A stretch of DNA of 46,841 bases from Bacillota bacterium. GTDB lineage: Bacteria; Bacillota; Bacilli; Alicyclobacillales; SLC66. Each line of letters begins with the position of its first letter. Position 1 is the first letter of the stretch. The DNA lies in assembly GCA_021821085.1 (NCBI GenBank), contig JAKACV010000020.1:1-46841 (forward strand), in the 5' to 3' direction. Position numbers and translations under genes: made by a program. A model generated the notes under the pieces. It was given only the letters and a program-made list of their open reading frames with translations, had not been told where the DNA came from and did not search any database. Shown piece by piece: positions 1 through 46,841 of this stretch.

Positions 1-157
1 CTCGTTCGCGTAGCACATTGCGTTGAATTTTTCCTGATGGGGTCATGGGAAAATCTGTTACAAATTCTATTTCTCGTGGGTATTCGTGCGCACCTAAACG
101 TTCCTTTACCCATTTTTGCAGTTCTTTTTTGAATTGGAGTTGAGTAAAAAACATCAT
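1..157 (-). pseudogene. C-terminal fragment of an acyl-CoA ligase (ANL family), 5'-truncated, runs off the left edge
   Basis: The minus strand stays open for 52 codons from an ATG at 157 to the window edge. It reads as the C-terminal subdomain of an AMP-forming acyl-CoA synthetase: KKELQKWVKERLGAHEYPRE, then the catalytic-lysine motif TPSGKIQRN. The same stretch occurs near the C-terminus of the full ligase at 5657-7237 (YPRDIEFV, TTSGKIRRI). No adenylation domain can lie upstream, because bases 158-271 are a terminator and tRNA-Gly. The apparent first residues (MMFFTQ) are simply the terminator T-run read as codons. This is therefore most likely a gene remnant fused to the tRNA 3' flank. Whether its 3' end is intact lies outside the window. 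Confidence 0.7.
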
Positions 158-190
158 ACGGGAGTATACATAGTTAATGTATACTCCCGT
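146..190 (-). terminator. Rho-independent terminator of tRNA-Gly
   Basis: Bases 158-171 and 177-190 form a perfect 14-bp inverted repeat (acgggagtatacat) with a 5-nt loop. On the minus strand it is followed within a few bases by six T (146-151). It starts 6 nt past the encoded CCA of tRNA-Gly. Confidence 0.85.
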
Positions 191-195
191 ATTTC

Positions 196-271
196 TGGAG
201 CGGATGACGAGATTCGAACTCGCAACATTCAGCTTGGGAAGCTGACGCTCTGCCAATTGAACTACATCCGC
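196..271 (-). tRNA. tRNA-Gly(CCC)
   Basis: The minus strand folds as a 76-nt tRNA. It has acceptor GCGGATG/CATCCGC, a D-arm GTTC/GAGC, anticodon stem TCAGC/GCTGA with loop TTCCCAA, T-arm GCGAG-TTCGAAT-CTCGT, discriminator T and an encoded CCA. The loop places CCC at positions 34-36, so it reads GGG glycine codons. It sits between its own promoter and terminator as a single-gene unit. Confidence 0.95.
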
Positions 272-304
272 ATAATATTACATTTAATAAAATAGAACGA
301 GTTT

Positions 305-333
305 ATTATATCACTTATTCTCTATAAGTTCAA
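305..333 (-). promoter_or_regulatory. Sigma-A type promoter of tRNA-Gly
   Basis: On the minus strand a TTGAAC -35 box (328-333) and a perfect TATAAT -10 box (305-310) are separated by 17 nt. Transcription would start near 298, about 27 nt ahead of the tRNA. Confidence 0.8.
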
Positions 334-584
334 GTCATGAGCGATTGCAACAGAGCCCACGCAACTTTTTTCCAGTTCTTCGACCTCGCCTTGCCTCTCG
401 ACGCAATTACGGCTGGCCTTTACCCTGATTCCTGTCTATGCGATAAATTTCGCGGTTTATGGACGAGATTCGGCTACCGATTTTTTTCGAAATCTGTTTG
501 CTTGTAGACACGTCTATCCCGTATCCCAGAGGACTTTCGTATGACCTGCCAAACCCCAACGCATCTGCTCTTTGATTTCTTGGA
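334..584. other. Non-coding decayed region with a possible transposase helix-turn-helix relic
   Basis: No intact gene is visible. On the minus strand around 440-505 one frame reads SKKIGSRISSINREIYR, which resembles the helix-turn-helix of IS30-like transposases. The frame closes at 407 and neighbouring frames carry stops. Because it lies beside the transposase remnant at 585-957, I read this as mobile-element debris, possibly from more than one element. Confidence 0.3.
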
Positions 585-957
585 TCACGTCTTGGAGCGG
601 ATATTCCATGCGTCCGGTTCTCGCGCGTCAAACAGCCCCTTGGCATCCTGCATGAAGGTGCGCCGCTCTTCCGTCATCCGAATCACCACCTGGCACAGCG
701 CCCTTCGTACGGGATCATGGGAAGGCAATCTCTTCCCACGCGGAATCACTTTCCGATACCGTCCTTTCTGAATCCCCCGATCTAGCTCCTCCATACTCTT
801 GATGCGATGGGCAAAGCCAAGAAACATCACGGTGAATATGACGTCTGAACCAATTTGGGGGTTTGGGTCTATCGTCATTCGCCCGATTGACCATGCGCCC
901 GACGTGATGTACCTTGGAGCAGTAGAGGAGAAATCCTCTTGCCCACTGTCGATTCAT
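585..957 (-). pseudogene. Degraded transposase remnant
   Basis: A minus-strand frame (878 to 585) reads IDPNPQIGSDVIFTVMFLGF, then an EELDRGIQKGRYRKVIPRG segment and LPSHDPVRRAL. This recalls the N-terminal region of an IS transposase, where an invariant 'IG..V.F..LLGF..R..S...L' block precedes a basic, proline-rich segment. The upstream piece (957-879: MNRQWARGFLLYC) is in a different frame, and the downstream frame ends at 585. At least two frame disruptions are therefore needed to connect them. The family assignment is from memory of the pattern and is weak, and no terminal inverted repeats were found. Confidence 0.4.
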
Positions 958-1020
958 AGTGGCATCGCCTTCTTGGGTGTAGTTCCTTTGGAGGTTTTCT
1001 ACATTTGCCTGCGATTGGAA

Positions 1021-1815
1021 TTATAAACGCTCATAAAAAAACGGTAGTATTTGCTTGAATTGGAATGCTTCCGGATGGAATATTTGTTCTGTTCCTCCGA
1101 CAAATAAAATGCCACCTGGTTTAAGCGCTTGCGCAAATTTTCGAGCTATTGCGTTTTTTGCATCGTCAGTGAAGTAAATAAGCACGTTTCTGCAAATAAT
1201 CAGATCAAGGTTACGCGGATACGAATCGGAAAGTAAATTATGTTGTTTAAATGTGATTGCGTTACGCAACGCATCGTGAATCTGCACTTTGTTGAGACCC
1301 CGATTTGAAAAATATTGATTACGCATTGGTGAGTCAATCAGATCGATTTCTTTCTCAGGATAGATTCCACGACGCGCAATATCTAACGCATGTGAGTCAA
1401 TATCTGTAGCTAAAATCGAAACGTTGCTGATTGGCATTAGGGTAAGAAGCAGCATGAGCAATGTATAAGGTTCTTGACCGGAACTACATGCAGCGCTCCA
1501 AGCAGAAAAGGTTTGACCCGTATATAATCGTGGAATCACTCGCGTAATTAAAGTTTCCCAACGTGTGGGATTTCGAAAAAATTCAGATACATTAATTGTC
1601 ATACGATCAAGTAATTCTTCCATTAACTCTTGATCTTTGCAGACGACAGGAAAGTACTCTTCAAATGAATTATAACCGCGCTTATTACATAAAGACAACA
1701 AACGACGCTCCATTTGAGGACGCTTATAGTAGGTGAGATCAATCCCAGTCGTCATTTTAAATTGCTCGACAAACCACTCATAACCTTGTTTTGTGTTGGA
1801 TATTTGCTCATCCAT
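1021..1815 (-). CDS. cheR: Chemotaxis protein methyltransferase CheR
   Basis: This SAM-dependent enzyme methylates glutamate side chains of chemoreceptors in the cytoplasm. The small N-terminal CheR domain ends in TINVSEFFRNP. The C-terminal Rossmann domain has the SAM motif AACSSGQEPYTLL, an acidic ATDID turn and LDLIICRNVLIYF. I start at ATG 1815 (MDEQISN, 264 aa) and not at the in-frame GTG at 1851. The GTG has no ribosome site and lies inside the ndk-cheR hairpin. The gene closes the mtrB-hepS-menG-hepT-ndk-cheR order known from Bacillus. The aro genes that usually follow are absent and transposase debris takes their place. No other che genes are in view. Confidence 0.93.
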   Translation of the reverse strand: MDEQISNTKQGYEWFVEQFKMTTGIDLTYYKRPQMERRLLSLCNKRGYNSFEEYFPVVCKDQELMEELLDRMTINVSEFFRNPTRWETLITRVIPRLYTGQTFSAWSAACSSGQEPYTLLMLLLTLMPISNVSILATDIDSHALDIARRGIYPEKEIDLIDSPMRNQYFSNRGLNKVQIHDALRNAITFKQHNLLSDSYPRNLDLIICRNVLIYFTDDAKNAIARKFAQALKPGGILFVGGTEQIFHPEAFQFKQILPFFYERL

Positions 1816-1844
1816 GAAAATTGCATCCCGCTTCTTTATTTTAA

Positions 1845-1892
1845 CTCTCACTAAAAGGTTCAGGGTATATTCCCGAACTCTTTTAGTGAGAG
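1845..1892 (-). terminator. Long hairpin between ndk and cheR
   Basis: Bases 1845-1857 (ctctcactaaaag) pair with 1880-1892, and inner GTTC/GAAC and GGG/CCC pairs extend the stem. On the minus strand the sequence after the stem is A-rich with no T-run. It may therefore act as a partial terminator or mRNA-stabilising hairpin and not as a full stop. Confidence 0.55.
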
Positions 1893-1914
1893 AAAGTGAT
1901 CAGACCTTATAACC

Positions 1915-2358
1915 CTAAATCCATTTTCCAATCGTTTGTTCATACATGGTTAGCTCATTTTGTGTGAACCACATTGCGATTTCTCGAGCGGCACTTTCCG
2001 CAGAATCACTACCATGTATAATATTCATTCCTAGACTGATGCCATAATCTCCACGAATGGTGCCAGGTAAAGAGTCTACAGGATTTGTCTTTCCCATCAT
2101 AGATCGAGCAATTGAAATGGCATTCGGAGCTTCCCAAACCATTGCAAAGACAGGTGAAGAGGTAATAAAGGTGACTAACTCACCAAAGAAAGGACGTTCG
2201 CGATGTTCAGCATAGTGGTCCTCAGCCAATTGTGATGGAACTTGCAAAAATTTTGCGCCGACTAATTTCAAACCGCGATTTTCAAATCGAGAAATAATAT
2301 CTCCAATTAAGCCGCGTTGTACACCATCTGGTTTAATCATAATAAATGTGCGTTCCAT
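1915..2358 (-). CDS. ndk: Nucleoside diphosphate kinase
   Basis: The enzyme transfers the terminal phosphate of ATP to nucleoside diphosphates through a phosphohistidine. [16 protein letters not shown] is the family N-terminus, RSMMG contacts the nucleotide, and NIIHGSDS carries the active-site histidine. I start at ATG 2358 (147 aa), the normal family length, preceded by GAGG 8 nt upstream. A longer in-frame reading to 2421 adds 21 residues with no family counterpart. It lies between hepT and cheR, as in Bacillus. Confidence 0.95.
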
Positions 2359-2470
2359 CGTGGGCCTCATTTCTTCGTAAGCTTCTTTTATATTCACAAC
2401 GCATCTTATTGTATCAGCCAAGGTAAGGATAACGCAATGTAGCGATCTACTCTTTGACTACATTTATTCA

Positions 2471-3448
2471 CTAGTGATCTCGTTGACCGACAAATTTTGC
2501 GAGTTCTATGAGAGAGTCTCGCGTAGGGGTTGCAGGTAGCGATGCAAGTGCGCGATCTGCCTTTTTCAAGTAGCGATCTGCAAGGGCTTGTGCACTTGTA
2601 ATTGCCCCACTCTCTTTGACGATGGTAATGGCTCGTATAACTTGTTCTGTTGTCTGTGTAGGGGAAATCAACTTTCTCAACTCATCTCTTTGATCCGAAT
2701 CACGCAATGCATATAGGACAGGAATCGTAATATTCCCTTGCCGTAAGTCGCCGCCAATCGGTTTGCCTAAACGTTCTGCAGAAGCAGTAAAATCGAGGAT
2801 ATCATCCGTGATTTGAAAAGCCATTCCTGCATAATAGCCAAAACGTTGAAGAGTTCTGATGATAGAGGCATCTGAGTTAGAAACAATGGCCCCTAATGCA
2901 CAGGACATTTCAATCAATAGTGCGGTTTTGCGACGAATTCGCTTCAAATAGTTGCGCAAATTCTGCGCAAGAGAGTAAAGATCACGGATTTGCTCAATTT
3001 CTCCCATGCACATATGTTCAATAGCTGCAGAGAGAATTTGATGGGCGCGAAGATCTGGGACTTCGGATAACACGGATAGTGCTTGAGCAAATATAAAATC
3101 CCCTGTATACATTGCCACTCGGTTGCCAAAGTGAGCTTTTACTGTAGGATTACCACGCCGTCTATCGGAATTGTCAATTACATCATCATGCACAAGGGTT
3201 GCCATATGAATAAGTTCTAAACCTACAGCTACATTGGCTAATGAACGCACATCATACGTTCCGAATTTTCCAGCTAACAACACGAATACGGGTCGTAATC
3301 GCTTGCCCCCAGCCTTTAATAAATGTATAGCCGCATCTTCGAGGATGGGCTGTGTGGAACGCAATTGGTCACGAAGTCGTTCTTCAACATAGGCGATATC
3401 TACTTCTAAATCAGCGTATAAATCTGCAGCAACCACGGTGTCATTCAC
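2471..3448 (-). CDS. hepT: Heptaprenyl diphosphate synthase component II
   Basis: This is the catalytic subunit that extends farnesyl diphosphate with isopentenyl diphosphate to the C35 side chain of menaquinone-7. Trans-prenyltransferase landmarks are GGKRLRP (47-53), the first aspartate motif DDVID (88-92) followed by RRRG, and the second motif DDILD (215-219). The 325-aa length is typical. The start is GTG at 3448 with a weak AGAAG just before it. It works with component I (hepS), two genes upstream, with menG in between. This order is the usual menaquinone cluster of Bacillales. Confidence 0.93.
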   Translation of the reverse strand: MNDTVVAADLYADLEVDIAYVEERLRDQLRSTQPILEDAAIHLLKAGGKRLRPVFVLLAGKFGTYDVRSLANVAVGLELIHMATLVHDDVIDNSDRRRGNPTVKAHFGNRVAMYTGDFIFAQALSVLSEVPDLRAHQILSAAIEHMCMGEIEQIRDLYSLAQNLRNYLKRIRRKTALLIEMSCALGAIVSNSDASIIRTLQRFGYYAGMAFQITDDILDFTASAERLGKPIGGDLRQGNITIPVLYALRDSDQRDELRKLISPTQTTEQVIRAITIVKESGAITSAQALADRYLKKADRALASLPATPTRDSLIELAKFVGQRDH

Positions 3449-3470
3449 CTTCTACATCTGCGCTACGACA

Positions 3471-4199
3471 TCATTTCGGTTGAGGTTTACGTCCAATATG
3501 CAGGGCGCATATTCCTCCCGTCAAGGCGTAGTGCTCAATGTGTTCTAATCCAGCTTCGGCAAAAAGCTTAGCCAATGCAAAGCGATCAGGAAATTCAATT
3601 AAAGATTCCGGCAACCATTTATAGGGCTCAGCTTTGCCAACTACCAATCGCCCGATAAATGGGAGTATGCGATAAAAATAAAAGTAATATAAGGCGCGAA
3701 ATGGTGGCCATGTGGGTTTTGAAAGTTCTAGTGAAACAACAAGTCCACCCGGTTTTACCACCCGTTTCATTTCTTCAACAACACGTAACACATTGGGTAC
3801 ATTGCGCAAACCAAACCCAATTGTCACGTAGTCAAATGTGTTTTCCGGATAAGGAATATCCATTGCATTACCGCGAATCAGTTCGATACAATCTGTCAGA
3901 TGGTGGCGTTTAACCTTCACTTCACCAACGTCAAGCATTTCTTGACAAAAGTCTAGTCCTACAACATGTCCATCAGCACCTGACGTCTCAGCTAAAGAGA
4001 TGGCCCAATCTGCGGTACCAGTGGCAAGATCCAGACATTTTGCACCTGGATGCACGTTGATCTTTCGCATCGTGAATTTGCGCCAAAACTTATGTTGATT
4101 AAAACTCAGTACAGAATTCATGACATCATAGCGGCCTGCGATTTGCGAAAATACGTCATGCACGAATTCAGAGTGTACACGAGTATTGTTTTCCGACAT
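3471..4199 (-). CDS. menG: Demethylmenaquinone methyltransferase
   Basis: MenG/UbiE methylates demethylmenaquinone using SAM, the last step of menaquinone synthesis, at the cytoplasmic membrane face. Family motifs are VFSQIAGRYDVMNSVLSF, the SAM loop DLATGTADWA, and GFGLRNVPN, which is highly characteristic of UbiE/MenG. The C-terminal block EHIEHYALTGGICALHIGRK is also typical. The gene has 242 residues. Its start codon lies 6 nt after the hepS stop codon, with GCGGGTGA as ribosome site, so translation is probably coupled to hepS. Confidence 0.95.
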   Translation of the reverse strand: MSENNTRVHSEFVHDVFSQIAGRYDVMNSVLSFNQHKFWRKFTMRKINVHPGAKCLDLATGTADWAISLAETSGADGHVVGLDFCQEMLDVGEVKVKRHHLTDCIELIRGNAMDIPYPENTFDYVTIGFGLRNVPNVLRVVEEMKRVVKPGGLVVSLELSKPTWPPFRALYYFYFYRILPFIGRLVVGKAEPYKWLPESLIEFPDRFALAKLFAEAGLEHIEHYALTGGICALHIGRKPQPK

Positions 4200-4205
4200 A
4201 TGCGA

Positions 4206-5102
4206 TCACCCGCCTTCCACGGATGGAACATGGTCTGCCCCATTGTTTGCGTGTTGAAAAAAATTTCTTAACATACCCCAACCTTCACTGCCGATTACAT
4301 CAATTGCAATATCTTCTAGTTGTACCATCACTTCGCGAAAACTATGAAATATGCGTTTCGTCGTGCCATACTTCATGTGAAGTGACGTGAGGCGTTTATC
4401 GCACACTTCACTTCGGGGTTGCATTAGTAAAAAAGGTCGCTCATCTTCAGATGCGAACGTCGCCAATAGGACATTGGCCAATGATGTCTTCCCGGCATGG
4501 CTGACGCGTTCTACTTCTTTATCATAAATACTTGCAGCAATCGCTAGATCCACTAGTGTGCGTATGCGCTCGATTGGAGCATACGTATCGCATAGTGCGT
4601 GTAGAAGTGCTCCGTGAATGGTCGACAAATCTTTAAGATAATTGGCTTCACTATAAGTACCATTTAATCGTGCATCGTGTAACGACATTTTAGCCTCGTT
4701 AATTTGAACAATGGCCTTTGCGAAAATTTTCACCATATCAAGAAGCCCAGCATCCGCCAATAATCTATAAAATAAACTACTAAGATAGTCTCCACCTAAA
4801 ATGGTTAATTGTCGACGTTTCTCATGAGTCGTTCTACCTTCCGTAATTGAATCATGCATCGAAAGGCCGTGATACATCATCACCATCGCTGCTAATAGGC
4901 GTTGTCCAACTGTACTTCCAAGTCTTGCTTTCCCGAGGACTGTCGCACCAAGGAATAGTTGCAGCTGCGACAAGGCGGGAAGTACCGATTCGTCCTTGAG
5001 CACTTGATGTGCAATCATATGCTCAGCGAAAGTTTGCACCTCGTCGAACTGCAAACTTTCGTTTAGGCTTAGATTATCGAGATCCACACCCACCCAGTCC
5101 AT
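4206..5102 (-). CDS. hepS: Heptaprenyl diphosphate synthase component I
   Basis: This is the non-catalytic regulatory partner of HepT that sets product length. The diagnostic stretch of the HEPPP_synt_1 family is present: MMYHGLSMHDSI, then RRQLTILGGDYLSSLFYRLL. The protein is all-helical, 298 aa, and poorly conserved outside that stretch, as is normal. The ATG at 5102 lies only a few bases after GGCGGGAG, so the in-frame GTG three codons later is an alternative start. A TATAAT -10 box at 5145-5150 on the minus strand could serve the operon, though its -35 is weak. Confidence 0.88.
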   Translation of the reverse strand: MDWVGVDLDNLSLNESLQFDEVQTFAEHMIAHQVLKDESVLPALSQLQLFLGATVLGKARLGSTVGQRLLAAMVMMYHGLSMHDSITEGRTTHEKRRQLTILGGDYLSSLFYRLLADAGLLDMVKIFAKAIVQINEAKMSLHDARLNGTYSEANYLKDLSTIHGALLHALCDTYAPIERIRTLVDLAIAASIYDKEVERVSHAGKTSLANVLLATFASEDERPFLLMQPRSEVCDKRLTSLHMKYGTTKRIFHSFREVMVQLEDIAIDVIGSEGWGMLRNFFQHANNGADHVPSVEGG

Positions 5103-5194
5103 CTCCCGCCATCCACGTTTGCCATCACCATATGAAGCGCGTTCATTATATCACATTCAGGTTCATGTAAGCATGGTTTGCTATGATTAGTTAT

Positions 5195-5410
5195 TTATAG
5201 TTCTGTGTCAATCGTGCCATGTTTCGTATAAATGAGAGCAGGACCTCGTATTTTCATCGCTGATGTGTATTCAGTAAACTGTGCGATCATTACTTCGCCT
5301 CGATCAAGTTTTTCTAGATGATTAAATTTTGTTTCTTGGCCCCGGGTTAACCCGATGACTTGCACACCGCTTACTTTTGCCTTGATGACTATATAGTCCT
5401 CTTCCGTCAC
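5195..5410 (-). CDS. mtrB: trp RNA-binding attenuation protein (TRAP)
   Basis: TRAP is an 11-subunit ring that binds tryptophan and then wraps (G/U)AG repeats in trp leader RNA to promote termination. The 71-residue protein carries the family core [19 protein letters not shown] and [19 protein letters not shown], almost colinear with Bacillus TRAP, including the basic and aromatic residues around the RNA path. The start is GTG at 5410 with AAGGGAG 8 nt upstream. It heads the hepS-menG-hepT-ndk-cheR block, but folE, its usual upstream partner, is at 30.3 kb instead. No trp genes are in the window. Confidence 0.95.
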
Positions 5411-5452
5411 GTTAAATACTCCCTTTCGGATATGAGGTCTGCGCTATTGATA

Positions 5453-5486
5453 AAAAAATCAGCCCACTCTGTGCGGGCTGATTTTT
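5453..5486 (-). terminator. Rho-independent terminator of tRNA-Pro
   Basis: AATCAGCCC (5457-5465) pairs with GGGCTGATT (5475-5483) around a 9-nt loop, with A/T runs on both sides. On the minus strand it follows the tRNA-Pro CCA at once and ends in a T-run. It lies between tRNA-Pro and mtrB, so mtrB probably has its own promoter or depends on read-through. Confidence 0.85.
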
Positions 5487-5487
5487 G

Positions 5488-5564
5488 TGGTCGGAATGCC
5501 GGGATTCGAACCCGGGACCTCTACCTCCCCAAGGTAGCGCGCTACCAGGCTGCGCTACATCCCG
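5488..5564 (-). tRNA. tRNA-Pro(GGG)
   Basis: The 77-nt cloverleaf has acceptor CGGGATG/CATTCCG (one G-U), D-stem GCGC/GCGC, anticodon stem CTACC/GGTAG with loop TTGGGGA, T-arm CCGGG-TTCGAAT-CCCGG, discriminator A and an encoded CCA. The anticodon is GGG, reading CCC and CCU proline codons. Confidence 0.96.
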
Positions 5565-5583
5565 TCACTTGCGAATGGAATGA

Positions 5584-5612
5584 ATTATACCAGTGAACTT
5601 ATGATTTCGCAA
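5584..5612 (-). promoter_or_regulatory. Sigma-A type promoter of tRNA-Pro
   Basis: On the minus strand a TTGCGA -35 box (5607-5612) precedes a TATAAT -10 box (5584-5589) with 17 nt between them. A TGG just before the -10 fits an extended -10. The predicted start is about 12 nt ahead of the tRNA. Confidence 0.7.
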
Positions 5613-5656
5613 GTATGAGAAAAACGTCGGAAAAAGACGAAACAATAGTTATTTTC

Positions 5657-7237
5657 TCATTTCCTCGGCAATCCTTTTCTCTGTTTTTCGAGTGTACGAA
5701 GTTCAATCCGACGGATTTTTCCACTGGTTGTTTTGGGAAGTGAATCTACAAATTCAATATCACGTGGATATTTATATGGGGCTGTTGTTGATTTTGCGTA
5801 TTCTTGGAGTTCCTTTTTTAATTCATCACTGGGATAAATCCCTTCTTTTAAAATAATAAATGCTTTTACGATATGACCTCGCTCTTCATCAGGACTTGCT
5901 ACAGCAGCGCACTCGGCTACAGCAGAGTGTCTTACGAGTGCATCTTCAACTTCAAACGGTCCAATTGTGTATCCCGAACTAATAATCATGTCATCGGCCC
6001 GACCTTCAAACCAGAGATATCCATCTTCATCAAAACGGCCTAAATCACCTGTGACATAATAATCACCTCGAAAGGCTCGTTTTGTTCGTTCGGTATCATA
6101 TAAATATTCCTTAAAAAGAGTCGGTGCAGAGCGTTTTACAGCGATGTCGCCGATCTCCCCTACTGGTAGTGGTTGTCCGTCCTCGTCAATGACATCAACT
6201 TCATGCAGTGGCGAAGGTTTACCCATAGAGCCTGGTTTGACTGTCATTCCTACCTGGGTTGCTACGAGAAGTGAATTCTCTGTTTGGCCATAGCCATCGC
6301 GCACATAGACCTGACATTGACGAAGAAAAGCATCAATGACTTCTCGATTGAGTGGTTCGCCCGCACTTACCGCGCTGCGTAAAGAATGCGGATGCCACGT
6401 TGGCATATTCCTTGATTTGGCCATCAAACGGTATTCTGTGGGAGTCGCACAAAGTACGGCAATTGGATACATTTTTAGTAGAGATAAATATCGTTCAGGA
6501 TTGAATTTTCCAGTATAAACAAAGGCTGAACCGCCCTTGCCGAGAATCGATACAAAGGGACTCCAAATCCATTTTGCCCATCCAGGGCTTGCTGTTGCCC
6601 ATGCCCATTCTCCTTCTTGTACGTCAAACCAATGCGTCGCGGCGTTCGCAATGTGTGCGCGCGCCCAACCATGAACATGAACAACCCCTTTAGGTCCACC
6701 GGTTGTTCCAGATGTATAGGATAGAAACGCCATGTCGCTTGCAAGCGTATCGGCAGGTTGTGGAGCATGAGAGTTGCTTACATTCGCATGTAATTCTTTA
6801 AGGGAATGAAATCCATCGCGTGTACCCTCTGTAAGAATGCGAATGACAGAATGATCTTCTACGAGAGCCTGTTCGACCTCTTGAATGATGTGCGGTGCAG
6901 TAATGACAGCCTTAATTTGGGCATGGCGCACACGATATAGAATATCGCCTGTTCGCAACATTTCTGATCCAGGTAGAATGACTGCACCTAGACGATTGAG
7001 GCCTAGATAAATTTTATAGGCGTCAATTCCACGATTGACCAGCACAAGCACGCGATCACCTTGGGCAATGCCGATGTTTGCAAAATTTTGTTGCAATACC
7101 ATTGAGGCATCACTTAGCTCTCCATAAGTGATTTGTTCTGTTTGATCATTTTCCATATGGACAAAAAGCGCAAGATTATCGCGATGTGTTGCAGCATAAT
7201 CCGAAATAATTGCTGCGAAATTATAGTTATTTTCCAA
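5657..7237 (-). CDS. Acyl-CoA synthetase, medium-chain/acetyl-type AMP-forming ligase
   Basis: An ANL-superfamily ligase of 526 aa that activates a carboxylic acid to acyl-AMP and then acyl-CoA. The P-loop-like YTSGTTGGPKG is at residues 174-184. It is followed by DGYGQTEN, TGDLGRF, the hinge region FEGRADDMIISSGY and the C-terminal catalytic lysine in TTSGKIRRI. Overall it resembles acetate or medium-chain acyl-CoA synthetases and not long-chain FadD; the substrate cannot be read from sequence. The start is TTG at 7237 after GGGGGAGG. The gene sits between tRNA-Pro and spoIVA, where Bacillus has hbs and folE, so it is probably an insertion into a conserved order. Confidence 0.88.
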   Translation of the reverse strand: MENNYNFAAIISDYAATHRDNLALFVHMENDQTEQITYGELSDASMVLQQNFANIGIAQGDRVLVLVNRGIDAYKIYLGLNRLGAVILPGSEMLRTGDILYRVRHAQIKAVITAPHIIQEVEQALVEDHSVIRILTEGTRDGFHSLKELHANVSNSHAPQPADTLASDMAFLSYTSGTTGGPKGVVHVHGWARAHIANAATHWFDVQEGEWAWATASPGWAKWIWSPFVSILGKGGSAFVYTGKFNPERYLSLLKMYPIAVLCATPTEYRLMAKSRNMPTWHPHSLRSAVSAGEPLNREVIDAFLRQCQVYVRDGYGQTENSLLVATQVGMTVKPGSMGKPSPLHEVDVIDEDGQPLPVGEIGDIAVKRSAPTLFKEYLYDTERTKRAFRGDYYVTGDLGRFDEDGYLWFEGRADDMIISSGYTIGPFEVEDALVRHSAVAECAAVASPDEERGHIVKAFIILKEGIYPSDELKKELQEYAKSTTAPYKYPRDIEFVDSLPKTTSGKIRRIELRTLEKQRKGLPRK

Positions 7238-7348
7238 AAAATATTCCTCCCCCTGTTCTGTCGCACGGGTATTTTACAGTGTTATTTAAATATTCATGTT
7301 GATTTATATTCGCTATGGATAAGAAATTTCCTGCTAGCTTTGGAAATA

Positions 7349-7378
7349 CACAAAACGCGCGGATTCAGTCCGCGCGTT
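7349..7378 (-). terminator. Rho-independent terminator of spoIVA
   Basis: AACGCGCGGA (7354-7363) pairs with TCCGCGCGTT (7369-7378) around a 5-nt loop. Reading on the minus strand the stem is followed by TTTGTGTATTT. It lies 34 nt past the spoIVA stop codon. Confidence 0.85.
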
Positions 7379-7411
7379 GTTAGAGGTGCCCAGTTCAATG
7401 GAAGTGGTGTG

Positions 7412-8890
7412 TTAGAGAATGATCGCGATTAATCCGCCGCTGCCCTCATTAATAATACGTTGCAGAGTTTCTTTCAACTTGTATTGTGCATTTTCAGGCA
7501 TCATAGACAGCTTTCCAGAGATGCCCTCACGGACAATGGCAGCAAGTGATTTACCGAAAATATCAGAATCCCAAATTTTTAACGGGTTCTCTTCAAAGTC
7601 TTGCATGAGGTATTTGACTAATTCCTCACTTTGCCGCTCAGTCCCTACGATAGGTGCAAATTCAGATTCGACATCGACGCGAATCATATGAATCGATGGA
7701 GCAGTAGCCTTTAAACGGACGCCAAAACGTGATCCTTGTCGAATCAACTCGGGTTCGTCTAATGCCATTTCTTCCAGGACAGGAGGGGCGATTCCGTATC
7801 CGGTTAGTTTCACCATACGCAATGCGTCGGCGACTTTATCATATTCCTTTTTCGCATATGCAAAGTCTTTCATCAATTTGAGTAACTGATCTTTGCCGCG
7901 AATTTCAACACCCACAACTTCAGTGAGAACTTGATCATACAACGTGTCTGGAGCAGAAAGCTCAATATCTGCAACTCCTTGCCCCATATCTACTCCGGCA
8001 AGCGCTGCTCGAGCGATAAATTCATATTGTGAGAAGTTTCCTACTACGCGGTCTACATCGCGTAGGCGCTTAATGTCGCGAATCGTTTCACGAACGGACA
8101 TCTCATAACTTTTGCGCAACCAGTGTTCGGGGTCTAGCACCATTACCCAACTGGGTAAATTTACATTAACTTCATGTACTGGAAACTCAAAAAGAGCTTC
8201 TTTGAGGATGAGAAGAACGTCTTCACTCCCCATTGTTGCGCAAGAAATTGCAACCGCCGGAACATCATACTTTTCGATTAAGGCAGCACGTAAAGTTTGC
8301 GTTTCTGGACTATAGGGGTGCACCGAGTTGATGACCATCACGAAGGGTTTACCGAGTTCTTTTAATTCAGCAATCACGCGTTCTTCTGCATCAATATAAT
8401 TTTCTCTGGGGATTTCCGAGATTGAGCCATCCGTCGTGATGACGAGACCAATGGTTGAGTGGTCGGCGATGACCTTGCGTGTGCCAATCTCCGCTGCATC
8501 CTGAAATGGAATGGGATCGTCATACCAAGGGGTACTGACCATGCGAGGACCATTTTCATCCTCATAACCTCGTGCCCCAACGACTGTATAGCCAACGCAA
8601 TCGACCAGACGGCAATCAATTGTTAAACCCTCAGCTACCGTAATTCGAGCGGCCTGATTAGGGACAAATTTTGGTTCAGTCGTCATAATGGTACGTCCTG
8701 CAGCACTTTGCGGCAACTCATCAATGGCACGAGCGCGATCAGCCTCATCTTGCATTCCGGGCAGCACAATGAGTTCCATGAATTTCTTTATGAATGTTGA
8801 CTTACCAGTCCGTACTGGGCCTACGACGCCCAGATAGATATCGCCGCCAGTTCGCTCCGCAATATCTTTAAATATATCAAATTTTTCCAC
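7412..8890 (-). CDS. spoIVA: Stage IV sporulation protein A, spore coat basement-layer ATPase
   Basis: SpoIVA polymerises on the outer forespore membrane using ATP, anchoring the coat and supporting cortex formation. The 492-aa length equals that of the Bacillus protein. It opens with the conserved EKFDIFKDIAERTGGDIYLG and the Walker A loop GPVRTGKST (24-32), and closes with the conserved hydrophobic tail GGLIAIIL needed for localisation. The start is GTG at 8890 with GGGAGGG upstream. A probable sigma-E promoter lies about 100 nt upstream and a clear terminator follows. It is monocistronic, as expected for a mother-cell gene. Confidence 0.97.
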   Translation of the reverse strand: MEKFDIFKDIAERTGGDIYLGVVGPVRTGKSTFIKKFMELIVLPGMQDEADRARAIDELPQSAAGRTIMTTEPKFVPNQAARITVAEGLTIDCRLVDCVGYTVVGARGYEDENGPRMVSTPWYDDPIPFQDAAEIGTRKVIADHSTIGLVITTDGSISEIPRENYIDAEERVIAELKELGKPFVMVINSVHPYSPETQTLRAALIEKYDVPAVAISCATMGSEDVLLILKEALFEFPVHEVNVNLPSWVMVLDPEHWLRKSYEMSVRETIRDIKRLRDVDRVVGNFSQYEFIARAALAGVDMGQGVADIELSAPDTLYDQVLTEVVGVEIRGKDQLLKLMKDFAYAKKEYDKVADALRMVKLTGYGIAPPVLEEMALDEPELIRQGSRFGVRLKATAPSIHMIRVDVESEFAPIVGTERQSEELVKYLMQDFEENPLKIWDSDIFGKSLAAIVREGISGKLSMMPENAQYKLKETLQRIINEGSGGLIAIIL

Positions 8891-8942
8891 GCTATTCCCT
8901 CCCTAACTTCAAAAGCCAGCGTAGATGACCAATCATGTTCTG

Positions 8943-9046
8943 TTGGCTGCGGGCGCCTGACGGCCTCATCTGCGCAAAGCCCTGTTTGGACGTTACATAT
9001 ATATGAGCTTTGCGGCCCAATATGCCCGCATTATCTTATTGGCCAC
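8943..9046. repeat. Nested inverted repeats in the spoIVA upstream region
   Basis: Three arm pairs nest around one centre: TGGC (8944-8947) with GCCA (9042-9045), TGCGGGC (8948-8954) with GCCCGCA (9024-9030), and CGCAAAGC (8973-8980) with GCTTTGCG (9007-9014). The innermost loop contains the AT-rich -10 region of the proposed spoIVA promoter. The arms could fold as a cruciform, serve as protein sites, or be chance. The rest of 8891-9130 shows no gene. Confidence 0.5.
8997..9023 (-). promoter_or_regulatory. Probable sigma-E promoter of spoIVA
   Basis: On the minus strand GCATATT (core ATATT at 9019-9023) is followed after 13 nt by CATATATAT (8997-9005). This resembles the mother-cell sigma-E consensus (ATA-type -35 and CATACA-T -10). 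spoIVA is a known sigma-E gene in Bacillus, which supports the reading. The -10 match is partial. Confidence 0.5.
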
Positions 9047-9130
9047 AGCGAGTCCTATTTGTTCTATATATACGATGCGCTTGAGTAAGGTAGAACACAG
9101 GCGAGGAAATTATTTGAGGGAAGTAGTAAA

Positions 9131-9171
9131 TAAGCAGGTAACATGACGGATCATCTCATGTTACCTGCTTA
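9131..9171 (-). terminator. Hairpin terminator, probably the original lipM terminator
   Basis: TAAGCAGGTAACATGA (9131-9146) pairs over 16 bp with 9156-9171 around a 9-nt loop, and a T-rich stretch follows on the minus strand. It lies 170 nt beyond the lipM stop codon, because the palindromic element at 9176-9328 sits in between. Confidence 0.75.
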
Positions 9172-9175
9172 TAAA

Positions 9176-9328
9176 GGTTGTTCAAAAAGGGTCGAGAACT
9201 CTGCGGCGCAGGGCTTCGGCTTGTGCTGGACATGCGTGCTCATGTCCCACTTATCGTACACTCCGCGCGCATGTCCAGACTTCACCAAACCCCTGCTTGC
9301 ATCTTACCTCAACCCTTTTTGAACAGGC
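9176..9328. repeat. MITE-like palindromic repeat element
   Basis: The ends TGTTCAAAAAGGGT (9179-9192) and ACCCTTTTTGAACA (9312-9325) are perfect 14-bp inverted repeats. Inward homology continues imperfectly (for example GAG, GCAGGG, CTGGACATGCG) for about 55 bp on each side of a short centre. The unit is flanked by a 7-bp direct repeat CTTATAA (9168-9174 and 9330-9336), which may be a target-site duplication. There is no ORF inside. It separates lipM from its terminator, which suggests a later insertion. Confidence 0.6.
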
Positions 9329-9339
9329 TCTTATAAGGA

Positions 9340-10179
9340 TTATCGTCGCAAATTCCAACTATCACTCATATATTTCTCGTGCATGAGCTGTACTGCATCT
9401 TTTTCTTCTTGCTCTGTGAGTGTCATCGGTGATAGTTCTAAATGAAGCCCCCTGGCAAATCCGGAGGCAAATGCATCTACCGCTTCTTGGTAACTGATAT
9501 TGCGCGATGTCAGTTGGCGAACACTGATTGCTCGTTCATCAAATTCTTTTCGGACGCGCTCACGTTCTTTTTCAGAACGAAAAGTGAGTACATCAAATAA
9601 GTCGTCAGGGTTCAAATCAAGAAGTAACGAGCCGTGTTGTAATAATCCATTATGAGCTCGAACTTGTGCACTTCCTGCTATTTTTTTTCCTTCAACAACA
9701 AGTTCATACCAAGATGGGGAATCAAAGCATGCCGCAGAACCTAGCGTCGAGTATTTGGTCCGTTCTGATTCATCCGCTAAAGACACAACTTCCGCCTGTA
9801 CACCGAGTGCAATAAACCCTTCACAAAGGCCAAGCGATAACTGTCGGTATGATTCAATGACAGACGCTTTTGCATACGGATGATTTCCTGGTACAATCAC
9901 ACTATATGTTACTTCTTTATCATGGAGTACAGCTCGTCCTCCAGTCATACGCCGAACGAGTGAAAAATTACGCGCCCGAACTCGTTCACGATCCACATCG
10001 CGATCGATTCGTTGAAAATATCCGACAGAAACTGTTGGGCGATCCCAAGCATAAAAGCGAATGGTTGGAGGAATATCACCACGCGCTACATGCATAAGGA
10101 TGGCTTCGTCAAGTGCCATATTGTATTCAGCACTGTGGATCCCCGTATCAAGAAGCCGAAAATGATCTATTTGTCCCAT
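9340..10179 (-). CDS. lipM: Octanoyl-[GcvH]:protein octanoyltransferase LipM
   Basis: LipM moves octanoate from acyl carrier protein to the GcvH lysine, the first step of lipoate assembly in Bacillales. The 279-aa protein matches the LplA/LipB fold: NMALDEA at the N-terminus, RRMTGGRAVLHDKEVTYS, the acyl-accepting Cys151 in ACFDSPSWYE, and the binding lysine in GKKIAGSAQ. The CFD-PSWYE block separates LipM from true lipoate ligases. The gene starts 3 nt after the gcvH stop, so enzyme and acceptor protein are made from one transcript. Older annotations would call it lipoate-protein ligase A. Confidence 0.9.
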   Translation of the reverse strand: MGQIDHFRLLDTGIHSAEYNMALDEAILMHVARGDIPPTIRFYAWDRPTVSVGYFQRIDRDVDRERVRARNFSLVRRMTGGRAVLHDKEVTYSVIVPGNHPYAKASVIESYRQLSLGLCEGFIALGVQAEVVSLADESERTKYSTLGSAACFDSPSWYELVVEGKKIAGSAQVRAHNGLLQHGSLLLDLNPDDLFDVLTFRSEKERERVRKEFDERAISVRQLTSRNISYQEAVDAFASGFARGLHLELSPMTLTEQEEKDAVQLMHEKYMSDSWNLRR

Positions 10180-10182
10180 GGA

Positions 10183-10560
10183 TTACTCGGAAATTTGCAC
10201 TTGATATTCAGATGCAGTCAGTAGATTTTTTGGGTCACTGTCCATTTCAACAACAATCATCCAACCATCAGTATAGGGCTGTTCGTTTACCTTCTCTGGT
10301 ACGTCGTTTAGTTGCGCATTCACTTCGATGACTTTACCAGATACAGGGGCATAGAGATCTGATACCGTTTTTACTGATTCGACAGTTCCAAATGTCTCCC
10401 CAACAGTGATCGTTGCCCCGATTTCTGGAAGTTCCACAAAAACGATATCCCCCAATTCGCTCTGGGCAAAATCGGTAATCCCAATCTGAGCGGTCTTTCC
10501 TTCAACCCGCACCCATTCGTGTTCTTTGGTATACAGTAAATTCTCTGGTGTTTGACTCAT
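10183..10560 (-). CDS. gcvH: Glycine cleavage system H protein
   Basis: GcvH carries the lipoyl arm of the glycine cleavage system and, in Bacillales, is the obligatory relay for lipoyl assembly. The 125-aa protein has EHEWVRVEG near the start and the lipoylated Lys64 in [25 protein letters not shown] precedes the ATG. The glycine cleavage genes gcvT and gcvP are not nearby, and no glycine riboswitch is visible upstream. Pairing with lipM therefore points to lipoate assembly as its local role. Confidence 0.96.
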
Positions 10561-10604
10561 TTAATTTAGCCTCCTTGCAGTATGTATGCATGACATTGTA
10601 CCAC

Positions 10605-11666
10605 TTATGGGTAAGCCCAGCCAGTTGCAACTTCAAGCAGAAAAGGTTCAACTTCATGTGTTTTCGTTCTTGACATGAGATCATCGACTGCAACTCGTGG
10701 AGATTTTTTATGAAACAAAATATCCCCAATCGCAGTCGCAATCGGCATTGGAACGGAAACGGTATTTGCTACAGTGAGCGCGACTTGCGTTGTGCGCACA
10801 CCCTCTACAACCATCCCTACTCTCTTAAGTGCGTCTTCTAGAGAGAGACCTTGCCCAAGTAGGTATCCTGCATTCCAATTTCGGCTATGACGACTCGTAC
10901 ATGTGACAATAAGATCACCTAAACCAGTCAAACCGGAAAAAGTATTATAGGTTGCGCCTAATTGAATGCCTAACCGTGAGATTTCGACTAATCCTCTTGT
11001 CATAATGGCAGCTCGTGCATTGTCTCCATAGCCAAGTCCGTCAGAGATGCCACAACCAAGAGCAATAATGTTTTTTAGTGCGCCACCGAGTTCGGCCCCT
11101 ATTACATCGGGATTCGTATAAACGCGTAGAACCGCATTCATGAGTACGTCTTGAATGTATTGTGCAGTCCCTTTAGATACGCTAGCGACCACAAGGGTGG
11201 TGGGAAGTTCACGCGAAACTTCTTCCGCGTGACTGGGTCCTGTAATAACAGCCAGACGTCTCTCCGACAGCGTGTGACAAACCTCGAGTATGACGGTTGA
11301 CATGCGCGCACTGGTAACAAGCTCTAGTCCCTTTGTAGCATGTGCGACAATTGTGTCTGGTTGTAGGAGTGGACCGATTTTTTTGCAGGTGTCGCGCATA
11401 GCATGTGAAGGGACCACGAGAATCACCAAATGAGCATGTGCGATCCTCTGCTCATCAGTCGTTGCTTGTAAACGATCATTCAAAATAACGCCAGGTAGAT
11501 ACATTTTATTCGTATGAAGTTCATTGATCTCCTTGACCAATTCCTCCCGCCTAACAATAAGCGTTACCTCGTGACCGTTTTTCGCAAGTACAGAGCCTAA
11601 TGCAGCGCCGAAGCTTCCGCCCCCAACTACCGCGACTCGCTGTATGAGATCATGATCGACTTGCAT
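10605..11666 (-). CDS. gpsA: Glycerol-3-phosphate dehydrogenase [NAD(P)+]
   Basis: GpsA reduces dihydroxyacetone phosphate to sn-glycerol-3-phosphate for phospholipid synthesis in the cytoplasm. The NAD(P) loop VAVVGGGSFGAALG is at residues 11-24, and the substrate domain has ITGPSHAEEV, GGALKNIIALG with the catalytic lysine, and GLTGLGDLIVTC. The 353-aa length is slightly above average. GGAG lies 10 nt before ATG 11666. It is 18 nt downstream of plsY, which uses the product. The order der-plsY-gpsA is a lipid-synthesis variant of the Bacillus der-gpsA neighbourhood. Confidence 0.96.
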   Translation of the reverse strand: MQVDHDLIQRVAVVGGGSFGAALGSVLAKNGHEVTLIVRREELVKEINELHTNKMYLPGVILNDRLQATTDEQRIAHAHLVILVVPSHAMRDTCKKIGPLLQPDTIVAHATKGLELVTSARMSTVILEVCHTLSERRLAVITGPSHAEEVSRELPTTLVVASVSKGTAQYIQDVLMNAVLRVYTNPDVIGAELGGALKNIIALGCGISDGLGYGDNARAAIMTRGLVEISRLGIQLGATYNTFSGLTGLGDLIVTCTSRHSRNWNAGYLLGQGLSLEDALKRVGMVVEGVRTTQVALTVANTVSVPMPIATAIGDILFHKKSPRVAVDDLMSRTKTHEVEPFLLEVATGWAYP

Positions 11667-11684
11667 CGACAGTAAACTCCATTC

Positions 11685-12272
11685 TTATTTAGAAAAAATT
11701 TGATGTTCAGTTCCTTGGCGCAGTCGAGTAATATTGGTCCGATGTCGCCAAAAGGTCATCAAAAAAATGGTGATACTAACCCAAATATATGGTGCAGGGG
11801 TATGCATCGCTAATTGGAAAATAGGAATAAGTGTAACGAATACCAGTGCAGCTAGGGATACATAACGTGTGATGAAAAGTAGAGCAATCGCTACGAGTCC
11901 AGCGTATAACACAGGTGGGAAACTAAGGGTTGCAAGAACGCCAATGGTCGTTGCAACGCCCTTGCCACCCCGAAATCCAAAGTAGATAGGCCAATTGTGA
12001 CCGACAATTGCTGCAAGACCTGCCAATCCCATCGCCCAATCTGAATCGCTTGCCAGAAGGTGGGCAAAAGCAATTGCCAAAATTCCTTTGGCGATATCTG
12101 CGATTAATACAATAAGTGCTATTTTGGGACCCAGCACACGCAAAGTATTGGTGGCCCCTGCATTACCGCTCCCGTGTTCTCGAATATCGACATCTGATGC
12201 TATTTTACCGGCAATATAGCTACTGCTGATCGCTCCCAGCAAATAACCAACGATCATGCTAAGAAAGAGCAT
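11685..12272 (-). CDS. plsY: Acyl-phosphate:glycerol-3-phosphate acyltransferase PlsY
   Basis: PlsY is an integral membrane enzyme making lysophosphatidate from acyl phosphate and glycerol-3-phosphate. The family motifs GSGNAGATNTLR, GHNWPIYFGFRGGKGVATTIG and the C-terminal FWRHRTNI are all present, spread among about five membrane helices. I start at ATG 12272 (195 aa) because AAGGGGG sits 6 nt upstream. The open frame runs on to a GTG at 12296, but there the ribosome site itself would be translated. It lies between der and gpsA; gpsA supplies its acceptor substrate. Confidence 0.93.
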   Translation of the reverse strand: MLFLSMIVGYLLGAISSSYIAGKIASDVDIREHGSGNAGATNTLRVLGPKIALIVLIADIAKGILAIAFAHLLASDSDWAMGLAGLAAIVGHNWPIYFGFRGGKGVATTIGVLATLSFPPVLYAGLVAIALLFITRYVSLAALVFVTLIPIFQLAMHTPAPYIWVSITIFLMTFWRHRTNITRLRQGTEHQIFSK

Positions 12273-12298
12273 CTCCATCCCCCTTAGCGCGAACACAG

Positions 12299-13633
12299 TT
12301 ACTTTCGTTCATGTGAGTTGCGTTCGCGTATGAGAATACGCATTGGAGTTCCAAGAAATCCAAACGATTCTCGCAGTTTATTTTCTAAATAACGTTGATA
12401 AGAGAAATGCATCATATCTGCCTTATTAACAAACACTGCAAACGTTGGTGGTTTTACAGCCACTTGTGTTGCGTATAAGATCTTTAGGCGTTTACCTTTA
12501 TCGGTCGGCGGAGGTACCATAGCAACCGCTTCTTGTACGATTGTATTGACCGTAGATGTTGCAATTCGCTGCGCATGATTTTCCGCTGCTTCCGCCGCAA
12601 TTTCTAATACTCTTCGAACACGTTGCCCGGTTTTTGCAGAAATAAAGACAATGGGCGCCCAAGCGAGAAATGGAAAATGCGATCGGATCGTCTTTTCGAA
12701 TTCCTGTGCTGTTTTTCCGTCTTTTTCAATCGCATCCCATTTATTCACTGCAATGACGATCGCTTTTCCAGCATCAAGGGCATACCCCACGACACGCTTG
12801 TCTTGTTCAATAATACCAGAAGCCGCATCAATAATGAGCACAGCAACATCACATCGTTCGATGGCCTTTAATGCTCGCAAAACACTGTACTTTTCGGTTG
12901 CTTCGTATACCTTTCCACGTTTACGCATGCCTGCTGTATCGATCAGAACAAACTGTGTCTGATCTAAGGTAAGTGCTGTGTCAATGGCATCGCGCGTTGT
13001 CCCTGCTTGATCGCTCACAAGGACGCGGTCTTCACCTAATAAAGCGTTGATTAGAGATGATTTACCGACATTTGGTCTACCAATGACGGCAACTTTGATC
13101 GTATCTTCGTCAAGTAATTCAGCATCTGAACTTTCCGGTGGAAAATAATTAAAAACCGCATCAAGAAGATCGCCAATACCTAAAGCGTGCTCTGCAGAAA
13201 CTCCAATTGTTTGTTCAAAGCCTAAACCATAAAAGTCGTAGGTGAGCGCTGTGCGCTCTGTATTATCTAATTTATTTACCGCAACAATAACTGGTTTTCC
13301 GGATCTGCGCAAGAGATTTGCGATTTCTTCGTCAGAGGAGGTCATTCCCATAAGTCCATCGACTACAAATACAATGACTTGTGCTTCGTCGATCGCCAAT
13401 TCAATCTGTGCACGAATGCGAACCGCTATGGCATCCTCTTGTCCAATTTCAAGTCCACCTGTATCGATTACGCGAAATGATCGCGACCGCCATTCTGTGG
13501 ATGCAAATATCCGATCGCGTGTAATCCCGGGGCGATTTTCTACAATTGAAAGGCGTTGCCCAATAATACGATTAAATAACGTTGACTTTCCTACGTTTGG
13601 TGTACCAACAATAGCTATAACTGGTGCTGCCAT
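12299..13633 (-). CDS. der: Ribosome biogenesis GTPase Der (EngA)
   Basis: Der is an essential double-GTPase that assists 50S subunit maturation. It has two complete G domains: first P-loop GTPNVGKST (residues 10-18) with DTAG-like DTGG and NKLD, second P-loop GRPNVGKSS with DTAG and NKWD. A KH-like C-terminal domain ends in [11 protein letters not shown]. The length is 444 aa, within the family norm. A GGGGGG purine run precedes the ATG. In Bacillus der lies next to gpsA; here plsY is inserted between them. Confidence 0.97.
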
Positions 13634-13661
13634 ATCTTATTTCCCCCCTTTCTTCTATCAA

Positions 13662-15041
13662 TCAACTTCCACTCATGGCTCCTACGGAGCGTGAGTGTGT
13701 TGTTTCATATCGTTGTCTAACTGGTAATACATGAGTTTTTCCGAGCGCTCCATAAACTAAGCCGCTTGCATTTGGTGGGACGACTAGAATTTCAAGTTGA
13801 AGTTGGTCGCGAATCTGTTCTACATGGAAGTCATCCAGAAAGATGTCTGCATCCTCTTTTAGCATGACATCGGGAATCAACAGTACATCTGCTGTAAATC
13901 GGTTCTGCAATTGAGCAATAATGTCTTGGCCTGTGATTAAACCCGTAACCGTTACTTGATCTCCATAAAATTTGTTGACGATGGTGTGAACATCCACAGT
14001 CAATCCTTCAATTTGATTGAGTCGATTGGCAACTCTAGTTATAAATTTATGTGCAGAGACGCCTGTGACAAGTCCTACATGACGAGATTTGACTATCTTT
14101 TTTGGGAGTTTTTTCTCAAGTAGAGAAAAATCATCAAAAAAGCTTCGTAAGAGTCCTACTCCATTTTCAATTTGTGCAAATTCGTCGTAATACATGGCAG
14201 AAGGTATTTCACTGTCCCCAATGCAATAAAATTCATCTGCGGCATGTACAAAGTTTACTCCGATTTGCGGTCGTAATCGATCTTGCCACGTAGTAATCTG
14301 TTGCGCAATCTGTTGCGCTTCTTCCGCCGAACAACTGCGAAGCTCTACCAGATCTCTGCGGTGCTTGGTTAATCCTACAGGTACAATGGACAATGTGCGT
14401 ACAGCAGGATAGAAACGCGAGAGTTCTTCAATCGTACGATCTAACTCTGCTCCATCATTCCACCCTGGACACAGTACGACTTGTGTATTCATCTCAATAT
14501 CGTGCTCTGCCAAGTACGCAATTTGATCCAAAATTTCCCCGGATTTCTTATTGCCTAGCATTTGCTCACGCAATACAGGGTTTGTCGTATGAACGCTGAT
14601 ATTGAGTGGAGACATCCGCAAGGCGGCAATCCGTTCCAGTTCACCTTGACGCAAATTGGTCAAGGTGACAAAATTCCCATGTAAAAATGACAAACGATAA
14701 TCATCGTCACGCATATTTAATGTTTTTCGCATGTTTTTCGGAACTTGATCTACAAAGCAGAAGACACACTTGTTGTGACAAAGTCGCACTTTGTCAACAG
14801 TGGGATGTTCCCATGCAACACCTAGCGTTTCATCATAATCTTTATCGACTTCAATAACCCACTCTTCCCCGGTGCTCTTGCGAATATCAAGGGTGATTTC
14901 TTCCCCGGCTAAGGCGAATTGAAGGTCGATCACATCGCGAATTGGTTGACCATTAATTGCAACGATATCATCTCCTGGATCAATTTGTAATTCCTCCGCT
15001 AGTGAACCAGGATGTACAGTTAGCACTTTTGGCATCACCAT
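13662..15041 (-). CDS. DUF512 family protein with PDZ and radical-SAM-like domains
   Basis: An N-terminal PDZ-like segment (VHPGSLAEELQIDPGDDIVAINGQ) is followed by a radical-SAM-like core with the cysteine cluster LCHNKCVFCFVDQ (CxxxCxxC). The C-terminal DUF512 region includes LVTGVSAHKF and ends in GKTHVLPVRQRYE. A [4Fe-4S] cluster at the three cysteines is expected from the family; the biochemical function is unknown. An AGGAGG lies inside the N-terminus of the longer open frame. That makes ATG 15041, GTG 15038 or ATG 15035 the real start; I use 15041. It lies directly upstream of der. The family is common in Clostridia and cyanobacteria but not in Bacillus subtilis. Confidence 0.85.
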   Translation of the reverse strand: MVMPKVLTVHPGSLAEELQIDPGDDIVAINGQPIRDVIDLQFALAGEEITLDIRKSTGEEWVIEVDKDYDETLGVAWEHPTVDKVRLCHNKCVFCFVDQVPKNMRKTLNMRDDDYRLSFLHGNFVTLTNLRQGELERIAALRMSPLNISVHTTNPVLREQMLGNKKSGEILDQIAYLAEHDIEMNTQVVLCPGWNDGAELDRTIEELSRFYPAVRTLSIVPVGLTKHRRDLVELRSCSAEEAQQIAQQITTWQDRLRPQIGVNFVHAADEFYCIGDSEIPSAMYYDEFAQIENGVGLLRSFFDDFSLLEKKLPKKIVKSRHVGLVTGVSAHKFITRVANRLNQIEGLTVDVHTIVNKFYGDQVTVTGLITGQDIIAQLQNRFTADVLLIPDVMLKEDADIFLDDFHVEQIRDQLQLEILVVPPNASGLVYGALGKTHVLPVRQRYETTHSRSVGAMSGS

Positions 15042-15093
15042 TCGACCTCCTAACCATTCAGCCATTATCGCAAAGAACGAGGTATAACGTCAA

Positions 15094-16281
15094 TTACAAC
15101 TTGAATTTCTCACGCAAGGCCTCTCCAAATAATTCCTCGAGTGTGGCGCTGGTTGGTTCAGATTTTGTTTCAATCTTCGTCGTATGACGTGTTGGTGCAG
15201 GTTTATGGTGTTCCTTTGTTGCTTCGCGAATGGACAATGACATCCGCTCGTTCTCTGGTTGTAGCTCCAATATTTTTACCTTGACTTGATCTCCCGGTGT
15301 GACAACTTCAGAGGGGGATTCGACGCGGCTCTGTGATAATTGGGAAATATGCACAAGTCCCTCGATGCCATGCGCGACTTCAACAAAAGCGCCAAAAGCG
15401 GCCAACCTTTTTACAGTACCAGTAACAACTTGACCCACTTGAAACTCTTCGGCAGCGGTACGCCACGGATTTGAATCTTCTAGTTTCATGCTAAGTGATA
15501 TTTTTCCTGAGTTCGGGTCAATTCGTAGTACTTTTACGTGGACAGAATCTCCAGGGTGAACGATATCTTCTGGTTTACTTACACGTGCAAAGGACATTTC
15601 TGACACATGCAATAGCCCATCAATGCCACCTAGGTCAACAAATGCCCCAAATGCGGTAATACGCGCGACGGTTCCATCAATCACTTGACCAATCTCAAAT
15701 TCTTGTAATTTTGACACGCGCAGTGACTGCTGCTGTTTGTCTAATGCCTGTTTGCGGGAAATAATTAGACGTCGTGTCTGTTCTTCAAGTTCGGTGATCA
15801 TCACAGGAATGGTTTGACCGACAAACGGCGTCAAATCACTCTGAAATCGAAAATCGACAAGAGAGGCCGGAAGAAATGCGCGCAATCCACTGATATCTGC
15901 AACGAGTCCACCTTTGATGGCTGACAAAATCTTAACAGATAAAATTTCCTGGCGTTCAAATTGTTCTTGCAGTCTTGCCCATGTCTCTGAATTCACAGCG
16001 TCCTTACGCGACAGTATGGGACCTTGTTGTTCCGTATCAAGCTCTACAATTTTAGCGAAAACTCGATCTTCAAGGGCAACCACGTCAACCAAACTGGATA
16101 AGCGAACATCAGACCAATCTCTCAAAGCAATTTGACCAGGTTGTTTATATCCAAATTCGACTGTAGCGACATTTGCATCAATTGCAGTAACGGTCGCTTC
16201 AACGATTGCTCCGACGACGAGATTGACTTCATTTTCGCTCATCGTCTGCATCGTGTTCTGATCTGAAGTATGTTCTGTCAT
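15094..16281 (-). CDS. rpsA: S1-type RNA-binding protein, 30S ribosomal protein S1 homologue
   Basis: The 395-aa protein has four S1 OB-fold repeats, the last two nearly canonical (GTVARITAFGAFVDLGGIDG, then GTVKRLAAFGAFVEV). The first two are divergent. It corresponds to Bacillus YpfD and the four-repeat S1 proteins of Firmicutes, not the six-repeat E. coli S1. The C-terminal tail (residues 355-395) is polar and probably disordered. AGGAGG precedes the ATG at 16281. The first 53 nt overlap the membrane protein gene upstream, and both ribosome sites look genuine. The cmk-plsC-rpsA order resembles the Bacillus cmk-ypfD arrangement. Confidence 0.92.
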   Translation of the reverse strand: MTEHTSDQNTMQTMSENEVNLVVGAIVEATVTAIDANVATVEFGYKQPGQIALRDWSDVRLSSLVDVVALEDRVFAKIVELDTEQQGPILSRKDAVNSETWARLQEQFERQEILSVKILSAIKGGLVADISGLRAFLPASLVDFRFQSDLTPFVGQTIPVMITELEEQTRRLIISRKQALDKQQQSLRVSKLQEFEIGQVIDGTVARITAFGAFVDLGGIDGLLHVSEMSFARVSKPEDIVHPGDSVHVKVLRIDPNSGKISLSMKLEDSNPWRTAAEEFQVGQVVTGTVKRLAAFGAFVEVAHGIEGLVHISQLSQSRVESPSEVVTPGDQVKVKILELQPENERMSLSIREATKEHHKPAPTRHTTKIETKSEPTSATLEELFGEALREKFKL

Positions 16282-16588
16282 TGTGTGCTTCCTCCTTATC
16301 CGGTCGAAGATAGGGTTGCATTTTACGCATTCCTATAAAAAAGGCAATGATGACCGGTATGTACAGAATGACTGCCCATGTAAGTGATAGTACATGAAAG
16401 CGATAGAAAGAACCAATGATCACAGCGTAGAGAAGGAGAGCCGCTCCATTCACGCGCATCTTTTGAGCAAAGATTCTCTTTTTTTTAGAATTTCCATATG
16501 GGGATGCATTCAGTATTCTACTGTACAGCCATACTGCGAAAAACGCAAAAATAGCAAACACCAGAAGTTCAAGAATTTGCTGCATCAT
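16229..16588 (-). CDS. Small membrane protein of unknown function, between plsC and rpsA
   Basis: This 119-aa protein has three predicted membrane helices (about residues 4-24, 47-66 and 69-88). A basic loop NSKKKRIFAQK separates the first two, and the tail RPDKEEAHNDRTYFRSEHD is charged. The longer open frame to 16747 is not used: GGAGG lies 9 nt before ATG 16588, which falls inside the end of plsC. The gene overlaps plsC by 20 nt and rpsA by 53 nt, so all three are probably translationally coupled. Its position recalls the small membrane gene yphA in Bacillus, but I see no clear sequence match. Confidence 0.75.
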   Translation of the reverse strand: MMQQILELLVFAIFAFFAVWLYSRILNASPYGNSKKKRIFAQKMRVNGAALLLYAVIIGSFYRFHVLSLTWAVILYIPVIIAFFIGMRKMQPYLRPDKEEAHNDRTYFRSEHDADDERK

Positions 16589-17174
16589 GAAGTGTTTCCT
16601 CCAACACCGCTTGCATTCCTGAAAGAATACTCGATTGTGCAAATTCGGAAATAGAGGTGCCGCTTTTTTTGGCTGCATCAGGTGCGATGACAAATGGTTC
16701 ACCGAACCTGATGTGCACCTTCCCGAATAAACGATATGGGCCGACAATGCCTACTGGTACGACTGCAGCGTCGGAACGACTAGCTAAGAGAGCGGCACCG
16801 CGTTGAAGTGGCTCTAACCCAGTTTGCGTTCGATTGCGGAATCCTTCAGGAAACACTACCAAAATGCCATCTTGACTTAGAATGTGTAATGCTGTCTTAA
16901 TGGCTGCACGGTCATTTGCTCCACGTGCAACAGGAAAGCCATGAACAGACTTAATCAGCATTCCGAGTGGTTTAAATCGAAACAGTTCCTCTTTGGCCAT
17001 AAATGATACTGGACGTTTCATCGAAATTCCGATGAGGAGTGGATCCCAGTTAGATATGTGGCGTGAACATATGATCACAGCGCCCAGATTCGGAATATGC
17101 TGTGTACCTTGAACTGATATACGGAACATGAATCTCATAATCAGTTTGACCGCAAATCGACCAAGATAATACAT
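16569..17174 (-). CDS. plsC: 1-acyl-sn-glycerol-3-phosphate acyltransferase
   Basis: PlsC makes phosphatidate from lysophosphatidate at the inner membrane face. The catalytic HX4D motif is SRHISNWDPL, then MAKEELFRFKPLG, the phosphate-binding FPEG in VVFPEGFRNR, and VPVGIVG. The length of 201 aa is typical for the short Firmicutes form. The nearest ribosome site, AAGGAG, is 14 nt from ATG 17174, slightly far. It lies 10 nt after cmk, an arrangement also found in other Firmicutes, and completes the plsY-gpsA lipid set downstream. Confidence 0.93.
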   Translation of the reverse strand: MYYLGRFAVKLIMRFMFRISVQGTQHIPNLGAVIICSRHISNWDPLLIGISMKRPVSFMAKEELFRFKPLGMLIKSVHGFPVARGANDRAAIKTALHILSQDGILVVFPEGFRNRTQTGLEPLQRGAALLASRSDAAVVPVGIVGPYRLFGKVHIRFGEPFVIAPDAAKKSGTSISEFAQSSILSGMQAVLEETLHDAANS

Positions 17175-17184
17175 GAGTATCTGG

Positions 17185-17868
17185 TTAGCTCCTTTTTCTA
17201 GATTGGCGAGTCACACAAAGCGAGCTTATTATCGCCACGACTTCATCGATGGTGAGTGTCGTTGTATCGAGTAGCAGGGCGTCACTTGCCTTTCGCAAAG
17301 GGGAAGCTGTGCGCCGTTCATCACTTTCATCACGTTGCTCGATTACGTGTAAAACATCTTCGTATGTTCCGGTATATCCTTTTAGAATAAGTTCTTCATA
17401 TCGTCTCCTGGCTCTTGTTTCGAGTGAAGCCGTTAAGTAAACTTTCACCTCTGCAAATGGAAGCACATACGTTCCAATATCGCGTCCATCCATTACGACA
17501 CCAGAAGATTCATCGACCATTTTACGTTGTCTAACAACGAGCGTTTTCCTCACTAAGGGATAGGCAGCAATCGTTGAAACAAGTGCCCCAATCTCAGATG
17601 TGCGAATAGCTGATGTGACATTTTGACCATCAAGATAGATAAGCTGCCCTTGATCGTTTGGAACAAACTTGATAGAGAGCGATTGTGCCAACTCAGCCAA
17701 CAAGTATTCATCTTGAAGCGATATATTTTTTACCAACGCGCTCCATGTGACACAACGGTACATGGCACCTGTATCAATATAGGGGATAGAAAGACGTTTG
17801 GCTACGCGTTGTGCGACTGTGCTCTTTCCTGCCCCAGCAGGACCGTCGATGGCGATATGAAGGGTCAC
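17185..17868 (-). CDS. cmk: Cytidylate kinase
   Basis: Cmk phosphorylates CMP and dCMP. The Walker A loop GPAGAGKST is at residues 9-17 after the usual LHIAID strand. Further family blocks are YIDTGAMYRCVT, VVMDGRDIGTYVLP and ARRRYEEL. The length is 227 aa. The start is GTG 17868 with AGAGG 12 nt upstream. It heads the cmk-plsC-membrane protein-rpsA cluster, with ypfA 34 nt upstream on the same strand. Confidence 0.96.
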   Translation of the reverse strand: MTLHIAIDGPAGAGKSTVAQRVAKRLSIPYIDTGAMYRCVTWSALVKNISLQDEYLLAELAQSLSIKFVPNDQGQLIYLDGQNVTSAIRTSEIGALVSTIAAYPLVRKTLVVRQRKMVDESSGVVMDGRDIGTYVLPFAEVKVYLTASLETRARRRYEELILKGYTGTYEDVLHVIEQRDESDERRTASPLRKASDALLLDTTTLTIDEVVAIISSLCVTRQSRKRS

Positions 17869-17902
17869 GATGGGGGTCGTCCTCTCTGTGCAAAATGATT
17901 AG

Positions 17903-18577
17903 TTAATGGAGACCTTTGGCACGCAACTCAAGTTGCCGTCTAAATGCATATTGGACGATTCGTTGTTGCGCTGCATTGGATATCTCTGTGAAACGGATAG
18001 AGAGAATGGGCGCAACAAGTGCCTCGTGTGGTTTAGCACGTAACACAACACCTTTCGCGCTGATAGGCGGCGTCGTTTCCGTGTCATGCGGCAAAGCAAA
18101 TTGAATCGTGATCGCATCCCCAGGTTCAATTGCAATGGGGGTTTCTGGATGAAACCGGATCCCTCCTGCACTGATATCGTGTGAGCGACCTTTGCCACGC
18201 AAAAATGGTACACCTCCCGTTCGCTGCGGGACAAGGAAAGTTATTGGAAAATCAGATGGTACCCGAACGAATGATCTTCGCTGAATACGTGTAATTTCTT
18301 CAGGCCTTGGACTAGGAATCTCAAGTGCGTCAAGAGTACCCAGTACCACTTGTCGTGTGACAGTTGAGTCAAATTGCTGTAAAGCCCCATCAATTGCAAA
18401 ATAGCTGATACGAACCGATTCCTTGGAATATAATGAAAGAAGCGTGTGAGAAGTGGTGGTCAAAGGTACGTCAAAAAAGATCGCTGTTTGTGTAATATCG
18501 ACGATTTGTGCCTCACCACGTGTATGATCTCGTGTTCGTATAATGGATACTCGTTGCCCTATTTTAGGAAGTGCCAT
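17903..18577 (-). CDS. ypfA: PilZ domain protein, YpfA/YcgR-like c-di-GMP effector
   Basis: The N-terminal half (to about residue 95) resembles the YcgR N-domain. The C-terminal PilZ domain has the two c-di-GMP binding signatures, RRSFVR (RxxxR) and DISAGGIRF (DxSxxG). In Bacillus the orthologue binds c-di-GMP and slows the flagellar motor. The position between ypeB and cmk is the same as in Bacillus. The open frame begins with a TTG at 18601, but ATG 18577 (MALPKIGQR) is better placed after GGGGTGAAGGG. This gives 224 aa. Confidence 0.85.
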   Translation of the reverse strand: MALPKIGQRVSIIRTRDHTRGEAQIVDITQTAIFFDVPLTTTSHTLLSLYSKESVRISYFAIDGALQQFDSTVTRQVVLGTLDALEIPSPRPEEITRIQRRSFVRVPSDFPITFLVPQRTGGVPFLRGKGRSHDISAGGIRFHPETPIAIEPGDAITIQFALPHDTETTPPISAKGVVLRAKPHEALVAPILSIRFTEISNAAQQRIVQYAFRRQLELRAKGLH

Positions 18578-18626
18578 CCCTTCACCCCACTCATCTTTCA
18601 ATTATAACGTGGATTAGAAAAACATA

Positions 18627-18651
18627 AAAGAGAGGTGGGCACCTCTCTTTT
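18627..18651 (-). terminator. Terminator of the sleB-ypeB operon
   Basis: AAAAGAGAGGT pairs with ACCTCTCTTTT around a short G-rich loop and ends in T residues on the minus strand, 26 nt past ypeB. Confidence 0.85.
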
Positions 18652-18676
18652 ATCGATTGAAGTTTTCTATGTTCAT

Positions 18677-20044
18677 CTATGAAGTGGGTGACTCGTACCG
18701 GGTTACTTTATCAATTTGTACCACGTGTTCCGTGTGAGCGTTCACCAGGATATGAAACACATTTTGTGCGTTGTGTCCCTCAATGTTGTACGCAAGAATA
18801 AGTTGGTGTGAAGTGTTTTCTACAAGCGCCAAATATTCTCCTGAGATATAAAATCCAGGCTGAAGTGCACGATTTGCCTGTTGCTTTGTGATGATGTGCT
18901 GTAATGAAATGTGAACGGGTGCCGCCAAAAGAGCTTTCGTGGCATCATAATGGGTCACGACTTTTGTAGTAAGATCTACTCTGGCCAAAATGGGTTCAGT
19001 TAACAGTCTGACATCAGAGATGACGGGGACAAATGTATAATTACCTATCCCATCATACGATGCATAATTTTGCAGGACGACGTTTGTGAAATGCTGACTT
19101 TGTAGAAACTGTTTTGCCTGAGTTGCTCCTTGTTGTACAGTTAGGCGCGACTTGCCTCCGACAATCTGATTATCGCGCGCCATCCAAAGTATGGCACCCC
19201 CATGTTGTGCAATTGCCACATAACTCGGCACCGAACGAGACGTTTGTCTCATTGTTATCAGATATCCAGAAGTTCCATACCCTGACCCAAGCGTCTCAAT
19301 TGTTGATTTTGCGTGTGTATTCATCCCGAGAATCGAATGTGCACGCATCTGTGCCTCTGTTTTCGAAATTACAGGTCCAGATAGCAGAGAATTGGACACA
19401 TGCATATGTGAGTTGGATTGTTCGTGTGAAAGCGTGTTTGTTTCCTGAATATTGAATATTGGAACTGATTTACCAATTTGCGAAAAACGATCTTGAACTT
19501 GCTTCGTTACGTTAAAGACCGGTTCAGCAAACGTACTTGTAACGTGCGTGATAGGAGTTGGATGCTGCATTAACTGACTTTGGACGTTGCGCGTCGCACG
19601 CTCTACCTGAGTCGCTTGATTATACAGCATGGATATTTCTTTTCGATCGGATGTGCTAAATGGCGTTCCATTTGCATGTTGATTTGCAAGATCCTCGGTT
19701 TTTTGCATCATTACATTGAGAAACTGAGATAATCGGCTACTTCGCGCAAGTGTTTCTGGCAGGCGTCCCACATAGGATTGTGCGGTTGCAGCATCTTTTG
19801 CTGCCAAGTGCAATTGTGTAATGATTGAACTTGGGGATTTTGGAATTAATGCTTTTGCAAGTGCATCTTGAAGTTCATCAATGTCATAAACCATACTATG
19901 GAATGCGGATTGGTAATTTAAGTCTAAGGTTGCTAATGAGGCTGATTCTATACGATGTTCCTGGTATCCGTACAGTGACATGCCAATGACGCCAAGGGCT
20001 AAAGCGGGTATAATCCAGGCTGATGTTCTTCTCTTCATATGCAT
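18677..20044 (-). CDS. ypeB: Germination protein YpeB
   Basis: YpeB is a spore protein needed for localisation and stability of the cortex-lytic enzyme SleB. The 455-aa protein has one N-terminal membrane segment (about residues 9-25), a long alpha-helical region with DIDELQDALAKAL, and C-terminal PepSY-type repeats (RLTVQQGATQAKQFLQSQHF; ITKQQANRALQPGFY). Its ribosome site AGGAGG overlaps the sleB stop codon and the spacing is 11 nt. This is the usual two-gene sleB-ypeB operon, expected under forespore control. Confidence 0.93.
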   Translation of the reverse strand: MHMKRRTSAWIIPALALGVIGMSLYGYQEHRIESASLATLDLNYQSAFHSMVYDIDELQDALAKALIPKSPSSIITQLHLAAKDAATAQSYVGRLPETLARSSRLSQFLNVMMQKTEDLANQHANGTPFSTSDRKEISMLYNQATQVERATRNVQSQLMQHPTPITHVTSTFAEPVFNVTKQVQDRFSQIGKSVPIFNIQETNTLSHEQSNSHMHVSNSLLSGPVISKTEAQMRAHSILGMNTHAKSTIETLGSGYGTSGYLITMRQTSRSVPSYVAIAQHGGAILWMARDNQIVGGKSRLTVQQGATQAKQFLQSQHFTNVVLQNYASYDGIGNYTFVPVISDVRLLTEPILARVDLTTKVVTHYDATKALLAAPVHISLQHIITKQQANRALQPGFYISGEYLALVENTSHQLILAYNIEGHNAQNVFHILVNAHTEHVVQIDKVTRYESPTS

Positions 20045-20055
20045 TTTCCTGCCTC

Positions 20056-20661
20056 CTATTTCGCAAATACGTGATTACCAATTTGCAACATAATCGGTTG
20101 TGACCAAATCCATTGCGAAGTTGCGGTAGCTGGATTCCAATAGTACAGTGCGCCATGAGTAGGATCCCAGCCGTGAATTGCATCCAATACTGCTTGGACA
20201 TTGACACGATGTAGCCCAAGCCACGCTTGTCCATTAGACATCGATGTAAACGCGCCAGGCTGATAAATAACTCCTGGAATTGAATGTGGGAATACATTGC
20301 TGTGAAAGCGATTTAAAATAACTGCAGCGACTGCGACTTGCCCAGTAAATGGCTGGTTGCGCGCTTCTCCGTATACAACGTGTGCCATGAGATTGATATC
20401 GTTTTGGGAAAAGCCATCAGCAGTTCCACTACTTACAGCATTGGCAATAATACTTGCGGACGAACTTGGTTGTGATGTGTTTTGCATACTTGCAGTCATG
20501 TTTTGCATCGATGTTGAAATCGTGTGTTCATTGTTGACGTGTTGCTCTAGATTACTAGTAGGGAGTGTTTTTGCCATGACAGTGCTTGGCGGGACTCCCC
20601 ATAGCGCAAACGTCATACCAAACGAAACCGCCGTTAGCGCAATATGTTTCAACAATTTCAT
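20056..20661 (-). CDS. sleB: Spore cortex-lytic enzyme SleB, short form without peptidoglycan-binding domain
   Basis: SleB is a lytic transglycosylase that degrades cortex muramic-lactam peptidoglycan during germination. A signal peptide (residues 1-30, AxA-like site near VMA-KT) is followed by a Ser/Gln/Asn-rich linker (about 31-82) and the Hydrolase_2 catalytic domain. That domain has the active glutamate in VVYGEARNQPFTGQVAVAAV and an ALYYWNPATATS C-terminal block. The protein has 201 aa, while Bacillus SleB has about 300 because of an N-terminal peptidoglycan-binding domain, which is missing here. Operon partner ypeB supports the SleB call over CwlJ. Confidence 0.88.
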   Translation of the reverse strand: MKLLKHIALTAVSFGMTFALWGVPPSTVMAKTLPTSNLEQHVNNEHTISTSMQNMTASMQNTSQPSSSASIIANAVSSGTADGFSQNDINLMAHVVYGEARNQPFTGQVAVAAVILNRFHSNVFPHSIPGVIYQPGAFTSMSNGQAWLGLHRVNVQAVLDAIHGWDPTHGALYYWNPATATSQWIWSQPIMLQIGNHVFAK

Positions 20662-20751
20662 CGCGTGCGACCCCCTAAGTATTGCTTTACATCATTGTTC
20701 TCTTGTCCGTAGTGTTGTACAATTTCAATTGGACTATGTAAAAAAACACAC

Positions 20752-20787
20752 AAAAAAGACGATCACATTTTTGTGATCGTCTTTTTT
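20752..20787 (-). terminator. Terminator after the zinc-ribbon gene
   Basis: A 16-bp perfect stem (AAAAAAGACGATCACA and its complement) surrounds a TTTT loop. It lies 28 nt past the stop codon of the gene at 20815-21021 and upstream of sleB, with A/T runs suiting either strand. Confidence 0.9.
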
Positions 20788-20814
20788 GTGATTTTAGGCG
20801 TACAAAATGCGATG

Positions 20815-21021
20815 TTACGCTAGTGTTTCAATGTCGAATTCGTTGTCGTTATCGCAGAGACAACGGCGAAACCCTGTTTCTACATGCCCGCGGACATCGC
20901 GAACGCCTCGTAGGATAAACACTTCACCGCATTTGCGACAACGAATGTGGATTTTAACTCTGCCGCTAGGAGCATCCAGTTCACTGCCTATCTCTTGGAG
21001 CGTTATAGATTCCGAACGCAT
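20815..21021 (-). CDS. Small zinc-ribbon-like protein of unknown function
   Basis: The 68-aa protein has two cysteine pairs, C28/C31 (CRKC) and C54/C56 (CLC), which fit a zinc ribbon separated by a basic RGVRDVRGH linker. The acidic C-terminus (DNDNEFDIET) is unusual. AGGAGG lies 8 nt before ATG 21021, and the gene ends at a strong terminator. Together these support expression. I do not recognise the family. It lies between glutamate dehydrogenase and sleB but is separated from both, so context says little. Confidence 0.65.
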   Translation of the reverse strand: MRSESITLQEIGSELDAPSGRVKIHIRCRKCGEVFILRGVRDVRGHVETGFRRCLCDNDNEFDIETLA

Positions 21022-21080
21022 GTCGCTACCCTCCTAAACACACCACCAACGTTTCCAGTATGAACTCGTTATCGAACTCA

Positions 21081-22343
21081 TCATACCCATCCGCGTAATT
21101 CTACTGCTTCAGCGAGACGCCTGACACCAACCATATATGCGGCGAGCCGCATGTCAATTTTGCGTGCTTGGGCTGTATTATACACAGTTTCAAAAGATCG
21201 CACCATTAATTCCTCAAGACGGGTCTCGACTTCTAATTCTGTCCAATAATATCCCTGGTTATTTTGTACCCATTCAAAGTAAGACACAATGACTCCACCT
21301 GAATTGCCAAGGACATCAGGGACAAGTAAGATATCACGTTCGCTCAGAATGCGAGTAGCTTCCATCGTAGTAGGGCCGTTTGCAGCTTCTACAATAATTT
21401 TTGCTTTAATATCATTCGCATTTTCTAAGGTGATTTGATTTTCAATTGCCGCTGGAACAAGGATATCGCAATCGAGTTCCAGCAGTTCTTTGTTGGAAAT
21501 GGTATTTTTAAATAGCTTGGTCACCGTACCAAAAGAATCGCGGCGTTCCAGTAATGAATTGATGTCAAGCCCCGCTTCGTCATACAAGGCACCGTATGCA
21601 TCAGAGATTGCAATCACTTTTGCCCCTGCTTCGTGCATAAACTTTGCTAAATAGCTACCGGCGTTTCCAAATCCTTGAACGACAACTCGACTACCCTCTA
21701 ATTGAATCCCTTTTACGCGTGCAGCTTCGCGAATACAGATTGCGACGCCGCGTGCGGTTGAAGTATCGCGTCCGAGCGATCCACCAAGAGCAATCGGCTT
21801 ACCTGTAATGAAATTAGGTGAGTCAAATTCTTTAATCCGACTATACTCGTCCATCATCCAGGCCATCACTTGCGAATTTGTCATGACATCAGGCGCTGGG
21901 ATATCCTTTGTTGGGCCGACAATCTGACTGATCGCTCTTACGTAGGCACGTGCAAGACGTTCTTGTTCGCGAAACGACATTTCGCGCGGATCGCAAATCA
22001 CGCCACCTTTGCCGCCTCCATAAGGTAGGTTGGCTATGCCGCATTTTACACTCATCCAAATGGATAGAGCTTTCACTTCGTCTTCAGTGACATCTGGATG
22101 AAAGCGAATTCCACCTTTTGCTGGTCCAATTGCATCACTGTGTTGTGCTCTATAGCCTGTGAATACTTTGACGTTACCATCGTCCATTCTCACTGGTATG
22201 CGTACTGTGAGTGTTCGTAAAGGCTCTTTTAGCAGTTCAAACATCTCTGGTCCATAGCCTAGTTTTGTAAGAGCTTCTTCGATGACAGACTGGGTACTCG
22301 TTAAAACATTCAAATTTTCACTTGTTGATTCGTTTGGCGACAT
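21081..22343 (-). CDS. gudB: NAD-type glutamate dehydrogenase (RocG/GudB family)
   Basis: The enzyme oxidises glutamate to 2-oxoglutarate and ammonium in the cytoplasm. Family marks are GPAKGGIRFHP (K76), K100 in MSVKCG, the catalytic Lys112 in LPYGGGKGG, and the NAD loop VVVQGFGNAGS. The length of 420 aa is normal if ATG 22343 is used; GGTGGGG lies just upstream. An extended frame to 22424 adds 27 residues without counterpart. In Bacillus gudB lies between ypbH and sleB; here the same genes occur in that order with ddl and an amidohydrolase inserted. RocG would be an equally good name. Confidence 0.93.
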   Translation of the reverse strand: MSPNESTSENLNVLTSTQSVIEEALTKLGYGPEMFELLKEPLRTLTVRIPVRMDDGNVKVFTGYRAQHSDAIGPAKGGIRFHPDVTEDEVKALSIWMSVKCGIANLPYGGGKGGVICDPREMSFREQERLARAYVRAISQIVGPTKDIPAPDVMTNSQVMAWMMDEYSRIKEFDSPNFITGKPIALGGSLGRDTSTARGVAICIREAARVKGIQLEGSRVVVQGFGNAGSYLAKFMHEAGAKVIAISDAYGALYDEAGLDINSLLERRDSFGTVTKLFKNTISNKELLELDCDILVPAAIENQITLENANDIKAKIIVEAANGPTTMEATRILSERDILLVPDVLGNSGGVIVSYFEWVQNNQGYYWTELEVETRLEELMVRSFETVYNTAQARKIDMRLAAYMVGVRRLAEAVELRGWV

Positions 22344-22420
22344 GCTTTCCCCACCTTTTAGGAATACGATAAACGAGTTCTTATTTTCATGGACAGTATA
22401 ACAGCAGGATTGAAAAATGG

Positions 22421-23404
22421 TCAAATCGATGAATGATTTTTCAGTTCGCGCGTAGTTTTCGCACGCTCATATGCTTGTTGTACCAATCCGAATAAAAAGT
22501 CAGGAAATGCCATTCCCTTCGCTTTTGCGGCATCAGGGACAAGGCTAGTAGGTGTCATTCCCGGTAAAGTATTGACTTCTAGTACAACCGGACCCTGCGT
22601 ATTTACGATAAAATCAATTCGCGCGTAATCTTCGCAATGAATTGCAGTGTACGCTTTTTTAGAAAAATCAATGATTTGTTCCATGAATACTGGTTTTAAG
22701 CGAGCTGGGATGATGTGCTTACTGCCCCCTGTTTGGTATTTTGATTCATAATCATACAGTTCCGCTTTTGGAACAATCTCTATCACTCCAAGTATCATTG
22801 GATCATTTGCATCACCTGTCAGCGCCACGGTAACTTCAGTGCCACGAATATATTGTTCAATTAAAACATGTGAATCATAACGTAGCGCAAGCTCGAGTCC
22901 AACTTTTGCCTCTGTCTCGTTATGCGCGAGCGTAAGACCAATCGTGGATCCTTCACGGTTCGGTTTGATGATCAAGGGCCAACCGAGCGTTTCACCGAGT
23001 TTCTCAAAAAAATGAGGCGACATTTGCTTCTTTGCATGTACACGCTCAATGACGACCTCTTTTGCTACAGGCACACCAGTTGCCGATAGGATGCTTTTGG
23101 TCATGGATTTATCGATCGCGAGAGCACTAGCGAGAACACCTGAACCTACGTAGGGATATCCAAGCAGTTCAAGCGCGCCTTGTACAGTTCCATCTTCGCC
23201 AAGGCGACCGTGTAGTCCGATCAATACAATATCAGGATGAAATGATTGGAGGTTTTCCAAAAAATGATCTGTGATCAGATCAATCCCGGCAACCTCATGG
23301 CCCAATCCAAGCAACGCATTGATCATTTCCCGACCTGTTGCAAGAGATACTTCTCGTTCTGCTGACTTTCCCCCGAATAGCACAGCGATTTTCAAGAGTT
23401 TCAT
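22421..23404 (-). CDS. ddl: D-alanine--D-alanine ligase
   Basis: Ddl is the ATP-grasp enzyme that makes the D-Ala-D-Ala end of the peptidoglycan stem. It has VLFGGKSAEREVSL at the N-terminus, HGRLGEDGTVQG, the ATP-grasp lysine region PLIIKPNREGSTIGL, and metal ligands in YARIDFIV and LEVNTLPGMTPTSL. The length is 327 aa. AAAGGAG lies very close to ATG 23404. It follows the M20 amidohydrolase by 12 nt and precedes gudB by 77 nt. MurF, its usual partner in Bacillus, is not here. Confidence 0.94.
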   Translation of the reverse strand: MKLLKIAVLFGGKSAEREVSLATGREMINALLGLGHEVAGIDLITDHFLENLQSFHPDIVLIGLHGRLGEDGTVQGALELLGYPYVGSGVLASALAIDKSMTKSILSATGVPVAKEVVIERVHAKKQMSPHFFEKLGETLGWPLIIKPNREGSTIGLTLAHNETEAKVGLELALRYDSHVLIEQYIRGTEVTVALTGDANDPMILGVIEIVPKAELYDYESKYQTGGSKHIIPARLKPVFMEQIIDFSKKAYTAIHCEDYARIDFIVNTQGPVVLEVNTLPGMTPTSLVPDAAKAKGMAFPDFLFGLVQQAYERAKTTRELKNHSSI

Positions 23405-23416
23405 TTCTCCTTTGCT

Positions 23417-24553
23417 TTATGTTAATTTGGTAATTTCCTCAACCATTGCTTTTAGAAAAATAACTGGCCAAAGATAGGAAAATACAGGATCAACGACTTT
23501 AAAGCCGGGATCGTGCGTTGTGCCTGTTGTGCCACCGACAAAAATTTGTAAGGTGCTCCTTTGCATGCTGACCTCCCCAAGATCAGTTGCTCCTTGCACG
23601 CTATCTGTCTCTTCTATTTTTACGCTTGAATCCCATGTCCGTAACACACGTTTAGCTTGTTTTAGCAGGATTTGATCATGCCACAGGGGGTGGTATTTAG
23701 CTACGAGATTTACATCTGTTCGTAAACAATCGGAAGTAATATGTATTAATCCGGCAGCTAACAGGTCAGCATTTATCGCTGAATCATTCGGTTTTGTCTC
23801 GATCCATATATCCATATAGTGTAGAGTACTGTGCGTTTTTACTGATTGTACAATGGACTGGAATTGGCTTTTATAACATGAAAGTAAGGTGGTTGTGGTC
23901 TCTTCAGCAAACGTAGTCCACTGTGGTCGCCGATTTCTTGCATTAATGTATGTGCGCAACCATATACCACCAGACGATCCCTTGATCAGATGGATCTGAC
24001 GTCTGGGTTGATCATTATCTAAATGTGTACTTAAAACGGCAGTTGCCCCATCAAACCATCCTTCTTGCAATAGTTTTGACTTGCCTGGAATAAAAGGAAG
24101 AGGATAGTTGTTGTCATATGAAGGACGGCATTCCTCAGCCGGGCATCCTACGATTCGCAGGGCAATGTCATGAGACAGGACTGGTGTTGATTTGGCGAGC
24201 ATAGCCGCTAAGCCTAAGGCGTGAACAGATTGTGCGTGATGTCCACAAAAATGACCGATGGGTCCGTCCTTGGTGAGTTGGATCGCATCAAGATCGGCGG
24301 TGACCACAATTTTGATCCTCGCATGTTGAAACTCACCGAATGAAATGATCGGTGCATGTCCCTGCAATCCATGTGTTATCCGCAATTTATAACGGCGAGC
24401 GAACTGAGTCCATATTTCTACAGTCTGCGTTTCTTCATAAGCAAGCTCAGGCGTTTCTTCTAATTTGGTTGCTAAAGTGAGAAGTTCAGTTTGCAATGGC
24501 AATTCAATGGCGTTTCGCAAAAATGACACTATGTTGCTATCCCTTCCGAGCAA
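23417..24553 (-). CDS. M20-family metal-dependent amidohydrolase
   Basis: The 378-aa protein resembles M20D aminoacylase/amidohydrolases. The metal-binding landmarks are ADLDAI, GHFCGHHAQSVHALG, PAEE and a C-terminal TTHDPGF histidine. The substrate is unknown; N-acyl amino acids or peptides are typical. Compared with better-known members, the middle lid domain is divergent (RPQWTTFAEETTTTLLSC replaces the usual AHAA..P block). It lies between ypbH and ddl on the same strand, 12 nt ahead of ddl. A coupled role in peptide or peptidoglycan recycling is conceivable but only inferred. Confidence 0.78.
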   Translation of the reverse strand: MLGRDSNIVSFLRNAIELPLQTELLTLATKLEETPELAYEETQTVEIWTQFARRYKLRITHGLQGHAPIISFGEFQHARIKIVVTADLDAIQLTKDGPIGHFCGHHAQSVHALGLAAMLAKSTPVLSHDIALRIVGCPAEECRPSYDNNYPLPFIPGKSKLLQEGWFDGATAVLSTHLDNDQPRRQIHLIKGSSGGIWLRTYINARNRRPQWTTFAEETTTTLLSCYKSQFQSIVQSVKTHSTLHYMDIWIETKPNDSAINADLLAAGLIHITSDCLRTDVNLVAKYHPLWHDQILLKQAKRVLRTWDSSVKIEETDSVQGATDLGEVSMQRSTLQIFVGGTTGTTHDPGFKVVDPVFSYLWPVIFLKAMVEEITKLT

Positions 24554-24599
24554 TAGACACTTTTATGTCTTCTCGCGTGAGGTAAATTGACAATTAACT

Positions 24600-24638
24600 A
24601 AGATCCAGTGAGAGCCATGTTCCATCTCACTGGATCTT
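24600..24638 (-). terminator. Terminator after ypbH
   Basis: AAGATCCAGTGAGA pairs perfectly with TCTCACTGGATCTT around an 11-nt loop, beginning 2 nt after the ypbH stop codon. The T-run on the minus strand is weak (TAGTTAATTGTCAATTTACC). Confidence 0.7.
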
Positions 24639-24640
24639 AT

Positions 24641-25222
24641 TCAGGAAAAATGACGGGTAATCACTTCAAGAGCATTGCCATTTGCGATGCATTTACCGTA
24701 TTCATCCAGTAATGCAGAAGTCACTGAAGCTAGGTCTCCGTGTTCTTGCAGAACTGCCCACACTAAGTCGTAGTGGCTTTCAGGAATCGTTTCATCATCA
24801 AAAGACAGATGATATTTGTCTTTGTAATAGTATAATGAACAATCCACAGGGAAAAGATAACTAAGTGGTTGAATCACCTGTATAACGTCTTCAAAGTCTT
24901 CAAATGCAAAGACAAATGAACCGAATGGATCTCGTTTGAGATCATCTTCGTCCTCTTGATCCCCTGCTGCAGGTGGGAGACTTGGAACTTGTGTCACGAT
25001 AAGTACCACGCCTTCAGTTGGCATCGTAAATGCTTCAACTGCAATTGGCCCTGCTATTTCAAACCCTACTTCTGCATAGGCTACTTCCAACATATCCCAA
25101 AATAGTTCTTGGACTTTTTTACCGTTTTGCCACATTTCATCACGGTCAATGCCTCGCGCTTCAAGGTCATCGTAACTGATAAAGATACGCAATTTATTTC
25201 TTGCTACCTTTTCTACTCGCAC
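24641..25222 (-). CDS. ypbH: MecA/YpbH-family ClpC adaptor protein
   Basis: MecA-type adaptors deliver substrates to the ClpCP protease and promote ClpC assembly. The N-terminal region MRVEKVARNKLRIFISYDDLEARGI matches the substrate-binding end. After an acidic linker (GDQEDEDD), the C-terminal ClpC-binding domain has FAFEDFEDVIQVIQPLSY and a KYHLSFDD strand. The 193-aa length fits YpbH better than MecA. GTG 25222 is the start, with GGGAT upstream. Location near gudB and sleB also matches ypbH in Bacillus. Confidence 0.88.
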   Translation of the reverse strand: MRVEKVARNKLRIFISYDDLEARGIDRDEMWQNGKKVQELFWDMLEVAYAEVGFEIAGPIAVEAFTMPTEGVVLIVTQVPSLPPAAGDQEDEDDLKRDPFGSFVFAFEDFEDVIQVIQPLSYLFPVDCSLYYYKDKYHLSFDDETIPESHYDLVWAVLQEHGDLASVTSALLDEYGKCIANGNALEVITRHFS

Positions 25223-25377
25223 TCAGATCCCATCCCTTCGAAGCGAGCACATGCACCCGATTTGCAATCTTTTCTGTAATCATACTCACAATTGCGCTCA
25301 GATGCTAGTGGAAAATACACGAATTGTGCCAGGATATCACCTGAATTGGGCAGATATGCGGGTAGAATGTGCTGCAT

Positions 25378-28437
<3,060 letters not shown>

Positions 28438-28445
<8 letters not shown>

Positions 28446-28722
28446 AGTTGGCTTCGTCCATGCGTTGCAAAAATTGGGTTAAACCTTGAATACGTTGCTC
28501 TGCTTTACGCTTGGCGGGAAATAATTCAATGATTTTCGTAGCATTTTCTTCAAAAAAGAAAGTGACTGCACGTTGTTCTAAACGTACCATTTGCGCTTCC
28601 CATAGACTGAGTAGCATTTGAATACGCTGTTCTCTCTGTTTGCGCATGGTCACAAATGGATCGGTTGTGGTACCCTTTTTATAGTTGCTCCCTTCCCCAT
28701 CACGTTCTCGCACGGCCATCAC
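28438..28722 (-). CDS. Small charged helical protein, helicase operon
   Basis: The protein has 94 aa from GTG 28722 (or 93 from the next ATG), rich in charged residues and predicted as alpha-helical, with repeated QR and EQR spacing that could form a coiled coil (RKQREQRIQMLLSLWEAQ, KRKAEQRIQGL). AAGGAG lies 6 nt before the GTG. It overlaps the helicase start by 8 nt, so translation is probably coupled. I do not recognise a family. Possible roles include helicase partner or loader, but nothing in the sequence proves this. Confidence 0.7.
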
Positions 28723-28736
28723 GTATTACTCCTTTA

Positions 28737-29000
28737 TTATTCGATGGTTGCCTGTTCAAACTGTATCATGCGATCTTGCCATTGATTTACGAATTGTGCG
28801 AGTTCGGATGCAAATTCCTTTTCGATTTTTTGTTGCTGTATCAATTGTGCAATCCCTTGAACGTCTTCTGCACGGAATAGTCGCATGACCTGCTCGACAA
28901 GTTGATCTTCATCGGGTCGTGCTGCAGCCACCTCTTTAGCGCATTCCTGAAGTAATTCCATTGTGGATTGAATTCCGTGTGACAAAGTATAATTCAACAA
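28737..29000 (-). CDS. Small helical protein of unknown function, helicase operon
   Basis: The likely start is TTG 29000, 9 nt after AGGAGG, giving 87 aa. A further in-frame extension to 29042 has no ribosome site. The product is alpha-helical and acidic/glutamine-rich (LIQQQKIEKEFASELAQFVNQ). The ribosome site overlaps the end of the SprT-like gene, and the next gene follows after 14 nt. No family is recognised. Confidence 0.65.
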   Translation of the reverse strand: MLNYTLSHGIQSTMELLQECAKEVAAARPDEDQLVEQVMRLFRAEDVQGIAQLIQQQKIEKEFASELAQFVNQWQDRMIQFEQATIE

Positions 29001-29014
29001 AAAAATCTTCCTCC

Positions 29015-29524
29015 TTAAGTGTGTAATGACATTCGATCGCAAATGAATTGAAGTTTGCTCTTACAACGACCACAAACATAACGGGCAAGGTTAAGTTTGC
29101 GTCGTCTCATATAGTGTGTTTCACAGTGTGTACACACATATTCGTAGCGAATCGGCAAATTCCTCTTTATTGTCGTAGATTCTGCATATCTGGGAGCACC
29201 AACTTTTGCTAATAAGTGCTTAAAGTCCGCATCACCGTGTCGATATCCTTTACTTGCTAGATGAAGATGATAATGGCACAGCTCATGCCGAATCGTTCCA
29301 AGTAAACCTTGATAACCAACAACCTCCATGTAGTGCGGATTAAACTCAAGGTCGTGTGTCGAAAGGAGGTAGCGCCCACCTGATGTCCGCAGTCGTGAAT
29401 TAAAACGGCACCGATGTTGAAAAACAAGGCCAAAATCTTCTAATGATACTTTTACTACAAGTTGGCGTAAATCTTCTTCTGTTCTAGGAAGAGTAGTGAA
29501 TGCAGAAAATCCACATGATCGCAT
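29015..29524 (-). CDS. SprT-like zinc metalloprotein
   Basis: The SprT fold has the gluzincin-type HExxH (HELCHYHLH) for metal binding and a C-terminal zinc ribbon (CTHCETHYMRRRKLNLARY then CGRCKSKL). Bacillus YdcK/SprT-like proteins share this plan. Eukaryotic relatives (Spartan) digest DNA-protein crosslinks. I start at ATG 29524 with AAGGAG 6 nt upstream, giving 169 aa; a longer frame to 29584 would overlap the divergent promoter. It heads the operon with two small genes, the helicase and ccpA. A role in DNA-protein crosslink handling is inference from the co-operonic helicase. Confidence 0.85.
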   Translation of the reverse strand: MRSCGFSAFTTLPRTEEDLRQLVVKVSLEDFGLVFQHRCRFNSRLRTSGGRYLLSTHDLEFNPHYMEVVGYQGLLGTIRHELCHYHLHLASKGYRHGDADFKHLLAKVGAPRYAESTTIKRNLPIRYEYVCTHCETHYMRRRKLNLARYVCGRCKSKLQFICDRMSLHT

Positions 29525-29534
29525 GTTAGGCTCC

Positions 29535-29565
29535 TTGCAAGAAAGGTTCCCTTTCATGGTACAAT
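29535..29565 (+). promoter_or_regulatory. Possible extended -10 promoter of the metallophosphoesterase gene
   Basis: TTGCAA (29535-29540) and TACAAT (29560-29565) are 19 nt apart, and TGG before the -10 gives an extended -10. Transcription would begin near 29572, after the first ATG of the downstream frame. Confidence 0.45.
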
Positions 29566-29568
29566 TGA

Positions 29569-30285
29569 ATGCAGAAGGGGGCAAGTCTTATTCGGATCTT
29601 TGCGATTGCAGATTTACATTTGTCTTTTGGCGTCGATAAACCAATGTCAATTTTCGGACAAAAATGGGAACATTACGAAGAACGATTATCCACAATTTGG
29701 AATCAGTTGATTCATCCTGATGACGTTGTATTAATTGCGGGTGACATCTCTTGGGCCATGCGTGAGTCTGAAGTCATTCCTGACATGGCTTACCTCTCGA
29801 CGTTATCCGGTAAAAAGGTGCTACTAAAGGGCAATCACGACTATTGGTGGAGTACAAAAAAGAAAGTGCAAGAACTAGCTGGACAAAATGTCGGTGTATT
29901 GCAAACAAATGCAATTGAATTTCCTCTTTTTACCGTGGTAGGTACCCGAGGATGGGATCTTCCTTCCACCACACATGATACTGACGAGGAAAGGAAGATT
30001 TTCCAACGTGAGGTTGAGCGTCTACGCATATCATTGGAAGCGGGCGCAAAAAGCAAAAAGCCACTGATTGCGATGATGCATTATCCACCTATGTCGAATA
30101 TCGACATAGGAACGCCGTTTACCACTTTACTTGAACAATATCGTGTAGAGTTCTGTGTATATGGACATCTACATGGACATGCGCATCGACTCCGTATCGA
30201 AGGGGATATCCGTGGCGTTCAGTATCATTTTGTCGCAGCAGATTATTTAAACTTTCGTCCTAAGGAAATCCTATTGCTGCATTAG
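29569..30285 (+). CDS. Calcineurin-like metallophosphoesterase
   Basis: The protein has the five metal-site motifs of the family: [24 protein letters not shown] and YGHLHGHAH. The substrate is unknown; members act on phosphoesters from nucleotides to lipids. The frame opens at ATG 29569, but this codon has no ribosome site and lies only 4 nt after a candidate -10 box. AAGGGGG (29575-29581) sits 8 nt before an ATT codon at 29590 that would give the usual [11 protein letters not shown] start. The real start is thus uncertain. The 3' end overlaps folE convergently by 15 bp. Confidence 0.88.
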
Positions 30286-30837
30286 GTCAAAGATTTCTTT
30301 TCGTATGATCGGATCGGTGGCTAAAATGCCGCGAACCGCCGTCGTAAGCGTTTTGGTTCCCGGTTTGTTGACACCTCGCATAGCCATACACATGTGCTCA
30401 GCTTCCACCATCACAGCGACGCCAACAGGATCTAAGCGATCAACAAGTGCATTTGCAATCGTCGAAGTTAAACGCTCCTGTAGTTGTGGGCGACGTGCCG
30501 CGGATTCTACAAGACGCGCTAATTTCGATAATCCGGTGATGCGTGAGCCTTGCGGAATATACGCCACATGTGCATGTCCAAAAAACGGGACAAGATGGTG
30601 TTCACACATACTGTAGAACGTAATGTCTTTAACGAGAACCACCTCGTTGTGATCCTCGTTAAAAATCGTGAGCAGCTGATCTCTTGGATCGTTTTGCAGG
30701 CCAGAGAAAACTTCACCGTACATCCGGGCCACGCGTGCTGGAGTATCAAGTAGTCCTTCTCGGTTTGGATCTTCTCCAATTGCTTCTAAAATCATTTTAA
30801 CGGCTATTTCGATTTTTTGATGGTCAAAGTCACTCAT
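30271..30837 (-). CDS. folE: GTP cyclohydrolase I
   Basis: FolE converts GTP to dihydroneopterin triphosphate, the first step of folate synthesis. Zinc-binding blocks [14 protein letters not shown] and EHMCMAMRG, and the [10 protein letters not shown] and RPQLQERLT segments, are all present. I start at ATG 30837 (188 aa) because GGAGAG lies 7 nt upstream; the longer frame to 30861 would run through this site. In Bacillus folE lies directly upstream of mtrB, but here it is some 25 kb away. Confidence 0.95.
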
Positions 30838-30917
30838 GTAATCACTCTCCATAATCGCCAATATACCATTATTGCCAAGGTTATGGAAAGTTGAACGATG
30901 GAGTTCGTCTTAATGAC

Positions 30918-31640
30918 TTATTTTAGTGCCTGAATGACTGCGAAATTCAACCATTTGGCATACTTTTGCATGACTATTTGATTTTGATTCATGATGGTGT
31001 ACACGTCGTTTGTGTAAGCGTCTTTGTCTGTTAATATCGGTGACATGTGGTCCGGTTCCTGGTCAAACACCGGGCTATTCGGTACCGGCCCAGACCGGAT
31101 GATCCGAACGGAGTGAAATCCAGCCTTGTGATAATAATCCTTCCACTGAGACATAGTCGGCACACATTCAGCGCCATAGGTCTCGTGGAATGCCTGAAAA
31201 ACATCTGCTGGCAGAGGAGAATTCGCACACATTTCCACATTAATAACGAACCCTTTTGGTTTAAGTACCCGCTGATATTCGTTGAGAAGGCTATCTAGGT
31301 CATTAAACACAGTGACCGATTCAGCAACGACAACATCGAAGAGGGCGTCGGTAAATGGTAGGCGACTCCCCCGAACTAATGAAAATTGAATAGGAAGATC
31401 TAACGTGGCCGCACGTTGATGTGCTTTCGCAATCATTTTTTCATTGCGGTCTACTCCAACTACGTTGCAATTGAAATGCTGTTGCAGAGCGCAGGCTGTT
31501 CGTCCAGTGCCGCAACCTACTTCAAGTATTTTTGCGTTCTTTTGAATTTCAATTTGTTTCATCCATTCACGTGTAATTGAGAATCCTCCAGGATGAGCAC
31601 TTCCCATACCTAGTGCAGCTATTGCTTCGTGATAGTCCAT
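30918..31640 (-). CDS. SAM-dependent methyltransferase, class I
   Basis: The 240-aa protein has the class I fold: motif I ILEVGCGTGRTAC, acidic VVGVDRN, and the post-motif block LFDVVVAESVTVFND. The last part resembles small-molecule methyltransferases of the UbiE/arsenite-type superfamily, but no substrate is evident. GGAGG is 9 nt before ATG 31640; the open frame continues to 31685 without a better site. It is divergent from the small gene at 31761. Confidence 0.8.
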   Translation of the reverse strand: MDYHEAIAALGMGSAHPGGFSITREWMKQIEIQKNAKILEVGCGTGRTACALQQHFNCNVVGVDRNEKMIAKAHQRAATLDLPIQFSLVRGSRLPFTDALFDVVVAESVTVFNDLDSLLNEYQRVLKPKGFVINVEMCANSPLPADVFQAFHETYGAECVPTMSQWKDYYHKAGFHSVRIIRSGPVPNSPVFDQEPDHMSPILTDKDAYTNDVYTIMNQNQIVMQKYAKWLNFAVIQALK

Positions 31641-31712
31641 TTCGCGGTTCCTCCAATCTGCCACTGTTATCCTACGCTCCAGCACCTTAGTTCGTTCATT
31701 TTAAAAGTAAGG

Positions 31713-31741
31713 TTGTTTCAAGAATCGTCGCGCAGTATAGT
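31713..31741 (+). promoter_or_regulatory. Sigma-A type promoter of the 31761 gene
   Basis: TTGTTT (31713-31718) and TATAGT (31736-31741) are 17 nt apart. The predicted start lies about 13 nt before the ATG, and AAGGAGG falls in between. Confidence 0.55.
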
Positions 31742-31760
31742 GTCACAAGGAGGTTTTGTG

Positions 31761-32132
31761 ATGCAAAAAAAGCGGAAGTCAAAGCAGCAGGGTCTATTTC
31801 ATGCCTATGTGATTCATGTCGAGCACGAACATGACTTTTACTATATTCCCGAGGGAATTTGTATTATCGGGGAAGATTTTCATTATACGATCTATTCCTT
31901 AGACTCTCTTCATAATTTTTTGTGGGCCGCTATTTTAAAACATTCTTTAGGTGAGTTGCTTGGTGACGGTGTCTTGTTCCGTGGTGCACAAGTAAAATTG
32001 GAAGATTTAATGCCTTTTATTGTGTCACATGCATTGGAGGATGCATCAGTTGAAGAACTTCTTGCACATTTGTATCAGACTGATCCGAATCGAAATCATT
32101 TCTTAGCTCGCCAGATAGAAAAACGATGGTAA
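31761..32132 (+). CDS. Hypothetical protein, 123 aa
   Basis: AAGGAGG lies 7 nt before ATG 31761, and the gene ends at a strong bidirectional terminator, so it is a single transcription unit. The N-terminus is basic (MQKKRKSKQQG), and the rest has a mixed alpha/beta pattern (HAYVIHVEHEHDFYYIPEG, ILKHSLGELLGDGVLFRG). No domain, membrane segment or cysteine pair is recognised. The coding frame extends upstream to 31629 but the evidence favours 31761. Confidence 0.65.
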   Translation: MQKKRKSKQQGLFHAYVIHVEHEHDFYYIPEGICIIGEDFHYTIYSLDSLHNFLWAAILKHSLGELLGDGVLFRGAQVKLEDLMPFIVSHALEDASVEELLAHLYQTDPNRNHFLARQIEKRW

Positions 32133-32160
32133 GTATCCTATGCGATTTTGGCCACAATAA

Positions 32161-32205
32161 ATAGGGCACGCTACGCTCGTGAAGTCGAGTCGTAGCGTGC
32201 CCTAT
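32161..32205. terminator. Bidirectional terminator between the 31761 gene and gltB
   Basis: ATAGGGCACGCTACG pairs perfectly with CGTAGCGTGCCCTAT, with a further CTCG/CGAG inside. The two flanking genes converge on it, and it is 26 nt from the gltB stop codon. The U-runs are short on both sides. Confidence 0.75.
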
Positions 32206-32230
32206 AAGATTCATGTTGGTACGTGCCGTA

Positions 32231-35200
32231 TCATTCGGTCGCGATGTCTTGCTCCGTTTGTGCGGAACCAGGTCGAACCATAGCAAAATGTTCCTGTGGA
32301 CTGCTCACTAGTAATTGTAGTCGCTCCGCTTCTCGCTGTTGTCCAGAGCGGACGAGTTCCTTTTGATAGATGGAAAGAAGTTCTTGTACATCTTGGATTC
32401 CGGATGCATCGAGTGCGGTCAAAGTTACCTTTGCGCCCTTTGCTAATCTGCGTTTTAGCGCTTCTACAGTGAGTCCCATTGCAGGATTCACTCGCAGATA
32501 GACGACACCACCAGTCATTCCAGAACACATCCACGGACCTGGATTTCCCAATATAAGTGCACGTCCACCAGTCATATATTCAAAGGCAAAACCTTTAATA
32601 TTTGACCGTAGAGAAAGTCCACCGCGCGAATCATCAAGTGGTGAGGTTACTTCCCCGCCGATGATTAGATCAGCACCCGACAGCCGAATTCCAGCGCGTG
32701 AGTCTGCATCCCCTTGAACAATAAACAAACCGTGTTGTGCCCCGTAAGCGAGCCCTTTGCCGACTGAGCCACCAATTCGCTGTCCGTAACGGTTTACGCC
32801 TTTTAAGATAACAATCTTTCCACCCATTGTTCCTTTGCCGACGCCATCTTGAGCGCCCCCTTCTACACGCAAATGGACGCCGCGTGCGTTGTATGCCCCA
32901 AAGCCGTTGCCTGCAATTGAACCGCTCAACAGTTTGATAGACGCCTTATCCAGACCTTTTTTGCGATCTCGAATTTCTCTTCGCACAACTGAACCCGATA
33001 GCATGCCTCCTATGACGCGTTCAGGTGATTGGACTCGTGTCGCTCCAAATTGCAGAGCTTCACTTCCTACAGCCATTGCCGATACGGCTTGTTCACCCAG
33101 TTGTGCGGTGATTGAATGCACATCTACACTACTTGTTCGAGGTGATTTCCAGGTATATATATATTGGGCCGATTGATGGCGTACAAGTAGGTCGTCAAGA
33201 TGAATTCGTTCAAGCTCTCGAGTCTGTTCAAGGAGTTCGGAGTGACCAACAAGATCTTGCAATAATGTTGCACCTAATTTTGCCACGACTACTCGTGTCT
33301 CGTTCGCTAATTCAGTGAAGAAATGTGATAATTGCGCCACGGCAATTTCTAGATTGCGTGGAGCAAAAGCTTTTAACCCATGTTCTGTCGCTTGTTGAAT
33401 CGTTTCAATTTGCGTCGCAATCCCGACATGACAAGTATCCATATGACAGGCTCGACAACTCGTACAACCAATCGCTACCATGGCCATTGTTCCAAATCCA
33501 ACGCGATTTGCTCCTAGTAGCACCATTTTAACGATGTCTAATCCCGTTTTCATACCGCCGTCACACCAGAGTTCAACCACGTCGCGTAAACCAGATTCAA
33601 GCAATGCTTCGTGTGCCAATTTCACACCGATTTCGATGGGTAAACCCACATGTTTAAGAGCATGTGCACGCGCTGCACCTGTCCCCCCATCAAAACCACT
33701 GAGGGTGATAATGTCGGCCCCAGCCTTGGCGATTCCGACGGCAATCGTACCAACGCCGGTCACCACAGGAATTTTCACAGAGACTTTAGCGCGTGGATTC
33801 ACGATTTTCAATTCGTCAATCATTTGGGCAAGATCTTCAATTGAGTAGATGTCGTGATTATTTGAAGGTGAAATAAGATCTGTTCCCTGTCGCGCATTAC
33901 GTGCATTTGCTACTTTTTGTGAAACTTTTGAACCAGGCAAATGCCCACCTTCACCAGGTTTTGCCCCCTGTCCAATCTTAATCTCTAAGAGATCGACTGA
34001 GTTGCACAATTCGGCGTTTACACCAAATCTACCGGATGCAATTTGATGACCGCGATTTTTAGCATATTTGCCAATCATGTCTTTAATCTCACCGCCTTCA
34101 CCGTTCAGTGAAAGCATATCAAGCTCTGTCGCGGCAATCGCATAGGCGCGAAATGCTGTTTCGTTTTGGGAACCAAATGACATGGAACTAATAACGAATG
34201 GGAGAGCGTGTTCACCTATGGATAAGTCTACCTGTTCCGGCGCCACTTGTTCAGGTTGTGTCTTGAAATCTAATAAATGACGTAAGGAAATTGGTTGCTT
34301 TCTCTCTAGTTCCTGTAATTTTTTGCTGTATTCTTCGTACGGAATATTCCCCGCAGCTGCATCTCCCGCTGCCTTCCAAATTCTTGGCCAAAGTTGATAT
34401 GGACGCGTTGCAGAACTTTTGCCTTCGCGAAGCAGAGTCGCTCGTTGGCGAGTTGCTGTCAGAAGCGCTGAGAACCCACTGAACGTCGCGCTACTGTCGA
34501 AAAATGATTTAATCTCCAGTAGCTCTGCGACTTCCTTGGACAATCCGATGGCGCTAAATAATCGGTCATATCCACGAACTTCGTGAATGCCAAGTGTGGA
34601 GAGCACTTTTTCAAGTCCTTTTGTCGAAGCCTGATAGGCATTTTCAATACCTTTCCAAGCGTCGATGCTATAGGCGCTAGCAAAATACAGGTAGGGACAC
34701 ACCGCATCCGCACCAAGTCCGATCATTATAACGAGGTCATGTAAGTTTCGAATCGCACCAGATCTTAGAATGAGGCTACTATTTCGGCGTGCGTTAGATC
34801 CATCTGGCAATTTGTAGTTGCGCAAAGCGATATGTGCCATACTGATTGCAAGGGCAGGATCGACAAATGTATTGTCGTCTGCAAATGCTAACTGATCGTC
34901 CAAAATAATTAAACTGGCCTGTTCATTTGCCGCTGCAATAACTTCCTCACGAAGTCGCTGTAGCGCTTCTTCCAATGTTTCTCCCGCTTCGACTCGCGGA
35001 TAAATTTCCACAACATCACCAGGTTTGCCCGAAAAATAGCGCAAAACGTCTTCGAATAGTTGAGTGCCAAGCTTATGCGCTAATGTGCGGTAACGATCAG
35101 CCTCTTCGAGTTGATGTCCGCCAAGCAAAATGGGACTTTGTAGTTCCAGTCGTAACGACTTATAGTCTGTCTCTGAAACAGTCGGTCGTTTTCCTAAAAC

Positions 35201-36757
35201 TACCCGGGTGGAGAAGTGTTCAATTTCCCGTTCACGATCAATTGCGGGATTTGTGACAACCGCAACCATTTCTTTGATGTAATCTGAAATATTTTGTTGA
35301 CGTTCAGAAAGAATGGCGAGTGGTCCATCAAACCCTAATGAACGAATCGGTTCTTGTCCTGTCGTTGCATGATGCTCTAAAATTCTCACATCATCGACAT
35401 CCCAACCAAATGCCCCCATCAGTGCTTCTCGACTTTTCTCCTGGATTCGTTGTGGTGTTAAGTGAACCTCGCCAAACACAGGGGGTCCTCCAAATGCAAT
35501 GGCGTGCCGATATCCTTCAAAATGATAGCGTTGCTTCATCCGCTCATAGGCCAATTGTTGTGCTTCATGATAGGAATAGGTAATCGTTGGTGAAGATTCA
35601 TGTACCTCCAGATAAACCTTTTCTCCAGGACTGAGCGGGCGTGGATCGTGAATCATCTCTGACAGTGGAACAATGCCTTGTTCTGAACTGAAAATCATAC
35701 TTGATTCTGTTTCAACCATCCACAGAGGTCGTAAACCTAATGCGTCTACAGAAAAAATCGCCTCATCACCTGAGCGCGCGATAATTGCTGCTGGTCCTTG
35801 TGCAAAAGGACCAAAAATAGAGCGCATAAACATATAGAGATCTTGTAAGTGCGGTGGCATATGTTTTATTTCATGAATAATAGGTGGGAACACCAATTCC
35901 AAAGCTTCAAGTAACGTAAAACCATAGCGGCGACAGAGTCCTTCTATGGCTCGGTTGAGATCTTGTGAGTCGGAACCACCAAGTGTTGTGGGGATATTTA
36001 ACATTCGCATTTCTTCGCGTAAACGATATATGGTATTCAACTCACCGTTGTGTCCCAATAGAGAGAACGGTTGAACGCGTTCAGATGATGTCGCTGTATT
36101 TGTCGAATAACGATTATGTCCAAGTGTAATTCTGCTTTTCATTTCTTTGTGTAAAAAATCATTGTAGTATTTTTGTAAAGTAAGGCTATCGCCACGCACT
36201 TTATATACAACGGAATGATTAGAAAGAGAAGCTACGTGTGCGATATTAGTTTCTTCAATAGTTAATTCCAATTCAAAACAGGCTCTTTTAATAGTACTTT
36301 CGTTGTCGAATTGCTCCGACCATAATGCTGCTTGGATAAAATGTAGACCTTCAGATGCACCACCTGGTCCAAGTACATGTGGATTGACTGCATCAGTTAC
36401 GACAGTCATTATCGAAAAACCCGCTTCGGTAGCTAACTGACGTAACGAATGTTCAAACTGAGAAAGAGGCTGGCCTACGTGGTTGGATAAGATAAAATGT
36501 CCAACTACAAATCGGGGGTCGTACGCATCATCAGGTGCTTTCCCATTCTTGGTTAAATGATCTGCCCAAATTCCACGTGGAAGATCGATGAGAACGCCAC
36601 ATCCATCCCCCTCATTTTCAACAAAACCAGCACGGTGATGCATTTGATGTAACGCGTGCAAGACGTGATCAACGTTTTCTCTAGAGGCGTATGACGCTTT
36701 TTCCACCCAAGCTACGATTCCACACGCATCGTGTTCTTCTCTCTCTAAAAATGCCAT
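32231..36757 (-). CDS. gltB: Glutamate synthase large subunit
   Basis: This enzyme makes two glutamates from glutamine and 2-oxoglutarate. Starting at ATG 36757 (GGGAGG 10 nt upstream) it has 1508 aa. The class II glutaminase domain follows a short propeptide, with the nucleophile at Cys12 in EHDACGIVAW. The FMN domain has SGFDGGTGAARAH. The 3Fe-4S cysteines are in GCTSCRACHMDTCHVGIATQ. The GXGXG domain lies near the C-terminus (GGSVGKGLAYGAQHGLF). No gltD-type small subunit is adjacent, so electrons must come from elsewhere. A ykkC-type riboswitch and terminator precede it. Confidence 0.94.
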   Translation of the reverse strand: MAFLEREEHDACGIVAWVEKASYASRENVDHVLHALHQMHHRAGFVENEGDGCGVLIDLPRGIWADHLTKNGKAPDDAYDPRFVVGHFILSNHVGQPLSQFEHSLRQLATEAGFSIMTVVTDAVNPHVLGPGGASEGLHFIQAALWSEQFDNESTIKRACFELELTIEETNIAHVASLSNHSVVYKVRGDSLTLQKYYNDFLHKEMKSRITLGHNRYSTNTATSSERVQPFSLLGHNGELNTIYRLREEMRMLNIPTTLGGSDSQDLNRAIEGLCRRYGFTLLEALELVFPPIIHEIKHMPPHLQDLYMFMRSIFGPFAQGPAAIIARSGDEAIFSVDALGLRPLWMVETESSMIFSSEQGIVPLSEMIHDPRPLSPGEKVYLEVHESSPTITYSYHEAQQLAYERMKQRYHFEGYRHAIAFGGPPVFGEVHLTPQRIQEKSREALMGAFGWDVDDVRILEHHATTGQEPIRSLGFDGPLAILSERQQNISDYIKEMVAVVTNPAIDREREIEHFSTRVVLGKRPTVSETDYKSLRLELQSPILLGGHQLEEADRYRTLAHKLGTQLFEDVLRYFSGKPGDVVEIYPRVEAGETLEEALQRLREEVIAAANEQASLIILDDQLAFADDNTFVDPALAISMAHIALRNYKLPDGSNARRNSSLILRSGAIRNLHDLVIMIGLGADAVCPYLYFASAYSIDAWKGIENAYQASTKGLEKVLSTLGIHEVRGYDRLFSAIGLSKEVAELLEIKSFFDSSATFSGFSALLTATRQRATLLREGKSSATRPYQLWPRIWKAAGDAAAGNIPYEEYSKKLQELERKQPISLRHLLDFKTQPEQVAPEQVDLSIGEHALPFVISSMSFGSQNETAFRAYAIAATELDMLSLNGEGGEIKDMIGKYAKNRGHQIASGRFGVNAELCNSVDLLEIKIGQGAKPGEGGHLPGSKVSQKVANARNARQGTDLISPSNNHDIYSIEDLAQMIDELKIVNPRAKVSVKIPVVTGVGTIAVGIAKAGADIITLSGFDGGTGAARAHALKHVGLPIEIGVKLAHEALLESGLRDVVELWCDGGMKTGLDIVKMVLLGANRVGFGTMAMVAIGCTSCRACHMDTCHVGIATQIETIQQATEHGLKAFAPRNLEIAVAQLSHFFTELANETRVVVAKLGATLLQDLVGHSELLEQTRELERIHLDDLLVRHQSAQYIYTWKSPRTSSVDVHSITAQLGEQAVSAMAVGSEALQFGATRVQSPERVIGGMLSGSVVRREIRDRKKGLDKASIKLLSGSIAGNGFGAYNARGVHLRVEGGAQDGVGKGTMGGKIVILKGVNRYGQRIGGSVGKGLAYGAQHGLFIVQGDADSRAGIRLSGADLIIGGEVTSPLDDSRGGLSLRSNIKGFAFEYMTGGRALILGNPGPWMCSGMTGGVVYLRVNPAMGLTVEALKRRLAKGAKVTLTALDASGIQDVQELLSIYQKELVRSGQQREAERLQLLVSSPQEHFAMVRPGSAQTEQDIATE

Positions 36758-36790
36758 CGTCTCCATTCCTCCCAAAACTCTCTCTTATAT

Positions 36791-36835
36791 ACAACAAAAC
36801 GGGGAGATCCCCCAAGAAGTCAGGGAACCTCTCCG
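36791..36835 (-). terminator. Riboswitch expression-platform terminator
   Basis: On the minus strand CGGAGAG (36829-36835) pairs with CTCCCCG (36800-36806), with an inner UCCC/GGGGA, and then U-rich GTTTTGTTGT (36791-36800). The 5' arm is also the conserved end of the aptamer, so ligand binding and termination should exclude each other (an ON switch). Confidence 0.6.
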
Positions 36836-36957
36836 CTGAGTTTTTTATCCTCACGGTGTGCCGCATTAGCGCATGGCCTGCACCGCTTGGTCCTGTCTTG
36901 CACATGAACAAGGCAAGCCGGATCCCTAGGTGCACTTCCTCTGTAGTTCAGAGTATA
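36827..36957 (-). ncRNA. ykkC-family riboswitch, subtype 2 (ppGpp or PRPP type)
   Basis: On the minus strand three conserved blocks occur in the correct order: CCTAGGGATCCG (36919-36930), GGACCAAGCGGTGCAGGC (36876-36893), and ACACCGTGAGGATAAAA (36843-36859) followed by a CGGAGAGG end. The GGACCAAGCGGTGCAGG form is the subtype 2 version, distinct from the GGTCCGAGAG guanidine-I form. As I recall it, subtype 2a RNAs bind ppGpp and occur upstream of amino-acid and glutamate synthase genes, while subtype 2b binds PRPP at purine genes. The gltB context favours ppGpp. It lies within 100 nt of the gltB start codon. Confidence 0.78.
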
Positions 36958-37033
36958 TCTGTGAATGCATAATAATGCAACGATTTTGTGTTCGTATTCG
37001 TCTAATAGAACTTGCCGAATTCACTATGGAGCG

Positions 37034-37795
37034 TCAAAATCCGCCGTCTTGATAGGCGGTGCCCATCATGGCTTTTAGTGCATCACGCACTACGTCAATG
37101 GCAATGGCAAACCCAATGCCTTGTGAACTCTGACTAACAGCAGTATTAATCCCGATTACTTCGCCGTGCATATTAATTAACGGTCCACCGGAGTTCCCTC
37201 GATTAATGGCCGCATCTGTTTGTAACAGATGCGGATAGGTACGATCGCCAATTTGCATTGGTCGCTCTTTGGCGCTAACGATTCCAACCGTGACAGAATG
37301 ATCTAGTCCAAGAGGGTTTCCTACAGCGAGCACCCATTCGCCAACCTTGACGTCTTTTGAGCGACCCAAGATAAGGACAGAGATGTTTTTGGGTAAGGTT
37401 ACTTTTAATACGGCCAAGTCATGTTCGTAATTTGTGCCAACGACGTGTGCAATAATTGGCTTCTCTTTTCCAAGCATTTGAACCATGACTTTGGAGGCGC
37501 CATGAATGACATGTTCATTTGTTAAGATATATCCTCGCGGGTCAAACACGAATCCTGTTCCGATGTTTAGGGCTTGTGGCTCGTGATTGGGCATTGCCTC
37601 CCAGGGAAATCCAAATGGCAATACTGTAGATCGCGGACGCGTGTTTTCCTGAGTCACTTCAACTCCCACAATGGCACTTTTGTATCGCTCAACGATTGTG
37701 ACAAAATCGAGAGTTCCCCCGCGACGATTGGGCTTGATTGCGCCTAGTTTGCGCTTTGCAGTCTGTTTTTTTAGGTTTGGCCCCTTCTTCTGCAA
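37034..37795 (-). CDS. HtrA/DegP-like serine protease lacking PDZ domain and membrane anchor
   Basis: A 253-aa trypsin-fold protease with a complete catalytic triad: His95 in ILTNEHVIHG, Asp126 in NYEHDLAVL, and Ser202 in INRGNSGGPL. Bacillus HtrA proteins have an N-terminal membrane segment and a C-terminal PDZ domain; both are absent. The N-terminus is a basic tail (KKQTAKRKLGAIKPNRRGG). It may therefore work in the cytoplasm or in spores. The start is TTG 37795 after GAGGTG. It lies upstream of gltB on the same strand but is separated by the riboswitch. Confidence 0.87.
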   Translation of the reverse strand: MQKKGPNLKKQTAKRKLGAIKPNRRGGTLDFVTIVERYKSAIVGVEVTQENTRPRSTVLPFGFPWEAMPNHEPQALNIGTGFVFDPRGYILTNEHVIHGASKVMVQMLGKEKPIIAHVVGTNYEHDLAVLKVTLPKNISVLILGRSKDVKVGEWVLAVGNPLGLDHSVTVGIVSAKERPMQIGDRTYPHLLQTDAAINRGNSGGPLINMHGEVIGINTAVSQSSQGIGFAIAIDVVRDALKAMMGTAYQDGGF

Positions 37796-37894
37796 GCCTG
37801 CCCACCTCGTTCCTTATGGCATATGACACCATATTCGTGATGTCAGCCATAGGTTTGAGGCAAATGACCCTTTTTTGCACACTTATTCAGAGAT

Positions 37895-37940
37895 TAATAA
37901 AAAAGCTGTCCTTTTAGTCGTATAAAGACTTCTAGGACAG
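37895..37940 (-). terminator. Terminator of the DUF1450 gene
   Basis: CTGTCCT and AGTC (37906-37919) pair with GACT and AGGACAG (37927-37940), and the minus strand continues with CTTTTTTATT. It begins 7 nt past the stop codon of the 37948-38277 gene. Confidence 0.85.
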
Positions 37941-37947
37941 TCACTTA

Positions 37948-38277
37948 TCACTTATTTTGCTCAGTGCCGATCGTTGTCATTGCTGGTTCTTTCTCGTGAA
38001 GTTGTTCTTGATATCCAGATGTCCCTGGTAATGGTTGAGCGGTCATGAAATTCATCCCGCGTTCAAGTTTACGATAAAGACCCATGGGATCGCGTGCACC
38101 TATCAATGCGCCGTTACGCATTGCAAAAGGAACATCAGTACACATCCCGCACATATCGACACAATCCTTCACTTCGATTTTAAGTTCTGGATAATTCTCT
38201 CGCAGTGCAGCATAGACGGATTGCGAGTACAACTCTAGATTTTTTTTGCAAAATTGAAGATTGACTGATGAAGGCAT
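37948..38277 (-). CDS. DUF1450 (YuzB-like) protein with an extended C-terminus
   Basis: Bacillus YuzB is a protein of about 78 residues with a cysteine core; this homologue has 109. The core is present: LQFCKKNLE near the start and KDCVDMCGMCTDVPFAMRNG. The pattern (C at about 9, then a CxxxCxxC group) could bind an Fe-S cluster or zinc, as in thioredoxin-like ferredoxins. The last 30 residues (QPLPGTSGYQEQLHEKEP) are an extra polar tail. I start at ATG 38277 with AAGGGAG 9 nt upstream; the frame extends to 38307 without support. Confidence 0.8.
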   Translation of the reverse strand: MPSSVNLQFCKKNLELYSQSVYAALRENYPELKIEVKDCVDMCGMCTDVPFAMRNGALIGARDPMGLYRKLERGMNFMTAQPLPGTSGYQEQLHEKEPAMTTIGTEQNK

Positions 38278-38350
38278 TTGACACATCTCCCTTATCCACT
38301 TCACCATTCAATTGTAGCACAGTCAAATTCACGTGCGCTACAGAATTTGC

Positions 38351-38524
38351 TTAGAGAGAAAAGGGGGGCTGATATCTCACGCCATAATTGCCCTTTCGAG
38401 TCCGATAAATTTGAACAAGTGGCTGTTGTTGCCCCCGTAAAACTTGGTCATCACGTACACACATGGCAACATAATTGGCAACAGAACGCGAATCGTAGAG
38501 ACGCGCTTCATAGATCCAGCTCAT
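38351..38524 (-). CDS. Small ORF of 57 residues, function unknown
   Basis: ATG 38524 is preceded by GGAGGAGG with about 6 nt spacing, one of the strongest ribosome sites in the window. The product begins MSWIYEARLYDSRSVANYVA and is basic near its end (YRTRKGNYGVRYQPP). The other strand here also has an open frame (38278-38559), but it lacks a ribosome site. I recognise no family. Confidence 0.6.
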   Translation of the reverse strand: MSWIYEARLYDSRSVANYVAMCVRDDQVLRGQQQPLVQIYRTRKGNYGVRYQPPFSL

Positions 38525-38615
38525 ACATACCCTCCTCCATTTTCATGGTTGTCCGGTAATGAAGAGTGTACCCGAAGAAGCGCTTTGACATGTAGGGCAT
38601 AACGTTTTTATGCGA

Positions 38616-39410
38616 TCAATGGGTAGCTAATGTTGCTTCGAGTAGCATTCCAGCGTGTTTTTTGACATTGACGCCACCTTGTTCAAAGAGTAAGTACTGC
38701 CCACGTATACCAATGAGGATGTCATCGATATCTTGTTTTTCAAGTGAAATTGATCGTGCCTTTGGTGTGAAATTTGGAAGAACAGGATAACTAAAATCGT
38801 GAACGGGCATCGCGTCCAATAAGTATGTGGACCATGATTCAGGTAAACGAGCCTTTATTTGTGCAGCGACTTCGATTACGTTTATATCTGCAGTAACGCC
38901 TTGTAGTAATTTCCTCCAATTAGTTTTATCTGGAAGTTCTTTGGCCACTTCCATTTCAAGTTCTCCCGCAAGTTTGCGTGTAGGTAATTCTGCAAACAGC
39001 ATCGCACGTACAGCTCCCTGATCAATCCAGCGGATCCATTCGCGCTGTTTTCGCGTGAGACCCACTTTCACCTGGCTGCTGACTGCTAGATAAACATAAT
39101 GTGGAATCATACAATGAGTGGCTGCAAATGTTTCATCTCGACATGTTCCAAGCGCGAAATGACACTCGTGTGGTTTTACGATGCATAAGTCTGTTTCCGC
39201 AAGGGTGGTAACACAAGGATAACAGTAGCCTCCTTGGTATAGTTTGTTGACCTTTCGACCACAGGCAACACATCGTTTTTCACCTAGATATTGAATGTGG
39301 ATTTGCTTTCCTATCCAATCATTCATCACAATCTGTTTTTCGCCTAAATTCCATTGATATTGAATCGGTTGGTTGAACGTATGTGTCAGACCATTCGCAA
39401 AACCTTTCAA
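38616..39410 (-). CDS. DUF2797 family protein
   Basis: The 264-aa protein has a central zinc-binding part (RCVACGRKV...GGYCYPC...CHFALGTC), followed by HYVYLAVSSQVKVGLTRKQREWIRWIDQGA, the strongly conserved stretch of DUF2797. The later part is alpha/beta and the C-terminus has GIRGQYLLFEQGGVNV. The function is unknown; the KVGLTR..R..QGA block recalls GIY-YIG-like folds. I start at TTG 39410, 9 nt after AGGAG; the TTG at 39419 directly abuts that site and is less likely. Confidence 0.82.
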   Translation of the reverse strand: MKGFANGLTHTFNQPIQYQWNLGEKQIVMNDWIGKQIHIQYLGEKRCVACGRKVNKLYQGGYCYPCVTTLAETDLCIVKPHECHFALGTCRDETFAATHCMIPHYVYLAVSSQVKVGLTRKQREWIRWIDQGAVRAMLFAELPTRKLAGELEMEVAKELPDKTNWRKLLQGVTADINVIEVAAQIKARLPESWSTYLLDAMPVHDFSYPVLPNFTPKARSISLEKQDIDDILIGIRGQYLLFEQGGVNVKKHAGMLLEATLATH

Positions 39411-39518
39411 GTGACCCAACTCCTAGCTAAAATCCTCATTTATCCCATACGGAATCATGCAATAATGTCACTTCTTCAGGTGATGCTACCTAGTATGTGA
39501 TGAAGGAGGACACTCTAC

Positions 39519-40184
39519 ATGTTAATTCTTGCAGCCATTATTCCTGCTTTGCTTTTCTTGGTCATCATCTATCGAGCTGATCGCCAACTTGAAAAACCAC
39601 AATTTGTATTTCTATTGTATTTCATTGGCATGTTAATCGTATTGCCAGCTGCATTTGCGGAAAAGTATCTGCTCGATGTATATAGTCAAACCTCTGAGCC
39701 GCAGACGGGTTTTTGGGCGACTTTAGTGACTGCTTTCTTTATCGCCGGTGCAGTAGAAGAGTCGCTAAAGGCAGTTGCCTTTAGGCGCCTTGTGTATCCA
39801 AAGTCGTTTTTTAATCAACCGTATGATGGTATTGTGTATGCGGTGGCCATTGGTCTCGGATTTGCTACAATAGAAAATGTGATGTATGTGTTGAGTTCTG
39901 GTCTTGCTACTGCTTTTGTAAGAGCGTTTACAGCAGTTCCCGCTCATGCCTTGTTTGGAGTTGTCATGGGCTCGTATTTTAGTCGCAGTAAATTTGATTC
40001 GGCTCCGATGTGGCCAGCTTTTATCGTTCCGGCGTTACTTCATGGACTTTATGATACATTTGCCATGACACAGGGCTATCTTTCGAACGTATTGCTCATC
40101 GTGTTTTTGATGTGGCTTGTCCGTTTTGCATATCTACGTAGTTATCCTTTATTACACTCAAACATGTATTATCGCATATCATGA
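39519..40184 (+). CDS. prsW: Intramembrane protease PrsW
   Basis: PrsW cuts anti-sigma factors such as RsiW at site 1 in Bacillus. The 221-aa protein has about seven membrane helices. The active glutamate motif GAVEESLKAVAF is followed by GLGFATIENVMYVL and the histidines in VPAHALFGVVMG and LLHGLYDTF, as in PF13367. AAGGAGG precedes ATG 39519. In Bacillus prsW lies next to the gudB-sleB-ypeB cluster; here it is about 17 kb away. It overlaps the convergent gene at 40169 by 16 bp. Confidence 0.9.
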   Translation: MLILAAIIPALLFLVIIYRADRQLEKPQFVFLLYFIGMLIVLPAAFAEKYLLDVYSQTSEPQTGFWATLVTAFFIAGAVEESLKAVAFRRLVYPKSFFNQPYDGIVYAVAIGLGFATIENVMYVLSSGLATAFVRAFTAVPAHALFGVVMGSYFSRSKFDSAPMWPAFIVPALLHGLYDTFAMTQGYLSNVLLIVFLMWLVRFAYLRSYPLLHSNMYYRIS

Positions 40185-40528
40185 CCACTTTGCCCTGCCC
40201 GTAAGGGGTTATCAGGAACGCCTTCAAAGGTAAAGAGAATACCCAATTCTGTTTTGAAAATAGAAATATCCGCTTCTTCATCTATCATAAGTAAATGAAA
40301 CAAATTCATGTCTGTTTTAAAGTAAGGGCTTAAATGTTCATCGTGAAAGCGCAGACTTATGACTCGGGAGCGTTCTGACGTTGGAACGCGATAACCGGAC
40401 ATGGCAGCCCAATCTAACAGCATGTCACAGATGATTGTTTCTGCACCACTTTTTGAGCGCATAAATTCATATATAGACCGTGCCGCTCGCGCTTTGCGGC
40501 TATGTTCAGTGACCAAGGCATAATGCAT
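40169..40528 (-). CDS. Hypothetical protein, 119 aa
   Basis: GAGGAGG lies 7 nt before ATG 40528, which supports expression. The protein has a basic N-terminal helical part (SRKARAARSIYEFMRSKSGAE), then a mixed alpha/beta region (RVISLRFHDEHLSPYFK) and a polar C-terminus. No membrane helix, no cysteine cluster and no known domain are seen. Its 3' end overlaps prsW by 16 bp. A palindrome sits just upstream of the ribosome site. Confidence 0.65.
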   Translation of the reverse strand: MHYALVTEHSRKARAARSIYEFMRSKSGAETIICDMLLDWAAMSGYRVPTSERSRVISLRFHDEHLSPYFKTDMNLFHLLMIDEEADISIFKTELGILFTFEGVPDNPLRAGQSGHDMR

Positions 40529-40552
40529 ACTGCGCCTCCTCTGTACAACAAG

Positions 40553-40592
40553 GAATGCCCCCTGTGGTAACCAACCGGATTAGGGGGCATTC
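40553..40592 (-). terminator. Hairpin downstream of pepA, possibly a leader attenuator
   Basis: GAATGCCCCCT (40553-40563) pairs with AGGGGGCATTC (40582-40592) around an 18-nt loop. It could terminate pepA (stop at 40718), but it also lies between a candidate -10 box (TATACT at 40625-40630 on the minus strand) and the ribosome site of the 40528 gene. Confidence 0.55.
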
Positions 40593-40717
40593 TCTTGCTT
40601 TGAAACACAACTAAGCTTATCTGTAGTATAACGTAAAACTCAGTTCCATGGGAGTAAAAAATTGTGGACTGAGATGTAACTTGTACCACAAAATCATTCA
40701 TGCGAAGTGGTGGATAG

Positions 40718-42106
40718 TTATTTAGACAAGTTGATTACTGTTTTGGCGAGTACACGGACACCGAATCCAGTGGCGCCAGCAGGTTTATATCCAGAAGTCG
40801 ATTCCGCTTCCATGGGCCCCGCCATATCAATATGCGCCCATTGTGCATCATCTTTTACAAAATGCTGTAAGAATAAAGCAGCGGTGATTGCTCCGCCTTT
40901 CCCTTTTCCGATATTGGAAATATCAGCATATGTACTTTTTAATTGTTCATTGTATTCTTCGATGAGTGGCATTCTCCATAAGCCATCTCCACTTTCCATT
41001 CCAACTTGCTGAAGTGTTGGAACGAGCAGGTCAGTGCCAAAGACTGCAGCGTACTTTGTGCCCAGTGCTGCGGCTGCAGCGCCAGTCAGAGTTGCAATGT
41101 CGATCGTGAATGCTGCATTCATGTTCATTGCGCGAATCAGGGCATCGGCTAAGACAAGTCGGCCTTCTGCGTCTGTATTAGCGACTTGTACAGAAATGCC
41201 ATTTGGGTATTGGATCAATTCTCCTGGAAGCATAGAGCCTGCATCAGGAATGTTTTCAGCTGTAGCGATCAGTGCCACGACATTGCATTGTGTTTTTGCA
41301 GCGACTAATGCGTCCATTGCTCCGATGACTGCAGCTGCACCAGCCATGTCCATTCGCATGTCGCTGATGTCGCGAGCACTTTTTAAACTCACACCGCCTG
41401 TATCAAACGTGATGCCTTTACCAACGAGAGCTATAAGAGGCTTCGCAGGATCACTCACATATCGAATCTCGATGAAACGCGGTGTGTTGATACTGCCTTT
41501 TCCTACGGTGAGTACCCCAACCATCTGCTCTTCGATCAATTGATCACCTTGATATACGGTAACGGTTGCGGGGGTTGTGGCAAAGTGGGTAGTAACGAAT
41601 TCGGCCAACGTACTAGGGCGAAGTCGATTTGGTGGTTCATTGGCAAGATCGCGAGCAAGTGTTGTCGAAGTTGCGTAGATGGTACCTTGTTGAATACTAT
41701 CGTCTACACTATTCTTAGTAATTAACGCGACTTCATGTAGTGATGAGGGTTTCTGTGCAGATTTATACTTATCAAAGCGATATGCACCAAGTAGAATTCC
41801 TTCTGTAATTGCTGCAGCTTCTTCTTGTGCGTCAAATAACTGTGGCAAAACAAGCTCAGCTGTAGTCCACTCTTCTTTGTTTGCTTCTCGTGCTGCTTGT
41901 CCAGCGGCAAAACGCAGTGTGTCAACATCAACTTTTTGGGAGTCGCCAATCCCGATCAAAATAAATTGATCACGAATCGTAACAGATCCTGTTTGAGTAT
42001 GTCGTTTTGATAATAACATTCCACCATATTCAGTCATTTGATGAGTAACAAAAATTATTTTTTCGGAAGTATTTGATTTATGCGTACTACGCAAAATCAC
42101 TTTCAT
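40718..42106 (-). CDS. pepA: Leucyl aminopeptidase (cytosol aminopeptidase)
   Basis: The 462-aa M17 family enzyme removes N-terminal residues from peptides with two metal ions. The catalytic lysine and metal ligands are in GKGITFDTGGVSLK, MRMDMAGAAAV and the signature NTDAEGRLVLADAL. The N-terminal 160 residues are the poorly conserved hexamer-forming domain. AAGGGGTG precedes the ATG. A TTGACA promoter is directly upstream and the gene is monocistronic. Confidence 0.95.
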   Translation of the reverse strand: MKVILRSTHKSNTSEKIIFVTHQMTEYGGMLLSKRHTQTGSVTIRDQFILIGIGDSQKVDVDTLRFAAGQAAREANKEEWTTAELVLPQLFDAQEEAAAITEGILLGAYRFDKYKSAQKPSSLHEVALITKNSVDDSIQQGTIYATSTTLARDLANEPPNRLRPSTLAEFVTTHFATTPATVTVYQGDQLIEEQMVGVLTVGKGSINTPRFIEIRYVSDPAKPLIALVGKGITFDTGGVSLKSARDISDMRMDMAGAAAVIGAMDALVAAKTQCNVVALIATAENIPDAGSMLPGELIQYPNGISVQVANTDAEGRLVLADALIRAMNMNAAFTIDIATLTGAAAAALGTKYAAVFGTDLLVPTLQQVGMESGDGLWRMPLIEEYNEQLKSTYADISNIGKGKGGAITAALFLQHFVKDDAQWAHIDMAGPMEAESTSGYKPAGATGFGVRVLAKTVINLSK

Positions 42107-42126
42107 GCGATCACCCCTTGCCTGTA

Positions 42127-42156
42127 ATTATCTATAGTATACTTCATTCGTGTCAA
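42127..42156 (-). promoter_or_regulatory. Sigma-A type promoter of pepA
   Basis: A consensus TTGACA -35 box (42151-42156, minus strand) and GATAAT (42127-42132) are 18 nt apart. The transcript leader would be about 14 nt. Confidence 0.65.
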
Positions 42157-42252
42157 CTCACGTAAAAATCTTACCCAAGAGCAATTTATCGCTTTAGTTT
42201 ATTCCGTGTTATACTAAGATTTTCTAGGAGTAGCGAATGGAAGGTGCTGCGT

Positions 42253-42537
42253 ATGCGAAATGAGCGAACATTGATTGAACGAATTGTGCTGTCTAAGGTG
42301 GCGGAGGGAGAATTACGCACTCTTGATTTGGATCTTCATCGAAGTGATATTGGATATGAAATTTATGTTTTTGATGCGGAAGAAGACTTCGAAACGCCAT
42401 CAATTTATTGTGAAAATTTCGAGGAGGCCAGGGTCATTTTCACGCGATATATGGATTTGATTGTTCAGGAGTCTGTACTACCACTGGAAACGTTATATGA
42501 TTTTTCGCAACGAATCTATCATGTGCTTTTACAGTAA
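42253..42537 (+). CDS. Hypothetical acidic protein, 94 aa
   Basis: GGAAGG lies about 8 nt before ATG 42253; the frame also opens at GTG 42244, which is poorly placed. A TATACT box at 42210-42215 may be its -10. The product is acidic (FDAEEDFETPSIYCENFEEA), with alternating strands and a C-terminal helix, and has no membrane segment. No family is recognised. The stop codon overlaps the convergent Sir2 gene by 9 bp. Confidence 0.65.
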   Translation: MRNERTLIERIVLSKVAEGELRTLDLDLHRSDIGYEIYVFDAEEDFETPSIYCENFEEARVIFTRYMDLIVQESVLPLETLYDFSQRIYHVLLQ

Positions 42538-43212
42538 CTGATTCGACTTTATCGAAAGATAGCGTTGTAGCGTCTGTTCTGCTTCTTGGTTAATTTCGAT
42601 GATTGGAATATGATTTTGCATAGCGATGAGTGGCAGTTGTGAAACGGGATTCATCTGAAGTCGTGTACCAATAATAAAAAGTAAATCGGATGTAGTCATC
42701 CACTGGATGGCTTTAACGAGTTGTTTAACATGTTCTCCTTCAAAAACGATATCTGGCCACATCATGTGGCCGCATGCGGGACATTCCATCGCGTTTAGGG
42801 AATGTTTATTTACGCGAACGAGTGATCGACACCCGTGACAGCGTAAGCGAGTTAGTGAACCATGTAGTTCGATAAGATGATAAGAGCCCGCACGATCATG
42901 AAGTCCATCAATGTTTTGTGTAATAATCCGAACATTCCGCTCGGCGAGTAAATGATGGGCTGGGTTTGGACTTGCCTTTAACCAAGTCGTCATCATGGCT
43001 TGATACGCTTGTTGATATTCTATGATGTGTCGATGTGCTTGATCTAATTTGAACAGTTCCTCAAGTGATCGCCCTAGCCATGTTGATTCGATGGTTGGCA
43101 ATCCACTTGATGTGCTGATACCTGCACCCGTTATGGCAATAGGGTGTGAGGCGTGATGAATGGCTTCTAGGATATCTTTTTTATGGTATAATTCTGTCGT
43201 TGTATAAAACAT
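42529..43212 (-). CDS. Sir2-family NAD-dependent protein deacylase, divergent
   Basis: The 227-aa sirtuin has the NAD motif ITGAGISTSSGLPT, the catalytic TQNIDGLHDRAG with HG in IELHGSLT, the zinc site CHGC...CPAC, and IIGTRLQ. The usual PDFR following GAGIS is replaced by PTIEST, so the Phe-Arg pair that helps position NAD is absent. This subtype may be catalytically altered. AAGGGGG precedes ATG 43212. It shares its upstream region with the divergent T-box promoter. Confidence 0.85.
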   Translation of the reverse strand: MFYTTTELYHKKDILEAIHHASHPIAITGAGISTSSGLPTIESTWLGRSLEELFKLDQAHRHIIEYQQAYQAMMTTWLKASPNPAHHLLAERNVRIITQNIDGLHDRAGSYHLIELHGSLTRLRCHGCRSLVRVNKHSLNAMECPACGHMMWPDIVFEGEHVKQLVKAIQWMTTSDLLFIIGTRLQMNPVSQLPLIAMQNHIPIIEINQEAEQTLQRYLSIKSNQLL

Positions 43213-43227
43213 ATTTTATATTCCCCC

Positions 43228-43257
43228 TTGACGAATGAGTCGTTCTTGTAGTATTCT
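43228..43257 (+). promoter_or_regulatory. Sigma-A type promoter of the serine T-box operon
   Basis: TTGACG (43228-43233) and TATTCT (43252-43257) are 18 nt apart, about 7 nt ahead of the leader start near 43264. Confidence 0.6.
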
Positions 43258-43270
43258 CTGAAAAATTCCA

Positions 43271-43550
43271 TATTACTAAAACAGTGATGGAAACGAGCCT
43301 ATGGGAAGTGTGAAGAGAACTGACGGGTGGTGCGAGTCAGTGACGGAACGTAGGACTTTAGCCTTCCAGAGTGAAGAGTGAACGTGGTAATTGCACTAGT
43401 AGCTTGTTACGTTGACCTCGTTATCGGTCTCGGTTACTCATAAGAGAACCGACTGAGCTGATTGACCGTGAGGCGATCAGGATTTAGGGTGGTACCGCAA
43501 GCGTTTTGACCGCTTGCCCCTGTATGATAGGGGCAAGCGGTTTTGTGTTT
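43271..43550 (+). ncRNA. T-box leader, serine-type (specifier AGC)
   Basis: The T-box sequence AGGGTGGTACCGC is at 43486-43498. Stem I starts with AGTGATGGAAACGAG; CCTATG/CGTAGG pair (43300-43355 region), ACTGAC/GTCAGT close the distal hairpin, and the specifier loop reads ACTTT-AGC-CTTCC. The AGC at 43360-43362 is a serine codon. The terminator is CCGCTTGCCCCT/AGGGGCAAGCGG (43510-43540) with a T-run (43541-43550); antitermination is expected when uncharged tRNA-Ser binds. The next genes, an aminotransferase and serA, fit serine control. Confidence 0.92.
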
Positions 43551-43578
43551 AGATGGATAAATAATAGGAGTGGATAAC

Positions 43579-44739
43579 ATGTTTGAAGAAAAGACAGTTT
43601 TACGAATTCCGGGACCTACCCCTGTACCTCCCGAAGTAACGAGAGCGATGACACATGCCATGATTGGTCATCGCAGTGGTGATTTTTCTTCGTTATTAGC
43701 GGAAGTTGAAGCAAGTTTACGCGATTTATTTCAAACTTCTGGCGACGTCGCGGTGATTGCAGGAACAGGAACGGGGGGATTAGAAGCGGCAGTTTACAGC
43801 ATGGTGCATGCTGGAGACCGTGTGCTTGCTATTTCTACAGGGAACTTTGGCGATCGATTCACAGAGATTGCACGTCGCACAGAGGCCGATGTGATTTCTT
43901 TGAATTGTGAATGGGGGCAGCCGGCGAAAGTTGAAGAGGTTGCTCGTATACTCGCAGAACACTCAGACATTCGAGTGGTGCTCCTAACGCATTGCGAAAC
44001 ATCTACTGGCGTTTTAAATAATGTGCAACAGATTGCTCATATCACACAGGAATACGGCGCTTATTTAATTGTTGATGCAGTGAGTTCGTTTGTGGGATCT
44101 CCTCTTCCAATGGATGAATGGAATGTAGACGTAGTAGTTACCGGTTCGCAAAAGGCACTCGGGTTGCCTCCAGGATTGGCTCTCGTGGCAATGAGTTCGC
44201 GCGCGATCGAGCGTGTCAAAAATGGCCCTGCGGCGCGTTCGTTTTATTTTGATCTTAAACGTTATCAAAAGGGGTTGGGTGATTCTACAACGCCGTGGAC
44301 GCCCCCTGTTAGCTTGATTTATGGACTGCGAGAATCCTTATTGATGATTCAAGAGGAAGGGTTGCAACAGGCACAGCGAAGGCACCGCTTATTACGTGAC
44401 ATGACAAGAGCGGGTATTCGGGCGATGGGACTTTCTCTCGTGGTGAATGACGAAAAATCCGCAAGTGATACTGTTACTACTGTCTTTGTTCCCGATGCAG
44501 ATCAGGTTTGCAAAGTAATGAAAAATGATCTTCATATTGTGGTAGCAGGCGGGCAAAAGCAGCTATCTGGAAAGATTATTCGCATAGGTCATATGGGATA
44601 TGTTGATGCTAGTGATATGTTACAGTGTCTCGCTGCGTTGGAAATTGCACTTGTAAAAACGGGTTATAAAATGGAGTTAGGCGCAGGCGTTAGAGCTGCA
44701 CAGGAGGTGTATTTACATGCTTCGAATTCTCGTGACTGA
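43579..44739 (+). CDS. Class V aminotransferase, probable phosphoserine aminotransferase
   Basis: The 386-aa PLP enzyme resembles the alanine-glyoxylate/serine-pyruvate aminotransferase branch. It opens with RIPGPTPVPPEV, has the phosphate-binding AGTGTGGLEA, the NAD-like turn IVDAVSS, and the PLP lysine (Lys192) in TGSQKALGLPPG. Because it is under a serine T-box and overlaps serA by 23 nt, I infer that it makes phosphoserine from phosphohydroxypyruvate in place of a normal SerC. ATG 43579 follows AGGAG by 8 nt. The last residues of the protein coincide with the start of serA. Confidence 0.85.
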   Translation: MFEEKTVLRIPGPTPVPPEVTRAMTHAMIGHRSGDFSSLLAEVEASLRDLFQTSGDVAVIAGTGTGGLEAAVYSMVHAGDRVLAISTGNFGDRFTEIARRTEADVISLNCEWGQPAKVEEVARILAEHSDIRVVLLTHCETSTGVLNNVQQIAHITQEYGAYLIVDAVSSFVGSPLPMDEWNVDVVVTGSQKALGLPPGLALVAMSSRAIERVKNGPAARSFYFDLKRYQKGLGDSTTPWTPPVSLIYGLRESLLMIQEEGLQQAQRRHRLLRDMTRAGIRAMGLSLVVNDEKSASDTVTTVFVPDADQVCKVMKNDLHIVVAGGQKQLSGKIIRIGHMGYVDASDMLQCLAALEIALVKTGYKMELGAGVRAAQEVYLHASNSRD

Positions 44740-46312
44740 TCCGATCTCAGATCAAGGATTAAAGGAATTGTATGTATCTGGTGAGTTTGAAGTTGTGGAA
44801 CAGGTTGGCATTGCGCCTGCTGATCTACTTTCCGTCATCGGTGACTTTGACGCGCTATTAGTTCGCAGTCAAACCAAAGTGACTAAGGAGGTAATTGCAG
44901 CAGGAAAGAGATTACGCGTAATCGGACGTGCGGGTGTTGGCGTCGATAATATCGATGTGCGAGCCGCGACGAAAGCTGGTATTCTTGTCATTAATGCACC
45001 AGATGGCAACACGATTACGACTGCAGAATTTACCTTTTCTATGATGCTCGCGCTTGCAAGACATATTCCCCAGGCAAATGCTAATTTGCGAGATGGCAAA
45101 TGGGATCGCACACGATTTACAGGTGTTGAATTGCGTGATAAAACACTTGGCGTTATAGGATTTGGAAGAATTGGAACGGAAGTTGCCAAGCGTGCGCTAA
45201 CATTTGGTATGCATGTCATTGCATATGATCCATTTTTAACGAATGCGCGAGCAGAAAAAATGGGTATTCAGATGGGGACGATCGAAGAAACGATTCGAAA
45301 AGCAGATTTTATTACTGTACACACTCCTCTCACAAAAGAGACACGACACGTCATCAGTGATAAGGAGTTTTCACAAATGAAGCGTGGCGTTAAAATTCTA
45401 AATTGTGCTCGTGGAGGCATTATTGATGAATCTGCTTTGTTGCGAGCGCTTGATGAAGGGATTGTGTCGGGTGCAGCTTTAGATGTATATGAAGAGGAAC
45501 CTGCTATAGCAAATCCACTTTTAGCGTATCCGCAAGTGATTGCAACTCCGCATCTAGGAGCTTCTACAGTAGAGGCACAGGTCAATGTAGCCGTAGACGT
45601 TGCTGTAGGGCTTGTTCAATTACTGCGTGGTGAAAGCTATTCTCATACAGTGAATCTCCCTGCCCTTTCACCAGAGGCGAGGAAAAAGGTCGAACCATTT
45701 GTGGTACTTGGTGAAATAATTGGAAGCTTGGCTGCTCAAACGATGCGGGGAGGGGTTCAGCAGGTTCAAATTCGGTATGAGGGTGAACCTGCACAACAGC
45801 CCATTGATGCGATGACAAGGTCTATTCTGAAAGGCGTACTTACTCATTTCTATCGTGAGGAAGTGCATGTGATTAGTGCTACACTCATTGCAGAGGAGAT
45901 GGGGATAGAAGTCATTGAAACAAAACAACCTCGACATGGAACATATGCTAATCTTATTGAGGTAAGGTTGAATGGTGATCAAGGGACGGTTGCAGTGGCG
46001 GGAACGTTTGTTCCAGGACATGGTTTGCGTATTGTTCAAATTGATGAGTATTCAGTTGATATTGCTCCGAGCGAGGCCATGGTCATGACTTGGCATCGTG
46101 ATCAGCCAGGCGTGATCGGATACATTGGTGGAATCCTTGGCCAAGAGGGTGTCAATATTGCCTCAATGCAAGTTGGGCGCCAAGAAATTGGGGGTCAGGC
46201 GATTATGCTCCTTGGTGTCGATCGTGAAGTCAGTGAGGCGTTACTGAAACAGATGCGAGATGTCATAGGTATGGATCGTGTATTGTACGTCGAGTTGCCT
46301 ATTCAATCTTAG
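44717..46312 (+). CDS. serA: D-3-phosphoglycerate dehydrogenase
   Basis: SerA catalyses the first step of serine synthesis, 3-phosphoglycerate to phosphohydroxypyruvate. The 531-aa long form has the NAD loop GVIGFGRIGTEVAKRA, the catalytic Arg/Glu/His region (LNCARGG, HLGAS), and a C-terminal regulatory part with an allosteric substrate-binding domain and an ACT domain (TWHRDQPGVIGYIGGILG). AGGAGG lies 8 nt before ATG 44717, inside the aminotransferase gene. Feedback by serine through the ACT domain and T-box control are both likely. No serB homologue is visible. Confidence 0.96.
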   Translation: MLRILVTDPISDQGLKELYVSGEFEVVEQVGIAPADLLSVIGDFDALLVRSQTKVTKEVIAAGKRLRVIGRAGVGVDNIDVRAATKAGILVINAPDGNTITTAEFTFSMMLALARHIPQANANLRDGKWDRTRFTGVELRDKTLGVIGFGRIGTEVAKRALTFGMHVIAYDPFLTNARAEKMGIQMGTIEETIRKADFITVHTPLTKETRHVISDKEFSQMKRGVKILNCARGGIIDESALLRALDEGIVSGAALDVYEEEPAIANPLLAYPQVIATPHLGASTVEAQVNVAVDVAVGLVQLLRGESYSHTVNLPALSPEARKKVEPFVVLGEIIGSLAAQTMRGGVQQVQIRYEGEPAQQPIDAMTRSILKGVLTHFYREEVHVISATLIAEEMGIEVIETKQPRHGTYANLIEVRLNGDQGTVAVAGTFVPGHGLRIVQIDEYSVDIAPSEAMVMTWHRDQPGVIGYIGGILGQEGVNIASMQVGRQEIGGQAIMLLGVDREVSEALLKQMRDVIGMDRVLYVELPIQS

Positions 46313-46342
46313 ACGATCTATCCCATTGCGGGGGTGGAATGA

Positions 46343-46585
46343 GTGATAATAGGTTTTGGTTTTGGTAATCCACTTGTAAGTATTGCTATGCTCCTACTTA
46401 CAAGTGGCGCAAGTTATCTCGTTTTTCGCGTCTTCCATCGTTCTCGTGTGGCTCAACAGTCGACAAAAAAAGAACTTTACCAGTACTACCAAGAACAACG
46501 TCGATATGCGCGAGAACTATCTGCCAAATTTGATTTATCGGATGAGGAGATAGAGCAAAAGATTGAGGATGAATTGCGAAAATGA
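46343..46585 (+). CDS. Small membrane-anchored protein, 80 aa
   Basis: GTG 46343 lies 5 nt after GGGGGTGG. The product has one N-terminal membrane segment (about residues 8-28: NPLVSIAMLLLTSGASYLVF) and then a charged, helical tail (KELYQYYQEQRRYARELSAK and DEEIEQKIEDELRK). It follows serA by 30 nt and ends before a terminator, so it may be the third gene of the operon. Its role is unknown. Confidence 0.6.
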   Translation: MIIGFGFGNPLVSIAMLLLTSGASYLVFRVFHRSRVAQQSTKKELYQYYQEQRRYARELSAKFDLSDEEIEQKIEDELRK

Positions 46586-46596
46586 AAGGATCTACG

Positions 46597-46622
46597 GTCT
46601 CTCTAGGAGGGACTATTTTTTT
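46597..46622 (+). terminator. Terminator of the serA operon
   Basis: GTCTCTC (46597-46603) pairs with GAGGGAC (46607-46613) around a TAG loop, followed by seven T (46616-46622). It lies 11 nt past the last ORF. Confidence 0.8.
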
Positions 46623-46668
46623 AGCTATTGCGTGCGCTCATGACAACCATAACCATCTTGTTCATAAA

Positions 46669-46720
46669 CAAACAAAGCAGGCGACAGGAACCATTTGGCT
46701 CCTGTCGCCTGCTTTGTTTG
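46669..46720 (-). terminator. Terminator of the rRNA operon
   Basis: A 21-bp perfect stem (starting CAAACAAAGCAGGCGACAGG) around a 10-nt loop follows the 3' end of 5S rRNA on the minus strand, with T-rich TTTGTTTGTTTATG after it. Confidence 0.88.
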
Positions 46721-46728
46721 TAAATACG

Positions 46729-46841
46729 GCCTGGCAACGACCTACTCTCCCAGGACCCTGCGGTCCAAGTACCCTCGGCGCTGGAGGGCTTAACCGTCGT
46801 GTTCGAGATGGGTACGGGTGTGTCCCCTCCGCCATCATCAC
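46729..46841 (-). rRNA. rrf: 5S ribosomal RNA, 5' end cut by the window edge
   Basis: The minus strand carries the 5S core: GGGGACACACCCGTACCCAT, CGAACACG, GGTTAAGCCCTCCAGCGCCG, GAGAGTAGG and the 3' end CGTTGCCAGGC. About the first six bases lie outside the window. It is the final gene of an rRNA operon entering from the right. Confidence 0.95.

Follow-up and report, generated by a model that had tools for sequence, protein, structure and literature searches.

The gltB leader and its parts

The window analysed here, a stretch of 46,841 nucleotides, carries on its minus strand a full aptamer of ykkC subtype 2 followed by an overlapping intrinsic terminator (36943..36791). Upstream lies an ORF for an HtrA-like protease, ending at 37034, and downstream lies gltB, which encodes the large subunit of glutamate synthase (32231..36757, minus strand). 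The listed gltB ORF (36775..32231) opens at TTG 36775; comparison with relatives makes the ATG at 36757 the likelier start. The GltB protein is full-length, with domain and family matches to NF008730, Glu_synthase and GATase_2. A preliminary description of this DNA had placed a ykkC subtype-2 RNA with all three conserved blocks ahead of gltB, and this was borne out: the blocks AAGTGCACCTAGGGATCCG (36937..36919), GGACCAAGCGGTGCAGG (36893..36877) and ACACCGTGAGGATAAAAAACTCAGCGGAGAGG (36859..36828) are present where claimed on the minus strand, with a covariance-model match over the leader and the full-length gene behind it.

Read along the minus strand, the order is the P0 5' strand, CUAGGGAUCCG, GGACCAAGCGGUGCAGG, ACACCGUGAGGAUAAAAAACUCAGCGGAGAGGUUCC and the terminator, and the refined boundaries of the aptamer including P0 are 36943..36821. 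The P0 5' strand (CAGAGGAA, 36936..36943) contributes a GGAA that pairs with UUCC of the 3' strand. It is followed by the P1 arm (36879..36934) with the CUAGGGAUCCG and GGACCAAGCG blocks, in which alignments place a G at nt 48 and a C at nt 49, and by a putative variable P2 hairpin (36860..36878) placed by its position in alignments A1 and A2. A74, C75, A76 and C77 and the P3 hairpin CCGUGAG..CUC-A-GCGG come next (36833..36859; nucleotide roles from PMC6031431), and a linker with the P0 3' strand, AGAGGUUCCCUG, closes the aptamer (36821..36832). Both P0 strands, 5' of P1 and 3' of P3, are thus present; the three P0 pairs counted form in all 13 gltB leaders compared here (that of the window and 12 from relatives) and never vary. 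Nucleotide numbering was set from the primers printed in PMC6031431, which give CGGGAGGAUAGGUUUCAC as the 3' end. Because the length between C75 and G105 is fixed, nt 96 (T. mathranii numbering) falls at window position 36837, where the alignment has an A.

A sigma-A-type promoter, TTGCAT-17-TATACT, was found at 36952..36980 on the minus strand. Its -10 element ends 8 nt ahead of P0, and the transcript should therefore start at about the beginning of the aptamer. A fixed consensus promoter scan did not list this promoter; its form TTGCAW-17-TATANT, with the spacing of 17 conserved, nevertheless recurs in 12/12 gltB leaders whose upstream sequence is long enough, and it ends 7-8 nt ahead of P0. 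At the other end of the leader, the intrinsic terminator CGGAGAGGUUCCC..GGGGGAUCUCCCCG followed by UUUUGUU (36791..36835, minus strand) has a stem-loop of -22.6 kcal/mol (z -3.6), was also recovered by a second scan, and excludes P0 and the 3' strand of P3. The earlier proposal that the end of the aptamer doubles as the 5' arm of a terminator ahead of gltB holds in the window, where CGGAGAGGUUCCC overlaps the aptamer 3' strand. It holds equally across the set, with terminators that use the aptamer's own 3' strand in 13/13 leaders (-19.7 to -27.3 kcal/mol, z -2.7 to -5.1). A terminator arm shared in this way with the strand that ligand would stabilise is the arrangement predicted for an ON switch. 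By analogy with the competition between P1(P0) and the terminator described for the Cba ppGpp riboswitch (PMC10687018), promoter, aptamer and shared-strand terminator together have the make-up of a transcriptional switch that would be ON as long as ligand keeps P0 closed.

Subtype and ligand-class markers

At the gathering threshold, Rfam gave no riboswitch match at the leader. In a permissive search the Guanidine-I model (RF00442) aligned from end to end with a score of 32.3 bits, against a cut-off of 63 (E-value 3.6e-4 in the local search and 6.3e-4 over the genome), whereas genuine guanidine-I leaders of relatives reach 76.9 to 98.3 bits. Guanidine-I RNAs share the fold and the CUAGGG core, and RF00442 was the only Rfam match. 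However, the score is about half the gathering score, P0 is present, the downstream gene is unrelated to guanidine, and nt 49, which is A in guanidine-I RNAs and a pyrimidine in subtypes 2a and 2b (PMC6031431), is C in the window RNA (GGACCAAG-C-G). On score and nt 49 we rejected a guanidine-I riboswitch, to which we give almost no credence, and the preliminary assignment to subtype 2 is upheld. The same permissive model, run genome-wide, found no second ykkC RNA in the window's own genome; a short-pattern search there gave 43 sites against 27 with the reversed pattern, which is chance-like.

Covariance models for subtypes 2a (ppGpp) and 2b (PRPP) were built only from other orders, with the window and its order left out, and leaders were sorted by downstream gene rather than by nt 96, with gene names checked on representatives. 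The test sets comprised 45 leaders of amino-acid, glutamate synthase or transport genes and 55 leaders of purine genes. A covariance-model scan had been proposed as a check of the preliminary description, and it was significant: the 2a model matched the window RNA at 75.8 bits (E 9.4e-20) and had no further credible match in the window. The 2b model gave 66.5 bits, bits being comparable between the two models and raw E-values not, as their calibration differs. The resulting 2a-minus-2b difference is +9.3, above that of any of the 12 orthologues (0.1 to 8.9); ilvE leaders lie at about +11 to +22 and PRPP leaders at about -9 to -22. By this measure the window sides with 2a, and the orthologous leaders fall in between. 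A column classifier from which nt 91-102 were omitted likewise grouped all 13 gltB leaders with 2a, the window by only 4.0 bits, with the 5' block GGAAG leaning to 2b (-7.1 bits); the 3-nt linker is also more 2b-like.

Single positions were then compared with published roles. Nucleotide 96 is G in over 97% of PRPP aptamers, whereas ppGpp aptamers lack it or have A, C or U there; the partner of C75 is either G96 or the ppGpp guanine (PMC6031431). The window RNA has A at nt 96, as in 2a and not 2b, and retains C75 within A74 C75 A76 C77. The gene downstream likewise fits the amino-acid, glutamate synthase or natA context of 2a and not the purine context of 2b. The purine-gene leaders have G96 in 55/55, and neither a G81-C95 pair (0/55) nor an AGGUUCC end (0/55); G81-C95 occurs in 28/29 amino-acid leaders with an insert at nt 96. 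Both G81-C95 and AGGUUCC are present in 13/13 gltB leaders; of these, 12 have G96 and the window alone has A96. The ilvE leaders L116, L117 and L118 read GACUC-A-GCGGAU at this place, the window AACUC-A-GCGGAG, the common stretch being ACUC-A-GCGG. The preliminary description had offered ppGpp or PRPP as ligand; A96, G81-C95, AGGUUCC and the model scores favour 2a, and so point to ppGpp. In four further leaders of amino-acid type, located before ilvE, ilvD or a symporter-like gene (L143, L149, L164, L220), C95 is followed by a two-base GA bulge; since G stands first in that bulge, the one-base nt 96 rule is not absolute.

These markers also bear on a 2b reading, in which A96 pairs with U80, a bulged G97 replaces G96, and PRPP turns gltB on. 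That register is slightly better in predicted energy (-7.9 vs -7.5 kcal/mol), and the window RNA resembles the T. mathranii 2b structure (PMC6031431) in scaffold, P0, 3' length and GGAAG; the leaders of sister species, all 12 orthologues, carry G96 at the 3' length of PRPP aptamers. It differs, however, in A96, in the Watson-Crick 81-95 pair and the AGGUUCC end (both unseen in the purine set), in the 9.3-bit lower 2b score, and in having an amino-acid gene behind it with neither a purine gene nor a tandem guanine aptamer. Moreover, G96A alone switches the T. mathranii aptamer from PRPP to ppGpp, raising the Kd for PRPP to about 1600 uM (PMC6031431). In view of nt 96, the 81-95 pair and the model scores, PRPP was not preferred, and we consider it an unlikely ligand.

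Orthologous leaders and the history of nt 96

The permissive Guanidine-I model was run over 61 related genomes, the leaders were retrieved and the next gene was read. Matches were obtained in 41/61 genomes and, within the window's own family, an orthologous leader lies directly before gltB in 12/17 other genomes (L042, L044, L045, L047, L049, L051, L053, L054, L056, L058, L061 and L079). This comparison of relatives' gltB leaders, put forward in the preliminary description, yielded the same architecture in all 12, which are 2a-like everywhere except at nt 96, where they have G, the PRPP hallmark. No gltB leader was found outside the family among the matches read, the order having just two families in the search. 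A genome-wide pattern scan returned only four loci, one of them in Sulfoacidibacillus thermotolerans.

The 13 gltB leaders have a mean column identity of 79%. Pairs of the named secondary structure form in 99.6% of cells, and in 24-40% when the structure is slid. Covariation, which had been proposed as a check on the P1 and terminator stems, supports the structure in part: P1 has two compensatory pair changes, both in L053, and the terminator is kept in 13/13, but most other pairs never vary, and their near-invariance leaves P0, P3 and the shared strand with little to say. A different leader precedes ilvE in most members of the family. In the window's own genome no close orthologue of that ilvE was found (best match 35% identity), and the missing orthologue and second ykkC RNA could reflect either loss or an assembly gap.

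In a GltB tree, the window sits inside a three-species clade with 100/100 support, together with two G96 relatives of its own genus; the rest of the family is all G96. The simplest history suggested by these sequences is that the window's A96 is derived, by one G-to-A change on its branch. The A at 36837 may also be an assembly error. The window departs from an otherwise invariant column at just one other place, nt 91, by a G-to-A change; both bases are frequent at that position elsewhere. Two such changes that the window alone carries could be taken as a decayed switch that has lost ligand control, yet all other invariant columns, the promoter and the terminator are retained, and in other 2a leaders an A is nothing unusual at nt 91 or at nt 96; we regard decay as very improbable.

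The intermediate position of the group bears on a further reading, in which the gltB leaders form a 2a/2b hybrid class for another phosphorylated nucleotide (pGpp, GDP or similar) or for ppGpp and PRPP together. The group scores between ilvE and PRPP leaders with both models and has fixed differences of its own, GAUCCGGC and GACAGGACC, but these lie mostly outside published ligand contacts and the window has the standard 2a discriminator, so that such a class seems distinctly unlikely. We also entertain, with considerable doubt, a history in which the gltB leader was ancestrally G96 and PRPP-responsive or dual, and a single natural G-to-A change at nt 96 made it a ppGpp switch in the window's species. 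If true, nature would have arrived at the change made in the laboratory as G96A, and glutamate synthase would have been rewired from a purine-precursor signal to the starvation alarmone.

Proposed control of gltB and related RNAs

Taken together, the leader is probably a ppGpp riboswitch of ykkC subtype 2a that switches gltB transcription ON, a reading in which we infer ligand and direction of control from sequence. Directly observed are the architecture of the RNA, the orthologous leaders, the overlap with the terminator, the promoter and the gene, together with a RelA_SpoT protein of 787 aa, the size of a bifunctional Rel, encoded in the same genome; ppGpp is therefore expected in the cell. 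The transcript would begin at P0 and fold into a four-way-junction aptamer. On amino-acid starvation ppGpp would rise, and its guanine would pair with C75, taking the place held by G96 in PRPP aptamers. Bound ppGpp would stabilise P0 and keep the strand GCGGAGAGGUUCC in the aptamer, so that no terminator forms and polymerase reads into gltB; without ligand, the GCGGAGAGGUUCC strand would pair downstream and transcription would stop. The G96 of the 12 orthologous leaders speaks against a typical 2a assignment.

A 2018 study (PMC5912903) assigned glutamate synthase leaders to the ppGpp class, subtype 2a, and genes for glutamate synthesis are among those that ppGpp riboswitches activate (PMC7266159); the window leader thus adds an example to a known class. 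It resembles 2a ppGpp riboswitches (Sherlock 2018; PMC5912903, PMC7266159) in architecture, C49, C75, a non-G nt 96, G81-C95, P0, the overlapping terminator and the glutamate synthase context, but has GAUCCGGC for GUUCCG, GACAGGACC for CUGGUCC and a 3-nt linker. Furthermore, it precedes a full-length gltB, whereas four clostridial leaders of the glutamate-synthase type, which are clean 2a RNAs without nt 96, precede a stand-alone class-II amidotransferase gene. With the T. mathranii G96A mutant (PMC6031431) it shares the base at that position and the switch from PRPP to ppGpp that would go with it; the mutant is a laboratory change in a 2b aptamer, whereas the window has a natural change within an orthologous set.

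In the literature examined, we found no description of a family-wide 2a-like gltB leader with G96, or of the A96 exception. If the proposed control is correct, the alarmone of the stringent response would control a full-length glutamate synthase of an acidophile-related family directly through RNA. The orthologous set, twelve leaders with G96 and one with A96, amounts to a natural test of ligand change in ykkC RNAs, and it warns that sorting by this one base may misplace RNAs that look like 2a in all other respects.

The search also retrieved other ykkC RNAs. In the neighbouring family, xpt and pbuX are preceded by tandem guanine-PRPP leaders, and NUDIX-associated leaders also occur. Among the latter, L064, L067, L074 and L076, of the subtype 2c type, have conserved blocks that are nearly identical across several genera of that family. 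Before a natA-like ABC ATPase gene in the same family, L113 and L224 have the GGGAUCCG form seen in the gltB leaders, without nt 96. Finally, one small contig (C13 of genome G016, L063) carries two strong Guanidine-I riboswitches 3 kb apart.
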